The position numbers and the translations under genes are program-made. The notes below the pieces were generated by a model. It made no database searches. It saw nothing but the letters and a program-made list of their open reading frames with translations, and had not been told where the DNA came from. Source: Actinokineospora xionganensis (GTDB taxonomy: Bacteria; Actinomycetota; Actinomycetes; Mycobacteriales; Pseudonocardiaceae). From it: a DNA stretch of 64,000 nt. The stretch is taken from contig NZ_JABVED010000004.1 of NCBI RefSeq assembly GCF_014323725.1, positions 124,001 through 188,000 on the forward strand, in the 5' to 3' direction. The stretch's first letter is position 1, and each line of letters begins with the position of its first letter. Positions 1 through 64,000 of this stretch are shown piece by piece.

Positions 1-1989
<1,989 letters not shown>

Positions 1990-2020
1990 GGGAACGGGCC
2001 TTTCGCCGAACGGAAGCGGA

Positions 2021-5000
2021 TCAGAGCTGGGTGTCGATGAAAGCGAAGATCTCGTCGTCCGAAGCGGAGTGGATCTTCTCCTGGACGCCGGGGGCGCCGT
2101 TGTGGCCCGCGCCGAGCCGGGCGAGCGCGCTGTGCAGGATGGCGACGATCTTCGTTCGGCCCCCTTCGTCCTCTTCGGACAGAGTGCGGCGCACCTCGTC
2201 GAGCGTCGCGCGCAACGCGTCCTCCGGGGACGGAGCGGCGGGCGCGAGCGTCCGGTGCAGGTAGTCGGCGAGCCCGGCCACCGTCGGATGGTCGAAGGCC
2301 ACGGTCGCGGGCAGCCGCAGGCCGGTGGCGCCGTCGAGCCGGTTGCGCAGTTCCACGGCGGTGAGCGAGTCGAAGCCCATCTCCCGGAACGTGCGGTCCA
2401 CCTCGACCGCGTCCGCGCTCGGCAGCGCCAACGCGGCGGCGACGTGGGCGCGCACCGCGTCCACGACCGCGGCGCGCGCGGCCGGTTCGGTCATCGTGGC
2501 CAGGCCCGCCGCCAATCCGCCCGACCCGGTCGCGGCGGACGGGGTGGCCGCGACGGCCACCCGGCGCGGCGCGCGCACCAGGCTCCGCAGCGCCGGCGGC
2601 AGGTCGCCCGCCGCCGCCCGGGCCCGCAGTCCGGCTTTGTCCCAGCGGGCCGCCACGGCGACCGGCTCGGGCGCGTCGATCACCGCGTCGAAGAGGTCGA
2701 GGCCCTGCTCGGTGCTCAGCGGGGCGATACCCGCGCGAGCGAGCCTGGACCGGTCGGCTTCGCCGAGATCCCCGGTCATGCCGGTGGCCAGGTCCCACAG
2801 TCCCCAAGCGACCGACACGGCGGGCAGTCCCAGGGACCGGCGGTGCCGCGCCAGGCCGTCGAGGAACACGTTGGCCGCGGCGTAGTTCCCCTGGCCCGCG
2901 CCACCGATCAGGCCCGACACCGAGGAGAACAGCAGGAACAGCGCGAGCGGCCGGTCGCGGGTCAGCTCGTGCAGCGTCCAGGCGGCGTCCACCTTCGGCG
3001 CGAACACGGTGTCCACTGTGGACGCCGACAGCCCGTCGACGGTGGCGTCATCCACGACGCCCGCCGCGTGCAGCACGCCGGTCAGCGGCCGGTCGGCGGG
3101 CACCGAGCCCAGCAGGCGCTTCAGCGCCCGGGGGTCGGAGACGTCGCAGGCGACGACAGTCACGTCCGCGCCGAGGTCGGTGAGGTCGGCGACCAGGGCG
3201 GCCGCGCCGGGCGCGTCCGGGCCGCGGCGCGAGGCCAGCAGCAGGTGCCGGACCCCGTGCCCGGTGACGAGCCTGCGCGCGGCGAGCGCGCCGACCCCGC
3301 CGGTTCCCCCGGTCACCAGCACCGTGCCCGCCGCGAGCGCGGGCTCGGTGGCGGGAGGCGGTTCCGTCGACACGGCGGGTCGCTGGATGAGGCGTGGCAC
3401 CCGGATCGAGCCGTCGTGGAGAGCGATCTGTGATTCGCCCGCCGCCATGGCCGCGGCGACCAGACCCCATCCGGGATCCGTCAAGCCGCCGTCGCGGTCC
3501 AAGTCGACCAGGACGAACCGGCCTGGGTGTTCGGTCTGCGCCGATCGCACCAGGCCCCACAGCGGGCCGCTGACGACACCTCGCAGATCCTGGGCGGCCA
3601 CCGCGTCGGCGGTCACGAACACCAGCCTGCTGCCGGCGAACCGCTCGTCGCCGACCCAGCCCTGCACGACGTCCAGCGCGCCGTACATCCCCTCGCGCAC
3701 CGCGAACGGAACGTCGTCGGCGTAGACCTCGGGCTGGTAGGGCACGACGACGATCCCGGGAACGTCGCCGGCGGTCGTCTCGGCCAGGGACGGCAGGTCG
3801 TAATAGAGGGCGACCTCCGCGCCCGCCGCGCCCAGCTGAGTCGCGGTGTCCGCGGCCATGCCGCCGTCGCCGACCACGGCGAGCCGTTGCCCGACCAGGT
3901 CCACTTCGGACAGGGCGAGTTCGGTCCAGTCGACGGTGTGGACGATCGCGTCCGGCCGGGCCGCCGCCTGCCGCCGGGGCGCCCGGCGCAGGGTCAGCTC
4001 GTCGACACCCGCGACCCACTCGCCCGTGCCGTCGTGCGCGGTGAGAGCGAAGCGGTCGGCGGACAGTGCCCGGAGGCGGACGCGGAGCGAGTCCGCGCCG
4101 AGTGCGCCGACCCGCACGCCGGCGAAGGCGAAGGGGAACACCAGGGTGTCCGGGTCGGCGTCGGCGAGGGCGTCGAGCACCAGCGGGTGCAGGGCCGCGT
4201 CCAGCAGCGCCGGGTGCAGCGCGAACGCGGACGCGTCGGTGCGCACGCCGTCCGGCAGCCGCACTTCGACGCAGAGATCGGTGTCGGTGCGCCAGGCCCC
4301 GGTGAGCCCTCGGAACGCCGGGCCGTAGTCGTAGCCGAGGTCGGCCAGCCGCTCGTACGCCGAGTCGAGATCGATCGCGACCGCGTCGGCGGGCGGCCAC
4401 AGGGTGAGCCGGTCTGCGGGCGGCGGCCCGGCGACGCCCAGCGTCCCGCTCGCGTGTCGGGTCCACGGGGAGTCGTCATCCGGCCGGGCGTACACCGCGA
4501 CCTCCCGGCTCTCGTCGTCGTCCGGGCCGCCGACGACCACTTGCAGTTGGACCGCACGGCGGTCCGAGAGGTCCACCGGCGCTTCCAGGGTCAGGTCGTC
4601 GATCCGGTCGCAGCCCGCGGCGTCGGCCGCGGCGAGCGCCAACTCGACGAACGCGGTGCCGGACAACAGAACCGTGCCGTCCACGGCGTGGTCGGCCAGC
4701 CACGGTGTGGTGCCGGACGACAGCTTCGCGGTGATCAGCCTGCCGTCGCCCGCGGCCAGCGGCAGCACCGAGCCGAGCAGCGGGTGCCGGGAGGCGGTCG
4801 TGTCGGCGGCGGCGGGGTCGAGCCAGAACCGGCGTCGGTCGAAGGCGTAGCCGGGCAGCGCGACCGGCCCGCGGGGCCGTCCGAGAAGGGCGGTCCAGTC
4901 GACGTCGGCGCCGAAGACGAACGCCTCGCCGACCGCGGCGAGGAAGCGGTCCAGGCCGCCGTCGCCGCGCCGCAGCGAGCCGATCGCCCGGGTGTCGAGG

Positions 5001-8000
5001 GTGTCGCGGACGTGGCCGGTCAGCACCGGGTGCGGGCTGGCCTCGATGAACAAGGGGGTGCCGTAGCCGTCGAAGGCCCGGATCGCCTGCTCGAACAGCA
5101 CGGGGTGGCGCAGACCGCGGTACCAGTAGTCGGCGGTCAGCTCGGCCGGGTCGAGGAAGCCGCCCGCCAGCGACGAGCAGAACCCGACCTCCGTCGATCG
5201 CGGGAGCATGTCCCGGGCGATGGCGAGCAGGTCGTCGTGGAGGGCCTCGATGTGCGGGGTGTGGGCGGCGTAGTCGATGGCCACGGCGCGAGCGCGGACG
5301 GAGTCGTCGCAGGCGGCGGCGAGCGCGGCGAGCGCGTCCGGGTCACCGGCGACCACCGTGCTCTCGGGTCCACTGTGGATCGCCGACCAGAGCCGGTCCG
5401 CCCAGGGGGCGATGAGTTCCGCGGCCCGGACGGCCGACACGGACAGGGCGAGCATGCCGCCGGTCCCGGTGAGCGACATCAGCGCCTTCGCCCGCCGCGA
5501 CACGAGTTCGGCGGCGTCGTCGAGGCTGAGCACGCCGGCGACGCACGCCGCGGTGATCTCGCCCTGGGAGTGCCCGATGACGGCGGCGGGTTCGACACCA
5601 GCCGAGCGCCACACTGCGGCGAGCGACACCATCACCGCGAACAGCACGGGCTGGATCACGTCGGAGCCTTCGAGGGCCGGGGCGTCCTCGGCCCCGCGCA
5701 GCACGTCCGCCACAGACCACCCGGTGTGCGGTTCCAAGGCCTTGGCGCAGCGGGCCAGCTCGTCGCGGAACACCGTGCTGTTCTCCAGCAGGTCGACCGC
5801 CATCCCGGGCCACTGCGAACCCTGGCCGGGGAAGACGAACACCGGCCGCACGTCGGAGCAGGCCACACCGGTGACGAGCGCCGAGTGCGGGGCGCCCTCG
5901 GCGAGCGCGGCCAGACCGGCCAACAGCTGCTCCCGGTCGCGGCCGACGACGACGGCCCGGTGGTCGAACCGCGTGCGGCAGGCCAACGCGCGGGCGACCG
6001 CGGGCAGGTCGGCATCCGCGGCACGCTCGGCGTGGTCGCGCAGGCGCACGGCTGTCGCCCGCAGCGACGCCTCGGTGCGGGCGGACAGGACCCACACCAG
6101 CGGACCGGTCAGGGCCTCCGGCTCGTCGGCTGCCTCGGGGGCGCGCTCGATGACGATGTGGGCGTTGGTGCCGCTGATGCCGAAACTCGACACCCCGGCG
6201 CGCAGCGGCCGGTCCCCTGGCAGGTCGACGGGTTCGGTGAGCAGCCGCACGGACTCGCCGCTCCAGTCGACCCGGCCGGTCGGCTCGGCCGCGTGCAGCG
6301 TGCGGGGCAGCTTCCGATGGGTCAGCGCCTGCACCATCTTGATGACGCCGCCGACCCCGGCCGCGGCCTGGGTGTGGCCGATGTTGGACTTGAGCGAGCC
6401 CAGCCAGAGCGGGCGCTCGGCGGGCCGGTCGCCGCCGTAGGCCGCCACCAGCGCCTCGGCCTCGATCGGGTCGCCCAGCCGGGTTCCGGTGCCATGCGCC
6501 TCCACAGCGTCCACTTCGGACGGCTCCAGCCCCGCGTCGGCCAGCGCCAGGCGGATCACCCGTTCCTGGGACGGGCCGTTGGGCGCGGTCAGCCCGTTCG
6601 TCCGGCCGTCCTGGTTGACCGCGGCGCCGCGGACGACGGCGAGCACCGGGTGCCCGTTGCGCAGCGCGTCGGAACGTCGTTCCAGCAGCAGCATTCCCGC
6701 GCCCTCAGCCCAGGCCGTGCCGTCGGCCGACTCGGCGAACGCCTTGCAGCGGCCGTCGGCGGCCAACCCGCCCTGTCGGCTGAACTCGACGAACATGCCG
6801 GGGGTGGACATCACGGTCGCGCCACCGGCCAGCGCCAGGGCGCACTCGCCGCGGCGCAGCGCCGCGACGGCGAGGTGGATGGCCACCAGCGACGACGAGC
6901 ACGCGGTGTCCACGGTGAGCGCGGGCCCCTGAAGGCCCAGGTGGTAGGCGATCCGGCCGGAGACGACGCTGAGCGCGGTCCCGGTGAGCAGGTGCCCGTC
7001 GGCCGTCCCGTCCGGCTGGTGCAGGCGCGGGCCGTAGTCGGGGGCCATGGCGCCGACGAACACACCGGTGTCGGTCCCGTCGAGCGACGTCGGGTCCAGG
7101 CCCGCGCGCTCGACGGTCTCCCAGCAGACCTCCAGCAGCAGGCGCTGCTGCGGGTCCATGGCGGTCGCCTCGCGCGGGCTGATGCCGAAGAACGCGGCGT
7201 CGAACCGGTCGGCGTCGTGCAGGAAGCCGCCGTGCCGGGTCTGGCTGGCGCCCGACCGCGCCGGGTCGTCGGCGAACAGTGAGGCGAGATCCCAGCCGCG
7301 GTCGGTGGGAAACCCGGTGATCGCGTCGGTCCCGCTGTCGACGAGCCGCCACAGGTCCTCCGGCGTGGCCACCCCACCGGGGTAGCGGCAGCCCATGGCG
7401 ACGATGACGATCGGGTCCTCGGCCGCGCCGCGGACGGGCTCGGCGGCCGGCGTGCGCGGGCCGCCCTTGGTCAGCGCCCGCAGGTGTGCGACGAGGCGTT
7501 GCGGGGTGGGGTGGTCGAACAACAGGCCGGTGGTCAGCGGCAGACCGGTGGCCGCGCGCAGGCGGTCACGCAGCTCGACCGCCGTGGTGGAGTCGATCCC
7601 GAGGTCCTTGAACGTCCATGTGGGACGGATCGCTGCGGTGTCCGGGTGCCCGAGCACGGCCGCGGCGCACGAGAGCACCAGTGCGCGCAGGTCACGCTGC
7701 TCGGGAAGGCCCGGGGCGGCTGGGGTCCGCTGCCCGCCGGACCAGTGCCGGTCCCGGCGGAAGGCATAGGTGGGCAGGTCGATCAGCTGCGACCGGACGA
7801 CCTCGACCGGACCGGTCCAGTCCACCGGCGCGCCGGCGACGTGGGCTTCGGCCAAGGCCAGGCGCATCCGCTCCGGTCCGCCCGCCGAGCGCCGCAGGGT
7901 GCCGACGGCGGTCGCGCTCCGCTCGGCTTCCTCGATGGCCTCTTCGACGGCGTTGACCAGCACCGGGTGCGGACTGCACTCGACGAACAGGTCGGTGTCG

Positions 8001-10315
8001 GCCCGCAGCGCGTGCTGGACCGCCGCGGCGAACCGGACCGGTCGCCGCAGGCTCTGGTACCAGTAGTCGGCGTCGAGCCGCGCGGTGTCGATCGGTTCAC
8101 CGGTGAGAGTGGAGATGAACAGCGGGTCGGTGGACACCGGCCGGATCGGGGCGAGAGCAGAGCGGATCTCGTCGCGGACATCCTCGACCGCGGCCGAGTG
8201 CGAGGCGTAGTCGACCGGGACGATCTTCGCGTGGTACCCGGCCGCGTCGAACTCGGCCCGCAGCGCGGCCAGCGCCGCACTCTCACCGGAGACGACCACC
8301 GAGCGGGGCCCGTTGACCGCGGCGACGTCCGCGCGGCCCGCCGACAGGGACTCGACCACGTCCAGTGGCGCCGCGACGGACAGCATCCCCCCGCGACCGG
8401 CGATGGCCCGGATCGCCTTGGCGCGCAACGCGACCACTCGCGCACCGTCCTCGACGGACAGCGCGCCCGCGACGGTGGCGGCGGCGATCTCGCCCTGCGA
8501 GTGGCCGATCAAGACCCGAGGGATCACGCCGTTGGCCCGCCACACCTCGGCGAGCGACACCATGACCGCCCACAACGCGGGCTGCACGACGTCGACCCGG
8601 TCGAACCCGGGTCCTCCGGGGACCCCGCGCAGCACGTCGAGCAGGGAGTACTCCACGAAGGGGTCGACCGCCGCCGCGCACTCGGCGATCCGGTCGGCGA
8701 AGGCGGGGACACCGAGCAGGCCGCGGGCCATCTCCGGCCACTGCGATCCCTGCCCGGGAAAGGTGAAGGCGATCCGCTCGGCGGAGCCGGAGCCGCAGAC
8801 CACCGAGGGGTCGGGCCTGCCGTCGGCGAGGGCGGCCAGGCTCGCGGCGCGGTCGTCGCCGATGACGACGGCCCGGTGCTCGAACGCGGCGCGGCCGCGC
8901 GCCAGGGCGATGGCGACCTCGGCCGCCGCGACTTCGTCGGGGTGGATCAGGTCGTGTAATCGGCGGGCCTGCGCTCGCAGCGCGTCCGCGGTGCGCGCCG
9001 AGAGCACCCAGGCGTCGTCCGCGACGACGACGGGTTGGCGCGCGGGCTCGGCGGGCGCCGCGCCGAGGACGAGGTGGCAGTTGGTGCCGCCCATGCCGAA
9101 CGAGCTGACCCCGACCAGCGGTCGGGCGGGCAGGGCGGTGGTGACGTCGGCGACGCGAAGGCCCAGTTCCGCCAACGGGATCCGCGGATTCGGCGTCTGA
9201 AAGTGCAGGCTGGGCGGCACTTCGGCGTGCTTGACGCTCAGCGCGGCCTTGAGCAGGCCCGCGATCCCGGCCGCGCCCTCCAGGTGGCCGATGTTGGTCT
9301 TCACCGAGCCGACAAGCAGTGGCTCGGGCCCAGGGCCGCCGAGCGCGGCGCCGAGGGCGGCGGCCTCGATCGGGTCGCCCACCGGGGTTCCGGTGCCGTG
9401 CAGCTCGACGTAGCGCAGCTCGGCCGGACGGACCCCGGCCCGCGCGCAGGCGAGTTCGATCACTTCCGTCTGCGCCCGCGGATTCGGCGAGGTGAGCCAC
9501 TCGCCGCCGCCGTCGTTGTTGACCGCGCCGCCGAGGATCACGCAGTGCACGACGTCGCCGTCCCGCACGGCCGCGGACAGCGGCTTGAGGACGACGAGGC
9601 CGCCGCCCTCACCGCGCACGTAACCGTTGGCCCGGCTGTCGAAGGTGTGACAGCGCCCGTCCGGCGACAGCGCGCCGAACCGGCCGATCGCCGCGGTCGT
9701 CTCGGCGAGCAGGTTGAGGTTCACCCCGCCGGCGATGGCCAGGTCCGTCTCGCCCCGCCCCAGGCTCTCGCAGGCCAGCTGCACGGCGACGAGCGATGCG
9801 GACTGTCCACTGTCGAGGGTCAGGCTGGGACCGCGCAGCCGCAGGAAGTAGGAGACGCGGTTGGCGATGACCGACCGGTGGGCGCCGGTGTAGCTGTGCC
9901 TGCCCACCTCGGCGGCCAGGGCGGCGTAGTCGTTGGAGATGGCGCCGACGAACACACCCGCGGCGGTCCCCCGGAGATCCGCGGGCACGATCCGCGCGTT
10001 CTCCAGGGCCTCCCAGGCGAGTTCGAGGGTCAGCCGCTGCTGGGGGTCCATGGCAGCGGCCTCGTTCGGGGAGATGCCGAAGAAGGCGGCGTCGAAGCGG
10101 TCGACGTCCTCGATGAAGCCGCCGCGGCGGTAGTCCGGCACGGCCTGGCTGGGCCACCGGGACTCCGACGCCTCGGTCACCGCGTCGACACCCTCGCGCA
10201 GCAGCCGCCAGAACGCGTCGGGGTCGCCCGCCCCCGGCAGCCTGCAGGACATGCCGATGACGGCGATCGGCTCCGCCGTCGCACGGGAACGGTCCTCGCG
10301 CACATCACCAACCAT
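2021..10315 (-). CDS. Modular type I polyketide synthase: KSQ-AT-ACP loading module plus KS-AT-DH-KR-ACP module
   Basis: Starts and first extends the polyketide. The 2764-aa protein holds in order: a KS whose active site reads DSGQSAS (Gln171 in place of Cys), hence a KSQ decarboxylase; AT1 (Ser606, GHSQG, later YASH, methylmalonyl type); ACP1 (Ser909, GIDST); KS (Cys1139, DTACSSS); AT2 (Ser1583, GHSQG, but YAAH); DH (His1876, Asp2039); KR (GTGGVG NADPH loop, Tyr2478, HAAGVVDD suggesting B-type); ACP2 (Ser2650); and a C-terminal docking tail from about 2690. Inferred starter is propionyl by decarboxylation of methylmalonyl-ACP, and the first extension would end as an alkene. The ATG at 10315 is chosen because AGGTGG lies 7-8 nt upstream; an in-frame ATG at 10360 has no such site. 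In the DH motif the usual LLPG is LLSG. Confidence 0.96.
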
Positions 10316-10402
10316 CGAACGCCACCTAAGTATTCGGCCGATTTTCGGTGGGGAATCCACCGGGAGAAATACCCGCGGTAATAGTCGCCATTTCGTGGGT
10401 AA

Positions 10403-10431
10403 AGCATCTTCGTGTCACCCGATCGTGTCAA
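10403..10431 (-). promoter_or_regulatory. Sigma70-type promoter of the PKS operon
   Basis: On the minus strand TTGACA (10431-10426), a 17-nt spacer and GATGCT (10408-10403) match a housekeeping promoter, about 90 nt before the PKS start. TTGACAC is followed 13 nt later by GTGACAC, a direct repeat over the -35 region that could bind an activator. This is sequence matching only. Confidence 0.5.
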
Positions 10432-10491
10432 CGAAACGAAGGTCGGGGCCGGTGGCAACAAATGCCCAGAAGAATAGGCCTGCGCGTGGGC

Positions 10492-10521
10492 TTGACGATG
10501 CGGGAGAAATGTTCCTACTGT
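10492..10521 (+). promoter_or_regulatory. Sigma70-type promoter of the first condensation-domain gene
   Basis: TTGACG (10492-10497), an 18-nt spacer and TACTGT (10516-10521) would start transcription near 10530, just before the GTG at 10554. This supports that start over the ATG at 10509. The 10316-10553 gap therefore carries two back-to-back promoters and no gene. Confidence 0.5.
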
Positions 10522-10553
10522 CCCGACGTCAATTCGATTCCCCGGGAGACCGC

Positions 10554-11891
10554 GTGTTCATCGAGGCCCCGCTCAGCAACGGCCAGCTCTACAGCCTGCG
10601 CGAGATCGAGTCCTGCCCACCGGCGTCGCTCGCCGACGCGAACCTGCCCGCGACCTGGGACCTGCGGGGCTGGTCCGCCGAGCGGGTGGACACCGCGCTG
10701 CGCGAGCTCGTCGAGCGGCACGAGGCCCTGCGCACCAGCTACCACCTGCGCGACGGTGTTCCGGTGCAACGGGTCCACGCCCGGGTGGACCCGCCGATCG
10801 AGCGGGTCGACCGCGCGGTCACCGACTTCGGCGACCCGGACCGCACCACCACCGACCTGCTCGGCGAGGCGATCCCGATGACCGGGGGCCTGTGCTGGCG
10901 CGGCGTCCTGGTCAGCACCGACGGCGCTCCCATGTTCCTGTCCCTGTCGTTCTCCCACCTGATCCTCGACGTCTGGTCGACCATGGAACTCGCCGCCCGG
11001 TTCCGTGCCCTGGCGGCGGGCGAGCCGGTGGAGCCGGGACCGGCGCCGGTGGAACTCGCGCACGGCCGGCGTTCCGAGCTCGCACGGAGCAGGCAGGCGG
11101 GTGCGGAACGGTATTGGCGGCGGGTGCTCGCCGACGAGACGCTCCCCCGCTTTCCGTGTCCTTCCGCGGGGGAGGAAAGCAGGCGGATCCAGGCCACCCT
11201 GTTCTCCCACCGGCTCGGCGGGGCGGCGGCGGCCGCGGCGAAGCGGCTCGGCGTGACCCCGCCCGCGGTCCTGCTGGCGCTGGTCGCGGCCGGGCTGTCC
11301 AAGCACACCGGAGCCGACCGGATCGCGCTGAGCGTGATGTCGTCCAACCGGTTCAGCGAGGAGCACCGCAAGGCGGTCGGCACCCTGAACCAGCTGATCC
11401 CGGTGGTGGCCGCGGTGGACCCGGGGGCGACGCTCGGCGAGCACGTCACCCGGCTGCACTGGGCCTGCGCCAAGGCATACCGGCACGCGGGCTACGACAT
11501 CGACCGCGTCACCGCGCTCGCGCCGGCGGGTGCGCGCGGGTTCAGCACGCTGTTCCCCTGCTGGTTCAACTACCTGCGGCTCGACGGCGTGGCGAGCGAC
11601 CCGGCCGACGAGACTCCCGCCGTCCTGGAGTGGTCGCCCACGCCCCGGCAGTACGGCCAACCCTTCGACGTGCGCGTCACGGTCCGCGACGGTCGCACCG
11701 CCCTCGCGGTCCGGACCGACCCCGACCTCGTCCCCGCCGCCGCGCTCACCGACCTCCTGCGCACCGTCGCCCTGGGCGCCCACCGCGCGGCGACCGAACC
11801 GGACAGCACCGTCAGGGAACTCCTGAGCGCGGTCGGGACCGGGGTGCCGCAACCGCTCTTCCCGGTCCTTCCCGATCGCCCGAATCCCTGA
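10554..11891 (+). CDS. Freestanding condensation-domain protein
   Basis: A 445-residue protein that is essentially one NRPS condensation-superfamily domain with no adenylation or carrier domain. It opens with APLSNGQLYSL, resembling the core C1 motif. The C3 motif HHxxxDG appears as SHLILDV at about residues 133-139: the catalytic second His and the Asp are kept, the first His is Ser and the Gly is Val. Such enzymes join a tethered acyl group to an amine or alcohol. The GTG start at 10554 follows GGGAGA. It diverges from the PKS operon and its stop abuts the convergent decarboxylase stop in the palindrome TGATCA. A role in joining the ACP-bound amino acid to the polyketide, or in release, is inferred. 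A purely structural role is possible. Confidence 0.85.
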   Translation: MFIEAPLSNGQLYSLREIESCPPASLADANLPATWDLRGWSAERVDTALRELVERHEALRTSYHLRDGVPVQRVHARVDPPIERVDRAVTDFGDPDRTTTDLLGEAIPMTGGLCWRGVLVSTDGAPMFLSLSFSHLILDVWSTMELAARFRALAAGEPVEPGPAPVELAHGRRSELARSRQAGAERYWRRVLADETLPRFPCPSAGEESRRIQATLFSHRLGGAAAAAAKRLGVTPPAVLLALVAAGLSKHTGADRIALSVMSSNRFSEEHRKAVGTLNQLIPVVAAVDPGATLGEHVTRLHWACAKAYRHAGYDIDRVTALAPAGARGFSTLFPCWFNYLRLDGVASDPADETPAVLEWSPTPRQYGQPFDVRVTVRDGRTALAVRTDPDLVPAAALTDLLRTVALGAHRAATEPDSTVRELLSAVGTGVPQPLFPVLPDRPNP

Positions 11892-13094
11892 TCAGACAAG
11901 GACTTCCGGCGGGACGGGGTGGCTGAGGAAGCCGGTGGGGCTGGCGGTGAGCCCGTAGGCCCCCGCCTGGAACACCGCGATCAAGTCGCCGATCTCAGCG
12001 CGGGGCAGGTCGACGTCGGCGGCGAGCAGGTCGAGTGGGGTGCACAGGCAGCCGACCACGGTCACCGTCTCCGCGGCGGGCTCGTCCATCCGCTCGGCCA
12101 CCGCCACCGGGTAGTTGCGCCGGATCACCTGGCCGAGGTTGCCCGACGCGGCCAGTTGGTGGTGCAGTCCCCCGTCGACGACCAGGAAGGTCTTTCCCCG
12201 TGACCGCTTGCGGTCCACGACGCGGGTGACGTAGACGCCCGCCTCGCCCACCAGGTAGCGGCCGAGCTCGATCACCGCGCGCGCCCGCGGCAGCGCGGGG
12301 CGGATCACGCCGTCCACGAGTTTCGCCAGGTTCTCGCCGATGACGCCGAGGTCGAGAGGGCGATCCCGCGCCGAGTACGGGATGCCGAAGCCGCCGCCGA
12401 GGTTGAGGTAGCGCACCGGGCCGGGGGCCGCGTCGGCGAACCCGAGGACCAGCTCCACCGTCCGACGCTGCGCCTCGCAGATGCTTTCCGCGTGCAGGTT
12501 CTGCGAACCGGCGAACACATGGAAGCCCTGGAAGTCCAGGCCGCCCAAGGTTTTCAGCACGGCGGGCACCCGCTCGGCGTCGATGCCGAACTGCTGTGGG
12601 CCGCCGCCGAGCCGCATCCCGGCGCCACGCACGGCGAAATCGGGGTTGACCCGCAGGGCCACCCGGGCCGCGACGCCCAGCTCGTCGGAGACCGCGCGGA
12701 CCCGGCTGATCTCGTTCTCGGACTCCACCTCGACGGTGACCCCGGCGGCGACGGCCTGGCTCAGCTCGGCGGTGGACTTGCCCGGCCCGGCGAAGCTCAC
12801 CCGCGCGGCCGAGACCGGCGTGTCCAGCGCGTGCCGCAACTCCAGGCCGGAGGCCACGTCGAACCCGTCCACCAGAGCGCTCAGGTGCTGCAGCAGGGCA
12901 GGCATCGGGTTCGCCTTCACCGCGTAGCTCAACCCGATCTCGGCGGGCAGCGCGGCGCGCACGGCCGCGACCCGGGCGGTCACCATGGCCCGGTCGTAGG
13001 CGAAGAACGGGGTGCCCCCGACCCGCGCCGCCACCCTGTCCACCGCGATCCCGCCCACCGCGAGCTGCCCGCCGCGGCGGCCGAACGCGGTCAC
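11892..13094 (-). CDS. Fold-type III PLP-dependent decarboxylase (Orn/DAP/Arg decarboxylase 2 family)
   Basis: Predicted to decarboxylate an amino acid, probably while it is bound to the ACP encoded two genes upstream. The 400-aa protein shows the alanine-racemase-like barrel with PLP lysine in YAVKANP (Lys60), the phosphate-binding LNLGGGFGIPY stretch and a late GCLCTPLD cysteine segment. It closely resembles the decarboxylase found with an acyl ligase and an ACP in exosortase-A loci, and belongs to the same fold as BtrK (butirosin) and VinO (vicenistatin), which act on acyl carrier protein substrates. No exosortase is seen here. Start is a GTG overlapping the ligase stop (GTGA), so the two are translationally coupled. 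The substrate is not known. Confidence 0.88.
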   Translation of the reverse strand: MTAFGRRGGQLAVGGIAVDRVAARVGGTPFFAYDRAMVTARVAAVRAALPAEIGLSYAVKANPMPALLQHLSALVDGFDVASGLELRHALDTPVSAARVSFAGPGKSTAELSQAVAAGVTVEVESENEISRVRAVSDELGVAARVALRVNPDFAVRGAGMRLGGGPQQFGIDAERVPAVLKTLGGLDFQGFHVFAGSQNLHAESICEAQRRTVELVLGFADAAPGPVRYLNLGGGFGIPYSARDRPLDLGVIGENLAKLVDGVIRPALPRARAVIELGRYLVGEAGVYVTRVVDRKRSRGKTFLVVDGGLHHQLAASGNLGQVIRRNYPVAVAERMDEPAAETVTVVGCLCTPLDLLAADVDLPRAEIGDLIAVFQAGAYGLTASPTGFLSHPVPPEVLV

Positions 13095-14554
13095 GCCGAC
13101 ACCATCCGGCGTAGCTCCACGCGATCGAACTTGCCGTTCGCCGACCGCGGCAGCTCCGCGAGTTCGAGCACCTGCCGCGGCACCAGATACCCGGGCAGGC
13201 CACGGCGCAGCGCGGTCACCAGCGGTTCGGAGCGACATCCGCTCACGGCCAGGACGATCCGCTGGCCCAGGTCCTCGTCCGCGACGCCGAACGCCACCGC
13301 CTCGCCCACCAGCCCGGTGGCGTAGGCAGCGTCCTCGATCTCGGTCGGGCTCACCCGGTAGCCGGAGGTCTTGATCATCTCGTCGGTCCGGCCGACGAAG
13401 TAGAGGAAACCATCCTCGTCGCGCCGGACCAGGTCGCCGGACCAAGCCGCGATCTCGCCCGTGCCGGGCGGGAAGGGGCGGAACCGCGCGGCCGTGCGCT
13501 CCGGGTCGTTCCAGTAGCCCAGCGCCACCAGTGGCCCGCGGTGGACCAGTTCGCCGGGCTCGCCCGGAGCGCACTGCGATCCGTCCGGGCGCACGACCAC
13601 GACTTCCGCGTCGGGGATCGCCTTGCCGATCGACCCGGGCCTGCGGTCGATCTCCGCCGGGTCCAGGTAGGTGGAGCGGAACGCCTCGGTGAGGCCGTAC
13701 ATCAGGTACGGGGCCGCGGCCGGGAAGATCTCGCGCAGGCGGGCGAGCGTGGCCGCGGGCATCGGCCCGCCGGTGCTGGCCCAGTACCGCAGCCGGGTGG
13801 CGGGCCACGGCCGCGCGGCGAGTTGCCGCCACAGCGGAGGCACGCAGGTCAGCGCCGTCACGCCGTGGCGCACACACGCGCGAACCACCTCACCGGGGGT
13901 GAGGTAGTTGATCAACACGACGTGCGCGCCCGCCAGGAATCCCGTGGTGAGCTGGCTGAACCCGGCGTCGAAGCTCAGCGGCAGCACCGACAGGACCACG
14001 TCGTCCACGGTGTGGCCGAGGTAGCCCGCCACGCTGCGGGCGCCGGTGAGCAGGTTGCGGTGCGACACCATCACCCCCTTGGGCCCACCCGTGCTGCCCG
14101 AGGTGTAGAAGATGGCGGCGACATCGCTCTCGGCGACCACCGGTGCCGTGTCGTCGGCCGGGCGGACCGCCGACGGACACAGTTCGTCGATCGGCACCAC
14201 CCGGGCCGGGAGGTCGGGCCCCAACGCCCGCAGGCGCGGCGCCGAGGTGACCACCAGCGCGGCGGCGCAGTCGGCCAGGATGTGGCGCACCTGGGGCGGT
14301 GTCGCCACCGGGTTGACCGGCACCACCACCCCACCCGCGGCGGACACGGCGAACAGGGCGACCACCGTCTCGATCCGTTTCTCCAGGTACACCGCCACCC
14401 GCTCGCCCCGGCGCAGACCGAGGTCGCGCAGTCGCGCCCCGGCCGCGCGCACCTCGGCGGCGAGTTCGGCGTAGGTGACGGTGCGGTCCCCGAAGGTCAG
14501 CGCCGGCCTGTCGGGCGCCGCGCGGCCGGGCAGGTCATCGAGTCGGGTCGGCAT
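13091..14554 (-). CDS. AMP-forming acyl/aminoacyl ligase (ANL superfamily)
   Basis: Activates a carboxylic or amino acid as an adenylate and presumably loads it onto the neighbouring freestanding ACP. The 487-aa protein has the ATP loop YTSGSTGGPKG at about residue 148, the YGLTE motif (here YGLTEAFRSTYL) and an ANGKFDRVELRR end carrying the catalytic lysine. The YGLTEAFRST variant resembles the exosortase-A-associated acyl-CoA ligase family, matching the family of the next gene. The ATG at 14554 lies inside the end of the ACP gene (20-nt overlap). Whether it loads CoA or ACP cannot be told from sequence; the operon favours ACP. Confidence 0.9.
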   Translation of the reverse strand: MPTRLDDLPGRAAPDRPALTFGDRTVTYAELAAEVRAAGARLRDLGLRRGERVAVYLEKRIETVVALFAVSAAGGVVVPVNPVATPPQVRHILADCAAALVVTSAPRLRALGPDLPARVVPIDELCPSAVRPADDTAPVVAESDVAAIFYTSGSTGGPKGVMVSHRNLLTGARSVAGYLGHTVDDVVLSVLPLSFDAGFSQLTTGFLAGAHVVLINYLTPGEVVRACVRHGVTALTCVPPLWRQLAARPWPATRLRYWASTGGPMPAATLARLREIFPAAAPYLMYGLTEAFRSTYLDPAEIDRRPGSIGKAIPDAEVVVVRPDGSQCAPGEPGELVHRGPLVALGYWNDPERTAARFRPFPPGTGEIAAWSGDLVRRDEDGFLYFVGRTDEMIKTSGYRVSPTEIEDAAYATGLVGEAVAFGVADEDLGQRIVLAVSGCRSEPLVTALRRGLPGYLVPRQVLELAELPRSANGKFDRVELRRMVSA

Positions 14555-14795
14555 GGCCCACCAGCGGCGACAGCGCCGACCACAGCGATCCGACGGTGGC
14601 GAAGGTGGCCTCGTCGACGATCTCGTCGGGCAGCTCGACGTCGTAGCGGTCCTCGATGTCGGAAAGCAGCGCGACCAGGCTCATCGAATCGAGACCCAGT
14701 CCCGCGAGTTCGTCGCCCGCGTCGAGCGCGCCGGAATCGGCGAAAGGCAGATGCGGCCGGAGGAGGTTCTGGAATTCATCGGGGATTGTCGCCAC
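14535..14795 (-). CDS. Freestanding acyl carrier protein
   Basis: An 86-residue carrier protein with the phosphopantetheine site GLDSMSL (Ser37) and the helix pattern of ACPs. It is first in an operon with the ligase and the decarboxylase, so it probably carries the activated amino acid during decarboxylation. GTG start at 14795 with GAGGTGG four nucleotides upstream. It is not a fatty-acid AcpP by context, since no FAS genes are nearby. Confidence 0.92.
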   Translation of the reverse strand: MATIPDEFQNLLRPHLPFADSGALDAGDELAGLGLDSMSLVALLSDIEDRYDVELPDEIVDEATFATVGSLWSALSPLVGHADPTR

Positions 14796-14843
14796 TGCGC
14801 CACCTCGTAGCCACTTCGTACCGTAGCGAAAACGTCGGACGTC

Positions 14844-14872
14844 AGATTCCGGTAACCGCCCGGCTGTGTCAA
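14844..14872 (-). promoter_or_regulatory. Sigma70-type promoter of the ACP-ligase-decarboxylase operon
   Basis: Minus-strand TTGACA (14872-14867), 17-nt spacer, GAATCT (14849-14844), about 50 nt before the ACP GTG. The -35 shares the string CGTTGACAC with the PKS promoter at 10431, compatible with shared control. Confidence 0.45.
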
Positions 14873-14993
14873 CGTGACTCGTCGGCTGTTAATCACCGGC
14901 CAGAAGCTGCCAACGGCGAACACATTGTCGGCTCCAGCCACGCGGGTGACGATCGTCTGTGCAGTGGTCCCCGACCCGAGGAGACGAGACGCC

Positions 14994-15200
14994 ATGGAGC
15001 AGATTCGCGTGCTGTTGGTCGGGGGACCCGCCGACCTCAGCGAGAACGATGTCCGCGAGATCCCGGCGCTGACCGAGACGGTCAAGGTCACCCGCGGCTG
15101 CGGCTACGAGCACTTCCGGTACGCGGGTCGGTCCAGCGAGCGGCACGGCACGCCGTTGCCGGTCTTCGAGTGGTGCCACCGAACCAAGATCGCGGAGTAG
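14994..15200 (+). CDS. DUF5988 family small protein
   Basis: A 68-aa protein with an N-terminal VLLVGGPAD strand/loop and a central GYEHF motif, the pattern of the DUF5988 family of short actinobacterial proteins that recur in natural-product clusters. Its function is unknown. Start at the ATG at 14994, with GGAG about 13 nt upstream. It is followed after 5 bp by the second condensation-domain gene, so the two are probably co-expressed. Family assignment is from recall of the motif, not a search. Confidence 0.75.
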   Translation: MEQIRVLLVGGPADLSENDVREIPALTETVKVTRGCGYEHFRYAGRSSERHGTPLPVFEWCHRTKIAE

Positions 15201-15205
15201 TCGGG

Positions 15206-16810
15206 GTGTCGGGCGAGAAGAGCGCGGACCTCTGCTGGGGGCAGCGGTACGTCTGGCTGCGCCACCAACACCTGCCCGCGCACGCGCGGCACGAGTCCCA
15301 CATCGTCCGGCATTTCGAGCTGCCCCAAGGTGTTCCGCTCGCCGCGGTCCGCACCACCCTCAACTACCTGGTGCGCAGACACGAGGCGCTGCGCACCACC
15401 TACCACTTCGACGCCGACGCCGATCCGTGGCAGCGGGTGCACCCGCCCGCGCCGCTCCCGGTGGTCACCGTCTCGATGGAACGCGACGGCACCGCGACAC
15501 CGGCCGAGGTGGTCGACGAACTCGCCCGCACCGAGTTCGAACTCACCAAGGAATGGCCGATCCGCGCCTGCGTCATCACCCGCGCGGGCACGCCGAAGAC
15601 GTTGGTGCTGGTCCTCAACCACATGGCGTTCGACGCCTGGAGCGTCCTGCGGTTCGAACAGGAGCTGGCCGCGCTCGGCGCGGCGATAGCGGCCCGAAGA
15701 CCCGCGGCACTGGAACCGGTGCGGCACCAGCCGCTGGACCTGGCCCGGTTCGAGACCTCCGTCGAGGCCGCGGCGGCCAAGGAGCGGGCCGCGGCGTTCT
15801 GGCGCGAGGACATCGCCGGGATGGCCGCGGACACCCTCGGTTCACGGCGCGGGCCACGGACCGTGCCGGTGGTCCACGGCGCCACACTGACCTCCCCCGC
15901 CCTGCTGGACGCGAGCAGGCGGATCGCCGAACGGCACCAGGTGTGGCCCTCGCTGGTGCATGTGGCCGCGTACACCGCGACCATGGCCGCCTACACCGGC
16001 AGTCCAGAGGTCACACACCTGTCGTTCGCGGGCAACCGCGGCTCCGGCCGCTACTCCGACGTGATGACGTGCGCGTTCGCGCCGCTGCTGACCCGGGTGG
16101 ACTGCCAGGGCGATCCGACGTTCGGCGAGCTGCTGCGCCGGGTGGCGCGGCGCTTCGACCAGGTCGCCGAGCACACCCACCTGCCCTACGACGAGCTGCT
16201 GGAACTGTTGGCACGGGAGAGTTTCCGACGCGGCGAGGAGCTGCGGACCGGCTCGGAGCTGAACTTCCTGAGCCACGCCACCCAGCGCAGCAACGCCAAA
16301 CGCACCAAGTTCGGCTCGCACACCGGTCCGTCCACTTGGGCCGAATACGGCGCGGACAGCTACTTCCGGATCTATGAGCTGCGCGACGCGGTCGCCCTGG
16401 GGCTCGACGCGATGTCGACGGTGTTCGACGCCGACGCCGTGCGGCGGTTCCTGTTCGGCCACGAGGCGGTCGTGCTCGCCCACGACCCGCCGGGGACCGA
16501 CCTGCGGCTCACCGAGATGGCCCGGCTGATCGGCTTCGACCCGGCGCGGGCGAACGCGCGCCGGGAGTCGACACCCACGCCGGACCCGGCGGCCGAACGA
16601 ATCCTCGCCGTCGTGGTGCGCCAGGCCAACCGGCTCGACCACGAGGTCGACACGAGCGGCTGCTACACCGTCGCGGGTGGACGGACGATGCGCGTCCCCC
16701 GGGTGCTGGCCCTGCTGCGCGACCACGGGTGGGGTGGGGTGGGCGTCCGCCAGTTCCTCGACGGCACACCCCTGCGGACACTGGCGGGCAGGCTCACCTG
16801 GCTGGGCTGA
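15206..16810 (+). CDS. Freestanding condensation-domain protein with degenerate carrier-like C-terminus
   Basis: A 534-aa condensation-superfamily protein. The C3 motif is NHMAFDAWS at about residues 138-146, keeping the second His and Asp but losing the first His and the Gly. After a linker at about 440 (TPTPDPAAE) comes a segment that reads like a peptidyl carrier domain, but the GGDS motif is GGRTM near residue 493, so the phosphopantetheine serine is missing. The GTG start at 15206 has CGGAG about 10 nt upstream and follows DUF5988 by 5 bp. A role as acyl- or aminoacyl-transferring partner of the PKS and ACP trio is inferred. It is a paralogue of the 10554-11891 product only at family level. 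Confidence 0.85.
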   Translation: MSGEKSADLCWGQRYVWLRHQHLPAHARHESHIVRHFELPQGVPLAAVRTTLNYLVRRHEALRTTYHFDADADPWQRVHPPAPLPVVTVSMERDGTATPAEVVDELARTEFELTKEWPIRACVITRAGTPKTLVLVLNHMAFDAWSVLRFEQELAALGAAIAARRPAALEPVRHQPLDLARFETSVEAAAAKERAAAFWREDIAGMAADTLGSRRGPRTVPVVHGATLTSPALLDASRRIAERHQVWPSLVHVAAYTATMAAYTGSPEVTHLSFAGNRGSGRYSDVMTCAFAPLLTRVDCQGDPTFGELLRRVARRFDQVAEHTHLPYDELLELLARESFRRGEELRTGSELNFLSHATQRSNAKRTKFGSHTGPSTWAEYGADSYFRIYELRDAVALGLDAMSTVFDADAVRRFLFGHEAVVLAHDPPGTDLRLTEMARLIGFDPARANARRESTPTPDPAAERILAVVVRQANRLDHEVDTSGCYTVAGGRTMRVPRVLALLRDHGWGGVGVRQFLDGTPLRTLAGRLTWLG

Positions 16811-16839
16811 CGCCCGAAGGGCGGGACCGCCCGGATCGA

Positions 16840-16865
16840 CGTCGAGCCTCCCCGAAGACTCGACG
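16840..16865. terminator. Possible bidirectional terminator
   Basis: Arms CGTCGAG and CTCGACG separated by 12 nt, preceded by a smaller CGCCC-GAA-GGGCG hairpin at 16811-16823. They sit between the convergent ends of the second condensation gene and the TrmB/LuxR regulator. No T-run. Confidence 0.45.
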
Positions 16866-16882
16866 CCCACGCCCGAGCGTCG

Positions 16883-17902
16883 TCATCCGTGATCTACCAG
16901 GCTCCGCCTGGCCGCCTGCACACCCGCCTGGAACCGGCTCACCGCGTCGAGGTCGCGCATCAACGCGGCGATGTGTCTGCGGCAGGTGCGCAGCGACATC
17001 CCGAGCTTGCGGGCCAGCACCTCGTCGGTGAACCCCTTCGCCATCAGCCCCGCGATGGTCTGCCGCAGGTCGTCGGCCACGTCGGCGTAGCCGGTCTCGA
17101 ACGAGTCCAGCGGGGTCGCCACGTCCCACAGGTGGTCGAAGACGTCGAGCAGGAACTCCACGACCTCGCCGTTGCGCACCCTCGACGCCGTGGTCTCCCC
17201 GCTGTCGTCGGCGCCCAGCAGGATGGCCAGCGAGCGGTCCATCACCACGGCGGTGCGCGGGACATGGGTGACCGTGCGCACCTCGGCCCCGGCCGCGGTC
17301 AGATTCTTGATCTTCGTCCGGGTGGTGAGGTCGGCACGGTTGCGGTGCCCGCAGACGATCCGCACGCGCACCCCGCGATCGAGCAGGGTCGAGCACACCT
17401 GGTGGAAGTCGTCGAAGTCCTCGGCGTCCTGCTTGCCCGACAACAGCAGCATGATCGTGCCGCGGCAGGCGTCGCCCGCCAGCTTCAGATAGCCCCGCAC
17501 CTCCATCGAGCCGACGACGTTCTCGATCGCGGTGAACTCGGAGGTGAGCCCGCCCGTGCGGGAGTAGTCCTGGCGGAACATCTCGGTGCGCTGCCTGATC
17601 TGCGCGATCAGCTCCCGGCGCTGGTAGATCTCCCGCTCCATCGGACTGACCAGCAGCGCGGCGGCGATCTCCGGGTCGACGGGCACGAACTGGTGCGGTC
17701 CGCCGCGCTCCTCACGCAGCAGCCTGCTCTCGACCAGCTGCGTGATAGCCCGGCCCGCCTCCGCCAACTCCAGCCCGAGGGTGTCGGCGGCGCGCTGGAC
17801 CGTCTCGATCGCACCCGCGCGGACGGCGTAGCGGTAGACGCTCGCCACGTGGTCTTCGGTCGCCGGTCTCTCCCCGGCCAGTACCACAGTGTCCGATCGC
17901 AT
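16883..17902 (-). CDS. TrmB-like / LuxR-type HTH transcriptional regulator
   Basis: A 339-aa regulator with an N-terminal winged-helix region of TrmB type, a central sensor-like domain with phospholipase D-like spacing, and a C-terminal LuxR-type helix-turn-helix (KGFTDEVLARKLGMSLRTCRRH) ending in RFQAGVQAARR. That last motif recurs in the regulator at 41442. ATG at 17902 with GGAGG six nt upstream. It lies 27 bp after the cyclodeaminase-family gene, so it is probably co-transcribed with it. The target is unknown; control of this cluster is inferred from position. Confidence 0.82.
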   Translation of the reverse strand: MRSDTVVLAGERPATEDHVASVYRYAVRAGAIETVQRAADTLGLELAEAGRAITQLVESRLLREERGGPHQFVPVDPEIAAALLVSPMEREIYQRRELIAQIRQRTEMFRQDYSRTGGLTSEFTAIENVVGSMEVRGYLKLAGDACRGTIMLLLSGKQDAEDFDDFHQVCSTLLDRGVRVRIVCGHRNRADLTTRTKIKNLTAAGAEVRTVTHVPRTAVVMDRSLAILLGADDSGETTASRVRNGEVVEFLLDVFDHLWDVATPLDSFETGYADVADDLRQTIAGLMAKGFTDEVLARKLGMSLRTCRRHIAALMRDLDAVSRFQAGVQAARRSLVDHG

Positions 17903-17929
17903 GTGTCCTCCACTTTTCGTGCGGTGTCC

Positions 17930-18841
17930 CTATTCGGTCGGGGTGAGGCGGCGGCCGAGCCCGTTCTCGATCGCCACCCGCCGGATGCCGTCCGCCAGTG
18001 TCGTGCCCAGCGCGTCCGCGCCGAGCAGCTCCACCAGCACGACGTCGTCGACGTGGGTGCGGCCCGGGTGTGCGCCTGCCAGCACGGCGCCGAGGTCGGC
18101 CTCGATCCGCCGCTCCCCCCGCCAGCGCGACTGACGCCGGTGCCACCCTTCGTGGTGCCGGATGGCCTCGGGGCGTTCGCGCCGCATCGCGACGAAGTTG
18201 CGGTGCGCGTTCTCGTCGACCAACGCGAGGTCATCGACGTAGAGCTGGTCGGCCCCGGCAGGCAGTTCGTCGGGCAGGTCCGTGCCCGTCGCGTTGGCCA
18301 GCAGCACTCCCGGGGAGAGCGGTCCGATCCGCAGCGGGTCCGCGCCGGGAGCCAGGACAAGCAGGCCTGCGCCGAACGCCGCCCGGCGCATGTCGTCGGT
18401 CGCGGTCACGCCGATTCCGGCCAGTTCGAGCCGGTCGAGCACCCCTTGGCCCAGCTGACCGGCGGTCCTGGCGCCGTGCCAGGCGACGTGGCTGAGGTTC
18501 GGCACGCACCGGGCGATGACCGACAGGTATCGGCCCGCGACGGCCGCCGAGCCGAAGACAGCGGCCGTGATCACGCCGGGGACGTGCAGTTCGCGGGCCG
18601 CCAGCGCGACCAGCACCGCGCCGCGAACCAGGCGCAGGTCGGCCGCGGGGAGCAGGAAGACCCCTCCCGCCGCGTCCTCGAAGGCGACCTGGTCGGCGTC
18701 GTTGCCGCCGGGCACCCGCCGGACACCGCCCACCTCGTCGGCATGACGGGTCAGTTCCCCGGCGAGCAGCGCGGGCAGGTCCAGGTCGTCGACGGCCAGC
18801 GCCACGTCGTCCGCGCTGAGCAACAGGGCCGGACCTGTCAT
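17930..18841 (-). CDS. Ornithine cyclodeaminase / mu-crystallin family protein
   Basis: A 303-aa protein with the NAD-binding Rossmann segment VFGSAAVAGRYLSVIARC and a later VDD stretch (LYVDDLAL) placed as in ornithine cyclodeaminase-family enzymes. The usual GxGxQA loop is GSAAVAG, so dinucleotide binding may be altered. Family members make proline from ornithine, reduce cyclic imines or make 2,3-diaminopropionate. Which applies is not clear, but a basic amino-acid precursor would fit the nearby decarboxylase. The ATG at 18841 is preceded by GGAGG. A 24-bp perfect inverted repeat lies just before that site. Confidence 0.7.
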   Translation of the reverse strand: MTGPALLLSADDVALAVDDLDLPALLAGELTRHADEVGGVRRVPGGNDADQVAFEDAAGGVFLLPAADLRLVRGAVLVALAARELHVPGVITAAVFGSAAVAGRYLSVIARCVPNLSHVAWHGARTAGQLGQGVLDRLELAGIGVTATDDMRRAAFGAGLLVLAPGADPLRIGPLSPGVLLANATGTDLPDELPAGADQLYVDDLALVDENAHRNFVAMRRERPEAIRHHEGWHRRQSRWRGERRIEADLGAVLAGAHPGRTHVDDVVLVELLGADALGTTLADGIRRVAIENGLGRRLTPTE

Positions 18842-18858
18842 CGCTGGTGCCTCCGGTC

Positions 18859-18882
18859 GGATCGAGACAGCGGTCTCGATCC
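18859..18882. promoter_or_regulatory. Perfect 10+4+10 inverted repeat before the cyclodeaminase-family gene
   Basis: Arms GGATCGAGAC and GTCTCGATCC around AGCG, 17 nt before the ATG and just upstream of its GGAGG site, in the gap between divergent genes. It could be an operator for the downstream TrmB/LuxR protein or an mRNA hairpin that masks the ribosome site. Confidence 0.6.
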
Positions 18883-19038
18883 ATCTTCCGGACGCTTCTT
18901 CTGGCTTCCTTCTCATCCGCTCTCGATCGACGGAAACGCACCGACAGCGGACGAGACGCCGATCGGAAAAGACGCGCTGTTGACTGCCCCTCGATCAGGC
19001 GCAGAAAACCGAAGCAATTTCAGATTTGGAGTACGACT

Positions 19039-19221
19039 ATGTTCGGAAAGCGGAATACTTCCCTTGCCTGCCTGGCCATTGGCGCCGCGGGCGTGCTGCT
19101 GTTGGGCCAGTCGGCGTACGCTGCCGCGGATTCGTCACCGAACGCCAAATCCCTATCGGGCGAATACTTATCGATGACCGCGGTCGAGTGGTTCGGGTTG
19201 GCCGACTCCCCCTGGGACTGA
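19039..19221 (+). CDS. Small secreted peptide precursor, unknown function
   Basis: A 60-aa product with a clear Sec signal peptide: basic start MFGKRN, a hydrophobic core and an AYA-A cleavage site near residue 28. The mature part is about 32 residues, acidic and aromatic, ends in DSPWD and has no cysteine. GGAG lies 8 nt before the ATG at 19039. A strong inverted repeat follows the stop at once. It diverges from the cyclodeaminase/regulator pair. I do not recognise a family. It could be a signalling or RiPP-like peptide, or a minor envelope protein; no modification enzyme is adjacent. Confidence 0.7.
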   Translation: MFGKRNTSLACLAIGAAGVLLLGQSAYAAADSSPNAKSLSGEYLSMTAVEWFGLADSPWD

Positions 19222-19229
19222 CCGCCCGT

Positions 19230-19271
19230 CGCCTTCGGCCGCGGCGCGCGATCCGCCCGCGGCCGAAGGCG
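19230..19271. terminator. Strong bidirectional terminator
   Basis: Perfect 15-bp arms (CGCCTTCGGCCGCGG and CCGCGGCCGAAGGCG) with a 12-nt loop, exactly filling the gap between the secreted-peptide stop and the convergent SARP stop. Confidence 0.85.
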
Positions 19272-19273
19272 GA

Positions 19274-22200
19274 TCAGTGCTCGCGCGCCTCGGTCGAGCG
19301 CCGGATCGGCCCGCTGCCCGCACCCAGCACAGTGGCGACGCCGTCGGCGGCCACCAACGAGGAGGCGGTGTCCAGTCGCGACAGCAGCAGGGCCGCTTCC
19401 TTGGAGTCGATCTTCGAGAGCAGGGCGGCGGCCCGGGTCAGCTCGTGGTCGGCCTGGCGGATGTGGCCTGCCGAGTCGTGCACCTCGGAGAGCAGGATGA
19501 GCGTCTTGGCCTGCCACAGGGTGGAGCCGAGATCGGTGAACAGGTCCAGCGACCGGGCCAGATTCTCCGCCGCCGTGGTGTTGTCGCCCCTGGCCAGGCA
19601 CAACTCACCGAGCGCGTAGTGGGACTGCCCCTCGATCATCCGGTCGCCGACGCGCTGGGCGGTCGCCAGCGCGTGCAGCAGCGTCGTCTCGGCGCTGTCC
19701 ATCCGGCCCTCCCGGCCGCGGACGATGCCGAGCCAGTAGAGCGCGTGTGCCTCGCCGACCCGGTCGCCGATCTCCCGAACGGTGCACAGCACCCGGTGCA
19801 GCGCCCTCCTGGCGAGCAGGATCTGCCCGGTGCGCAAGTACAGTTCGGCGAACCGGCTGACCACCTGGGCCTCGCCCCGCAGGTAGTTGGCCTGCCTGCA
19901 CAACTCGAGGGCGGCGGTGAGCATCTGCTCCGCCACCGGCAGGTCGCCCTCGTCGATCCGGAACTTCGCCATGCTCCGCAGGATGTTCGCCTCGCCGATC
20001 ACGTCGCCGACCGCGCGCATCTTGACCAGGGCTTCCTCGTACTTGGCCAGCATGTCCTCGAAGTTGCCCAGCACGCGGTCCACCAAGGCGGCGTTGCGCA
20101 GCACCAGCGCCTGCCCGTGCGCGTTCCCGCAGGCGGTGAAGATCTGCAGCGCCTCGGCGAAGGAGCCGGCCGCCTCGGCCGTGCGCTTCTGGAACATGTG
20201 CAGGGTGCCGAGCGAGTACAGCATCGCCGCGCAGCCGGTCTGGTTGCCCGCGAGCCGCGACGCGGCGTGCGCGAGGTTCGTCGTCTCCCGCCAGTCGTCG
20301 AGGTTGCCCTTGACCTCGAACAAGCTGACCAGGGTGAGCGCGAGATCCCAGCAGAGCTCGTCCATGCCCGCCGCGGCGGCCTGTCGCACCGCGGCGACGA
20401 GCGCGGCACGCTCGTTCTCCAGCCACACCATCGGGTTCTCGGCGAGTTCGGTCTCCGCCCACTCGGCCACGTCGTGGCGCGGGGCGGCGCCGTGCAGGAT
20501 CGTGTAGTCCCCGCCGTACTCGCGCCGGTGCGCCAGTTCCGCCAAGGCCAGCCACGATCCGAGGACCCGGCCGAGGGCCGCGTGCCGCTCGGCCTCGGTC
20601 TCGGCCTCCGTCAACCGTTCCCTGGCGTAGACCCGGATCAGGTCGTGGAACCGGTAGCGGATGTCACCGGACGGGCCGTGGACCATGTCCAGCATCTGCG
20701 CGTCGACGAGCCGCTCCAGCATGTCCTCGGCCCGGGCGAGGTCGGTGTCGAGCAGGGCCGCGGCCGTCCAGCCCGGCAGGCTCGGGACGCGCATCAGCGC
20801 CAGCAGCCGGAACAGCCGCTTCGCCCCGTCGGGCAGGCTCCGGTACGCCAGGCCGATGCTGGAGCGCAGCTCGAGTCCGTGGTGGCTGAACTCGTCGAGT
20901 CTGCCCACCTCGTTCTTGAGCCTCCTGGTCAGCTCGGTGATCGGCCACCGCGGCCGCGACGCCAGCCGCGCGCCCGCGATCCGCAGCGCCAGGGGCAGCC
21001 CACCGCAGTATCGGGCCAGTTCGTCGGCCGCGGCAGGCTCGGCCGCGAGCCGGTCAGGACCCACGATCTTGCCCAGCAGTTCCATGGACGTGTCGTTGTC
21101 GAACGCGTCCAGGTCGATCCAGTTCGCCCCGGACAGTCCGCTGAGCCGGACCCGGCTGGTGACGATCACCGCGCAACTCGGGCTGCCCGGCAGCAGCGGC
21201 GACACCTGCTGTTCGCTGGTCACGCCGTCGAGAACGAGCAGCAACCGCTTTCCCGCCAGCCTGCTGCGGAAGGTCTCGGCCCGCTCGGCCTGGTCGTCCG
21301 GGATCGCCGAGCCGCTGAGTCCGAGCCCGCGCAGGAAGCGCGCGAGCAACACGGTGGTGCGGTCGTCGCCGACGAGTCCCTGCAGGTCGGCGTAGAGATG
21401 GCCGTCCGGGAAGTCCTCACCCAGCTCATGGGCGACCCGCAGGGCGAGGGTGGACTTCCCGACCCCGCCGCGCCCGGAGATGGCGATGATGGGCACGGCG
21501 TAGCGGGGCGTCGCCGAGTGCCGCGCCGCGGAGAGGACGCGCCTGATCTCGGCGAGGTGCTCGCCGCGACCGATGAAGTCCGCGATGCTGCTCGGCAACT
21601 GGCGTGGGCTGGTGCGCTGCTTCTCGCCCGCCGCGGCGGGCGGCTGCTCGGCCCGGGCGGGCAAGTCGAGCGCGGGGGCGCGGTTGAGCACCGCGCGCTC
21701 GACGTCGCGCAGTTCCTGGCACGGCTCGATCCCCAACTCGGCGATGAGCGTCGACCTGGCCCGGCGGAACACTTCCAGGGCCTCCGCCTGCCGCCCGGAC
21801 CGGTAGAGCGCGAGCATCAGGAAGCCGTAGAGCCGCTCTCGAAGGGGGTGCTCGACGATCAGTGCGCGCAGGTCCGCCGTGAGCTCCTCGTGCCTGCCCA
21901 GTTCGAGGTCGAGCCGGGTCCGCTCCTCGATGGCCGCGAGCCGCAGCTCGTCGAGCGGCGAGGCGGCCCGGCGCACGACGTCGCTCTGCACGCCGTCGAG
22001 GGCGGGTCCCCGCCACAGGTCGAGCGCGTCGCGCAGGGTCGCCGCCGCCTCCGCGGCCTTGCCGTCGGCCGCCTGGCCGTGCGCGGTGCGGACCGCCTTG
22101 GCGAAGGCCTCGCTGTCCAACTCGGTGTCCGGCAGCACCAGGAGGTATCCCGACGACCGGGTCTTGATCGCCTCGGGCCTGCCCGCGTCGCAGAACAGCT

Positions 22201-22411
22201 TGCGCAACCCGGAGATGCACCCCTGGATCTGACCACGTGCCGTGGACGGCGGGGACTCGCCCCACACCGCGTCCATCAACTGCTCGACGGAGGTCACCCG
22301 GTTCACCCGCAGCGCGAGCGTCGCCAACACGATTCGGTCGCGCGGCCCGCCGATCTTGAACGAGGACCCGCCTGCGACGAGCTCAAGGGGTCCAAGAATT
22401 CTTAACCCCAC
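19274..22411 (-). CDS. SARP-family activator with NB-ARC ATPase and TPR domains (AfsR-like)
   Basis: A 1045-aa regulator of antibiotic clusters. The N-terminal winged helix (LRILGPLEL start, residues 1-95) and bacterial transcriptional activation domain (to about 250) form the SARP part. Then comes an NB-ARC NTPase with P-loop GRGGVGKST near 313-320 and VLDGV as the Walker B region, and then TPR-like helical repeats to the end. Size and order match AfsR. The GTG at 22411 is chosen because AGGGGG lies just upstream and the SARP domain begins at once; a longer in-frame start at 22555 adds unrelated sequence. It is the likely activator of the left cluster. ATP and a phosphorylation signal may set its activity, as known for AfsR. 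Confidence 0.93.
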   Translation of the reverse strand: MGLRILGPLELVAGGSSFKIGGPRDRIVLATLALRVNRVTSVEQLMDAVWGESPPSTARGQIQGCISGLRKLFCDAGRPEAIKTRSSGYLLVLPDTELDSEAFAKAVRTAHGQAADGKAAEAAATLRDALDLWRGPALDGVQSDVVRRAASPLDELRLAAIEERTRLDLELGRHEELTADLRALIVEHPLRERLYGFLMLALYRSGRQAEALEVFRRARSTLIAELGIEPCQELRDVERAVLNRAPALDLPARAEQPPAAAGEKQRTSPRQLPSSIADFIGRGEHLAEIRRVLSAARHSATPRYAVPIIAISGRGGVGKSTLALRVAHELGEDFPDGHLYADLQGLVGDDRTTVLLARFLRGLGLSGSAIPDDQAERAETFRSRLAGKRLLLVLDGVTSEQQVSPLLPGSPSCAVIVTSRVRLSGLSGANWIDLDAFDNDTSMELLGKIVGPDRLAAEPAAADELARYCGGLPLALRIAGARLASRPRWPITELTRRLKNEVGRLDEFSHHGLELRSSIGLAYRSLPDGAKRLFRLLALMRVPSLPGWTAAALLDTDLARAEDMLERLVDAQMLDMVHGPSGDIRYRFHDLIRVYARERLTEAETEAERHAALGRVLGSWLALAELAHRREYGGDYTILHGAAPRHDVAEWAETELAENPMVWLENERAALVAAVRQAAAAGMDELCWDLALTLVSLFEVKGNLDDWRETTNLAHAASRLAGNQTGCAAMLYSLGTLHMFQKRTAEAAGSFAEALQIFTACGNAHGQALVLRNAALVDRVLGNFEDMLAKYEEALVKMRAVGDVIGEANILRSMAKFRIDEGDLPVAEQMLTAALELCRQANYLRGEAQVVSRFAELYLRTGQILLARRALHRVLCTVREIGDRVGEAHALYWLGIVRGREGRMDSAETTLLHALATAQRVGDRMIEGQSHYALGELCLARGDNTTAAENLARSLDLFTDLGSTLWQAKTLILLSEVHDSAGHIRQADHELTRAAALLSKIDSKEAALLLSRLDTASSLVAADGVATVLGAGSGPIRRSTEAREH

Positions 22412-22836
22412 ACGACCCCCTTGCGAACAGCGGTAAGCGCGCTCGCCTATTCGGTCGACGGTCGCGCTACGACGGCGATGACAGGTGTCCCCCGCGGGGC
22501 GCCCGCTCCTTACTTTCCAGTAGGGAATTTGCGCCGACAATGGGAACGCTAGCACCGCGGGCGGGAACCGGTGAAGATCCGCGCGAATTCACCCGCATTC
22601 GGCGAAAGGGTGAGAGGGGTCGCAATGGGCCACCCGGCATACGCGCCGATCTATTAGCCCAAGCGGTGGAAACGCCCCCCTTGGGCCACTCGCTTCGCCA
22701 CCGTCGGGCCCCCGCGTCGCGTCGCGACACCATTCGACGGCGGACCGATTCGCGGTCGCGGGCGACGAACTCACCGACCACAATGGACTGTCGGTCCGCC
22801 CCGCGGGTGTCCCCGATGGACCCGACTGGCCGGTAT
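22412..22836. other. 425-bp intergenic region upstream of the SARP gene and downstream of cvnD
   Basis: Holds no convincing ORF. It must contain the SARP promoter on the minus strand, but I see no good consensus pair. Visible items are the CCCCGCGGGG palindrome near 22489 and the inverted repeat at 22657-22686. Confidence 0.6.
22657..22686 (-). terminator. Possible terminator of the cvn operon
   Basis: Arms GCCCAAG and CTTGGGC with a 16-nt, partly self-complementary interval, about 150 nt beyond the cvnD stop. No T-run on the minus strand. Confidence 0.3.
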
Positions 22837-23415
22837 TCAGCGAATCGCGGTGACCGGGGGCGCCGTCCGCGCCGCGGCCATGAGACTCTCCACGAGCGCG
22901 ATCAACAGCTGCTTGGTGGACTCGCGCCGCGCCCCACCGCACAGTCGCACGGGGACGGTCGGGGCCAGGCCGAGGGTCGCGCGGACCTCGTCCGCCTCGG
23001 GCGGCCTGCCGCCCTGCACGCCGTCGAGGCCGACCACGAACGGGATGCCGCGGCCGCGGAAGAAGTCGACGGCGGCCGCGGAGTCCTCGAGCGCGCGGGC
23101 GTCGGCCAGCACGATCGCGCCGAGGGCGCCGGTGGACAGCTCGTCCCACAGGAACCAGGACCGGTCCTCCGTGGAGGTGCCGAACAGGTAGAGCATCAGC
23201 TCCGGGCTGATCGTGATCCGACCCAGGTCGACCCCGACCGAGGCCAGGTCGGCCACCCCACCGACGACGAAGAACTCCTCGACGTGCAGCAGCGGGATGT
23301 CGCTGACGGAGCCGACCAGCGCGGGCGTGTCCGTCCCGACCCCGCCCGCCACCAGCACCTTCACCGCGGTGGCGTCGGGGACGGCGGTCTTCGGTTCAGA
23401 GCCTGCGGATTCCAT
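22837..23415 (-). CDS. cvnD: CvnD-like protein with degenerate GTPase motifs
   Basis: Last gene of a conservon. CvnD proteins are small Ras/MglA-like GTPases. This 192-aa copy keeps the fold landmarks (VLVAGG, SVSDIPLL, LGRITI, LMLYLFGT, WFLWDEL) but lacks the nucleotide motifs: GxGKT is GGVGTDTPA, the TPGKTTTT switch is absent, PGQDR reads STEDR, and the NKxD region reads LDGV. It is probably unable to bind GTP in the normal way. The ATG at 23415 overlaps the end of cvnC by 20 bp, so expression is coupled to the operon. Confidence 0.85.
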   Translation of the reverse strand: MESAGSEPKTAVPDATAVKVLVAGGVGTDTPALVGSVSDIPLLHVEEFFVVGGVADLASVGVDLGRITISPELMLYLFGTSTEDRSWFLWDELSTGALGAIVLADARALEDSAAAVDFFRGRGIPFVVGLDGVQGGRPPEADEVRATLGLAPTVPVRLCGGARRESTKQLLIALVESLMAAARTAPPVTAIR

Positions 23416-23764
23416 CCAGCACCTTCTGCATCATCTCGAGGTCCGGCTCGACCGCGTTCTGGCGCGAGCGCACCATCAGGCAGTTCCGCTCGATCAGGTC
23501 GCTGATCAGCACCTTCACCACGCCGAGCGCGAGCCCGACCTTCGCCGCGACTTCGGCGACTGACTGCTGCTCCACGCACACCGCGAGCACGCTGTCGTGC
23601 TCTGGTCCCAACTGTTGCGCCTGCAGGCCCGTCGCGGCAACCAAAGTGATCAAGTCGAGTTGGGTGGTGCCGGTTTTGGTGCGGCCGCGGGTGACCGCGT
23701 ACGCGCGGACCAGCGGCCCGGCGTCCTCGTCGAACCAGGCCTCGTCGTCGCCGTTGTCGATCAT
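23396..23764 (-). CDS. cvnC: CvnC, DUF742 family protein
   Basis: Third gene of the conservon, 122 aa. DUF742 proteins have a winged-helix-like fold (here VAEVAAKVGLALGVVKVLISDLIERNCL) and form a membrane-associated complex with CvnA, CvnB and CvnD. The N-terminal LVRAYAVTRGRT is typical of the family. ATG at 23764 overlaps the cvnB stop (ATGA). No catalytic residues are expected; a scaffold or DNA-binding role is unproven. Confidence 0.93.
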   Translation of the reverse strand: MIDNGDDEAWFDEDAGPLVRAYAVTRGRTKTGTTQLDLITLVAATGLQAQQLGPEHDSVLAVCVEQQSVAEVAAKVGLALGVVKVLISDLIERNCLMVRSRQNAVEPDLEMMQKVLDGIRRL

Positions 23765-24189
23765 GACACCGACGGCGCCGCCGGACCCGCGACCGCCGAC
23801 CGCGGCGCGGAGGTGAGGTAACTCCCGACTCTGGTCACCATGCGGTTGACCTCGTAGGCGATGATCCCCAGGTCCGAGTCCTGCGCGGCGAGCACGGCGA
23901 TGCACGCGCCGGTGCCCGCGGCGGTGACCATCATGAACGCGTGCTGCATCTCCACGACGGTCTGGTAGACGTCACCGCCGCCGAAGTGCCTGCCCGCCCC
24001 GGTGGCCAGGCTCTGGAACGCCGACGCGACCGCGGCGAGGTGCTCGGCGTCGGCCTGGGCCAGGGTTCTCGACTTCCCGATCATCAGGCCGTCCGCCGAC
24101 AGCAGCACAGCTCTGTCGACGTCGCCGACACGCTGCACCAAGTCGTCGAGCAGCCAGTCCAGGTTCTTGTTCGTCGACATGCCCGTCAT
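23761..24189 (-). CDS. cvnB: CvnB, roadblock/LC7 domain protein
   Basis: 142-aa roadblock/LC7 protein (LDWLLDDLVQRVGDV, AVLLSADGLMIGKS), the second component of the conservon, thought to regulate the GTPase partner. The ATG at 24189 overlaps the cvnA stop (ATGA) and has GGGGAGG four nt upstream, so it is preferred to the ATG nine bases later. Because the CvnD here looks GTPase-dead, the usual role as GTPase-activating partner may be changed. Confidence 0.94.
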   Translation of the reverse strand: MTGMSTNKNLDWLLDDLVQRVGDVDRAVLLSADGLMIGKSRTLAQADAEHLAAVASAFQSLATGAGRHFGGGDVYQTVVEMQHAFMMVTAAGTGACIAVLAAQDSDLGIIAYEVNRMVTRVGSYLTSAPRSAVAGPAAPSVS

Positions 24190-26759
24190 GTTTCCTCCCC
24201 TGGCCTGCCTGGTCGGGCACCCGTCTCCGGCTCTCCCGCACGCGCCCGTCGCGTGCCGCGCTGGAACGCCGACATGCTCGCACGAGAACGCTCGGGCGTG
24301 GGAATGGAAGCGGGCGGCGCGGGATCGGCGGGGGCCTGACCAGGTTCTTTGCGCAGCTGTGCGGCGAGATTGGCCCGCGGTGTCCGCCGCGCGAGCGGAG
24401 CCGTGTGCTTGTTCGGCGCCGCGGGCAGCCGCGGCGGCTCGACCGACGCGGGCGGCGACGCCTGCTTGCTCGGCGCGGGCTTGGTGGACCGCGGCGGCTC
24501 GAGCGGGGTCTGCGGGATGCGCTGCGTTGGCGCGCCACCCGCCCGGTCCAGCTTGTCCACAATGGACGGATTGGCGAAGTCGCCGCCCGCCTTCGCTCTA
24601 CCGTTGCCGTTGCCGTTGCCGTTGGAGCTGGTCGCCGGGGCTGCCTGCTCGTCGGCGGGCGTCATCCAGGTCGAGAAGCCGTTGCTCTCCAAGGCGGGCG
24701 CGGGCTCGGCGACCCGGCCGATCGGGAGCTGGCCGCTAGTGCGGCGGTGCAGCGGATCCGGTCTCGTCGGCTCGGGAGTGACCGGCTCGGGCGCCGGGGC
24801 GGGCTCACCGGTCCGCCCGGGCTCGCGGACGACAACACTGTTCGGCACGAGGACGACCGCGCGTACACCGCCGTAGATCGACTCGCGCAGCGCGACCTTG
24901 ATGCCGTGCTGGGTGGCCAGCCGCCCGACCACGAACAGGCCGATGCGCGACTCGCCGGACAGCGCCATCACGCCGAAGTCGGGCGGGCTCTGCAGCCTGC
25001 GGTTGAAGTCCTCGAGCTGGTCCTCTTCGATACCGAGGCCCTGGTCCTCGATCTCGATCACGACACCGCGCCCGACCAGGGTGCCGACCACGTCGACGTG
25101 CGTCTCCGGCGGGGAGAACGACGTCGCGTTGTCGATCAGCTCGGCGAGCAGGTGGATGAGGTCGGCGACGACCGCGCCCTGCAGCGACACCTCGGGCAGC
25201 TTTCCGGTGTTGACCCGCTCGTAGTCCTCGGTCTCGGCGACCGCGCTCCGCACGACGTCGAGCAGGGCGACCGGGTTGCGCCACCGCCGACCCGGCTGCT
25301 TGCCGCCGAGAATGATCAGACTCTCGGCGTTGCGCCTGCTTCGGGTGGCGAGGTGGTCTAGCTGGAAGAGCAGGGCGAGCTGGTCCGGATCGTCTTCGGA
25401 GCGCTCGGCCTTGTCGAGCACCTTGAGCTGGCGGTGCACCATGACCTGGCTGCGGTGGGCGATGTTGAGGAACACCGAGCGGACACCCTGGCGGATCTCG
25501 GCTTCCTTCGCCGTGGCCGCCACGGCGGTGCGCTGAGCCTTGCCGAAAGCGTTCGCGACCTGGCCGATCTCGTCGTCGCCGTGGTCGAACAGCGGCAGTT
25601 CGGCCTCGACGTCGACCCGCTCGCCGCGGCCGAGCCGGTCGATCACGTCGGGCAGCTTGTGCTCGGCGACGTCAAGGGTCTCCACGCGCAGCCTGGTGAG
25701 CCTGCGGATGAGGCTGCGCGAGAGGCGCAGCGCGATCAGCATCGCGGCGATCGCGACAAGGAGAATCGTCAGACCGGCGGCCAGCGACGTCGCCAGCACG
25801 CGGCTGCCGCTGTCGGTGCCCAGGTCGGCCGCGTAGGACGAGTGCGACTTGTACAGGTCGATCAGGCCCGCGGAGACCTTGCGGTTGGCATCCTCCCAGG
25901 CGGCGACGTCGAACGGGACCTCGTGCTTTCCGGGGCCCTTGGCCATGATGGAGTCGTCACCTGCGACCAGGGTCTTCCAGTTCGGCGTCGCCTTGAGGGC
26001 GGTGTACTGCTTGCGCTCCTGCTCGGTCAGCCGCGGCACGATCGTCTCGATGAGCTCGTGGTAGGTACCCATCTGGTGGGCGAGCTCGTGGAACTCCTTG
26101 GTGTCGAGACCGTTGGCCATGGCCCGCTCGACGAGCACGTGCGAGCGCGCCTGCGCCTCGACCGATCGGAACAGCTCGGAGCTGATCATCTGCTCGAAGC
26201 CGACCTCGGCGTCGGTCGCCGAGCGCGCGATGCCCTGCACACCCTCGCCGACGAAGTCGACGAGCTCGCCGTAGAAGTCATAGACCTGCTGCACGGTCGC
26301 GGTGCCGCTGTCCACCAGCTGACGGGTCGCGGGCAGTTCGCGCGCGGTCTCGTTGAGCCGCTCCAGGGGGCGGCTGAGCTCGTCAGGGGCGTCCGCGGCG
26401 AGCGCCTCGGTCGTGGCGGCGAGTTCCTTGACCGCCGTGTCCACCTCGCGCCGCTGGCGGTCGAGCGCGCCCGGGTCGCCTCCGGAGCCGGTCACCTGCA
26501 GCGTGGTCAGGCGGCGTTCCTCCTGGACCGCGACGATCACCCGTGAGCTGGGACCGAGCGCGCCGCGCACGTTGTCCGCGAAGGACTGCGTGCTCACACC
26601 CTGGTAGGCCAGGTAGACGGAGAGAGCCACACCCACGAGCAGGATCGCGATCGACGGGATCAAGGCGATGGCCAGCACCCGGGACTGGATCGTGCCCGAC
26701 CCGCGTAACCGGTTCAGTCTCTGCATGGCCGTCGCCCCGGATCCTTCCATGATCATCAT
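24186..26759 (-). CDS. cvnA: CvnA, membrane sensor histidine kinase-like ATPase with nitrate-sensing domain
   Basis: 857-aa membrane protein and first gene of the conservon. A TM helix at about 27-52 is followed by a helical nitrate/nitrite-sensing (NIT) ectodomain, a second TM helix near 330-355, a HAMP region and an HATPase_c domain (N box ELIDNAT near 540, DQGLGIEEDQL, GLFVVGRLA), and a proline-rich C-terminal tail. As in other CvnA proteins no canonical H-box is evident. Start is uncertain: ATGs at 26759, 26756, 26750 and 26726 are in frame and none has a strong ribosome site. A promoter lies about 110 nt upstream. Confidence 0.93.
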   Translation of the reverse strand: MMIMEGSGATAMQRLNRLRGSGTIQSRVLAIALIPSIAILLVGVALSVYLAYQGVSTQSFADNVRGALGPSSRVIVAVQEERRLTTLQVTGSGGDPGALDRQRREVDTAVKELAATTEALAADAPDELSRPLERLNETARELPATRQLVDSGTATVQQVYDFYGELVDFVGEGVQGIARSATDAEVGFEQMISSELFRSVEAQARSHVLVERAMANGLDTKEFHELAHQMGTYHELIETIVPRLTEQERKQYTALKATPNWKTLVAGDDSIMAKGPGKHEVPFDVAAWEDANRKVSAGLIDLYKSHSSYAADLGTDSGSRVLATSLAAGLTILLVAIAAMLIALRLSRSLIRRLTRLRVETLDVAEHKLPDVIDRLGRGERVDVEAELPLFDHGDDEIGQVANAFGKAQRTAVAATAKEAEIRQGVRSVFLNIAHRSQVMVHRQLKVLDKAERSEDDPDQLALLFQLDHLATRSRRNAESLIILGGKQPGRRWRNPVALLDVVRSAVAETEDYERVNTGKLPEVSLQGAVVADLIHLLAELIDNATSFSPPETHVDVVGTLVGRGVVIEIEDQGLGIEEDQLEDFNRRLQSPPDFGVMALSGESRIGLFVVGRLATQHGIKVALRESIYGGVRAVVLVPNSVVVREPGRTGEPAPAPEPVTPEPTRPDPLHRRTSGQLPIGRVAEPAPALESNGFSTWMTPADEQAAPATSSNGNGNGNGRAKAGGDFANPSIVDKLDRAGGAPTQRIPQTPLEPPRSTKPAPSKQASPPASVEPPRLPAAPNKHTAPLARRTPRANLAAQLRKEPGQAPADPAPPASIPTPERSRASMSAFQRGTRRARAGEPETGARPGRPGEET

Positions 26760-26827
26760 CTGAACCGGGCGAACTCGCCGGTCCGGACGCGTCCCATCGC
26801 CGTTGTGATCTTTGCCGTCCCAGCCGT

Positions 26828-26850
26828 AACGATCGAGCCGAACGATCGTT
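26828..26850. repeat. Direct repeat AACGATCG, 13-nt period, in the cvn leader
   Basis: AACGATCG occurs at 26828-26835 and 26841-26848, the second copy inside the palindrome AACGATCGTT, just downstream of the predicted cvn transcription start. Candidate operator. Confidence 0.4.
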
Positions 26851-26872
26851 GCGCGGCTATGAATGGAAACAC

Positions 26873-26901
26873 ACCGTAGGGATGAATCGGTATGACGTCA
26901 A
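26873..26901 (-). promoter_or_regulatory. Sigma70-type promoter of the cvn operon
   Basis: Minus-strand TTGACG (26901-26896), exactly 17 nt, TACGGT (26878-26873). It predicts a leader of about 100 nt before cvnA. Confidence 0.55.
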
Positions 26902-27392
26902 ACAATGCGCGGGGCGCGGCTATAGGCGAGCGGGGCGCCCGCATTAGAGGGCGCGTCGGGGCCGGGATTGCCGGCACCCGCGGGCCGCGGGCCAGGATTT
27001 TCTGCAAGCTTCGAAGAGGTGGTCCGAGAACTTATAGCAGATCACCCTTACGGGTGATACTCCAGGGTAGCTTCACCAAATGGCCTAGTCTTGATTACTC
27101 CGAACGGGGGATCGCCCTTCCCGTGTGGGCGTACGTAGAGTGTCGGTCGACCACCGACGGCAAGGTGCTGATCACATCACACACCGTGTTGTCGGTTGTT
27201 CGTGCCGCCCGCGTAAATAGCAAGAGGCTTCTTTCTTTCAGACCCGAGACCGCTTTACCCATTGTATTTCCGATGTGATAAAAACTAGACCACCGCGCGA
27301 CCGGGATGCTCACGGATCGCGCGTTTTCGCAGTTGAACCAGCGTGCGGACCGGGATTAACGCTCCTGCCGCGCATTCCCGGAAGGAGTTCGG
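26902..27392. other. Long intergenic region before the molybdenum hydroxylase operon
   Basis: No supported gene. The stretch 27017-27300 is clearly richer in A+T than its surroundings. It contains the inverted repeat at 27041-27058 and a possible forward promoter (TTTACC, 17 nt, GATAAA, near 27254-27282). GGAAGGAG precedes the ATG at 27393. Confidence 0.5.
27041..27058. promoter_or_regulatory. Inverted repeat ATCACCC-TTAC-GGGTGAT
   Basis: Perfect 7-nt arms around a 4-nt centre in the AT-rich intergenic segment. It could be an operator for the divergent cvn and hydroxylase operons. Confidence 0.45.
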
Positions 27393-29594
27393 ATGGCAGG
27401 CCCCGGCGAGCCGACTGCCCGCACGGAGGAATCCCCGGACGCCAAGCCGAGGGTCGGCAGGCGCAAGTTCCTCACGTTCCTGGTCGCCGCCCCGACTCTC
27501 ACCGTCGCCGCGAAGTACACCTTCGACCCGGTCGCCGACGCCCTGCCGAGTCTCCCCGCGCCCTCCGAGCTCCTCGACCTCGGTGACGTCATCACACTGG
27601 CGACCAAGCCGACGGCGTGGTCGATGGTGCTGCGGGTCGAAGACGACGGCCGGGTCCGGTTCGAACTCCCCCGCGCCGAGTCCGGCCAGGGCATCACCAC
27701 GACCGCGGCCATGATCATCGCCGAGGAGCTGGGCGCCCGGCTCTCGGACGTCGCGGTGGAGCTCTCCGACGCCAAGCCCGAGTTCCTGTGGAACCAGTTC
27801 ACCGCGGGATCGACCGGGGTCCGGACGCTGTGGAGCCCGCTGCGCGGGATCGCCGCGACCGCCCGCGCGCGGCTGATCACCGCCGCCGCGAGGCGTCTCG
27901 GTGTCGAAGCGGGCACGCTGACCACTCGTGACTCCGCGGTGTGGGCGCCCGACGGGCGCAGCGAAAGCTTCGGTTCACTGGCCTCGGCCGCCGCGTCGAC
28001 CACCAGCACCGCGGTGTCCACCGCGCCGAAGGACGCCTCGGGCTACACCCTGATCGGCAAGCCGACCGGCCGCATGGACGCCCGTGACATCGTCACCGGC
28101 AAGGCCGAGTACGCCATGGACATGACGATCGAGGGCGCGCTGGCGACCGTGGTCGCGCGGCCGCCGACGATCAAGGGCACGGTCGTCTCGTTCGACGCCG
28201 CACCCGCCCTGGCCATCCCCGGCGTGGTCGCGGTGACCCAGATCCCCAGCGGTGTCGCGGTCAGCGCCGAGACCATCGACCTGGCGCTCAAGGGCCGCGA
28301 CGCGCTCGTGATCACCTGGAAGAACGGGCCCGCGGTCGGGCTGTCCGACGCCGACATCCGTACCAAGCTGCGCGCCTCGACCGCGCCGCTCGCCGTCCCC
28401 CGGCTGCTGACCAACCACCTCGACGCGAGCTTCGACTTCGGTTTCGTCAGCCACGCGCCGATGGAGGTGCACAGCGCCATCGCCGACGTCCGCGAGGACG
28501 GCGCCGAGGTGTGGGTGGCCTGCCAGTCGCCGATCATGGCCCAGAACGACGTCGCGGGCGCCATCGGCCTGCCCTCGTCGAAAGTCAAGCTCCACGTCCT
28601 GCGCGCGGGCGGCTCGTTCGGCCGCAGGCTGTTCTGGGAGCCCGCCGTCGAGGCAGCGCTGGTCTCCAAGAAGATCGGCAGGCCGGTCCGGCTGATGTGG
28701 ACCCGCACCGACGACGTGCGCCACGGCAGGCTGCGGCCCGCGTCGCACCACAAGATCAGGGCGACCTACCTGCTCGGCGAGGTGTTGTCCTTCGAGCACC
28801 GGATGGCCTCGGTCGAGACCGACCTCAAGCACGGCTTCGGTGAGATCGTCTCCGCCAGCGGCGCCGCCGTCTCCGGCCCCGGCGACGGGCTGCTGTTCTT
28901 CCACCTCTCGGCGTCCAACCCGTACCACTTCGGACTTGTCACGCAGCTGTTGACCGAGGTTCCCGTTCCGGTGCACACCGGCAGCTGGCGCTCGGTGTAC
29001 TCGGCGGGCCTGCGCACGGCCGAGGAAGTGGTCGTCGACGAGCTCGCCGCGAAGATGGGCAAGGACCCGGTGCAGTTCCGGATGTCGGTGCTGAAGTCCA
29101 AGCGGGCCAAGGACGTGCTGGCCAAGGTCGCCAAGGAAGGCCAGTGGGGCAAGGCGATGCCGCGCGGCTGGGCGCAGGGTGTCGCGGTGCACGAGGAGTA
29201 CCGGTCGGTCACCGCGTGCCTGGTGGAGATCAACGCCACCGACCCGAAGGCGCCCAGGGTGACCCGGGCGACCATCGCGGTCGACGTGGGTCTGGCGATC
29301 AACCCGACTGGTCTCAAGGCCCAGATGATGGGCGGGCTGATGGACGCGATCTCAACCGTCCTGCAGGCGGGCGTGCACCTCGACGCGGGCAAGGTCCGGG
29401 AGAAGAGCTACGCCGACTTCCGCTACGCGAGGCAGAAGGACGCGCCGATCAAGCTCGACGTGTTCGTGATGCCCCCGACCGGCGAACCCGGTGGCGCGGG
29501 CGAACTCGGTGTGCCCGCGGCGGCGGGGGCGGTGGCCAACGCCTACGCCAGGGCGACCGGAACCAAGCCGCGCAGCTTCCCGATCAACTTCTGA
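27393..29594 (+). CDS. Tat-exported xanthine dehydrogenase-family molybdopterin-binding subunit
   Basis: Catalytic subunit of a molybdenum hydroxylase of the isoquinoline 1-oxidoreductase/aldehyde oxidoreductase type. The 733-aa protein begins with a twin-arginine signal (GRRKFLTFLVAAPTLTVAA), implying folded export. Cofactor motifs GGSFGRRLFW and the late GEPGGAGELG, whose Glu is the catalytic base in the family, are present. GGAAGGAG precedes the ATG at 27393. The [2Fe-2S] subunit gene follows after 11 bp. No FAD subunit is seen, as usual for the two-subunit IorAB-like class, which passes electrons to other carriers. Substrate unknown. Confidence 0.92.
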   Translation: MAGPGEPTARTEESPDAKPRVGRRKFLTFLVAAPTLTVAAKYTFDPVADALPSLPAPSELLDLGDVITLATKPTAWSMVLRVEDDGRVRFELPRAESGQGITTTAAMIIAEELGARLSDVAVELSDAKPEFLWNQFTAGSTGVRTLWSPLRGIAATARARLITAAARRLGVEAGTLTTRDSAVWAPDGRSESFGSLASAAASTTSTAVSTAPKDASGYTLIGKPTGRMDARDIVTGKAEYAMDMTIEGALATVVARPPTIKGTVVSFDAAPALAIPGVVAVTQIPSGVAVSAETIDLALKGRDALVITWKNGPAVGLSDADIRTKLRASTAPLAVPRLLTNHLDASFDFGFVSHAPMEVHSAIADVREDGAEVWVACQSPIMAQNDVAGAIGLPSSKVKLHVLRAGGSFGRRLFWEPAVEAALVSKKIGRPVRLMWTRTDDVRHGRLRPASHHKIRATYLLGEVLSFEHRMASVETDLKHGFGEIVSASGAAVSGPGDGLLFFHLSASNPYHFGLVTQLLTEVPVPVHTGSWRSVYSAGLRTAEEVVVDELAAKMGKDPVQFRMSVLKSKRAKDVLAKVAKEGQWGKAMPRGWAQGVAVHEEYRSVTACLVEINATDPKAPRVTRATIAVDVGLAINPTGLKAQMMGGLMDAISTVLQAGVHLDAGKVREKSYADFRYARQKDAPIKLDVFVMPPTGEPGGAGELGVPAAAGAVANAYARATGTKPRSFPINF

Positions 29595-29605
29595 GGAGTA
29601 CGTCC

Positions 29606-30061
29606 GTGCCCACGTACAGGTTCAACGTCAACGGCAAGCCGGTCGCGGTCGAGGCGCCCGCGGACACGCCGCTGCTCTGGGTGCTGCGCGAGCGGCTCGG
29701 CCTCACGGGGCCGAAGTACGGCTGCGGTGTCGGGGCGTGCCGGGCATGCACCAGTCACCTCGACGGCAAGGAGTTCCAGCCGTGCACCGTCGCGGTCTCG
29801 GAGTGCGGCGGCCGCAAGATCACCACGATCGAGGGCCTGGCCGACGGGGACGAACTGCACCCGGTCCAGCAGGCCTGGCTCGATGAGGACGTCGCGCAGT
29901 GCGGGTTCTGCCAGCCCGGCCAGATCATGGCCGCGGCCGCCCTGCTGAAGACGAACAAGACGCCGACCGACGCCGAGATCGACGCGATCGAGAACGTCTG
30001 CCGCTGCGGCACCTACTGCCGCATCCGCGACGCCATCAAGCGCGCGTCCGCGGCCATGTAG
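29606..30061 (+). CDS. [2Fe-2S] subunit of the molybdenum hydroxylase
   Basis: A 151-aa iron-sulfur subunit. The plant-ferredoxin-type cluster uses CGVGACRAC plus a later Cys (EFQPC); the C-terminal cluster uses CGFCQPGQ and CRCGTYC. The GTG at 29606 follows GAGGAG, 11 bp after the large subunit. It carries electrons from the molybdenum site to an unknown acceptor. It has no signal of its own and probably rides out with the Tat-bearing large subunit. Confidence 0.95.
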
Positions 30062-30081
30062 TCATTCATCCACAGTGGACA

Positions 30082-30109
30082 GCCCGGCGGGTCGCGACGA
30101 CCGCCGGGC
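30082..30109 (+). terminator. Terminator of the molybdenum hydroxylase operon
   Basis: Arms GCCCGGCGG and CCGCCGGGC with a 10-nt loop, 20 nt after the stop and followed by a short T-rich stretch. Confidence 0.7.
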
Positions 30110-30284
30110 ATCGTCGTTTGCTCAAACCCTTGACATGCAAGGTGTACAGCCAATCGGCCCATGTCCCTTTTGGACTATTCGGAGTACCCCGGCGAAAGTT
30201 CTACTCACCAGTAGGCTAATCTCTGAGCCCTATCGGATCCCCCTCGGAGCGCGGTGAACGGCTCCGGCCGATCAAGGAGGCTCA

Positions 30285-30866
30285 ATGTCCGCCCGCACAC
30301 TGTCCATTCTGGCCACCGCCCTGCTGCTCGCCGGATGCGGTCAGACCGACACCCCGCCCGCGGCCGAGTCGCCGTCGTCGAACGCCCCGGCCCCGGCTCT
30401 GCGCGGCGGCGGCACCTTCGCCGCCTTCGCACCTGATGGCGCGGCAACCGTGTACAACGCGGAACTGCTGCCCGCCGGGTCCTCCGCGGAGGCCGTGGTG
30501 AACGCCTCGGACAGCGGCGTGCGCACGGAGCTCAAAGTCACAGGCCTGCTCCCCAACCGGGCCTACGGCGCCCACGCCCACGTGAAGCCCTGCGGCGAGA
30601 AGGGCGACGCCGCGGGCCCGCACTTCCAGGACAAGGCCGACCCGGTGACCCCGTCGGTCGACCCCGCCTACGCCAACGCCAAGAACGAGATCTGGTTGGA
30701 CCTCACCACCGACGCGACCGGCAGCGCCACTGCCACCTCCACAGTGGACTGGAAGCTCACCGACCGCAAGCCCGCCTCCGTGGTGATCCACGAGAAGGCG
30801 ACGCAGACCCACGCGGGCCACGCCGGCACCGCGGGCGCGCGACTGGGCTGCATCACCCTCAAGTAA
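30285..30866 (+). CDS. sodC: Cu/Zn superoxide dismutase-like lipoprotein
   Basis: A 193-aa secreted lipoprotein with lipobox LLLAGC (Cys18), a proline-rich linker and a Cu/Zn SOD domain: HAHVKPCG for copper ligands, AGPHFQ for the bridging region and GARLGC for the disulfide partner Cys. Expected to remove superoxide at the cell surface. The metal set is not textbook-complete around VVIHEK and THAGHAG, so activity is likely rather than certain. AAGGAGG precedes the ATG. Monocistronic by spacing. Confidence 0.85.
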   Translation: MSARTLSILATALLLAGCGQTDTPPAAESPSSNAPAPALRGGGTFAAFAPDGAATVYNAELLPAGSSAEAVVNASDSGVRTELKVTGLLPNRAYGAHAHVKPCGEKGDAAGPHFQDKADPVTPSVDPAYANAKNEIWLDLTTDATGSATATSTVDWKLTDRKPASVVIHEKATQTHAGHAGTAGARLGCITLK

Positions 30867-30983
30867 CTGTTCCGCCTCCCCGAGTTCTTGACATCCGGTC
30901 ACCTGACGCGGACGGCTGCGGATACGTTGTAGCCGTGGTCGTCCGCCGTCACGGTCCTCTTGGGCAGCCGCGGGTGGGTGTCC

Positions 30984-31682
30984 CTACGCCGCGTCTGCCC
31001 AAGGTAGGCCGATCTTGCGTTTGTCCAGGAAGTCGGTCAGGTCGTCCAAGGCCGCGGCGGTGCGGTCGAGGCGGGGTGGGACCTGCTCGGTGGCGAGCAG
31101 CGTGTCGATGTCGTCCAAGAGCGGCTTGAACCAGGCGGCGAAGCGGGTGTCGTCTCGCATTCGGTCTCGGAACACCGGGAAGCTGACGCATTGCGGGGGG
31201 CCGTCGGCCGGGCTGTCCGGGTCGATCATCAGGTCGCCGATGGCGCGTTGCTCGCCGCCCAGGATCAGGAAAGTGCCCAGGCCGCGGTCGGACAAGGTGG
31301 TGCCCACCGCCGTGAGTCGTTTGATCAATTCCCGGTTGTGCTTGCGGCGCCCCAAGTCCAGGAAGTCGACCTCGCGCCACATGATCTGGACGATGCACAG
31401 GTACCGGGCCAACCGGTACAGGGTCTCGTATCGAGCGTAGTCCTGGAACCGCTCGGAGCCTTCGCGGAACTCCTTGATCTGCCCGGCGACCGTGTTGCCC
31501 AGCCTGACCCGCAAGGTATGTGCGGCCTGCAGCAGGGGCACGTTGTACCGGCTCGCGAGGTGGCGCAGCCGAGCCCGCCGCTGCGCCCGGGTGCGGCGGC
31601 GTTCGAAGACCGTGCCGAGCACCGCGGTGACGACCGCTCCGCCGACCGACACCGCCGCGGCCAACACCGGGACCGTGTTCAT
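30984..31682 (-). CDS. Membrane-anchored protein of unknown function
   Basis: A 232-aa protein with one N-terminal TM helix (VPVLAAAVSVGGAVVTAVLGTVF), a basic stop-transfer stretch and a soluble, mostly helical cytoplasmic part. No family is recognised. The ATG at 31682 has AGAGGA 5 nt upstream; a TTG 24 bases earlier is less likely. It follows the YdcF-family gene by 36 bp on the same strand and may share its transcript. Confidence 0.7.
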   Translation of the reverse strand: MNTVPVLAAAVSVGGAVVTAVLGTVFERRRTRAQRRARLRHLASRYNVPLLQAAHTLRVRLGNTVAGQIKEFREGSERFQDYARYETLYRLARYLCIVQIMWREVDFLDLGRRKHNRELIKRLTAVGTTLSDRGLGTFLILGGEQRAIGDLMIDPDSPADGPPQCVSFPVFRDRMRDDTRFAAWFKPLLDDIDTLLATEQVPPRLDRTAAALDDLTDFLDKRKIGLPWADAA

Positions 31683-31718
31683 CCTGTTCCTCTCCACCCG
31701 TGACAACCGGTGGGCACC

Positions 31719-32693
31719 CTATCCGAGCACCAGCAGCAGGTACGCCGCCACGAGGAGTCCACAGGCCACCACGTGGGCGCCCCTGTGCCGGATCATGATG
31801 GCGACGAACTCGCGCAGGAACGCGCTGGGCAGGAAGTAGAAGGCTGTCGGCGAGCCGATCACGTCCACCGGCAGGCGCAGGGATCGGGCCACCATGGCGG
31901 TGCGGAAAACGTGGAAGTTGTTGGTGACGGCGGCGACCCGGTCGGTCGGGGGATCGAGCAGGGCGAGGCTGAGGCGGAGGTTCTCCTCGGTGGTGGTCGC
32001 CGCGTCCTCCACCAGGATGGCCTCGGGCGGGATCGTCCTGGCCACCAGGTAGTCCCGCATAGCGGCGGCTTCGGAGACCAGTTCGTCCCGACCCTGGCCG
32101 CCGGAGACGACGAGTCGCGGTGACCGGTCCGCGCTGCGGCGGAAGATCTCCGCGCCACGGTCGAGGCGACTGGCCAGAAGAGGTGGCACTCGGTCGCCGA
32201 TGAGGCCGGACCCCAGGACGATGACCGCGTCGAACCCGGACCGTCGGCCGGTGCGGCCGTAGATGATCGCGTACAGCAGCAGGCTTCCGAACAGGAACCC
32301 GACGTACCCCACGACGACGACCAGCGCACCCGAGGTGACGGCGATCCAGCCGACCTCGTCCGCGGCCGCGATCAGGAAGACCGCGTCGAGCCCCAGGATG
32401 CCGAAGCCGGTCAGCAGGGACAGCAGGTTGCCGAGCCTGCGGCCCTCGCGCAGGACCATGAACAGTCCGTTGACCACCAGCGCGACCGGCAACGCCAAGG
32501 CCAGCAGCAGCAACACCACCACGACACCGACGCCGACCACTTCCTCCGCCGCGGACGACAGGGCCCACAGCAGCAGGAACATCAGCGTGAGACCCAGCCA
32601 GACGGCGTTGCCGATCCTGCGGCGGTCGCGGGCCATGCCCACCGCGAACAGGATGGCGGGCAGGATGGCGAGCAGTCCGAACGTCACGGGCAC
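31719..32693 (-). CDS. YdcF/ElyC (DUF218) family membrane protein
   Basis: About 324 aa. Several N-terminal TM helices (to about 160) precede a cytoplasmic DUF218 domain (DAVIVLGSGL, LVVSGGQG, AILVEDAATTTEENL, VTNNFHVFRT), followed by two more helices. The family is linked to envelope or vitamin B12-related functions but no reaction is proven. The start is unsure: the GTG at 32693 is the first that keeps the first TM helix intact, with no clear ribosome site. Confidence 0.85.
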   Translation of the reverse strand: MPVTFGLLAILPAILFAVGMARDRRRIGNAVWLGLTLMFLLLWALSSAAEEVVGVGVVVVLLLLALALPVALVVNGLFMVLREGRRLGNLLSLLTGFGILGLDAVFLIAAADEVGWIAVTSGALVVVVGYVGFLFGSLLLYAIIYGRTGRRSGFDAVIVLGSGLIGDRVPPLLASRLDRGAEIFRRSADRSPRLVVSGGQGRDELVSEAAAMRDYLVARTIPPEAILVEDAATTTEENLRLSLALLDPPTDRVAAVTNNFHVFRTAMVARSLRLPVDVIGSPTAFYFLPSAFLREFVAIMIRHRGAHVVACGLLVAAYLLLVLG

Positions 32694-32798
32694 AACATAG
32701 GTCCAGACCGCGCTGCCCGCCCCTGGAAGCCGCGGGGCCTGCGGGTCCGGCGCGGCTGGGGCGTTGGAACGTCGGTGCCATACGTGAGAATGACCGGT

Positions 32799-33140
32799 AT
32801 GGGTGTGTCGAGTGATCAGTTCGCGCGGATGATGGACAAGCTCGCCGAGGTCGAGCGGGCCGAGGCGCGGGACTACACGTCGTTCAGCGTGCGGGGCAAG
32901 CGGTTCGGGTACCACTGGCCGCGGACCAAGACCGTCGGGTTGAAGCAGACGCTGTCCGAGCAGCTCGCGCTGGTCGCCGAGCGGCCGGACGTCTTCGAGG
33001 TGCAGTTCACCGCGGGCGGGTTCGGCTGGGTCGTGGTGTACTTGACGAAGATCGACGCCGACGAGCTGTCCGAGCTCCTCTTCGAGGCGTGGCGGCTCTC
33101 CGCCCCCGAGCTCCTCGTCGACGAGAACCCGCTCCCCTAG
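32799..33140 (+). CDS. MmcQ/YjbR-like protein
   Basis: A 113-aa protein with the small MmcQ/YjbR (DUF419-like) fold pattern: a helix, SFSVRGKRFGYHW, TVGLKQTLSEQ and a C-terminal helix (ELSELLFEAWRL). The family has a DNA-binding-like fold but no fixed function. ATGs at 32790 and 32799 are both possible. Its stop overlaps that of the convergent esterase gene by two bases. Confidence 0.65.
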   Translation: MGVSSDQFARMMDKLAEVERAEARDYTSFSVRGKRFGYHWPRTKTVGLKQTLSEQLALVAERPDVFEVQFTAGGFGWVVVYLTKIDADELSELLFEAWRLSAPELLVDENPLP

Positions 33141-33982
33141 TACCCGTCGCCGACCCGTTCGCCGTGGTCTCCGAGGAACCTGAGCACCTCCGGCAACGCC
33201 CGTCCCCGGTAGGCGGGCCCACCCTCGCCGACCGTGACCGTCCTGGCCTTCAGTTCGTCGGCCACCCGTCGGATCCCCGGGTCCTCGCTCGGCGACCACA
33301 CCCCCAGGGGCAGCCGCACCAGCCTGCTCGCGCGGCGAAGCGGATCGGCGGCGCGCCAGGTCTCCTCCGTCGCCATGCCGCCGCGCGTGCGTGCTTCGGA
33401 CCAGGTGGTGAACAGGGTCGGGTCGAGCACGGCCACGGCGGCAAGACCGGGGTTCGAGGCATACGCGAGCGCTCCATAGGCGCCCTCGCCGATGCCCAGC
33501 GCCCCGAACGGAGTGCTCGCCAACCCGTGCCGGGACAGCCAGCCCGGGACCTCTTCGCTGAGCATTCGACCTGGGTCGTCGGCGCCGGTCGGCGTCCAGC
33601 TCGAACCGCCGCCGTCGACCGCGGCGACAGCGAACGGCATCTCCCCCGAGCGGGACAGCTGGGTCAGCGCCTCGACGACACCGAGGCGGCCGAACACGTC
33701 GGCGTCCTCGCCGTTTCCGTGGAACGCCAGGCAGACCGGCAGACCAACGCGGTCGACATCCTCCGGGCGGTACATGACCACCCGGACATCACGGCCGCGC
33801 GCGTACGACAGGGCGCGGAACACCGTCACCGGTCCGACTGGGGCTGCCGCGGAGGTGGCCGCCCGCGGCGGTTGTGGGAGCGGTTCGACCGGCTCGCGCC
33901 GACATCCGGCGGCGAGCAGGCCCGACGCTCCCACGAGGAAACCGCGCCGCGACACCCGGCCGACATCCACCCGATCCCCCAT
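33137..33982 (-). CDS. Tat-exported lipoprotein, putative alpha/beta-hydrolase (esterase-like)
   Basis: A 281-aa exported protein with a twin-arginine signal ending in a lipobox (SRRGFLVGASGLLAAGC). The mature part looks like an alpha/beta hydrolase: CLAFHGNGEDAD for the oxyanion region, GIGEGAYGAL for the nucleophile elbow (Glu stands where Ser is usual, GxSxG reading GEG) and a final GDHGE. The elbow lacks a clear Ser, so catalysis is doubtful. Its ATG overlaps the sugar-binding protein stop (TGATG), making it the third gene of the fucosidase operon. Confidence 0.75.
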   Translation of the reverse strand: MGDRVDVGRVSRRGFLVGASGLLAAGCRREPVEPLPQPPRAATSAAAPVGPVTVFRALSYARGRDVRVVMYRPEDVDRVGLPVCLAFHGNGEDADVFGRLGVVEALTQLSRSGEMPFAVAAVDGGGSSWTPTGADDPGRMLSEEVPGWLSRHGLASTPFGALGIGEGAYGALAYASNPGLAAVAVLDPTLFTTWSEARTRGGMATEETWRAADPLRRASRLVRLPLGVWSPSEDPGIRRVADELKARTVTVGEGGPAYRGRALPEVLRFLGDHGERVGDGY

Positions 33983-35019
33983 CACGCGCACGCCAGCACG
34001 TCGGCCCGGAACTCGTCGATCAGCTGCTCTGTCTTCGCCGTGCGCTCCTGGTCGTAGGTGCCCGCGTTGGCCGCGGTGACGACGAACGACCCCGAGTCCA
34101 CGACGGCGCCACGCCGGTTGTTCTTGCACTCACCGATGGACAGCTGGGTCAGCGCCCAAGTGCCCACGTAGGCCTGTCCGACCGGGTTCTGCACCACCGT
34201 CGCGGCCACGGTGCCGTCGCGGATGCCGTCGAGGATCAGCGGATCGTCGTCGATACCCACGATCTTGATCGGCAGGCCGGAGGACCGCACACCACGGACA
34301 GTCGCGATGGCGGGGATGTATCCGGTCGTCACGATGGCGTTGATCGACGCGCCCTTGGTCGCGACCAGGTCGAGGACCGCCTTGTCCGCCGTGGCCTGGT
34401 CCTGGTCGAGATCGGTCACCGTCGCCAACAGCGTCACGGCGCCCGCGGTCTCGTCCACCGCGTGCCGGACCCCCGCCATCCGACGCAAGGTGTTCGTGTC
34501 GACCGAGTTCCCGGTCAGGTGCACCAGCGTGCCCCGGCCACCGATGGCGCCGATCGCGGCCTTGGCGGCCTTGTACGCCGCGATCTCCACATCGGTGGCG
34601 AGGCAGAAGTCGGCCTTGTTCGTCGTCTCCCCCGGGCAGGACCCCAGCGACGCGACCACCATGCCGTCCCGCTTGAGCCGCGAGAACATCGCGTTGGTGT
34701 CCACTTGAGACACGGCGAACACGCCGAAGGCGGTGTAGCCCTGCGCGCTCAACGAGTTCAGGGTCCGGTTCTGCTTGGCCTGGTCCCAGTCGCTCGACTC
34801 GTCAAAGGTCACCTCGCCGACGGCGAACCGCTCCTTGGCCTGGGCGCCACCGACCCGCCACAGGGCGAAATAGGGATGCGGGCCACCTGGCACCAGTGCC
34901 ACCTTCACCTCCTTGGACCGCGAGGACTCGGTGACGGGAGGCGGCGAACCGCAGGCCGACACCAGGGTCAACACCATTGCCGCCGCCACGAGTCTTCGGC
35001 CGTTGCTCGCTCGCGACAT
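33982..35019 (-). CDS. Sugar ABC-transporter type substrate-binding lipoprotein
   Basis: A 345-aa periplasmic-binding-type lipoprotein (signal with VSAC lipobox) of the RbsB/LacI-like fold, with repeated strand-helix elements such as GYTAFGVFAVSQVD and KIVGIDDDP. It starts 2 bp after the fucosidase stop. No permease or ATPase gene is adjacent, so it may serve a transporter elsewhere. The likely ligand is a sugar released by the fucosidase, perhaps L-fucose (inference). Confidence 0.85.
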   Translation of the reverse strand: MSRASNGRRLVAAAMVLTLVSACGSPPPVTESSRSKEVKVALVPGGPHPYFALWRVGGAQAKERFAVGEVTFDESSDWDQAKQNRTLNSLSAQGYTAFGVFAVSQVDTNAMFSRLKRDGMVVASLGSCPGETTNKADFCLATDVEIAAYKAAKAAIGAIGGRGTLVHLTGNSVDTNTLRRMAGVRHAVDETAGAVTLLATVTDLDQDQATADKAVLDLVATKGASINAIVTTGYIPAIATVRGVRSSGLPIKIVGIDDDPLILDGIRDGTVAATVVQNPVGQAYVGTWALTQLSIGECKNNRRGAVVDSGSFVVTAANAGTYDQERTAKTEQLIDEFRADVLACA

Positions 35020-35021
35020 GG

Positions 35022-38000
35022 TCAGAGAATCCACTTCTGGGCCGCGGAGCCGTTGCAGGTCCACAACCGCAGGGCGGTGCCCGCGGCCGTGGCGCCGGCC
35101 GCGGCCTCCACGCATTTCCCGCCGATCCCGGTGATGGCGCCGCCCGCGGTGAGTGTCCACTTCTGGTTGGCCGACCCCGAGCACGTCCACATGATCACGG
35201 CGGTGCCGTCCGCCGACCCGCCGCCGCTCGCGTCCAGGCAGCGGCCGGCGTCCCCGGTGACCGAACCCGCCGGGCCGTTGAGGATCCACCGCTGGGCCGC
35301 GCTCCGGTCGCAGTCCGCGATCCGCACCGCGGTCCCGTTGGTCGGGCCGCCGGTCATGCAGCGGCCGGACACCGGGTTCACCAGGGCGACCGCCCACTTC
35401 TGCGCGGCGGACCCGTTGCAGGTCCACAACCGCAACGCGGTGCCCGCGGCCGTGGCGCCGCCCGCGGCCTCCACGCACTTGCCGCCGATCCCGGTGATGG
35501 CGCCACCCGCGGTGAGTGTCCACTTCTGGTTGGCCGAGCCGGAACAGGTCCAGCCGATGAGCTTCGTGCCATCCGCCGAGCTGCCACCACTGGCGTCCAG
35601 GCAGCTGCCGTCCTTGCCGGTGATCGCACCGGTCGTCTCGTTGTAGATCCAGTCCTGGTGGGTGGCGCCCGCGCAGTCCCCGAGCTGCACGGCGGTTCCC
35701 GCGGTCGAACTGCCGCCCGCGAGTTCGGCGCAGCGACCGGACTGCGGGTTGCGGATCGGGTTGCCGTTGACCACTGCGGGCGGCGGGGTCACCGGCGGCA
35801 TCGTGCCGGTCGCCCGGTACCGGTGGCCCGCGACCGCGGTGAACGTGATCCGGTCCCCCGTCCTGGTCGGGGTCACGGCTTGGCCGGTGGTCAGGTCGGT
35901 GAGGGTGTAGCCGCCGGAGAACATCGGGTTGCGGACGTTGAGTGTGCCCGCGTTCGCCGGGGTCAGGGTGAACTCGGTGGATCCGGTGGACGCCCACGCG
36001 GCGTCGACTGTCACGTCACCGCGGGCTTTGAGGCCGCTGACGGACCCACTCCCCCACGCCGCGGGCTTCGCGGGCAGCACGTGGATGTCGCCGGTCTGGC
36101 TCTGCAGCAGCATTTCCGTGACACCGGCGGTCGCGCCGAAGTTGCCGTCGATCTGGAACGGCGGGTGCGTGTCGAACAGGTTCGCCAGAGTGCTGCCCTT
36201 GAGCTGCTCGGCGAGCATCTTGTGCGCGTGGTCTCCGTCGAGCAGCCGCGCCCAGAAATTGATCTTCCAGGCCTTGCTCCAGCCGGTGCCGCCGTCGCCG
36301 CGCGCGGTCAACGACACCTTGGCGGCGTCGGCGAACGCTGTGGCAGGCGCGATCTGGTGGCCGGGGTGCAGCGCGTAGAGGTGCGAGACGTGCCGGTGGG
36401 TGTCGGTCCGGCTGTCCAGGTCGGCCTTCCACTCCTGCAACTGGCCCCACGAGCCGACCTTGAGGCCCGGGTCGAGCTTGCCCAGCGCGGTCTGCAGCCG
36501 AGTGCGCAAAGTGCTGTCGACGCCGAGCTTGGTGGCGGCGGCGAGCGTGTCGGTGAACAGGCCCCAGACGATCTGCTGGGCCATGGCGTCGCCCGCGGTG
36601 AAGTCGCCGTGTTCCGGGGAGTAGCTGGGCGAGACGACCAGCTTGCCGTCTCGCGGGTCGGTGCGCAGGTTCGCGAGCCAGAACTCGGTGGCGCCCTTGA
36701 GCAGCGGGTAGGCGCGGTCGCGCAGCAAGGCGGTGTCCTGGTTGAACGTGTAGAGGTCGTAGACCTGCGAGGCGAGCCAGCCATTGGCCTCGGGGAACCA
36801 GAACGCGGTCGCCCAGTCGTGCACACCGGTGAAGCCGAACGGGTTCGTCTCGTTGTGCACGACCCAACCCGCGGTGCCGAACATCTCGGCCGCGGTCTTC
36901 TGCCCTGGCGCCATCAGCGTCTCCACGAACCGGGTGAAGGGTTCGGCGGTCTCGGCGAGGTTGGCCTGGCCCGCGAGCCAGTAGTTCATCTGCAGGTTGA
37001 TGTTGGTGTGGTAGTCGGAGCTCCACGGCGGGGACGTCGAGTTGTTCCAGACGCCCTGCAGGTTGGCCGGGAGGGAACCCGCCCGCGAGGAGGCGATGAG
37101 CAGATAGCGGCCGTACTGGTAGAACAGCGCCTCCAGCGCCCGGTCGTCGGCCGAGACGCCGCCGGTGTAGGCCGAGCGCAGGTCGTCGGTGGGCTTGTTC
37201 GGCATGACCTGGCCGATGTTCAGCTTGACCCGGCTGAAGAGTCCATTGTGGTCTGCGACATGGGCGGCGCGCAGGTCGGCGTAAGCCTTGGCGGAGGCGG
37301 TGTCGACGGCGGCGGTCACCGCGGCGGTCGGGTCCGGGCCGCGGTAGGTCGGGTACGTGTCGGCGTAGTTCGTGCCCGCCGAGAGGACGAGTGTGGCACT
37401 GTTCGCGCCGGACACCGTCACCTGCCCGTTCCCGTTGGTGACCGTGCCACCGTCGGCCCGCACCTGGACCTGCGCCTCGAAGAGCATGCCGTTGTCGGCG
37501 AGTTTGCCCCGGATCTTGAGCCTGCCGCCCGCCGCGGTCGCCGCGAAGTCGGCGCGCGGCGAGGTGTAGCGCAGGGTGAACGAGACCTTGCCCGGCTCGC
37601 TCGCGCCCAGGCGGCCGACGACCGCGTTCCCCGGATGGCTGGCGAAGTACTCGCGGCTGTGTGTCACGCCGTTCGCGACGTAGCCGACCTTGGCGATGCC
37701 CGCGGCGAGGTCCAGCTCGCGCCGGTATCCGCTGTAGGCCGACGTCGCGGTGTCGATCCGCATGTCGCCGAAGGTCTGGTAGGCGCCGAACCCGCGCTTG
37801 GGCTGCCCCAGCTTCCCCGCGACCCAGGTCGGATCGGCCTTGCCGTCGCGGTCGATCGCGGACACGACCTCGTCGATGGCGCCGGGGCGCGGCGCGGTCC
37901 AGTTGCCGAAGTCGTAGCCCTGCGTGGAACCGGGGCCGCCGGTCCACAGCGACTTCTCGTTGAACTGCAGCTGCTCGGAGGCCACGCCGCCGAAGACCAT

Positions 38001-38198
38001 CGCGCCCAGCGCGCCGTTGCCGATCGGCAGCGCCCGGCTCTCCCAGTCGCCCGCGGGCTCGTCGTACCACAGGGTGTCGGCGCTCGCCGCCGACTCCTGT
38101 GCGGCCGAGCTGGGCGAGACCACGGCGATGCCGGTCGAGATCAGCACTCCCGCGGCGACAGCGGACAGGAGTGACCTCAGTGAGCTGCGTGCGCGCAT
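35022..38198 (-). CDS. Secreted GH95 alpha-L-fucosidase-like glycosidase with two ricin-type (CBM13) lectin domains
   Basis: A 1058-aa secreted enzyme. A Sec signal (to about residue 33) is followed by the GH95 N-terminal beta domain (WYDEPAGDWESRALPIGNG), the (alpha/alpha)6 catalytic barrel with DGNFGATAGVTEML near residue 680, and a C-terminal beta domain. From about 815 two beta-trefoils carry QxW repeats. Family members remove alpha-1,2-linked L-fucose or L-galactose. The lectin units should tether it to plant or host glycans. The ATG at 38198 has GGAGGG 6 nt upstream. A LacI-like operator lies about 35 nt upstream. It starts an operon with the binding protein and the esterase-like gene. 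Confidence 0.92.
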   Translation of the reverse strand: MRARSSLRSLLSAVAAGVLISTGIAVVSPSSAAQESAASADTLWYDEPAGDWESRALPIGNGALGAMVFGGVASEQLQFNEKSLWTGGPGSTQGYDFGNWTAPRPGAIDEVVSAIDRDGKADPTWVAGKLGQPKRGFGAYQTFGDMRIDTATSAYSGYRRELDLAAGIAKVGYVANGVTHSREYFASHPGNAVVGRLGASEPGKVSFTLRYTSPRADFAATAAGGRLKIRGKLADNGMLFEAQVQVRADGGTVTNGNGQVTVSGANSATLVLSAGTNYADTYPTYRGPDPTAAVTAAVDTASAKAYADLRAAHVADHNGLFSRVKLNIGQVMPNKPTDDLRSAYTGGVSADDRALEALFYQYGRYLLIASSRAGSLPANLQGVWNNSTSPPWSSDYHTNINLQMNYWLAGQANLAETAEPFTRFVETLMAPGQKTAAEMFGTAGWVVHNETNPFGFTGVHDWATAFWFPEANGWLASQVYDLYTFNQDTALLRDRAYPLLKGATEFWLANLRTDPRDGKLVVSPSYSPEHGDFTAGDAMAQQIVWGLFTDTLAAATKLGVDSTLRTRLQTALGKLDPGLKVGSWGQLQEWKADLDSRTDTHRHVSHLYALHPGHQIAPATAFADAAKVSLTARGDGGTGWSKAWKINFWARLLDGDHAHKMLAEQLKGSTLANLFDTHPPFQIDGNFGATAGVTEMLLQSQTGDIHVLPAKPAAWGSGSVSGLKARGDVTVDAAWASTGSTEFTLTPANAGTLNVRNPMFSGGYTLTDLTTGQAVTPTRTGDRITFTAVAGHRYRATGTMPPVTPPPAVVNGNPIRNPQSGRCAELAGGSSTAGTAVQLGDCAGATHQDWIYNETTGAITGKDGSCLDASGGSSADGTKLIGWTCSGSANQKWTLTAGGAITGIGGKCVEAAGGATAAGTALRLWTCNGSAAQKWAVALVNPVSGRCMTGGPTNGTAVRIADCDRSAAQRWILNGPAGSVTGDAGRCLDASGGGSADGTAVIMWTCSGSANQKWTLTAGGAITGIGGKCVEAAAGATAAGTALRLWTCNGSAAQKWIL
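35045..35550. repeat. 363-bp-spaced near-identical repeats inside the lectin region
   Basis: About 143 bp at 35045-35187 and 35408-35550 are nearly identical at DNA level, including silent positions. They encode matching parts of the two trefoil domains, 121 residues apart. This indicates a recent duplication or gene conversion. Confidence 0.85.
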
Positions 38199-38232
38199 CG
38201 AACGCCCTCCACCAACGGCGGTACCGACCAGT

Positions 38233-38250
38233 TGAAACCGATCGGTCATC
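38233..38250. promoter_or_regulatory. LacI-type operator-like site before the fucosidase operon
   Basis: TGAAACCG-AT-CGGTCATC, an imperfect palindrome with perfect core ACCGATCGGT, resembles LacI-family sites. No LacI gene is in the window. Confidence 0.4.
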
Positions 38251-38360
38251 GGATGAATCAGTCACACAGGTTGAACGTGAGCTGAATCTCGGCACACAAT
38301 GCCGCAAGGTGGCGTGTGACACAAGACATAGATCCGATGTATCTGGGCGTAGCGGCTGGT

Positions 38361-38822
38361 TTACTCCATGTTGCGCGCGAGGATGCCGAGGGTGGCCCGC
38401 AGCGCGGCCTCGGGGATGACCGGGAAGATGTTCTTGTCCCGGTACCGCTCCTCGATCTCGCTCCAGTCGTAGTACGAGGTCACCAGGGTCCCGATCTCGC
38501 TGGGCTCGAGCCGGTAGCCGTACAGGTGCCTGATCGGGGGCTGGATCTGCCCCGAGATGGTCCACTCGATGGCGGCGTCCGGCTCGAACCGGGTGATGAT
38601 CACGGTGACCTGGTATTTGCCCATCGGGTAGTCGTTGAGCGCCTCGCGGTCCATGTGCACGACGAACTCGTCGCCCACCTGCCGCACCGGGTCACCCTCG
38701 GCGGACTGGAGCATCCCGGAACTGTCGATCGCCACGTGCCCGCGCGGGTCGCACAGCAAGGCGAACACCTTCGCCGGTGGCGCGGCGATCTGTCGTTGTA
38801 CCTCGAATCGCTCATCGGTCAT
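38361..38822 (-). CDS. SRPBCC (polyketide cyclase/START-like) family protein
   Basis: A 153-aa single-domain SRPBCC protein (EVQRQIAAPPAKVFALLCDP start, ITRFEPDAAIEWTI middle, long C-terminal helix). The fold binds hydrophobic ligands; function unknown. No biosynthetic gene is adjacent, so the polyketide cyclase name should not be read as a role. Start at 38822; an ATG 18 bases upstream is possible. Confidence 0.8.
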   Translation of the reverse strand: MTDERFEVQRQIAAPPAKVFALLCDPRGHVAIDSSGMLQSAEGDPVRQVGDEFVVHMDREALNDYPMGKYQVTVIITRFEPDAAIEWTISGQIQPPIRHLYGYRLEPSEIGTLVTSYYDWSEIEERYRDKNIFPVIPEAALRATLGILARNME

Positions 38823-38888
38823 GACCCACTTTCGCATAGCGGGCCGACGGCGTGGTCTTGGTCGGTGGCCTCGGGCATGCTTACCGGC

Positions 38889-39206
38889 ATGAGCGCTCCC
38901 ACCGACACACCGCTGGAGATGCTGGCCCGCGTAGCGGAGGGCGAGCGGGCCCGGTTCGAGGGACGCAACCTGCGGGTGCGCCGCTCCCCCATCGTGCACG
39001 CGGTCCGGTGGGCGCCGTGGCTGGCGAGCCTGACGCTGCCCGCGCCCGCGTGCGGTCAGGGCTGGTCGGGCACGGGCGTCGGCGAGTTGCACGCGGTGGC
39101 GGAAACCGTCACCTGCTCGAACTGCCTGGCCTCGCCGACGGCCCGCGCCGGCGCCGCTCCCGTCGACTCGGCACACCAGATCGCCTTGCCGCTGCAGTTG
39201 CACTGA
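38889..39206 (+). CDS. Small hypothetical protein with CxxC-type pair
   Basis: A 105-aa product, no recognised family. It starts with a helical segment (TPLEMLARVAEGERARFEGR) and ends with VTCSNCLASP. Earlier single Cys in PACGQG, so a zinc site is possible. Another in-frame ATG lies at 38877. Its end faces a strong terminator shared with the convergent serine hydrolase. Confidence 0.6.
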   Translation: MSAPTDTPLEMLARVAEGERARFEGRNLRVRRSPIVHAVRWAPWLASLTLPAPACGQGWSGTGVGELHAVAETVTCSNCLASPTARAGAAPVDSAHQIALPLQLH

Positions 39207-39241
39207 CAGCGGGCACGTGCGCTTGAAAGCGCGGCACGACA

Positions 39242-39274
39242 AGCCCGCGCACGCGAGGAAGGCGTGCGCGGGCT
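39242..39274. terminator. Strong bidirectional terminator
   Basis: Perfect 13-bp arms (AGCCCGCGCACGC and GCGTGCGCGGGCT) around GAGGAAG, between convergent stops. Confidence 0.85.
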
Positions 39275-39284
39275 CATCAGGCTG

Positions 39285-40412
39285 TCAGCCCCGGTCGCAG
39301 AGGGCGGCGCCCAGGGCGACGGTGCGGTCGACTCCCGCGCCGCTGATCGCGTCGACAGCGGGCAGGACGTTCATCACCACGAAGGCCGACCGTCCGTCAG
39401 TGGTCGCGGCCGCGACGGACTGGTAGCCGGGCCAGAGGCCCGGGTGGCCGTAGGCCACGCTATCGCAGGGGAGCGAGTAGCGGATCAGGCCGAGTCCGTA
39501 GTCCACGCCCGGGCCGGGCATACCCGTCACCTTGAGCATCTCCGCGAGCTGCGGGGCGGGGACGACCTTGCCGGTGATCAGGGCCTGGAAGAACTTCGTC
39601 GCGTCGGCCCCGCTGGTCACGATGCCGCCGCTGGACTGGCCGACGCTGGGCTCGACGACCTGGGTGAAGTCGGCGTACACCACTCGGCCGACGTAGCCGC
39701 GGACGTGGCCCGGCGGCAGTGCCTTGTCGCCGGGGGTGGGGATGTAGGTGTTGGTCAGGCCGAGCGGGGTGATGATCCTCGACCGAAGCTCCTGCTCGTA
39801 GGTCCGCCCGGTGACCTTCTCGATGATCATGCCGGCGAGCAGGAAGTTGGTACCGGAGTACTGGTGTGAGGTCCCCGGGGCGAAGTACGGCGCGACCGAC
39901 AGGCCCCAGCCCACCATCTCCGCCTTCGTGTGGGTGAACAGGTGGACGAAGGGGTTGAGGGTGAAGGGGAGGACGTAGTCGGCGATCCCGCTGGTGTGGT
40001 TCAGCAGCTGGCGCACGGTGATCTTGGTTCCGTCATAGCCGTTTCCCTTGACCACACCGGGAAGGTAGGTCTCCACGCTGCCGTCGAGGTCGAGCTTTCC
40101 CTCGGCGACGAGCTGCAGCGTGATCGCGGACGTGAACGACTTGGTCAGACTGCCCGCGCGGACCTTGTGGTCCGGGCCGAACGGGAGATTCTGGCCCAGC
40201 GCCCGGGTCCCGCTGGACAGGTCCCACTGGGTGTCGCCGTCGCGGACCACGACGCCCGCCCCGGGCGAGACGTTGGTGGTCCTGAGGGTGTCGATGGCGG
40301 CCTGCGTGGCCGCGTGCGGCTCCGCCGCGGACGCCGCGGGCGCGATGCCGACCGACGCGGCGACGATCACCCCCGCCAACACCCAGCTGGTCCCCCTGAT
40401 TTTCGTGCGCAT
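39285..40412 (-). CDS. Secreted serine hydrolase, class C beta-lactamase / D-Ala-D-Ala carboxypeptidase family
   Basis: A 375-aa secreted enzyme: Sec signal with ASA-A cleavage near residue 29, SxxK motif SLTK (Ser88, Lys91), YSGTN for the YxN region (Gly replaces the usual Asn) and HPGLWPGY for the third motif. Fits R61-like carboxypeptidases or esterases. The altered YxN motif leaves peptidase or lactamase activity uncertain. Paralogue of the 42533 gene. GGAGAGGAAACGC precedes the ATG at 40412. Confidence 0.9.
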   Translation of the reverse strand: MRTKIRGTSWVLAGVIVAASVGIAPAASAAEPHAATQAAIDTLRTTNVSPGAGVVVRDGDTQWDLSSGTRALGQNLPFGPDHKVRAGSLTKSFTSAITLQLVAEGKLDLDGSVETYLPGVVKGNGYDGTKITVRQLLNHTSGIADYVLPFTLNPFVHLFTHTKAEMVGWGLSVAPYFAPGTSHQYSGTNFLLAGMIIEKVTGRTYEQELRSRIITPLGLTNTYIPTPGDKALPPGHVRGYVGRVVYADFTQVVEPSVGQSSGGIVTSGADATKFFQALITGKVVPAPQLAEMLKVTGMPGPGVDYGLGLIRYSLPCDSVAYGHPGLWPGYQSVAAATTDGRSAFVVMNVLPAVDAISGAGVDRTVALGAALCDRG

Positions 40413-40617
40413 GCGTTTCCTCTCCTCGAAAGTGGGAGCCGACTCCCTTCGGCTGCCAGCCGATTCTCTCGGCCGGATCGGGGCGACCATGGCCGAATGC
40501 CGTGGCCCACCTGCGCCATTGCTCACACAGGTCGCGCGAGGACGGCCTTCGTGGAACGCCGGAAATGTAGGTTCGCCATTGTCCAGGCCATATCCCACAA
40601 TCAGGGGGAATCCACAG

Positions 40618-41397
40618 ATGTCTCGGGGAATCCGATCCAAACCCAGGCGCGCGGCGCTGGGGCTCGCCGTCGTCGGCCTCACCGCGAGCCTGCTGGGTGT
40701 CGCGGCTCCGACCTCGGCCGCGGCCACCACCGTCACCCTCGGCGGCGGAAGCGGGATCGCTTTCGACCAAGGACTGCCGGGTGACGTGACGCAGGCGACC
40801 GCGGCCGGTTGCACTCTCACGGCGGTCGGGTACGACCGGACCGGGAACCTGGTCGGTCTGACCAACGCCCACTGCTTCATCCGGGCCGACGGCACCAAAC
40901 TGGTCGGCGAGCCGATCTACAAGAACATCGCGCCCGCGGGCACCGCGTTCAACGCGGCCAAAGTGATCACGCCCGACACCGACACCGGCGTCGTCGGCAC
41001 CGTCACCCACGTCAGCACCCCGAACAACCTGCTGTCGGACGGACCCGACGGCCTGGACTACGCGGTGATCGACCTGGACGAAACCAAGGTCGCGCCCACG
41101 ACCACCGTCGGTGGGGTGACGATCACCTCGGTCGGCGCCGTCCCGGGGGTCGGTGTCCGGATGTGCAAGCAGGGCCAGACGACCGGGCTCACCTGCGGCT
41201 TCAACCTCGGCACCAGCGGGATCTGGTTCGCCCACACGGTCTGGACCTGGGCGGGCGACTCGGGCGCGCCCGTCGTGGTGGGCCAGACGCTGGTGGGCAA
41301 CGCGTGGGGCCTGCAGCACAGCAGCCCGATCCTGAGCATCATCGCCGACATGGACGCCAACGGCGGTGTCGGCGCGGGATTCCGGGTCGCGGCCTAG
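40618..41397 (+). CDS. Secreted S1-type (chymotrypsin-fold) serine protease
   Basis: A 259-aa protein with a Sec signal (cut near residue 35) and the chymotrypsin triad visible as TNAHC (His85), LDYAV (Asp147) and GDSGAPV (Ser215). Two cysteines in MCKQG and LTCGF can pair. No obvious pro-region beyond 20-30 residues, unlike alpha-lytic proteases. AGGGGGA lies 8 nt before the ATG. Bracketed by the divergent carboxypeptidase-like gene and a convergent regulator. Confidence 0.88.
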   Translation: MSRGIRSKPRRAALGLAVVGLTASLLGVAAPTSAAATTVTLGGGSGIAFDQGLPGDVTQATAAGCTLTAVGYDRTGNLVGLTNAHCFIRADGTKLVGEPIYKNIAPAGTAFNAAKVITPDTDTGVVGTVTHVSTPNNLLSDGPDGLDYAVIDLDETKVAPTTTVGGVTITSVGAVPGVGVRMCKQGQTTGLTCGFNLGTSGIWFAHTVWTWAGDSGAPVVVGQTLVGNAWGLQHSSPILSIIADMDANGGVGAGFRVAA

Positions 41398-41403
41398 GAA
41401 ATC

Positions 41404-41429
41404 GGGGTCGGGCGACGTCGCCCGACCCC
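41404..41429. terminator. Strong bidirectional terminator
   Basis: Perfect 13+13 palindrome (arms GGGGTCGGGCGAC and GTCGCCCGACCCC) between the protease and the regulator, followed by CTTTCC. Confidence 0.8.
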
Positions 41430-41441
41430 CTTTCCGTGCCG

Positions 41442-42398
41442 TCAAAGCCAACCGCGGCGGGAAGCCTGCACCCCCGCCTGGAACCTCGTCGTGGCGCCAA
41501 GGCGGTCGAACAGGGCAGCGGTGCGCCGCACCACCGTGCGCCGCGACAGGTTCAGCCTGCGGGCGATCGCGTCGTCGGTCGCCCCGCTGGCCATCAGCGA
41601 GATGATCTGCCGGTCCCGGTCGTCGACGAAACCCTCGATGCGTGAGGCCGACACCGGAACCGAGAGCTTCCACAGGGTCTCGAACACCCCGGACAGCACG
41701 TCGAGCAGACCGGACGGCCGGACGAACAGCGACACCACGCCATGCGCGCCCTCCGCCTCCAGGGTGAGCACCGCGGAGTCGTAGTCGGCCAGCAGCAGCT
41801 TGATCGGCGGATCCTCGAGCGTGCGCGCCTGCTCCCCCGCCGCCATCATCCGCGCCATGTTGGGCCCGATCAGCGGGTCGTCGAAGGCGGAGTCGAAGTA
41901 GATGGTCCGGTAGACCACCCCCGCGTCCATCCGTTCGCGCTGCATCACTTCCTGGTTGACGTAGTACTCGTCGGGCGCGAAGTACGGCGGCCGGTCGACC
42001 ACCCGGAACTGCTCCTTGGCGGCACGTTGCATCTGCTGCGCCGTCCACGAGATGCGCGCGGTGTCGTCGATGACCTCCAGCGCGCCGTAGTGGCCGCTTT
42101 CCCTGCGGACGAAGCGGAACAGTTGCTCCAGCTCGAGCCCGTTGCGCCGGAGCCCGGCCTGGCGCTCGGCGTCGCGGCGCAGCAACTCCTCGGTCACCTC
42201 CGCGGGCGAGTGCGCCTCCCACGCTCCCCCGAGCTCGGAGACCGCCCCGTCGTCGAGCAGGTCGCGCAGTGTGGTCTCCACGACCTCCGCGGAGAGCCCC
42301 GTCCGCTCGACGATGCCCGGCACCCGCGTCCGCGGTTGGCCCACGAGGGCCCGGTACACCCGCCCATGGTGCGTCTCGGCGTCCAGCACGTCACCCAT
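41442..42398 (-). CDS. TrmB-like / LuxR-type HTH transcriptional regulator
   Basis: A 318-aa regulator of the same design as the 16883 product: TrmB-like winged helix at the N-terminus, sensor-like middle, and a LuxR-type HTH (SGATDDAIARRLNLSRRTVVRR) followed by RFQAGVQASRRGWL. The ATG at 42398 has a G-rich site (GGGGGG) upstream; the GTG six bases earlier is less likely. A perfect 20-bp palindrome 20 nt upstream suggests autoregulation. Confidence 0.82.
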   Translation of the reverse strand: MGDVLDAETHHGRVYRALVGQPRTRVPGIVERTGLSAEVVETTLRDLLDDGAVSELGGAWEAHSPAEVTEELLRRDAERQAGLRRNGLELEQLFRFVRRESGHYGALEVIDDTARISWTAQQMQRAAKEQFRVVDRPPYFAPDEYYVNQEVMQRERMDAGVVYRTIYFDSAFDDPLIGPNMARMMAAGEQARTLEDPPIKLLLADYDSAVLTLEAEGAHGVVSLFVRPSGLLDVLSGVFETLWKLSVPVSASRIEGFVDDRDRQIISLMASGATDDAIARRLNLSRRTVVRRTAALFDRLGATTRFQAGVQASRRGWL

Positions 42399-42417
42399 GC
42401 CCACCCCCCAGGCCGAT

Positions 42418-42437
42418 TCGATACTCGCGAGTATCGA
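42418..42437. promoter_or_regulatory. Perfect 20-bp palindrome upstream of the TrmB/LuxR regulator
   Basis: Half-sites TCGATACTCG and CGAGTATCGA abut, 20 nt from the ATG. A second small palindrome ATTCCATGGAAT lies at 42459-42470. Candidate autoregulatory operator. Confidence 0.6.
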
Positions 42438-42490
42438 GTTGGCGGGGCGCCATGGTCAATTCCATGGAATCAAATGTGACACTCACTGCA

Positions 42491-42522
42491 GCGGCGGCGG
42501 CCCCCGTGGGAACCGCCGCCGC
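42491..42522 (-). terminator. Terminator of the second serine hydrolase gene
   Basis: 10-bp arms GCGGCGGCGG and CCGCCGCCGC around a 12-nt loop, starting 11 nt after the stop. Confidence 0.75.
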
Positions 42523-42532
42523 AGGGCACTGA

Positions 42533-43642
42533 TCAGCCGCAGAGCGCGAGGTCGATCGCTTCGCCGAGCGGCACCATGTGGGGCTGGGCCGGACCGATGT
42601 TGGCGTTGCTGACCGTCACCACCTGCTTGCCGTCCGCGGTGGCGAAGGCGGCGGTGACGAAGCCCGGCATCACGCCGTTGTGCCCGTAGGCGGTGACGCC
42701 GCAGGACAGCTTGGCGACGACCAGGCCGAGTCCGTAGCTCCAGGGGTCGTCGGTGAACGTCGTGCGCATCTCGGCCAACTGCGCGGGCGGAAGCAGCTTG
42801 CCCTCGGCGAGCAGCGCGGCGAACTTGGCCATGTCGCGGCTGGTCGAGACCATCGATCCCGCCGCCCAGCCGAGGGTCGGGCTGTAGTGCGTGGTGTCGA
42901 TCTTCAGGGTGGGCAGCAGGTGGGTGTAGCCGAAGGAGAACGGCTCGGGCAGCCGGTGCTTCTCCGCGGCGGGCAACTCGGTCTCGGTGAGGCCGTGCGG
43001 CACGGTGATCCGGTTCCGGATCTCCTGGGACACCGAGTTTCCGGTGCTCTTCTCGATCAGCAGGCCGAGGATGATGTAGTTGGTGTTGGAGTAGAGGAAG
43101 GTCGCGCCAGGAGCGCCGTTCGAGCCCTTGGCCAGTCCGTTGCGGGCCAGCGCGGCCGGGTCGTGGGTGGCCCACAGGTTGAGCGGGTTGACGAACATCG
43201 TGCCCAGGTAGTCGCGGATGCCGCTGGTGTGCTGCAGCAGGTGCCGGACGGTGATCTTCGTGCCGTCGTGGCCGTTGCCCGCGACCAGACCGGGCAGGTG
43301 CTGCTCGATCGGCTCGTCGAGCGCCAGCTTGCCCTCGGCGACCAACTGGAGCACGACCGTCGAGACGAACGACTTGGTCACGCTGGCAATGCGGTAGTGG
43401 TCGTCGTCCGCGATCGGCCGGTTCTCGAAGGCGGAGACCTTGCCCGCCTGGGCCGCCCAGGTCTTGTCGCCCGACCGGAACACCGACGCGCCCATCGCCC
43501 GGTAGTAGGTCACCACCTTGTCGACCTTGACCTGCACCTGGGCCTGGGCGTCGCCCTGCGCCGCCGACGCGGTCGCCGCGCCGGACACGGTCACGGCCAC
43601 CACCGCCGCGAGCAGTCCGCCGACCAGTCTCTTGATTGCCAT
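42533..43642 (-). CDS. Secreted serine hydrolase, class C beta-lactamase / D-Ala-D-Ala carboxypeptidase family
   Basis: A 369-aa secreted enzyme with Sec signal (ASA-A near residue 28), SVTK (Ser87, Lys90), a standard YSNTNY motif and HNGVMPGF. This set is typical of R61-type D-Ala-D-Ala carboxypeptidases and related esterases. It is more canonical than its paralogue at 39285. AAAGG lies about 14 nt before the ATG, a weak site. It diverges from the TetR gene, which may control it. Confidence 0.9.
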   Translation of the reverse strand: MAIKRLVGGLLAAVVAVTVSGAATASAAQGDAQAQVQVKVDKVVTYYRAMGASVFRSGDKTWAAQAGKVSAFENRPIADDDHYRIASVTKSFVSTVVLQLVAEGKLALDEPIEQHLPGLVAGNGHDGTKITVRHLLQHTSGIRDYLGTMFVNPLNLWATHDPAALARNGLAKGSNGAPGATFLYSNTNYIILGLLIEKSTGNSVSQEIRNRITVPHGLTETELPAAEKHRLPEPFSFGYTHLLPTLKIDTTHYSPTLGWAAGSMVSTSRDMAKFAALLAEGKLLPPAQLAEMRTTFTDDPWSYGLGLVVAKLSCGVTAYGHNGVMPGFVTAAFATADGKQVVTVSNANIGPAQPHMVPLGEAIDLALCG

Positions 43643-43745
43643 GGGGGTTTCGCCGCACCTTTCGTCATCCGGCCGGAATGTCCGGCCAGTCCTGCGAATC
43701 ATGGCTTGGGGTGACAGTCGTGTGGGGTGGTTTCGTTGGCCTACA

Positions 43746-43760
43746 TGGGAATCTGTCCCA
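43746..43760. promoter_or_regulatory. Inverted repeat TGGGA-N5-TCCCA between the hydrolase and TetR genes
   Basis: Five-base arms 40 nt before the TetR start, in the divergent gap. Plausible TetR operator, weak by itself. Confidence 0.35.
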
Positions 43761-43799
43761 GATGCGCCATGGTCGGCTGGGCGGCGGTAGCGTGCCCGG

Positions 43800-44399
43800 G
43801 TGAAGTCGACCGCCCCCACTCCCCGCGTCCGGCGCCTCGAGGTCCGTCGCCGCATCCTGGCCGCCGCGGCCGAGCAGTTCGCTGAACGCGGGATCCACGC
43901 GACCCGGTTGGAGGATGTCGCGGCAGCGGCGGGATTCACCCGCGGCGCGGTGTACTCCAACTTCGCGGGCAAGGACGACCTCGTCGCCGCGGTGATCGCC
44001 GACCGGGTCGAGGGGATGACCGGGAAGGGCCTGGCGCTGACCCTGGGGGCGGGGGCTGGCCTGCCCGCACTGGTGGCGTCATACCTGGCGTCGCAGGTCA
44101 AGGCCGACACGACCGGACACCGGCTGGCCCTGGAGACCCTGCTCTACGCCGCCCGCGACGATGAGCTGCGGGAGCGACTCCTCGGCTCACGCAAGATCCT
44201 GCGGGCGGCGGTGGCCGACTGGCTCCGGGAGTACGCCAGGCAGTCGGGCGCCGAGTTGCCGCTGCCGCCCGACGTACTCGCCATGACGCTCATCGCCCTG
44301 GTGAACGGGATCGCCTCGGAGTACCTGGCCGATCCCAGCCCGGCACCGCTGGACGCGTTGGCGCAGGCCATCGTCCATCTCGTCCCGTCACCCCCCTGA
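43800..44399 (+). CDS. TetR family transcriptional regulator
   Basis: 199-aa TetR repressor. The HTH reads TRLEDVAAAAGFTRGAVYSNFAGKDDL at about 38-64, followed by a ligand-binding helical domain. GTG start at 43800. Its target is probably the divergent serine hydrolase gene. Control of the distant palindromic DUF4386 promoter is conceivable but unsupported. Confidence 0.9.
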   Translation: MKSTAPTPRVRRLEVRRRILAAAAEQFAERGIHATRLEDVAAAAGFTRGAVYSNFAGKDDLVAAVIADRVEGMTGKGLALTLGAGAGLPALVASYLASQVKADTTGHRLALETLLYAARDDELRERLLGSRKILRAAVADWLREYARQSGAELPLPPDVLAMTLIALVNGIASEYLADPSPAPLDALAQAIVHLVPSPP

Positions 44400-44624
44400 G
44401 CGCGAGGGAGACGACGACGGGCACCAGGTAGACCAGCGGGAACGCGAGGTGTGAGTACCAGCGAGCCGGGCCACGGTGACGACGGCGCCGGTGAAGCAGG
44501 GGATCAGGCAGATGGCGGCCATGAGCCCGATGACCGGCACGAACAGCCGGTCACCAGGCCCGCGCCGAGCCACGGCCACCACGCGCGGGGCACGCCGTAG
44601 TCGGCCGGCGGCTCCGACGAGGGC
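44400..44624 (-). pseudogene. Frameshifted remnant of a small membrane protein gene
   Basis: Reading the minus strand, protein-like sequence hops frames: YGVPRAWWPWLGAGLVT in one frame, then LFVPVIGLMAAICLIPCF in a second, then RWYSHLAFPLVYLVPVVV in a third. Together these look like consecutive TM segments of one protein. At least two frameshifts are needed and no start is visible. A decayed gene squeezed between the TetR and sigma factor genes is the best reading; sequencing errors are the alternative. Confidence 0.55.
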
Positions 44625-45599
44625 CTATGGTGCGCGATCCGGCATGTCGAACGCGCGGAACAAGGCGGGTTCGTGGAACATGGTGATTCGGTCGATTTTC
44701 CTCCCTGCCAACGTAAGCACCAGGATCGCGTGGGCGTGGTATTCACCATCGTCCTGTCGCATGTAGACGGCGTAGGCGGGTTGGCCGTTGGCGATCGTGG
44801 GGAACAGCCGCATGGCTCCGCAGGTGCGTAGGCGGGTGGACAGGAAGCCGCCCACGTTGTCGCGGCCTGCGTACCAGGTGGGGATGGGGGGCATTTCGAA
44901 GACGGCGTCTTCGCTCAGCAGTCGCATGATGGTGGGGATGTCGGCGTCCTCGAAGGCCTTGGCGTAGTCGTGCACCAAGGCTTTCTGGTGGGGGTCGGTG
45001 GGCTCCACGACGGTGTCCTCCACCGGGTCTGCCGCCGCCAGCTGGGTTCGGGCGCGTTGCAGGGAGCTGTTCACCGAAGCTGTGGTGGTGTTGAGGAGTT
45101 GGGCGACTTCCGCCGCCCGCCAGGCCAGCACGTCCCGCAGCAGCAGCACGGCGCGTTGGCGGGGTGGGAGGTGTTGCAGGGCGGCGGCGAAGGCCAGGCG
45201 GGTGGTGTGGCGGGACTCGACCGTGGCGGCCGGGTCGGGGGCGAGCATGGTGTCGGGGAAAGGTTGCAACCACCGTGTTTCCGGCCGCCGCGGGTCCACG
45301 GGACCGGTCGGGTCGTCGCTTGGGCCTGCCAGGCCCGAGGGCAGTGGGCGGCGGGTTCCGCGCTCCAAAGCCTTCAGGCAGGCCCGCGTCGCGATCTTGT
45401 ACAGCCAGGTGCGCAGGGACGACCGGCCCTCGAAGTCGCCGTAGGCACGCCAGGCCAGCAGGTACGTCTCCTGGACCAGGTCCTCGGCCTCATGGATCGA
45501 GCCGAGCATCCGGTAGCAGTGCGCGAGCAGCTCCGTTCGGAACGGGTCGGTGAGCCTGGCGAAATCCTCGCCCGCCCGCTCCTGGGTTGTCGATGACAC
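44625..45599 (-). CDS. ECF-type RNA polymerase sigma factor with SnoaL-like C-terminal domain (SigG/TIGR02960-like)
   Basis: 324-aa sigma factor: region 2 (HCYRMLGSIHEAEDLVQETY), a WLQPFPD linker typical of the SigG-like group, region 4 (LPPRQRAVLLLRDVLAWRAAEVAQLL) and a SnoaL-like C-terminal domain that tunes activity in such factors. No anti-sigma gene is adjacent, as usual when the SnoaL domain is present. Start taken as GTG 45599 after GAGGAG; a TTG is just before. The promoter motif upstream of it is repeated before the ABM/DUF899 operon. Confidence 0.9.
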   Translation of the reverse strand: MSSTTQERAGEDFARLTDPFRTELLAHCYRMLGSIHEAEDLVQETYLLAWRAYGDFEGRSSLRTWLYKIATRACLKALERGTRRPLPSGLAGPSDDPTGPVDPRRPETRWLQPFPDTMLAPDPAATVESRHTTRLAFAAALQHLPPRQRAVLLLRDVLAWRAAEVAQLLNTTTASVNSSLQRARTQLAAADPVEDTVVEPTDPHQKALVHDYAKAFEDADIPTIMRLLSEDAVFEMPPIPTWYAGRDNVGGFLSTRLRTCGAMRLFPTIANGQPAYAVYMRQDDGEYHAHAILVLTLAGRKIDRITMFHEPALFRAFDMPDRAP

Positions 45600-45633
45600 C
45601 AACTGCTCCTCTCACCGCACGGACCTCTCCCCG

Positions 45634-45664
45634 ATACAGATCCGTTCGGTGCTGAAAACTCATC
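45634..45664 (-). promoter_or_regulatory. Candidate ECF sigma promoter of the sigma factor gene
   Basis: GATGAGTTT, 11 nt, CGGATCTGTAT on the minus strand, 35 nt from the start codon. Identical motif and spacing occur at 46770-46800. Confidence 0.65.
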
Positions 45665-45706
45665 GCCGCGCTGGTCACGGCGTCGCCAGGATGAGGCTAC
45701 GACACC

Positions 45707-46432
45707 TCAGTGACAGGAATGGCCGGTCACTTCGTCGTAGCGGTCGTGGTGGCGGAACTGGTTGACGTAGCGCTGTCGGCCCAGCGGTGTGAGGTCGAGG
45801 TAGTGGTAGGTGCCCAGCAGCGTGTCGAGGCCGCGGGCGTAGGTCGAGTAGGTGTGGAAGATGTCATCGCCCTCACGAAGGAAGACGCTCGCGCCGGGGT
45901 CCTCGCCGGTGAGGAAGTGCGTCAGTCCTTCGGTCCGCAGGGTGTCCGCGTCCTTGTAGTTGTATTCGGGGGGCGTGATGGACTCGTCGTGGGACACCTG
46001 GAAGTCGTAGTTGAAATCGCTGTCGTGCGACGAGAACCACGGCATGGTCCAGCCCATCCGGGCCTTGAACGGCTCGATCTTGGCCAGGGGCGCGCGGGAC
46101 ACCAGCGCCAGGGAGGTGTCGTTGACGTGCAGGTGTGCGAGGTGGCCGATGTTGTCGGCCACCAGCGAGCAGCTCGCGCAGCCCTCGTCCCAGGCCGGGT
46201 CGAACATGAAGTGGTAGACGATGAGCTGCCTGCGTCCCTCGAACAGGTCGAGCAGGCCCACTGGCCCGTTCGGCCCCGCCAGCTTGTACTCCTTGTCCAT
46301 GCGGACCATCGGCAGCTCCCGACGCCGCGCGTCGACCTCAGCCTTAGCCCTGGAGATCTCCTTCTCCCGCGCCAGCAGCTCCCCGCGGGCGACCAGCCAC
46401 TCGTCGCGCGTGACGACCTTCGGGGCGCTCAT
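45707..46432 (-). CDS. DUF899 family thioredoxin-like protein
   Basis: 241-aa DUF899 protein with the thioredoxin-fold core (LIVYHFMFDPAWDEGCASCSLVAD) where CASC stands in place of the CxxC, and the PWFSSHDSDFNYDF stretch common to the family. Likely a redox protein, reaction unknown. Its ATG overlaps the stop of the ABM gene (ATGA). Probably part of the ECF sigma response. Confidence 0.88.
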   Translation of the reverse strand: MSAPKVVTRDEWLVARGELLAREKEISRAKAEVDARRRELPMVRMDKEYKLAGPNGPVGLLDLFEGRRQLIVYHFMFDPAWDEGCASCSLVADNIGHLAHLHVNDTSLALVSRAPLAKIEPFKARMGWTMPWFSSHDSDFNYDFQVSHDESITPPEYNYKDADTLRTEGLTHFLTGEDPGASVFLREGDDIFHTYSTYARGLDTLLGTYHYLDLTPLGRQRYVNQFRHHDRYDEVTGHSCH

Positions 46433-46734
46433 GCGGACATCACCCGGTAGGACCCGACCAAGGTCGCCTCGGAGCGGTCCACCGGGCCTGCCAGGCGGTC
46501 GGCGATCCCGGCCTGGAACTCGGCGAACGCCGTGACCGCCCGCAGCGGGTTGTCCTCACCCTCGGTCACCGCGACGTGCACGAAGGTCACCCCGTCGGCC
46601 AGCCGGAAAGTGGCGTACCGCAAGCCATCCGGCTGGTTCTCCGCCAGCTCGGCGAACACCTTCTCGACCGCACCCTGGTTCTCGTCGGCCGCGTCGGGCC
46701 TTGTCGTATAGCGCACCACGAACATCGTGCTCAT
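46429..46734 (-). CDS. ABM/EthD-like dimeric alpha-beta barrel protein
   Basis: 101-aa protein with the ferredoxin-like dimeric barrel pattern (MFVVRYTTRPDAADEN, YATFRLADGVTFVHVAV), resembling antibiotic biosynthesis monooxygenase-like proteins. No cofactor motif; function unknown. GGGAG lies 7 nt before the ATG. First gene of the unit that ends with DUF899, behind the same promoter motif as the sigma factor gene. Confidence 0.78.
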   Translation of the reverse strand: MSTMFVVRYTTRPDAADENQGAVEKVFAELAENQPDGLRYATFRLADGVTFVHVAVTEGEDNPLRAVTAFAEFQAGIADRLAGPVDRSEATLVGSYRVMSA

Positions 46735-46769
46735 CGGTTGACTCCCGTATCCGTATCGGTCCTCTGCCT

Positions 46770-46800
46770 ATACAGATCCGGGAAGCCCGCGAAACTCATC
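46770..46800 (-). promoter_or_regulatory. Candidate ECF sigma promoter of the ABM-DUF899 operon
   Basis: GATGAGTTT, 11 nt, CGGATCTGTAT, 36 nt from the start codon, matching the sigma gene promoter in both elements and in spacing. Confidence 0.65.
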
Positions 46801-46803
46801 GCG

Positions 46804-47538
46804 TCACGAAAGCACCTGGACCGTGCACTGGGCGGTCGTGTTCGCGGGCGCCGTCCTCGCGCTCGTCGCCACCGGGGCCACGGCGGCCTGCTTGAATCCC
46901 TTGGTGACGAGGTACAGCGCGAAACTGACCTCCCACGCGAACACCGGGAGCGCGGCGAGGCCGCCCAACGTGGAGAGCTGCTCGTAGAGCCCGAACATCA
47001 CGGCCGTCGCCGACACGCAGATCAGCGGGCCGCCGACGAGACCGAGCACGGCGATCGGGCGGGGCACGAGTCCGGACCGAAACACCAGGTAGGCCAGCAT
47101 CAGGCTGTTGGCGCCCAGCACGAAGTTGGGGCCGAACAGGAAAGTCCACTCGTGCGTGGCCAGCAACGCCTTGGCCACGGTCCCGAGCGCGGCGTCGTCC
47201 GCCAGGCCCTGGCGCAGTGTCACGACCGTGAGCACGCTGATGGTGCCCATCGCGATAATGGCGGCCTCCAACAGGCGAGCGCAGACGTAGCCGAGGGCGA
47301 GACCGTGGTTCTGCCTCTTGATGACCGGGTAGAGCGTGGCAGCCGAGCCGATCACGGCGGCTACCAGGAGCAGCTCGGCGAGTCCGCCCAGCAGCACCCG
47401 ACCGTCGGAGCCCGGGCCGGTGACGTAGGCCGGATCGCTCAGGACTGGCTGGTAGAGCGCCATTCCAGCGATCGCGGCGATCTCCGTCAGCAGGAACAAC
47501 GCACCCGCGACCAGTGCGGTCGTCCTCGTCGAGCTCAT
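46804..47538 (-). CDS. DUF4386 family membrane protein
   Basis: 244-aa integral membrane protein with about six or seven TM helices and the family pattern GALFLLTEIAAIAG and a middle RLLEAAIIAMG. Function unknown. AAGGGA precedes the ATG at 47538. Expression seems tightly controlled: the promoter spacer and the leader each carry one copy of a palindrome. Confidence 0.85.
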   Translation of the reverse strand: MSSTRTTALVAGALFLLTEIAAIAGMALYQPVLSDPAYVTGPGSDGRVLLGGLAELLLVAAVIGSAATLYPVIKRQNHGLALGYVCARLLEAAIIAMGTISVLTVVTLRQGLADDAALGTVAKALLATHEWTFLFGPNFVLGANSLMLAYLVFRSGLVPRPIAVLGLVGGPLICVSATAVMFGLYEQLSTLGGLAALPVFAWEVSFALYLVTKGFKQAAVAPVATSARTAPANTTAQCTVQVLS

Positions 47539-47559
47539 GGCGGTCCCTTCGTCACGACC

Positions 47560-47580
47560 GAGGTGTACGACGTACACCTC
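47560..47580. promoter_or_regulatory. Near-perfect 21-bp operator in the DUF4386 leader
   Basis: Arms GAGGTGTACG and CGTACACCTC around a single A, between the predicted transcription start and the ribosome site. Typical size and symmetry for a TetR- or MarR-type repressor. Confidence 0.7.
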
Positions 47581-47592
47581 GACACGTCGGGA

Positions 47593-47622
47593 ACCATAGG
47601 CGTACGGCGTACACCTCGTCAA
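47593..47622 (-). promoter_or_regulatory. DUF4386 promoter with a second operator copy in the spacer
   Basis: Minus-strand TTGACG (47622-47617), 18 nt, TATGGT (47598-47593). The spacer holds a degenerate copy of the leader palindrome (47597-47617, shared core GTACGNCGTACACCTC), 37 bp from the first. Binding there would block RNA polymerase. Confidence 0.65.
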
Positions 47623-47631
47623 GCGAAGGGG

Positions 47632-48162
47632 CTACTCCTCGATCAGCCGGACGCCTGCGCGGTGTCGAGCGGCGAGGTCGCGGTAGGCCTGCGGGTTGAC
47701 GTTCACCCAGAACTCGGCGCCCGTGCCCGCGATCGGCCCCTTGACCTTCGCCGGGCTGCCGGTCACGAGCACCTCGTCAGGGATCTCGGCCCCGCCGACG
47801 ACCAGCGAGTGGGCCGCGACCAGCGTGCGGGCGCCGATCTTCGCGCCGTCGAGCACGGTGGCCCCGTTCGCGATCAACGCCTCCGCCCCGACAGTCGCGC
47901 CGTGCACCACACAGGCGTGCGCCACGGTCGCGCCTGCCCCGATGACACACGGCATCCCCGGCGGCGCGTGCAGGACCGCGCCGTCCTGGACGTTGGCGCC
48001 CGCCCGGATGATCACCTGCTCGAAGTCGCCGCGAATCACGGCGTTGTACCAGACCGAGGCGCCTTCCTCGACGATCACGTCGCCGACCAGGGTGGCCGTC
48101 GGGGCGATGAAGGCTGTGGGGTGGATGCTCGGGCTCTTGCCCTCGAATGAGAAAAGTGGCAT
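47632..48162 (-). CDS. Gamma-class carbonic anhydrase family protein
   Basis: 176-aa left-handed beta-helix protein built of hexapeptide repeats. The three metal histidines of the family are visible in VLHAPPG, VAHACV and VVHGA, with RGDFEQV near the active site. Expected to bind a metal and form a trimer; carbonic anhydrase activity is not assured in this family. Single gene. Confidence 0.9.
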   Translation of the reverse strand: MPLFSFEGKSPSIHPTAFIAPTATLVGDVIVEEGASVWYNAVIRGDFEQVIIRAGANVQDGAVLHAPPGMPCVIGAGATVAHACVVHGATVGAEALIANGATVLDGAKIGARTLVAAHSLVVGGAEIPDEVLVTGSPAKVKGPIAGTGAEFWVNVNPQAYRDLAARHRAGVRLIEE

Positions 48163-48438
48163 CCGTCGACCCTATTCGGACAGTCACCGCACAGCAGAGC
48201 GGCCAGCGGGCAACCCAAGGGCACGCGGCGCCGCTCGCCCGTGAAGCTTCTGCGCGGCAACAAGAGCGCCTAGGGCACCGGACAACCCCGACGACTCTCC
48301 GCGGCTTCATCGCGCGCCGTCGGGTTCGACCACAGCGCCGGTCGGCCGTGCGCGCTCACCGGCGAACCCAGCCAGTGGCCGGTCGAGGCGCCCCGCCGAA
48401 TACAGACGGCAAGACGGCTCAGGGCGCCGGAAAGGTTG
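48163..48438. other. Intergenic region, no gene seen
   Basis: Carries no supported ORF, tRNA or clear terminator. It separates the carbonic anhydrase gene from the end of the right biosynthetic operon. Confidence 0.6.
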
Positions 48439-49281
48439 TCACGACTGCGTGGCCCACACGATCGTGTTCGACAGCTGGACGTCGTGGCTGGTCACGTCGA
48501 TGGTCACCTGGTCGCCGTCGGCGATCCGGAAGCCGTCCTGGAAGCTGCCGCGGTCCGCGCCGAGGAAGACGTAGTGGACGCGGCCTGGGTGGCGCAGCGC
48601 GGGGTAGGAGAGCAGGTGGTCGATCATGGTGTCCAAGTCGAACCGCAGCGCCGCGGTGCCGGTGGTGAACGAGCCCTTCCAGGCGGGCTGCCCGCCCCGC
48701 TCGATCGCGACCTCCCCGTTCACCGTCGCCGGGGGCGGGCCGCTGAACAGCCACGGCGAGACCGAGCAGTCGGTCAGCTTGGCGTATCCCAGGTGGCCGC
48801 GGTCGGCGACGAACTTGCCGATGTCGGTGAGGTCGTTGCCGAAGGTGAATCCGACGTAGCGGGTCTTGCCGTCCGTCCCGGTCAGGTAGACCAGCACGAC
48901 CTCCGCTTCCTCCCCCAACCCGAGCACGCTCGTGGGCACCGTCAGGGCGTCGCCGGGCAGCTTGACCACGTCGCCGAGGCCGCGGAAGAACCAGGTCGGC
49001 TGGTCCGGGGTCTCCACGCCCGCCTTGCCGTGGTGGGTCTGCGCGTAGCCGCTGACGAACAGGTCGCCCACCGAAGCGGGCCGCAGTGGCGGCAGCGGGC
49101 TCAGCTCCGCCGTCGGCACGGTCCTACCCGCACCCGCGGCGGCCCGAAGATCCCCCAACGAGTCCACAGTGGACAGCAGGTCCAGCACACCCCCGTCGAT
49201 CGGGTGCACGACCGCGGTGTCCGCGGGCGGGTCGAACCCGACGTGGCGCCCACCCTGGTACTCACATTCGAAGAACCTCAC
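48439..49281 (-). CDS. Fumarylacetoacetase (FAH)-family protein
   Basis: 280-aa protein with features of the FAH fold: SGYAQTHHGKAG, WFFRGLGDVVKLPGD and an acidic metal stretch GEEAEVVLVY, then YVGFTFGNDLTD. FAH enzymes hydrolyse or decarboxylate 2-keto-acid compounds using Mg2+. It is the last gene of the right cluster, 15 bp after the acyltransferase. Start GTG 49281 with GGAAGG. A role on a keto-acid intermediate or in its clearance is inferred. Confidence 0.75.
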   Translation of the reverse strand: MRFFECEYQGGRHVGFDPPADTAVVHPIDGGVLDLLSTVDSLGDLRAAAGAGRTVPTAELSPLPPLRPASVGDLFVSGYAQTHHGKAGVETPDQPTWFFRGLGDVVKLPGDALTVPTSVLGLGEEAEVVLVYLTGTDGKTRYVGFTFGNDLTDIGKFVADRGHLGYAKLTDCSVSPWLFSGPPPATVNGEVAIERGGQPAWKGSFTTGTAALRFDLDTMIDHLLSYPALRHPGRVHYVFLGADRGSFQDGFRIADGDQVTIDVTSHDVQLSNTIVWATQS

Positions 49282-49296
49282 AGCACTGCCTTCCCC

Positions 49297-50331
49297 TCAA
49301 CTGAGACTGATCGCCCAGGTCTTGGTGATCGTCGCGCCACGACGTTGTTTGACGTCGCTCGAATCCAGGCCGAGGTCGATGGTCCGACACGCGTTGGCGT
49401 AGCCGAAACCGATCGGCGCGTAGATCATCGCCTGGAGGTAGGCGAACTCCCGGCCCGCGACGTCGTCGGCCATGCCGATCTCGTACCCCTCGAGGATGTC
49501 GCCCTGCACCGTCAGGAAGGACACCGCCAGGAGCCTCCCGTCCGAGTCACGCACGACCGAGGCGTGGCAGTTCTCGGGGCCGAAGGCCGCGGCCCACTCC
49601 TTGAGCCGGTAGGCGACCAGGCGCGGGTGCTCGACGACACCGTACTTCTCCTTGACCGCGCAGATCATCGGCGCCGCCTCGGCGACCACGTCGCCCGCGG
49701 GCTCGAACCCGGCGGTGTAGCCGAGGGCGTCGAACTTGCGCCGGTCGCGGCGGAAGCGTTCGCGCTGCGACTTGGGCAGCGCGGCCACGTAGTCGTCCAC
49801 AGTGGAGCCGGTGAGGGCGAGGTGGGCGGTGTCGCTGAGTTCGCACGCCCGATGCCCGCCTGTCAGACCGGCGGTGAAGGCGGCCACCTCGGACGCGCGC
49901 ACATGCAGGGCCACCGGATAGTCGCCCGCCGCCTCGGCTTCGGTGAACACGTGGGCGGCCAGGGCGGACCTGACCTCCGCCGAGTCCTCATCGGACAGTC
50001 CGGCGCCGGTGACGACGCCCGCGGTGAAGTCGCGGCAGCCGCCGACGAACACCCAGCGGCGCGGGTCGGCCGGGGCCTCCCGGCCCAGCGAGTCGGACAT
50101 CGCGCCCAGGTCGTAGGCGTCGTTGATGAACCGTTCCGCGCGCGGCTGGTGGCTGCTGACGATCCCGACGGCCTGCCCGGCGGAGCGGGCCACCGTCCAC
50201 CGCGTCGCCCAGCGGGCGTCGGCGGCGGTGGTGCACAGCCTGCGCGGAGCCAGGCTGGCGGCGCTGTAGCGCCACTGTCCACTCAGGAGTTCCGCGGGCA
50301 CGTCGTCGACGGTGTCGATCGTCAGCTTCAT
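49297..50331 (-). CDS. FemAB/GNAT-like acyltransferase
   Basis: 344-aa protein. The C-terminal half has the FemAB/GNAT-like pattern (YVAALPKSQRERFRRDRRKF, VVRDSDGRLLAVSFLTVQG, GFGYANACRTIDLGLDSSDVK). The N-terminal half is related in layout. Such enzymes move an acyl or aminoacyl group to an amine. The ATG overlaps the dehydrogenase stop (ATGA). In this cluster it could be a fourth amide-forming or N-acylating enzyme. Donor unknown. Confidence 0.7.
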   Translation of the reverse strand: MKLTIDTVDDVPAELLSGQWRYSAASLAPRRLCTTAADARWATRWTVARSAGQAVGIVSSHQPRAERFINDAYDLGAMSDSLGREAPADPRRWVFVGGCRDFTAGVVTGAGLSDEDSAEVRSALAAHVFTEAEAAGDYPVALHVRASEVAAFTAGLTGGHRACELSDTAHLALTGSTVDDYVAALPKSQRERFRRDRRKFDALGYTAGFEPAGDVVAEAAPMICAVKEKYGVVEHPRLVAYRLKEWAAAFGPENCHASVVRDSDGRLLAVSFLTVQGDILEGYEIGMADDVAGREFAYLQAMIYAPIGFGYANACRTIDLGLDSSDVKQRRGATITKTWAISLS

Positions 50332-51314
50332 CGCTGCTTTCCCGCCGTCGCGTGGTGGCGGGCCTCGGGGTTGACGAGGTAGGGCGGGGTCTCGCCGCGC
50401 ACGACGCAGTCGACGTTCTCGATGGCGGCGGGAACCAGCGAGCGGTACATGTCCACGGTGTGGCCGATCACGTGGTCGGTCAACATGATGTTCGGCGCCT
50501 GCCGCAGCGGGCTCGCCGCGGGCAGCGGCTCGATGTCGAAGGTGTCGATCGCCGCCCCGCCGATATCCCCGCGCGCCAACGCCTCCGCCAACGCGTCCTC
50601 GTCGATGATGCCGCCGCGCGAGGTGTTGATCAGCATGGCCCCCGGGCGCATCCGGGCCAGTTCGGCCGCGCCGATGAGTCCCCGCGTGGCGGGGGTCAGC
50701 GGCAGGTGGACGCTCAGGATGTCCGACTCCTCGACGACCGTGTCGAACGAGCAGAACTCCACCCCTGGCCACTCCCGCGGAGTCCTGGTGTGACACAGGA
50801 TCCGGCCGACATCCCAGGCCGCGAGCCGCTTGCACACTTCCCGGGAGATGCGGCCGAAGCCGAGCAGCCCGATGGTGGCGCCGCGCAGCGGCCGCGAGTC
50901 GAGCTCGGCGGGACGCGGTCGCGGACGCAGCTCCGCGACCGCGGTCATTCGGTCGGACAGCCGGAAGGAGAGCGCGAGCGCGAGCATGATCGTCGCCTCC
51001 GCCATGCTGCCGTGGTTCTCCGGTGTCGCGCCGTTGGCGACCAGCACACCGCGCCTGCTCGCCTCGGCCACGTCGATGGAGTTGACGCCGCTGGAGACGA
51101 AGACCACGCCGCGCAGCTCCGGGTGGCGGTCCATGAACTCGACGGTGACCGGAGTGCGCGAGGTGACGACGAGAACGTGCAGGGCCCCGTCTTCCGCGGC
51201 CAGGTCGATGTCGCGGACGACATCATGGCCGCGGTCGGCGAGTCCCCGCGCGATCTCGTCGAACAACTCGTCGAGGACCCGGTCGGCCCCGACGTAAACC
51301 CGGTGCCCCGTCAT
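50328..51314 (-). CDS. D-2-hydroxyacid dehydrogenase (NAD-dependent)
   Basis: 328-aa dehydrogenase with NAD-binding GLLGFGRISREV, catalytic Arg region INTSRGGIID, Glu in FDIEPLP and His in LTDHVIGHT. It interconverts 2-keto and 2-hydroxy acids, probably on an intermediate made with LeuCD. It starts 45 bp after leuD. Confidence 0.92.
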   Translation of the reverse strand: MTGHRVYVGADRVLDELFDEIARGLADRGHDVVRDIDLAAEDGALHVLVVTSRTPVTVEFMDRHPELRGVVFVSSGVNSIDVAEASRRGVLVANGATPENHGSMAEATIMLALALSFRLSDRMTAVAELRPRPRPAELDSRPLRGATIGLLGFGRISREVCKRLAAWDVGRILCHTRTPREWPGVEFCSFDTVVEESDILSVHLPLTPATRGLIGAAELARMRPGAMLINTSRGGIIDEDALAEALARGDIGGAAIDTFDIEPLPAASPLRQAPNIMLTDHVIGHTVDMYRSLVPAAIENVDCVVRGETPPYLVNPEARHHATAGKQR

Positions 51315-51359
51315 GCCGCCTGCTTCCCGGCCGCGCTGACGGGGCCGATCGAGTGCCTC

Positions 51360-51983
51360 TCAGCCCGCATGGAACCCGTTGAGGTACGGCAGCCGAGCCG
51401 CCGTTCCCGCCACGTCGTCGGCCGACTTGAGCAGCTCGGTGAGCGTGTCCCAGGTGCCCGCGGCGAACGCGTCGCGCAGCGACTGGGAGATCTCCACGGG
51501 GAACTCGCGACCGCCGAAGACGAAGACGCCCTTCTCCAGGTCGACCTCGCCCACAGCGGCGGGGTCCGCCGCGCCGATCGCGCGGGCGGCCTTGGCGTCC
51601 TCGGCGGAGATCGTGAGACAGGGCAGGCCGATCGTGCCGCAGTTGCCGCGGAAGATCTCGCCGAAGCTCTCGCCGACGACGGCGCGCACGCCCCACCGGT
51701 AGAGCGCCTGCGCCGCGTGCTCACGCGACGAGCCGCAGCCGAAGTTCTTCGCCGTCAACAGGATCGAGGCGCCACGGCGGGCCTCCTCGTCGAACGGGTG
51801 GGTGACACCGCGGGCCCGGTCCTGCTTGCGGTCGTCCTCGAAGACGTGGTCGCCGAGGGCGTCGAAGGTCAGGTGCTTGAGGAACCGCGCCGGGATGATC
51901 CGGTCGGTGTCGATGTCGTTGCCCTCGATCACCACGGTCGATCCCGTGACGGCGGTGATGCGCGCGTCGAGATTGCTGGTCAC
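51360..51983 (-). CDS. leuD: 3-isopropylmalate dehydratase small subunit family protein
   Basis: 207-aa swivel subunit of the aconitase family: [16 protein letters not shown], the serine loop [12 protein letters not shown] and [10 protein letters not shown]. It pairs with the LeuC next to it to isomerise 2- to 3-substituted malates. GTG start overlaps the leuC stop (GTGA). Sits in a biosynthetic operon rather than with housekeeping leucine genes, so a specialised substrate is possible. Confidence 0.95.
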
Positions 51984-53428
51984 GCGAGAACTCCTTCGGA
52001 ATCGGGGGTGGTCACTGCCTGGCCGAACACGCTGGTCGGGTCGCACACGGACCCGTTGACGGCCGCCGCGGCGACCGCGAGCGGCGACAGGATCATCGTC
52101 CGGCCGGTCGGCGAGCCCTGGCGGCCCTTGAAGTTGCGGTTGGAGGACGACGCCGCGAGTTCCTGGCCGACGAGCTTGTCCGGGTTCATGGCCAGGCACA
52201 TCGAGCAGCCCGCGAGCCGGAACTCGAAGCCAGCCTTCTCCAGGACCTTGTCGATGCCCCGGCGGATCAGCTCCTCGCGCACGGCGTTGGAGCCAGGGAC
52301 GGCGAGCGCGCGGACACCGGGCGCGACGTGGGCGCCGCTGCGCTCGAGCGCGGTGGCGACCTCGACGAAGTCCGACACCCGGCCGTTGGTGCACGAGCCG
52401 ATGAAGGCGACGTCGATCGGGTACTCGCTGAGCGAGGTCCCCGGCTTCATGCCCATGTAGTCGTAGGCCTCGGCGAACGACGCGGCGGCCTCCGGCGAGG
52501 TCTCGTCGATCTGCGGCAGCAGGCCGTCGATCGGGACCGACTGCTCCAGGTTGATGCCCCAGGTGACCATCGGCCGGATGTCGGCGCCGCGCATCAGCAC
52601 GACGTCGTCGTACTCGGCGTCGGCGTCGGAGGCGACCCACTTCCACCAGGTCACGGCCCGGTCCCAGGCCTCGCCCGTGGGGACGGCGGGGCGGCCCTTG
52701 AGGAACTCGAAGGTCTTCTCGTCGGGGTTGACGTACCCGCAGCGGGCACCGCCCTCGACGGCCATGTTGCAGATCGTCATCCGCTCGTCCATGGACATGG
52801 CCTCGATGACCTCGCCCGCGAACTCGTAGGCGTAGCCCACACCGCCGACGACACCGAGTTCGTGGATGATGTGCAGGATCACGTCCTTGGCGGTGACGCC
52901 GGGGTTGAGCTCGCCGTCGATCTGGATGCGCCGCACCTTGAGCCGGTTCATCGTGACCGTCTGGGTGGCGAGGACGTCGCGCACCTGCGAGGTGCCGATG
53001 CCGAGCGCGACCGCGCCGAACGCGCCGTGGGTCGAGGTGTGCGAGTCACCACAGGCGATGGTCATGCCCGGCTGGGTGAGGCCCTGCTCGGGGCCCACTA
53101 CGTGGACGATGCCGTACTCGCCGCTGCCGGGTGAGAGGAAGCGCAGGCCGAAGTTGGTGGTGTTCTCCTCCAGCCTGGTCAGCATGTCCTCACCGAGCTG
53201 GTCCAGGAACGGACGCGCGATCGTGTCGGTGGGGATCACGTGGTCGGCCGTGGCGACGTTGCGCTCCGGCATGAGGACCGGCAGACCGCGTTCGCGCAGC
53301 ATCGCGAACGCCTGCGGGCTGGTGGCCTCGTGCACGAGGTGCAGACCGATGAACAGCTGGCACCGGCCGTCTCCGTAGGACCGCACGGTGTGCAGGTCGA
53401 ACACCTTGTCATACAACGTCGAGCCCAT
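51980..53428 (-). CDS. leuC: 3-isopropylmalate dehydratase large subunit family protein
   Basis: 482-aa aconitase-fold subunit with the [4Fe-4S] cysteines in IGSCTNG and AGCSMC, and [13 protein letters not shown]. Size and motifs are those of normal LeuC. It catalyses hydration-dehydration on isopropylmalate or an analogue. GGAG lies 9 nt before the ATG. No leuA, leuB or ndgR-like gene is adjacent, unlike typical leucine loci. It may be a cluster-specific copy or the only genomic copy. Confidence 0.95.
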
Positions 53429-53458
53429 GGGCTTCGTCTCCTTTGTCGTAGGCCTGTC

Positions 53459-54259
53459 TCAGGTGGCTGACCGGACGGGGGCCGCCGAGCCCGCCGTCAC
53501 TCCCCCGTCGACCGCCAGGGCTTGGCCGGTCACGTAGCTCGAGTGGGGGCTCGCCAGCCAGACCGCCGCGGCCGCCACCTCGGCGGGTTCGCCGACCCGG
53601 CCCAACGGCGCGCGCTTGGCGCGAGCGTCGAACTGGTCCGCGGACGGGTACAGCTCACGCAGCATGGGGGTGTCTGTGGACCCCGGACACACCGCGTTCA
53701 CTCGGATCCGGTGAGGAGCGAGTTGCAGCGCCGCCGCCTTCGTGAGGCCGACCACGCCGTGTTTGGTCGCGGCGTACATCGGGCTGCCCGAATGCCCGAT
53801 GAGGGAGGCGACCGAGCCCGTGGTCACGATGGCTCCGCCGCCCGCCGCGATCATCGCCCGTGCCTGGTGCTTGACGCACAGCCACATGCCGATGAGGTTG
53901 ACCGCCACGACGTCGGAGGCATCTTCCAGCCTGGACTCCGCGATGGGACCGATCGGGCCGAATGTACCAGCCGTGTTGACGGCGGCATCGAGCCCGCCGA
54001 ACCGCTCGACGGTCGCGTCCACGGCCGCCGCGACGCTGTCCTCGTCGGTGACGTCGCAGGTGAGGACCAGTGAGCGCGACTGATCGATACCGGCGAGTTC
54101 GAGTGATTCGCGCAACGGTTCCACCCGCCGCCCGGCGGCGACGACGATGGCGCCCGCGTCGGTGAACGCGGCCACCGCGGCGCGGCCGATGCCGCTGCCC
54201 GCGCCGGTGATCATGACGATCTTGTCTTCCAGGCCGGTGCCCCGGCTCACTTCGCCCAT
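53459..54259 (-). CDS. Short-chain dehydrogenase/reductase
   Basis: 266-aa SDR: GAGSGIG cofactor loop near residue 20, NTAG, Ser in TTGSVAS, and YAATK as the catalytic YxxxK. NAD(P)-dependent oxidation or reduction of an alcohol/ketone. Its ATG overlaps the first SDR stop (TGATG). GRR after the second strand favours NADP. Confidence 0.92.
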   Translation of the reverse strand: MGEVSRGTGLEDKIVMITGAGSGIGRAAVAAFTDAGAIVVAAGRRVEPLRESLELAGIDQSRSLVLTCDVTDEDSVAAAVDATVERFGGLDAAVNTAGTFGPIGPIAESRLEDASDVVAVNLIGMWLCVKHQARAMIAAGGGAIVTTGSVASLIGHSGSPMYAATKHGVVGLTKAAALQLAPHRIRVNAVCPGSTDTPMLRELYPSADQFDARAKRAPLGRVGEPAEVAAAAVWLASPHSSYVTGQALAVDGGVTAGSAAPVRSAT

Positions 54260-55005
54260 CAGATGTGCAGCCCCCCGTTGACGTCGAGCACGGATCCAGT
54301 GGTGTAGCCGGCGTCCTCGCCGCACAGGTGCACAACGGCGCCGACCGCCTCGGGCACCGTGCCGTAGCGCCCCATGGGCAGCCTGCCCAGCACGTCGGCA
54401 CGGCGCTCGGGCGCCATTTCCTCGCGCGCGGCCACCAGCCGCTGGGTGGCGATCGGGCCGTGCGCGACGGCGTTCACGGTCACCCCGCTGGCGGCCAGTT
54501 CGTGCGCGCACTGCTTGGTGTAGCCGATGACGGCGGCCTTGGCGGCGACGTAGGCGGCGTTGCTGAAGATCGAATAGGTGCGGCCCGCGATCGAGGCGAG
54601 GTTGACCACCCGGCCCCAGCCCCGCGTCCGCATCGCGGGCACGCACAGCCGGGTCAGGGTGAACGAGCCCAGGACGTTCGCGGTCATCGCGTCGAGCAGG
54701 TCGGACTCGCGCAGGTCCGCGACCGGGATGCGCCGGGTGTCGCCGCCGACGCAGTTGACCAGGATGTCGGGCATCCGCTCCGGCGGCAGGTCGGCGACCC
54801 GCGCCAGGACCTCGTCGGTCTCGGTGACGTCGAGATGCCACCGCTCGGCGCCGGGCACCGACTCGGCGATCTCGGCGAGCCGGTCGGCGTCGCGGTCGAT
54901 CACGACCACGTCGACACCGCGCTCGGCCAGGCAGCCCGCCACGCCCGCGCCGATGCCGGAGGCCCCGCCGGTGATCCACGCGCGACGTGTGATGGTGGCT
55001 GTCAC
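54259..55005 (-). CDS. Short-chain dehydrogenase/reductase
   Basis: 248-aa SDR with GGASGIG, VNCVGG in place of NNAG, Ser in NLASIAG and YVAAK. Asp in VIDRD after the second strand favours NAD. The unusual CVGGD loop may shift substrate choice. GTG overlaps the stop of the enolase-family gene (GTGA). Paired with the next SDR, possibly an oxidation/reduction couple on one intermediate. Confidence 0.92.
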   Translation of the reverse strand: MTATITRRAWITGGASGIGAGVAGCLAERGVDVVVIDRDADRLAEIAESVPGAERWHLDVTETDEVLARVADLPPERMPDILVNCVGGDTRRIPVADLRESDLLDAMTANVLGSFTLTRLCVPAMRTRGWGRVVNLASIAGRTYSIFSNAAYVAAKAAVIGYTKQCAHELAASGVTVNAVAHGPIATQRLVAAREEMAPERRADVLGRLPMGRYGTVPEAVGAVVHLCGEDAGYTTGSVLDVNGGLHI

Positions 55006-56174
55006 CGTGCTCCCTCCGCGATCCGGGACCCGTGCGGCACGCACGCGGCCAGCAGTTCCCCGGTTGGTTCGAGGCCGATCCCCGGCCCGGCGAGCGGCGG
55101 AGCCGACGACGTGTGCCGGTCGACGTGGTAGGCGGGCCGGGTCAGGCCGGGCTCGAACCACTCGTCCTGTCGACCCGCCTCGACCGCGACCGCCGACCGC
55201 AGCGACGTCGCGACCAGCCTGCCCGCGGCCCACAGCGGTCCGACCTCGCCCACCTGGACGCCGACCTGCACACCGAGCCGCGCGGCCGACGCGCGCCGTG
55301 CCAGGTCCAGCAGCCGCAGTGGGCCGCCGCACTTGGAGACGCGCAGGTTGAGCAGGTCGGCGGCCGCGTGGTCGACGGCTTCGGCGAGGTCGGCTTCGCC
55401 GGTGAACGACTCGTCGAGCATCACCGTGAGCCCTGCCCGCCGCAGCGCGGCCAAGTCGGTCCACCGACGCGGCGCGAGTGGCTCCTCCACCCACGACAGC
55501 CCGGCCGCCACCAGGTCGGCCGCGTGCGCCAGCACGTCGGCCAGTGCCCAGGCGCCGTTCGCGTCCACCGACACCGTCGTCGTCGCGGGCAGCAGGTCGC
55601 GCACGCGCGCGACCATCGCCGCGACAGCCGCGACCTCGGCGCCCGCCTTGAGCTTCACGTGCGGGATCAGCGCGCGGGTGTCCGCGCCCAGTGCCGCCAG
55701 GTGCGCCACCGGGTCGCGGCTGAGGTCGAGCACGGTGGACACCGGGACCGCGGCGGGCGCGGGGCCCAGCACGTCGCCGAAGCCTGCCCGGACCAGTGCC
55801 TCGAACCCGTCCACGCCGTGCGCGCGGCACAGCAGGTCGAGCAGCGCGGTCTCCAGCGCCGCCGCGGCGGCGGGCGCGGGCCCGCCCCGCGCGCCGAGCA
55901 CTTCCGGCAGCCGCAACCCGGTCAGGGCGGCCAGCGCGTCGTCGAGGGGCAGGCCGATGAGGTCCGCGGGCAGCGGGGCGTGCGCGAGGGCGGCCAGGAC
56001 CGACTCGACGGATTCCCCGGTGACGTACTCGCGTGGCGCGGCCTCACCCCAGCCGTCGGCGTCGGCGCCACGCAGCCGCAGCAGAACCGAGGACGAAGCG
56101 GTGCGCTTCTTGGTCGCGTGGCTGAAGGCGCGCCGCATCGGCACGCGCGCCTCGTACAGATCGATTCTCAGCAC
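55002..56174 (-). CDS. Enolase-superfamily enzyme (MenC / dipeptide epimerase-like)
   Basis: 390-aa enolase-superfamily protein. The barrel shows HVKLKAG (KxK, base lysine), SVDANGAW (Asp ligand), WVEEPL (Glu ligand), MLDES (Asp ligand) and NLRVSKCGG (second lysine). This lysine pair fits the muconate lactonising/MenC/epimerase subgroup: o-succinylbenzoate synthase, N-acylamino acid racemase or dipeptide epimerase. No other menaquinone gene is near, so racemisation of an amino acid or dipeptide is favoured. GTG start within the hydrolase end. Confidence 0.88.
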   Translation of the reverse strand: MLRIDLYEARVPMRRAFSHATKKRTASSSVLLRLRGADADGWGEAAPREYVTGESVESVLAALAHAPLPADLIGLPLDDALAALTGLRLPEVLGARGGPAPAAAAALETALLDLLCRAHGVDGFEALVRAGFGDVLGPAPAAVPVSTVLDLSRDPVAHLAALGADTRALIPHVKLKAGAEVAAVAAMVARVRDLLPATTTVSVDANGAWALADVLAHAADLVAAGLSWVEEPLAPRRWTDLAALRRAGLTVMLDESFTGEADLAEAVDHAAADLLNLRVSKCGGPLRLLDLARRASAARLGVQVGVQVGEVGPLWAAGRLVATSLRSAVAVEAGRQDEWFEPGLTRPAYHVDRHTSSAPPLAGPGIGLEPTGELLAACVPHGSRIAEGAR

Positions 56175-57025
56175 GCCGCGACCACCACCGTGAGGCCCGC
56201 CAGCCAGTCCCAGTACCCGGTCCTGGCCGGGGTGAATTCCAGAAAGTGCGACGTGGTGGGGAATTCCCGCAGCCGCGCGTGCGGCGCGAGGTCTTCGAGC
56301 ACGGCCAGCGAGGCGGCCTGGTCGATGATCGAGTCCGCGGCGGGAAGCGCGACGAACACGTCGCGGTCCGACCACGGTCCGGCGCCCCCGGTGACGTACA
56401 GGTCCTCGATTTCGACCATGACCGACCGGAAGCTGTCGGTGAGCGAGCGCACCATGAGGCCGTCGTTGGCCATGACGCGCAGGTACTCCGGCACGTCGGT
56501 GTACTGCTCGTCCTCGATCCGGACGACCGTGTACCCGCTTCCCTTGTGCAGCCGCCGGATATCGAGCGCGGCGGCGTCCATCCGGGCGCGCTGCTGGCCC
56601 AGCGCGGGCGCGCAGAGCACCACCGCGGCGGACTCCGGGACCCGGCCGGTGGCCACCAGCGCGGCGAGCACGCTGCCGCCGAAACTCTGGCCCACGACCG
56701 TGATCGGCGCGGTCGCGGTGTCGGCGAGGGCCGCCAGCGCGGCGGCGTAGTCGTCGAGCAGCGCGGCGGCGTCGTCGAGGTGGCCGCGCCGCCCGGGGCT
56801 GCGGCCGGAGCCGCGGCGGTCCAGGGCGGTCAGCCGCACGCCGCGGTCGAGCAGCGCGGGTCCGGTCTCGAACAGCCAGCCCGCGTGGCTCTGCAGCCCG
56901 TGGACATAGAACACATCGGACAGTTCCGCGGAAGTGTCCCCCCAAGTGTGCAGCGCCAGCGAATCGGCACCGCGGCTGAACGCGCGGCACGAATGGCCGC
57001 GCGACAGCACGTCCCCCTCACGCAC
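56168..57025 (-). CDS. Alpha/beta hydrolase
   Basis: 285-aa alpha/beta hydrolase with oxyanion region VHGLQSHAG, nucleophile elbow GQSFGG, and TTSHFLEF for the catalytic His. Could be an editing or release thioesterase for the neighbouring NRPS, or hydrolyse an ester intermediate. The GTG at 57025 overlaps the oxygenase stop by 8 bp; a GTG five codons later is also possible. Confidence 0.88.
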   Translation of the reverse strand: MREGDVLSRGHSCRAFSRGADSLALHTWGDTSAELSDVFYVHGLQSHAGWLFETGPALLDRGVRLTALDRRGSGRSPGRRGHLDDAAALLDDYAAALAALADTATAPITVVGQSFGGSVLAALVATGRVPESAAVVLCAPALGQQRARMDAAALDIRRLHKGSGYTVVRIEDEQYTDVPEYLRVMANDGLMVRSLTDSFRSVMVEIEDLYVTGGAGPWSDRDVFVALPAADSIIDQAASLAVLEDLAPHARLREFPTTSHFLEFTPARTGYWDWLAGLTVVVAAC

Positions 57026-58064
57026 CGGCGCCGTCCGATCCGCTTAACGCCGGGACGTCGCCGGATTCCCAGCGGGAGATCAGGGATTCGGCCACCAGCT
57101 GGGCGAACTCGCGCCTGCCGGGGACCATCTGGCCGGACTCGACGAACATGTCCCGGGCCCGGTCCCAGTCCGCGCGCCACCGCTGGGCGTCGGTGGTCGC
57201 GAGGTCGGGGTCCTTGACGCTCTTGGCCACCACCGACGGGAACCACGGCCGGTCCGACGGCTCGGCCGACGGGTGGTAGCGGAAGTCGAAGCTCCACCGC
57301 AGCCGGTCCGCGCGGTTGACCGTGGACCCGTGCGGGGTGCGCTTGTGGATCAGCACGAGGTCGCCGCGGTTGACCGGGAGCGGCACCGCGTTCGCCTCCA
57401 GGTCGGCGACCGTGTCCGCGTCCATCGGCCAGGGCAGCAGCTGTTCGCGTTCGTGCCTGCGCGGCACGACCAGCAGGCAGCCGTGCTCCTCGTCGACGTC
57501 CATCAGCGGGATCCAGCAGGTGACCAGGGTGGTGGCGTCGGACTGCGGGATCTGCGTCATCGCGTCCTGGTGCCACATGGTCGGCGCGTGCAGCGTCTCG
57601 CCGCGGCGGGCGCCGAACTTGCCCGGACCGCCGGGCGCGGGGAGCTTGAGCCGGACGTGCTGGTTCGGGCTGGCCGAGATCTCGTCGCCGACCAGGGTGG
57701 ACACCACGTCGAGCACGCGCGGGTGGCGCAGCAGCGCCAGGACAGCCGGTCCGGTGTGGACCTTGCTGTTCGGGCGGATCGACGTGAACGGCATGTGCGG
57801 CAGCGTGATGTCCAGCTCGCTCAGCAGCCCGGGGTCGAAGCCCGGCAACGCGGTGAGACCCACGAGGTGCTGGTCGAACGGCAGCTCGGCCAGGTCTTCG
57901 CCGCCGGTCAGCGCTCCCGCGGCGCGCCACTGCTGGGCGCGTGCGGCCAGCAGTTCGGCGTATTCGGCTCGGACGTCGGTGAAGTCCTCTTCGCGTAGGA
58001 CGTCGCGGACTACGGCGTAACCGTCGCGGTGGAAGTCTTGCGCGACGCTGTTCAACGTGGACAT
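57018..58064 (-). CDS. Phytanoyl-CoA dioxygenase-family Fe(II)/2-oxoglutarate oxygenase
   Basis: 348-aa oxygenase. Iron ligands are WHQDAM (HxD) and RTPHGS (distal His), with a likely 2-oxoglutarate Arg in DRLRWSFDF. Probably hydroxylates a building block or the peptide, as PhyH enzymes often do in natural-product clusters. ATG 58064 with GAAGG upstream; 19 bp after the GH3 gene. Confidence 0.9.
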   Translation of the reverse strand: MSTLNSVAQDFHRDGYAVVRDVLREEDFTDVRAEYAELLAARAQQWRAAGALTGGEDLAELPFDQHLVGLTALPGFDPGLLSELDITLPHMPFTSIRPNSKVHTGPAVLALLRHPRVLDVVSTLVGDEISASPNQHVRLKLPAPGGPGKFGARRGETLHAPTMWHQDAMTQIPQSDATTLVTCWIPLMDVDEEHGCLLVVPRRHEREQLLPWPMDADTVADLEANAVPLPVNRGDLVLIHKRTPHGSTVNRADRLRWSFDFRYHPSAEPSDRPWFPSVVAKSVKDPDLATTDAQRWRADWDRARDMFVESGQMVPGRREFAQLVAESLISRWESGDVPALSGSDGAGA

Positions 58065-58083
58065 TTCATCCTTCTCTGCGAGG

Positions 58084-59727
58084 TCATACCCGGTCGAGGC
58101 GCTCGAGGCCGTGGAGGAGGCTGTCATCGGGCTGCAACCACCGGTGTTTGAGCTGCGTCGCGGCGGCGCCCCCCGCCACCCGTTGTGCGACAAGCTTGCT
58201 GTAGGTGCCGGGTGGCACGACGTGCGGACGCAGCGGGGCTAATCGGCTGGACAGCCGCTTGTCGGCGTACTCGGTGTTCACCCGGCACAGCGCGGCGTCC
58301 ACGGTGGCGCAGAAGTCGTCGACGTCGGGGCCGGATCGCTGCTCCCACTCCAGCACCAGCACGTAGCCGGGCGGGCGGCCCCACACCGGGACCACGGAGA
58401 ACCGGCTGGCCACCGATGAGCGGCCGACCGCCGACCGGATCGCCGCGTGCACGTCGGACTCGGTGAGCTTCTCCCCGGTGAAGGAACTGACCGATCCCCC
58501 GCGGCCCTCGAATTCGAGGCGCGGGACGTGGCCGACCCGCCCGACCACCCGGTAGATGTCGCCGGTGTCGTAGCGGTAGAGCCCGTTCGCCTGGCTCATC
58601 ACCAGCCGGTAGGTCTCACCCCGTTCGAGGTCGCCCGGCTCGTGGGTCTCGACCTCGGCCGCCAGCGGCGCCCCGGCGTCGTCGACGGCGCACGGGACGA
58701 ACTCGAAGATCCCCTGGTCGACCGCGAGCGGACCGGCCGAGGCGTGGGAGTCGACCGGCAGGGTGACGATCCCCTCGGTTCCCGTGGTGCTGAACGGGAT
58801 GAGCGGCACTCCGGGAGCGAGCCGCTCCAGCCAGCCGCGGTAGTACCGCGCCGACGCGGAGTTCCACGCGACGAGCAGCGACAGCCCAGGCCAGAGGTCC
58901 AGCAGCGTGACCCGGCCGCTGAAGGCGTGCGCGGCCTCGAGCCGGGCCGCGGTCTCCGGGTCCGGCGTCAGCCTGCGGTCGGGCTCGCCCAGCAGCGTGC
59001 CGTCACGCAGGTCGCGCAGCACCTGGTCGAGTTCGGTGTTCAGCAGTTCGCCCAGCGCGGTGATCCGCGACGGGTTCACCGCGACGACCACTCGGACGTC
59101 GGCGCCCGCGAGCAGCCGCAGCCTGGTGTAGAGCGGATGGTCGCCGCAGTCGTCGCAGAACCACGGTTCCCCGTACCAGGGTGGCGTCCAGTCCCGCGGG
59201 CCGACCGAAGACGGCCGCTTGGTGATGCTGTAGATCGGCAGCACGTCGCCGAACGCCGCCGCGGACTTGCTGACCGCCCGCTCCCACGACATGTCGAGAA
59301 TGTTGCCGGGGGCGTAGGAGGTCAGTCCCAGCCTGCGGAAGTACAGGCCCCACTGGGCATACAGGGTCGGACCGCGGTAGACGTTGCGCCAGTGTCGGGT
59401 CGTGGGCACGAGTTTGGGCCTGCCGGTGGTGCCGGAGGTCATCAGCAGCGCGTACGGATCGCTGTCGGTGAGAACCTTCCGCTCTCCTACCCGAATTCGG
59501 TCCACATAGGATCGAAACGCCTCGTACCCGTTTACCGGAACGGCGGACTTGAACTCCGCGAGGGTGCGGACCCCGCCGAGGCCGTGGTCGCGCCCGAAGG
59601 CCGTGGGCCGGGCCTGCGCGAGCACGTCGGCGAGCACCGCCCGCTGCGCCTCTTCCGGCTCACGGCACCGCTGGAGCTGGTGGGCGTGGGCCTGCAGGGT
59701 GCGCTGGACGAATTCGTCGGCGGTCAC
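58084..59727 (-). CDS. GH3-family acyl-adenylate/amido synthetase
   Basis: 547-aa protein of the GH3 family (plant auxin/jasmonate-conjugating type). The ATP motif LMTSGTTGRPKLVPTT lies near residue 92, with the later motif YRYDTGDIYRVVG. GH3 enzymes adenylate a carboxylic acid and pass it to an amino acid amine. In this operon it may cap or extend the peptide. The GTG overlaps the NRPS stop (GTGA). Bacterial GH3 genes are found in some clusters but are unusual. Confidence 0.9.
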   Translation of the reverse strand: MTADEFVQRTLQAHAHQLQRCREPEEAQRAVLADVLAQARPTAFGRDHGLGGVRTLAEFKSAVPVNGYEAFRSYVDRIRVGERKVLTDSDPYALLMTSGTTGRPKLVPTTRHWRNVYRGPTLYAQWGLYFRRLGLTSYAPGNILDMSWERAVSKSAAAFGDVLPIYSITKRPSSVGPRDWTPPWYGEPWFCDDCGDHPLYTRLRLLAGADVRVVVAVNPSRITALGELLNTELDQVLRDLRDGTLLGEPDRRLTPDPETAARLEAAHAFSGRVTLLDLWPGLSLLVAWNSASARYYRGWLERLAPGVPLIPFSTTGTEGIVTLPVDSHASAGPLAVDQGIFEFVPCAVDDAGAPLAAEVETHEPGDLERGETYRLVMSQANGLYRYDTGDIYRVVGRVGHVPRLEFEGRGGSVSSFTGEKLTESDVHAAIRSAVGRSSVASRFSVVPVWGRPPGYVLVLEWEQRSGPDVDDFCATVDAALCRVNTEYADKRLSSRLAPLRPHVVPPGTYSKLVAQRVAGGAAATQLKHRWLQPDDSLLHGLERLDRV

Positions 59728-62700
59728 CGCGAGCCCTCGGGCTCCGGGACCGTGACCAGGTCGCGAAGCAGGTCGGCGAGGTCGCCCGCGCCCTCGGCCA
59801 GGTTCCCGACGAGATCGACCTGCGCGGAATCCGCGTCGGTCAGCGAATCCAGCACGACACAGGTCCCGAGGTAGGCCATCCAGGCCAACTGGACTTCGAT
59901 CGTCTCCTTGGCGACCCGCCCGAGGGTGTCGCCGAAGCGCTGCCGCATCGCCGACTCCAGCAGCGACCGCATGGTCGCGACCACGTCGACGGCGGCGGCG
60001 CACCTGCCCGCGAGATCGCCGACGCGCGGGATCCGCGGCGCCAGGGCGGAGAGGTCGGCCTCCGGGTGGAACCGCCGCGCGATGTCGGCGAACTCCTCGG
60101 CCCAGTCCGCTTCGGTCAAGGTGTTGCCGGAGACGCAGACCAGCACGACGTCCTCCGGCAGGGACTGCCGCAGATAGCGCGCCCACGCCGAGGCCGAGCA
60201 GTAGGCGAGCACGACCTTGGGGCCCTTCACCCGGGCGACGGCGTCGACGCCACGCCGCAGGCAGTCCTCGATCTCACCTGCCGCCACGCTCCTGGGCACC
60301 GGCAGCTCGACGGCGCGGGTGTCCGGAAAGGACTCCCGGATGAACGCGGCGAGCGCGGGTTCGGCGCGCGCGCCCGGGTAGTCGACGGTGAAAACGGTGA
60401 CGGCGTCGGCGCAGTCGCCCACGGCCCGCCGGACCGTCTCGGCCAGGTCGGCCACCGACGCGTCCGCCGCCTGGCGCAGGTGCTCGACACCGACGCGGAT
60501 GGCGGTCAGCAGCCGGTTCGCGTCCTTCTCGCCGACCACGGCGACGCTGTAGTCGAGGTCGAGCGCGAGGACCGTGCCCGTGTCGACGAGGTGGATGTTG
60601 CAGTGCCGCTTGATGGTCCCGGTGCCCAGCGGGTGGTTGCGCCAGGTCCCGTCCTGGATGGCCCGCGGCTCGATGGGCGCGTCGGCGGCCTGGAACAGGA
60701 TGTTCGCGTAGGGCGCGAGGGTCCGGGAGGCGTACGCCCCGATCTCGTCCAGCACGACCTCGATCGGCAGTTCCGAGCGGCCGAGGCTGGTCACGACGTC
60801 GTCGTGCACCCGGCGCACGTAGTCGGCCGCGGGCGCGGCGGATTCGCGGAAGTCGCCGACGAAGAAGATCTGGTTGGTGAACAGGCCCACGGTCTCCTGG
60901 TACACCGCGCGGTTGCGGTTGGCGACGCCGCTCATCACCACGACGTCGTCCTCGCCGGACATGACGTGCGCGCCGACCAGCAGGCCTGCCAGCATGAGGC
61001 TGTAGGTGGTAACGCCGAGTTCGCGGGCCGCGGCACGCACCGCGTCCGCCTCACCCGGGGCGTCCCAGCTGAGCCGGACGGACGCCGCGCGCTGACCGAC
61101 GGCGTCGCCCTCGCGCCTGGCGATCGAGAACTCCGGCGAGACCTTGGTGAACTTCTCCCGCCAGTACGCGATGTCGTCGGCGTACTGGCCCGCGCGGGTC
61201 CGCGCGGCGAGCGTGCCCGCGTAGTGGCTGAACGGCGTCGCGTCGGGCAGGTCGGTGTCTTGCCCCTCGTACAGGGCGAGGAAGTCGCGTCGGAGCAGGT
61301 CGGCCGACCAGCCGTCGGCGGCGATGTGATGGACGACGAAGTAGCTGATCCCCGTCCCGTCCGGCAGCGGCACGCAGCCGCCGCGGACCGGTGGCGCCAC
61401 GTCCAGGGCGAACGCCTGGCCGATGGCCGCGCGGATCAAAGCGTCGGCGTCGGCCGCGGTCGCGACCTCGTCATGGTGGACGAACTCGACGCGGCTCGGC
61501 CAGTCGGCCACCTGGTCGAGGAGCAGTTCCCCGGTCGGGGCGAGGACGTAGCGGTTGCGCAGCGACTCGTGCCGCCCGACCAGCGCCCGCAACGCCGTCT
61601 CCGCCCGCGCCGGGTCGAAGCGCGCGGTGCGGGCCATGGCCTCGCCGATGTTCAGGAAGGCCGCCGACCCCGCGCTCTGCGCGTGCCGCCAGTGCCTGCG
61701 CTGCGACGCGGTGGCCGGGACCAGGTCACCGTCGACATCGGACACGACGGTGGGCGACTGCGCGCCGCGGTCGGCGTACTCGTCGAGCAGTTCGCCCAGT
61801 GGGCGGGGGCTGAGGATCTCGTGGACCGGGACGACGACGCCGAGTTCCTGGTCGATGCGCATCAGTGCGGCGTAGGCCTCCAACGAAGTGCCGCCGTTCT
61901 GCGCCCACGAGCGGTCGGCGCGCACCGCGGCGCTGTCGGCCGTCTTGCGCCGCAGCACCGCCAGCAGCACGTCCTCCATCGCCACGCGCAGCGGCTTGCC
62001 CTCGGAGTCGGCCTCACCCTCGGCCGGTTTCCGGTCGCCCTGTCGCAGCATGCTCTCGATCGCCTTGAGGTCGGTCTTTCCGTTGGCGAGCCGGGGAAGG
62101 GACTCGACCCACACGACGGTTCGCGGGCGGGCGTAGTCCCGCAGACCGCTCACGTCGATCTGGTCGTCCCGGACATCGGGACCCATCGCCTCGACGACGG
62201 CGTGGACGGCGTCGTCGACGACCATCGCGCGGGCGTCGGCGACCCCGGGGTGCCCGCGCAGTTCGGTTTCCACCTCGGCGAGGTCGACCCGCTTTCCGCG
62301 CACCTTGACCTCGTGGTCGACGCGCCTGCCGAAGCGCAGCCCGTCTGGGCCCTCGGTGACGATGTCGCCGGTCCGGTACCAGTCGTCGGGGCCCGGCACG
62401 CCGTCGGCGAGGAGCCGGTGCCCGCCCGCTTCCTCGACGTAGAAGCGGGAGGCGTTGTGGCGGGGGTCGAGGTAGCCGGCGAAGACCTGCGGGCCGCGCA
62501 CGCACAGCTCCACCTCACCGGGCGCCGTCACGGGCTCGATCAACCGCCACTGCAGATGCGGCAGCACCCGGCCGATCGGCACCTCGACGCGGTCTACGGT
62601 CGCCCCGGGGGCCATGACGTGCTCGGTGATGGCGATGGTCGTCTCACTGGGACCATAGGAGTTGATGACCGTCGACGCGGGCGCGGCCTCCCGCCACAGC

Positions 62701-63476
62701 GAAAGGCACTGCGGCGTCAGCGATTCGCCGCCGAAGACGGCGGACCTGACCAGGCCGAGCGAACCCGGGGCCAGCTGCCGCAGCCGGTGCGCCATGACCA
62801 CCTGGGACGGCACGGAGTTCCACACGGTGATGTCCCAGCGGGTGCAGAAGCGCTGGATCAGCAGGTTCTCCCGACCCTCCGGGACGACCATGGCGGCGCG
62901 GCCCACGGCGGCCAGCACAAGCACCTCGTAGAAGGCGTCGAACTGGGGCCGGTAGTTCTGGCTGATCCGGTCTCCGGGGCCGACCCTGGCCTGGGCGCGC
63001 AGATAGTCCGCGTAGCTCCGCAGGTTCCGGTCGCTGATCGCGACGTCCTTGGGCGCGTTCGTCGACCCGGAGGTCGACAGCACGTAGCACTCCGACTCGG
63101 GCGCGCGCACCGCCTCGGCCGCGGTGTGCCGGGACAGCTCGACCGTGCCGTGCTCGGCGCCGCCGATCCGGGCCCACACCCCGAGTCGGTCCAGCCGCGC
63201 CAGTTCCCCGCTGGAACCGCCGGACTCGAACGGGACGAGGGCGCAGTCGAGGGCGGAGACCGCCAGCAGCGCCGGGTAGAGGTCGAGGCCGAGCGTGTCG
63301 GCCGTGACCGCGATCCGCAGGCCGGGGTGCGCGCCCGCACCGCCCAACTGGGCCTTGATCTGGTCGGCGCGGTCGAGCAGGTGAGCGTAGGTCAGCTTGC
63401 CGAGGCCGCCGTCGATCGCCAGGGCCTCGCCGTCGGCGTCGGCCGTCGCGGCGAAAAGGTCGTGCAGGAATCCCAT
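59724..63476 (-). CDS. Nonribosomal peptide synthetase, A-PCP-C with an unassigned C-terminal domain
   Basis: 1250-aa synthetase. An adenylation domain (residues 1-500; STSGSTNAPKD, NSYGPSETT, ANGKTDLK) is followed by a PCP (Ser531 in GGTSLEA), a condensation domain with intact HHIAADG (near 715), and about 240 residues that are not a standard NRPS domain. There LAYCSAS near 1092 recalls a thioesterase elbow without the GxSxG glycines. The order A-PCP-C differs from the usual C-A-PCP and implies that the loaded amino acid is passed to a free or separately tethered partner. It starts 1 nt after the ATP-grasp gene. Substrate not read. Confidence 0.93.
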   Translation of the reverse strand: MGFLHDLFAATADADGEALAIDGGLGKLTYAHLLDRADQIKAQLGGAGAHPGLRIAVTADTLGLDLYPALLAVSALDCALVPFESGGSSGELARLDRLGVWARIGGAEHGTVELSRHTAAEAVRAPESECYVLSTSGSTNAPKDVAISDRNLRSYADYLRAQARVGPGDRISQNYRPQFDAFYEVLVLAAVGRAAMVVPEGRENLLIQRFCTRWDITVWNSVPSQVVMAHRLRQLAPGSLGLVRSAVFGGESLTPQCLSLWREAAPASTVINSYGPSETTIAITEHVMAPGATVDRVEVPIGRVLPHLQWRLIEPVTAPGEVELCVRGPQVFAGYLDPRHNASRFYVEEAGGHRLLADGVPGPDDWYRTGDIVTEGPDGLRFGRRVDHEVKVRGKRVDLAEVETELRGHPGVADARAMVVDDAVHAVVEAMGPDVRDDQIDVSGLRDYARPRTVVWVESLPRLANGKTDLKAIESMLRQGDRKPAEGEADSEGKPLRVAMEDVLLAVLRRKTADSAAVRADRSWAQNGGTSLEAYAALMRIDQELGVVVPVHEILSPRPLGELLDEYADRGAQSPTVVSDVDGDLVPATASQRRHWRHAQSAGSAAFLNIGEAMARTARFDPARAETALRALVGRHESLRNRYVLAPTGELLLDQVADWPSRVEFVHHDEVATAADADALIRAAIGQAFALDVAPPVRGGCVPLPDGTGISYFVVHHIAADGWSADLLRRDFLALYEGQDTDLPDATPFSHYAGTLAARTRAGQYADDIAYWREKFTKVSPEFSIARREGDAVGQRAASVRLSWDAPGEADAVRAAARELGVTTYSLMLAGLLVGAHVMSGEDDVVVMSGVANRNRAVYQETVGLFTNQIFFVGDFRESAAPAADYVRRVHDDVVTSLGRSELPIEVVLDEIGAYASRTLAPYANILFQAADAPIEPRAIQDGTWRNHPLGTGTIKRHCNIHLVDTGTVLALDLDYSVAVVGEKDANRLLTAIRVGVEHLRQAADASVADLAETVRRAVGDCADAVTVFTVDYPGARAEPALAAFIRESFPDTRAVELPVPRSVAAGEIEDCLRRGVDAVARVKGPKVVLAYCSASAWARYLRQSLPEDVVLVCVSGNTLTEADWAEEFADIARRFHPEADLSALAPRIPRVGDLAGRCAAAVDVVATMRSLLESAMRQRFGDTLGRVAKETIEVQLAWMAYLGTCVVLDSLTDADSAQVDLVGNLAEGAGDLADLLRDLVTVPEPEGSR

Positions 63477-63477
63477 G

Positions 63478-64000
63478 TCACACGCCCTCCGCCCGCTGCG
63501 CGAATGCGTGTCCGCCCGCGTGGTCCCGCGCGCCGAGCCGAGTGATCATGGTTTCCGTCCAGTCGTGGTGGCCGATCGCGTCCTCGGCGAACAGCTCGCG
63601 CAGTCGCACGAGGAACCCGGCGGCGGTCTGCCGCAGGTCCTCGGCCGTCGCGCGGTCGAGAACGACGTTGCACGCCAGCGCGTCGGTGTCCGACCGCGCG
63701 GCGCCTTGCCTGGCTATCTCGTCGACCGCCGCCGCGCCCGCGTCCTTCAACGCGGCCGCGGTGACGTTCGAGCGCACAGTGCCGTCCTCAGTCGGGAACG
63801 GCACGAACATGCCCGCCACCGCGCGCTCGCCGTCGTCGGCGGGGAGGTCCTGGGGCGGCAGGCCCGCGGTGATCAGCAGCGCCTGGCGCACCAGGTCGAA
63901 ACCTGACCGCAGCTTGGTCAGCCGGTTCAGGTGGCCGCCGACCCGACAGTTGATCTCGATGATCTCCGGCCCGGCGGCGCCCAGCTTGACCTCGGTGTGC
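63478..64000 (-). CDS. ATP-grasp ligase, C-terminal part (5' end outside the window)
   Basis: The last 174 codons of an ATP-grasp protein. HTEVKLGAAGPEIIEINCRVGG contains the metal-binding Glu and Asn of the ATP-grasp fold, as in L-amino acid ligases that form dipeptides. The C-terminal lid follows. First visible gene of the right operon. Dipeptide formation is inferred; other acid-amine ligations are possible. Confidence 0.88.
   Translation of the reverse strand, partial: HTEVKLGAAGPEIIEINCRVGGHLNRLTKLRSGFDLVRQALLITAGLPPQDLPADDGERAVAGMFVPFPTEDGTVRSNVTAAALKDAGAAAVDEIARQGAARSDTDALACNVVLDRATAEDLRQTAAGFLVRLRELFAEDAIGHHDWTETMITRLGARDHAGGHAFAQRAEGV

Follow-up and report, generated by a model that had tools for sequence, protein, structure and literature searches.

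A recurrent GH3-hydrolase-enolase gene trio stands beside an extra LeuCD-type isomerase pair in a probable specialised-metabolite cluster of Actinokineospora xionganensis

Why should a LeuC/LeuD-type isomerase pair stand in one gene set with a non-ribosomal peptide synthetase (NRPS), a GH3-family amide synthetase and an enolase-superfamily enzyme, and what could such a set make? The window that we analysed is a stretch of 64,000 nucleotides (contig C34:124001-188000) from a genome of 6.81 Mb in 70 contigs. Codon-based gene calls, with the gene finder trained on the window itself, place 13 genes on the minus strand, from an ATP-grasp ligase gene (63478-64800) through to the gene of an FAH-fold protein (48439-49281). 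Neighbours within the set overlap by 1-44 bp or stand 1-45 bp apart. The 13 genes likely form one operon, because the genes flanking them are 276 bp (hexapeptide-repeat protein, 47632-48162) and 342 bp (MFS gene, 65143-66312) away. A preliminary description had read a leftward operon with an ATP-grasp ligase, an NRPS, GH3, a FemAB/GNAT-like protein, LeuC/LeuD, a D-2-hydroxyacid dehydrogenase, two short-chain dehydrogenases (SDRs), a PhyH oxygenase, an enolase and an FAH-fold protein, all of which are present on the minus strand as open frames with good codon scores; it had overlooked an alpha/beta-hydrolase gene (56168-57025) and the MFS gene. Extension past 64000, which it had proposed, completed the ATP-grasp gene to 64800 and revealed, past the minus-strand MFS gene (assigned by family match), divergent trpB, trpA and GntR regulator genes. 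This trpB is one of three copies above cut-off in the genome. The Actinophytocola loci do not support TrpBA as cluster members, as no trpB or trpA was found in the 56.6 kb around the related cluster there (L019, L026 and L027, partly overlapping).

The GH3-family protein (58084..59727, 547 aa) has a Pfam match of 4.5e-47, with N-terminal, middle and C-terminal parts all above cut-off, and the solved structures closest to it are those of plant auxin- and jasmonate-amido synthetases, i.e., acyl-amino-acid amide synthetases. The large and small isomerase subunits LeuC (51980..53428, 482 aa) and LeuD (51360..51983, 207 aa) match Pfam Aconitase (1.7e-155) and Aconitase_C, respectively, and the PhyH-type oxygenase (57018..58127, 369 aa; Pfam PhyH, 1.3e-22) has SnoN/SnoK as its nearest solved structures. 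Pfam/NCBIfam matches also support the D-2-hydroxyacid dehydrogenase (50328..51314, 328 aa; 2-Hacid_dh) and the two short-chain dehydrogenases, SDR2 (54259..55005, 248 aa) and SDR1 (53459..54259, 266 aa). The enolase-superfamily enzyme (55002..56174, 390 aa) matches MR_MLE_C at 1.1e-28, with MR_MLE_N below its cut-off. The FAH-fold protein (280 aa) is AraD1/GguC-like by an NCBIfam match (5.4e-38) of 130.8 bits, below the cut-off of 340, and showed no Pfam match. Family matches to the FemAB/GNAT-like protein (49297..50331, 344 aa) are weak (Acetyltransf_6 7.1e-06, above cut-off; FemAB_like 8.9e-04, below), and a 63% identical relative occurs in the Actinophytocola cluster. The ATP-grasp protein (440 aa), of whose gene only the 3' part (63478..64000) falls in the window, has weak Pfam matches (best 7.7e-04, all below cut-off); the ligase assignment of the preliminary description agrees with its nearest solved structures, the ligases BacD (1.5e-09) and BL00235.

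The NRPS (59724..63476, 1250 aa) had been given the architecture A-PCP-C. Its A and C domains are supported by Pfam/NCBIfam; its PCP has no Pfam match, but a segment of it (residues 524-564) can be aligned to a PCP that Pfam does recognise in the Actinophytocola cluster (39%, 5e-06), and a C-terminal extension of ~240 aa (about residues 1010-1250) had been missed. An AlphaFold model of this extension is modest (pLDDT 74.4; the other four models, 50-58) and may resemble NcmC, to which all three Foldseek matches with E < 0.001 belong (2e-05 to 3e-04, TM 0.40-0.49). Dieckmann cyclases of the NcmC type have a hydrolase-like fold with a Cys-Asp-His triad. In the extension, Cys81 is conserved in the elbow AYCSA at the nucleophile place; because no His is common to the two sequences, we do not call it a Dieckmann cyclase, and neither the sequence search, without a match to NcmC up to E 10, nor the pLDDT favours that name. 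One position was ambiguous when the A-domain substrate was read by eye, and we therefore claim no substrate.

GH3, the alpha/beta-hydrolase (Hydrolase_4, 285 aa) and the enolase-like enzyme are a recurrent unit and the core of the cluster. The preliminary description, which was right to see a specialised cluster with several possible amide-forming enzymes, did not recognise this unit. Our preferred reading, to which we assign a probability of roughly 0.4, is that the trio acylates an amino acid, inverts it and releases it, with LeuCD as part of an acid-supply module. In a second family, that of genome G412 (taken as Streptomycetaceae), an enolase profile (E 1e-50) matched 21 of 394 genomes at 22 places, a count that may be low since only 4 to 8 first-look candidates were scored per genome. 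Nine strong places were inspected over 16-20 kb. For the 13 weaker ones the view was about 4 kb wide; five of them were reread over 19.5-20 kb, and the other eight showed only a C-terminal piece of GH3. The order GH3-hydrolase-enolase on one strand occurs in 20 of the 22 places, which speaks for the preferred reading; the two exceptions (L058 and L059), where the hydrolase-enolase pair lacks an adjacent GH3 gene, speak against it. In L059, a TPP enzyme gene stands ahead of the hydrolase. Contigs of Burkholderia cenocepacia (L016) and Zooshikella harenae (L017) also hold the trio, located there by tblastn and ORF lists (the gene finder made few calls in L016 and none in L017), and this likewise counts in favour. 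Among 396 genomes sampled over the phylum, the enolase-like gene was found at E 1e-50 in this genome only, again as a possibly low count.

The trio is also co-inherited. In 15/15 loci measured, the called reading frames of hydrolase and enolase share 4-11 bp, and the protein distances over 18 loci, including the Burkholderia and Zooshikella ones, correlate at r 0.977 (GH3/hydrolase), 0.832 (GH3/enolase) and 0.846 (hydrolase/enolase), with 0/2000 permutations each; both results speak for the preferred reading. Two observations weigh against the preferred reading: in this cluster and in the Actinophytocola one, the PhyH gene separates GH3 from hydrolase, and three loci (L009, L013, L014) carry a 51% identical GH3 without hydrolase or enolase. 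These three belong to the 13 loci (L007-L019) from a GH3 protein scan of named genomes, in which one contig (L007) ends just behind GH3 and five Streptomyces or Kutzneria loci (L008, L010, L011, L012, L015) and a Streptomycetaceae MAG (L018) hold the trio with other partners, for example a methyltransferase, a D-2-hydroxyacid dehydrogenase and an FAA hydrolase in L008, or ATP-grasp, SDR2, YCII, aminotransferase, TauD and FAA hydrolase genes in L010. Of 19 distinct trio-related loci besides this one, 15 have an FAH-superfamily gene by tblastn (16/20 before L018 and L055, one contig, were merged), a count that mixes two kinds of FAH protein and includes a copy on the other strand in L011; none was found in L019, L057, L058 or L059. 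Searching a plasmid collection with GH3 yielded 9 records, the best at 51.3% in Streptomyces sp. SGAir0924. In contigs of S. netropsis and S. griseocarneus, a GH3 gene that may or may not belong to it lies ~43 kb from the hydrolase-enolase pair, if the records number the contig alike.

The enolase-like enzyme (model pLDDT 89.9) most resembles N-succinyl-Arg/Lys racemase and the dipeptide epimerases, and we regard it as a putative racemase/epimerase. Its nearest solved structure is the N-succinyl Arg/Lys racemase 2p88 (3.7e-18 by sequence, 4.1e-24 by fold); next come dipeptide epimerases, N-acylamino acid racemases and muconate lactonizing enzymes. The enolase-like enzyme has the capped barrel, KxK motif, three acidic metal ligands and further lysine of the muconate-lactonizing subgroup. 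K174, K176, D204, E230, E231, D254 and K281, which include both catalytic lysines and the metal ligands, are conserved in 27/27 distinct actinobacterial sequences; the putative hydrolase triad S118/D231/H260, which counts for the preferred reading, is likewise present in 27/27 sequences. A two-lysine mechanism of the enolase superfamily is set out in PMC5808125. We infer the reactions, their direction, substrates and product to run as follows. GH3 would adenylate a carboxylic acid and couple it to an amino acid, and the enolase-like enzyme would bind the carboxylate of the resulting N-acyl amino acid on Mg2+. Its two lysines would then remove and return the alpha-proton, inverting the stereocentre, and the hydrolase would cut the amide to free the inverted building block. 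Weighing against these steps, the identity between the enolase-like enzyme and the 50 best-matching structures listed is only 16-25%, and all 12 of its NCBIfam matches are below cut-offs.

An enolase-like fold also performs cycloisomerisation and dehydration, which counts against the preferred reading as well. It is possible, if doubtful, that the enzyme instead dehydrates or cyclises a keto or hydroxy acid in the manner of OSBS or muconate-lactonizing enzymes, that the hydrolase opens the ring or eliminates, and that GH3 then links the completed acid to an amino acid, the conjugate being part of the product. NCBIfam menC and mucon_cyclo matches of the enolase-like proteins are consistent with this, as are YCII/muconolactone-isomerase-like, CHMI-like, FAH-superfamily or TPP enzymes in some trio loci, which are typical of keto-acid chemistry. 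In contrast, the best sequence and structure matches of the enzyme are racemases and epimerases, and for the five TPP enzymes encoded next to trio genes at other loci, whose best family is PRK08327 (four) or acetolactate synthase (one), MenD is absent from the 25 best families listed. There is no TPP gene among the 13 genes, in disagreement also with a menaquinone-like MenD/MenH/MenC/MenE branch. The GH3/hydrolase distance correlation, the tightest of the three, and the conserved hydrolase triad fit a further scheme, in which GH3 and hydrolase add and remove an amino acid as a temporary tag and the substrate of the enolase-like enzyme is the acid moiety, not the amino acid; we consider it unlikely, as amide removal enters it solely by inference and the hydrolase's sole solved-structure match at 1e-05 is a monoglyceride lipase.

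In the preferred reading, the acid would come by way of LeuCD. The genome has three aconitase-family genes, namely LeuC at C70, one at C15 and the cluster LeuC, which is the second LeuC copy. The cluster LeuC shares 51% identity with the C70 copy, and the cluster LeuD 37% with the LeuD next to the C70 LeuC. One LeuC was found in each of 20/20 other relatives (E 1e-80; 48-52% identical to the cluster LeuC), and two only in this genome. The cluster LeuC scores above the cut-offs of PRK05478 and PRK12466 but below that of leuC TIGR00170 (541 vs 560), and the cluster LeuD is barely above PRK01641 (167.9 vs 167) and below leuD TIGR00171 (91 vs 116). A conserved primary-metabolism context, the outcome that the preliminary description had named as speaking against its reading, was not found in relatives, and the PhyH gene occurs in 2/390 genomes of the organism's own family (E 1e-60), this one included. 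Because LeuC is an extra copy and relatives are without the gene set, we reject primary metabolism as the role of the cluster, which is probably the specialised biosynthesis of a small peptide-like metabolite.

A profile of the cluster-type LeuD (A3, E 1e-55) found 2/389 genomes of the G412 family (G895 and G844) and 2/386 of the own family (this genome and G043, taken as Actinophytocola xanthii), i.e., 4/775 genomes, a count that may be low for the reason given for the enolase search. The trio lies within about 6 kb in 4/4, which supports the preferred reading. All four LeuCD clusters share the order SDR1, LeuC, LeuD, D-2-hydroxyacid dehydrogenase; one dehydrogenase gene follows LeuD here and in Actinophytocola and two in G895 and G844, which also carry a type II dehydroquinase and an FAD_binding_2-type gene, neither of them seen here. 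Since a D-2-hydroxyacid dehydrogenase gene follows LeuD in 4/4, it is plausible, as the preliminary description had proposed, that LeuCD acts on a hydroxy- or keto-acid: it would convert a 2-substituted malate to a 3-substituted malate, the dehydrogenase would oxidise the (2R)-hydroxyl, and the SDRs, the FAH-fold protein and the PhyH oxygenase would adjust the acid. Neither a LeuA-like condensing enzyme nor an aminotransferase is among the 13 genes, which counts against the preferred reading. Being a second copy, LeuC could also be a self-resistance version of the product's target with no biosynthetic role, and an extra copy is also what trpB, close to the MFS gene, represents. We regard this as highly improbable, as LeuC and LeuD stand between SDR1 and the dehydrogenase gene in 4/4 genomes, the cluster LeuD is only 37% identical to the housekeeping LeuD, and the 56.6 kb around the Actinophytocola cluster showed no trpB or trpA.

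The LeuD loop reads TFDALG in this genome, L019 and L056 and SFDALG in G844, vs (T/S)(R/K)(T/S)GF in 20/20 housekeeping LeuDs. As a sign of a new substrate it is weakened by the similar loops TFDGLE and TFEGLG in LeuDs encoded on C. necator and Haloarcula plasmids, and similar loops are present in cyanobacterial LeuDs. The best 2 of 359 plasmid-borne LeuD records, from Haloarcula marina (46%) and Cupriavidus necator pBB2 (43%), have catabolic-looking neighbours, namely FAH-fold and SDR genes, or citryl-CoA lyase and CoA-transferase genes.

Comparison with related genomes, also proposed earlier, revealed nearly the whole set in Actinophytocola xanthii (L019, NZ_MSIE01000007.1), a cluster for which we found no description in the literature. 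Shared are GH3 (71% identical), PhyH, hydrolase, enolase, SDR2, SDR1, LeuC, LeuD, D-2-hydroxyacid dehydrogenase, ATP-grasp, a PCP-C protein with the same C-terminal extension, the FemAB/GNAT-like protein and MFS, at 60-87% identity. In contrast, its A domain, only 35% identical, is carried by a protein of its own, PCP and PCP-methyltransferase proteins are present in addition, a relative of the FAH-fold protein was not found, and its LeuC changes frame near the end. The end of this LeuC aligns in another frame, and we therefore reject a LeuC-LeuD fusion, since the one open frame of 700 aa does not reflect a genuine fusion.

Each enzyme family is already known singly. The earlier statement that no described cluster with this exact set was known agrees with our search: neither the set nor the trio was found in a described cluster in the open-access literature (subscription papers, supplements and MIBiG lay outside the search). 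Among described clusters, a GH3 gene was found only in that of rubiginone, where RubP3 lies in a nine-gene segment with the alpha/beta-hydrolase RubO; the part of the gene table considered lists no enolase, and the authors take the segment for an insertion without assigned role (PMC8487521, in part). The N-succinylamino acid racemase pathway and the dipeptide epimerases are alike in fold, lysine pair and the proposed acylate-racemise-deacylate logic, but the cluster has another hydrolase family and a biosynthetic setting. That pathway acylates by a succinyl-CoA transferase, whereas in the cluster the GH3 ligase would do so. Features in common with the bacilysin cluster are the BacD-like ATP-grasp protein, the BacC match of SDR1 (NCBIfam, below cut-off) and the MFS gene; bacilysin uses BacA/BacB and no NRPS, and family searches of this locus showed no BacA/BacB relatives. 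The acid of the cystargolide and belactosin beta-lactones derives from 3-isopropylmalate. As is proposed here, their amides are built by a stand-alone adenylating ligase and an ATP-grasp ligase (PMC11427300), but those pathways have an O-methyltransferase, none being among the 13 genes, and the part of PMC11427300 considered does not mention GH3, enolase or LeuC/D. Clusters of this type are recognised by the O-methyltransferase (PMC11408123), and no methyltransferase family (Pfam/NCBIfam) matched any of the 13 genes, which argues against a belactosin/cystargolide-type cluster.

To complete the preferred reading, the A-PCP-C protein, the ATP-grasp ligase and the FemAB/GNAT-like protein would assemble the final amides, and the MFS protein would export the product. 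A bolder and still tentative proposal is that the trio is a portable, undescribed cassette for stereo-inversion, found in Actinobacteria and Proteobacteria, in which an amide is made so that an enolase-type racemase can invert the amino acid off the assembly line and is then cut, and which, in the four cases known, is linked to a recruited LeuCD supplying a branched hydroxy or keto acid. If so, it would be a compact non-NRPS route to D-configuration in small metabolites and a case of a leucine-pathway-type isomerase pair recruited together with a D-2-hydroxyacid dehydrogenase, and the GH3-hydrolase-enolase unit would offer a search handle for uncharacterised clusters in Streptomyces, Kutzneria, Actinophytocola and Proteobacteria.

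The GH3 synthetase, α/β-hydrolase and enolase-superfamily enzyme recur together with an MFS gene, an SDR, a TPP enzyme and a FAH-fold gene, all in one direction, in Burkholderia cenocepacia (locus L016, 5803-17675) and Zooshikella (locus L017, 848-11121), and these gene sets are a proteobacterial version of the GH3-hydrolase-enolase cassette. On a Streptomyces netropsis contig (loci L059 and L013), a TPP enzyme and PKS-like genes adjoin hydrolase-enolase-SDR2-SDR1, with a GH3 gene lying ~43 kb away on it, provided that the contig numbering of the two records agrees.

On the contig of the window itself, large genes of 3050, 1546 and 1585 aa to the left of the window (L067, 1434-19990) match a PKS reference at 37-50%. 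Past the 64000 edge, trpB, trpA and a GntR regulator (L002:554-3295, window-equivalent 66554-69295) are divergent from the MFS gene that they adjoin; this trpB-trpA pair is an additional one, the genome holding three trpB copies over the cut-off, including the one found here.

In Actinophytocola, LeuC runs into LeuD (L019, 16249-18351) with an apparent reading-frame change near the end of LeuC, which is either a sequencing error or real. The LeuCD pair on Cupriavidus necator plasmid pBB2 adjoins citryl-CoA lyase and a CoA-transferase (L090, 4561-8603), and the isomerase there probably has a catabolic use. Two of the four LeuCD-containing clusters carry a type II dehydroquinase gene, either inside the cluster (genome G844; L096, 10549-11025) or beside it on the other strand (genome G895; L064, 15400-15843), which hints at a shikimate-type acid in these two clusters.
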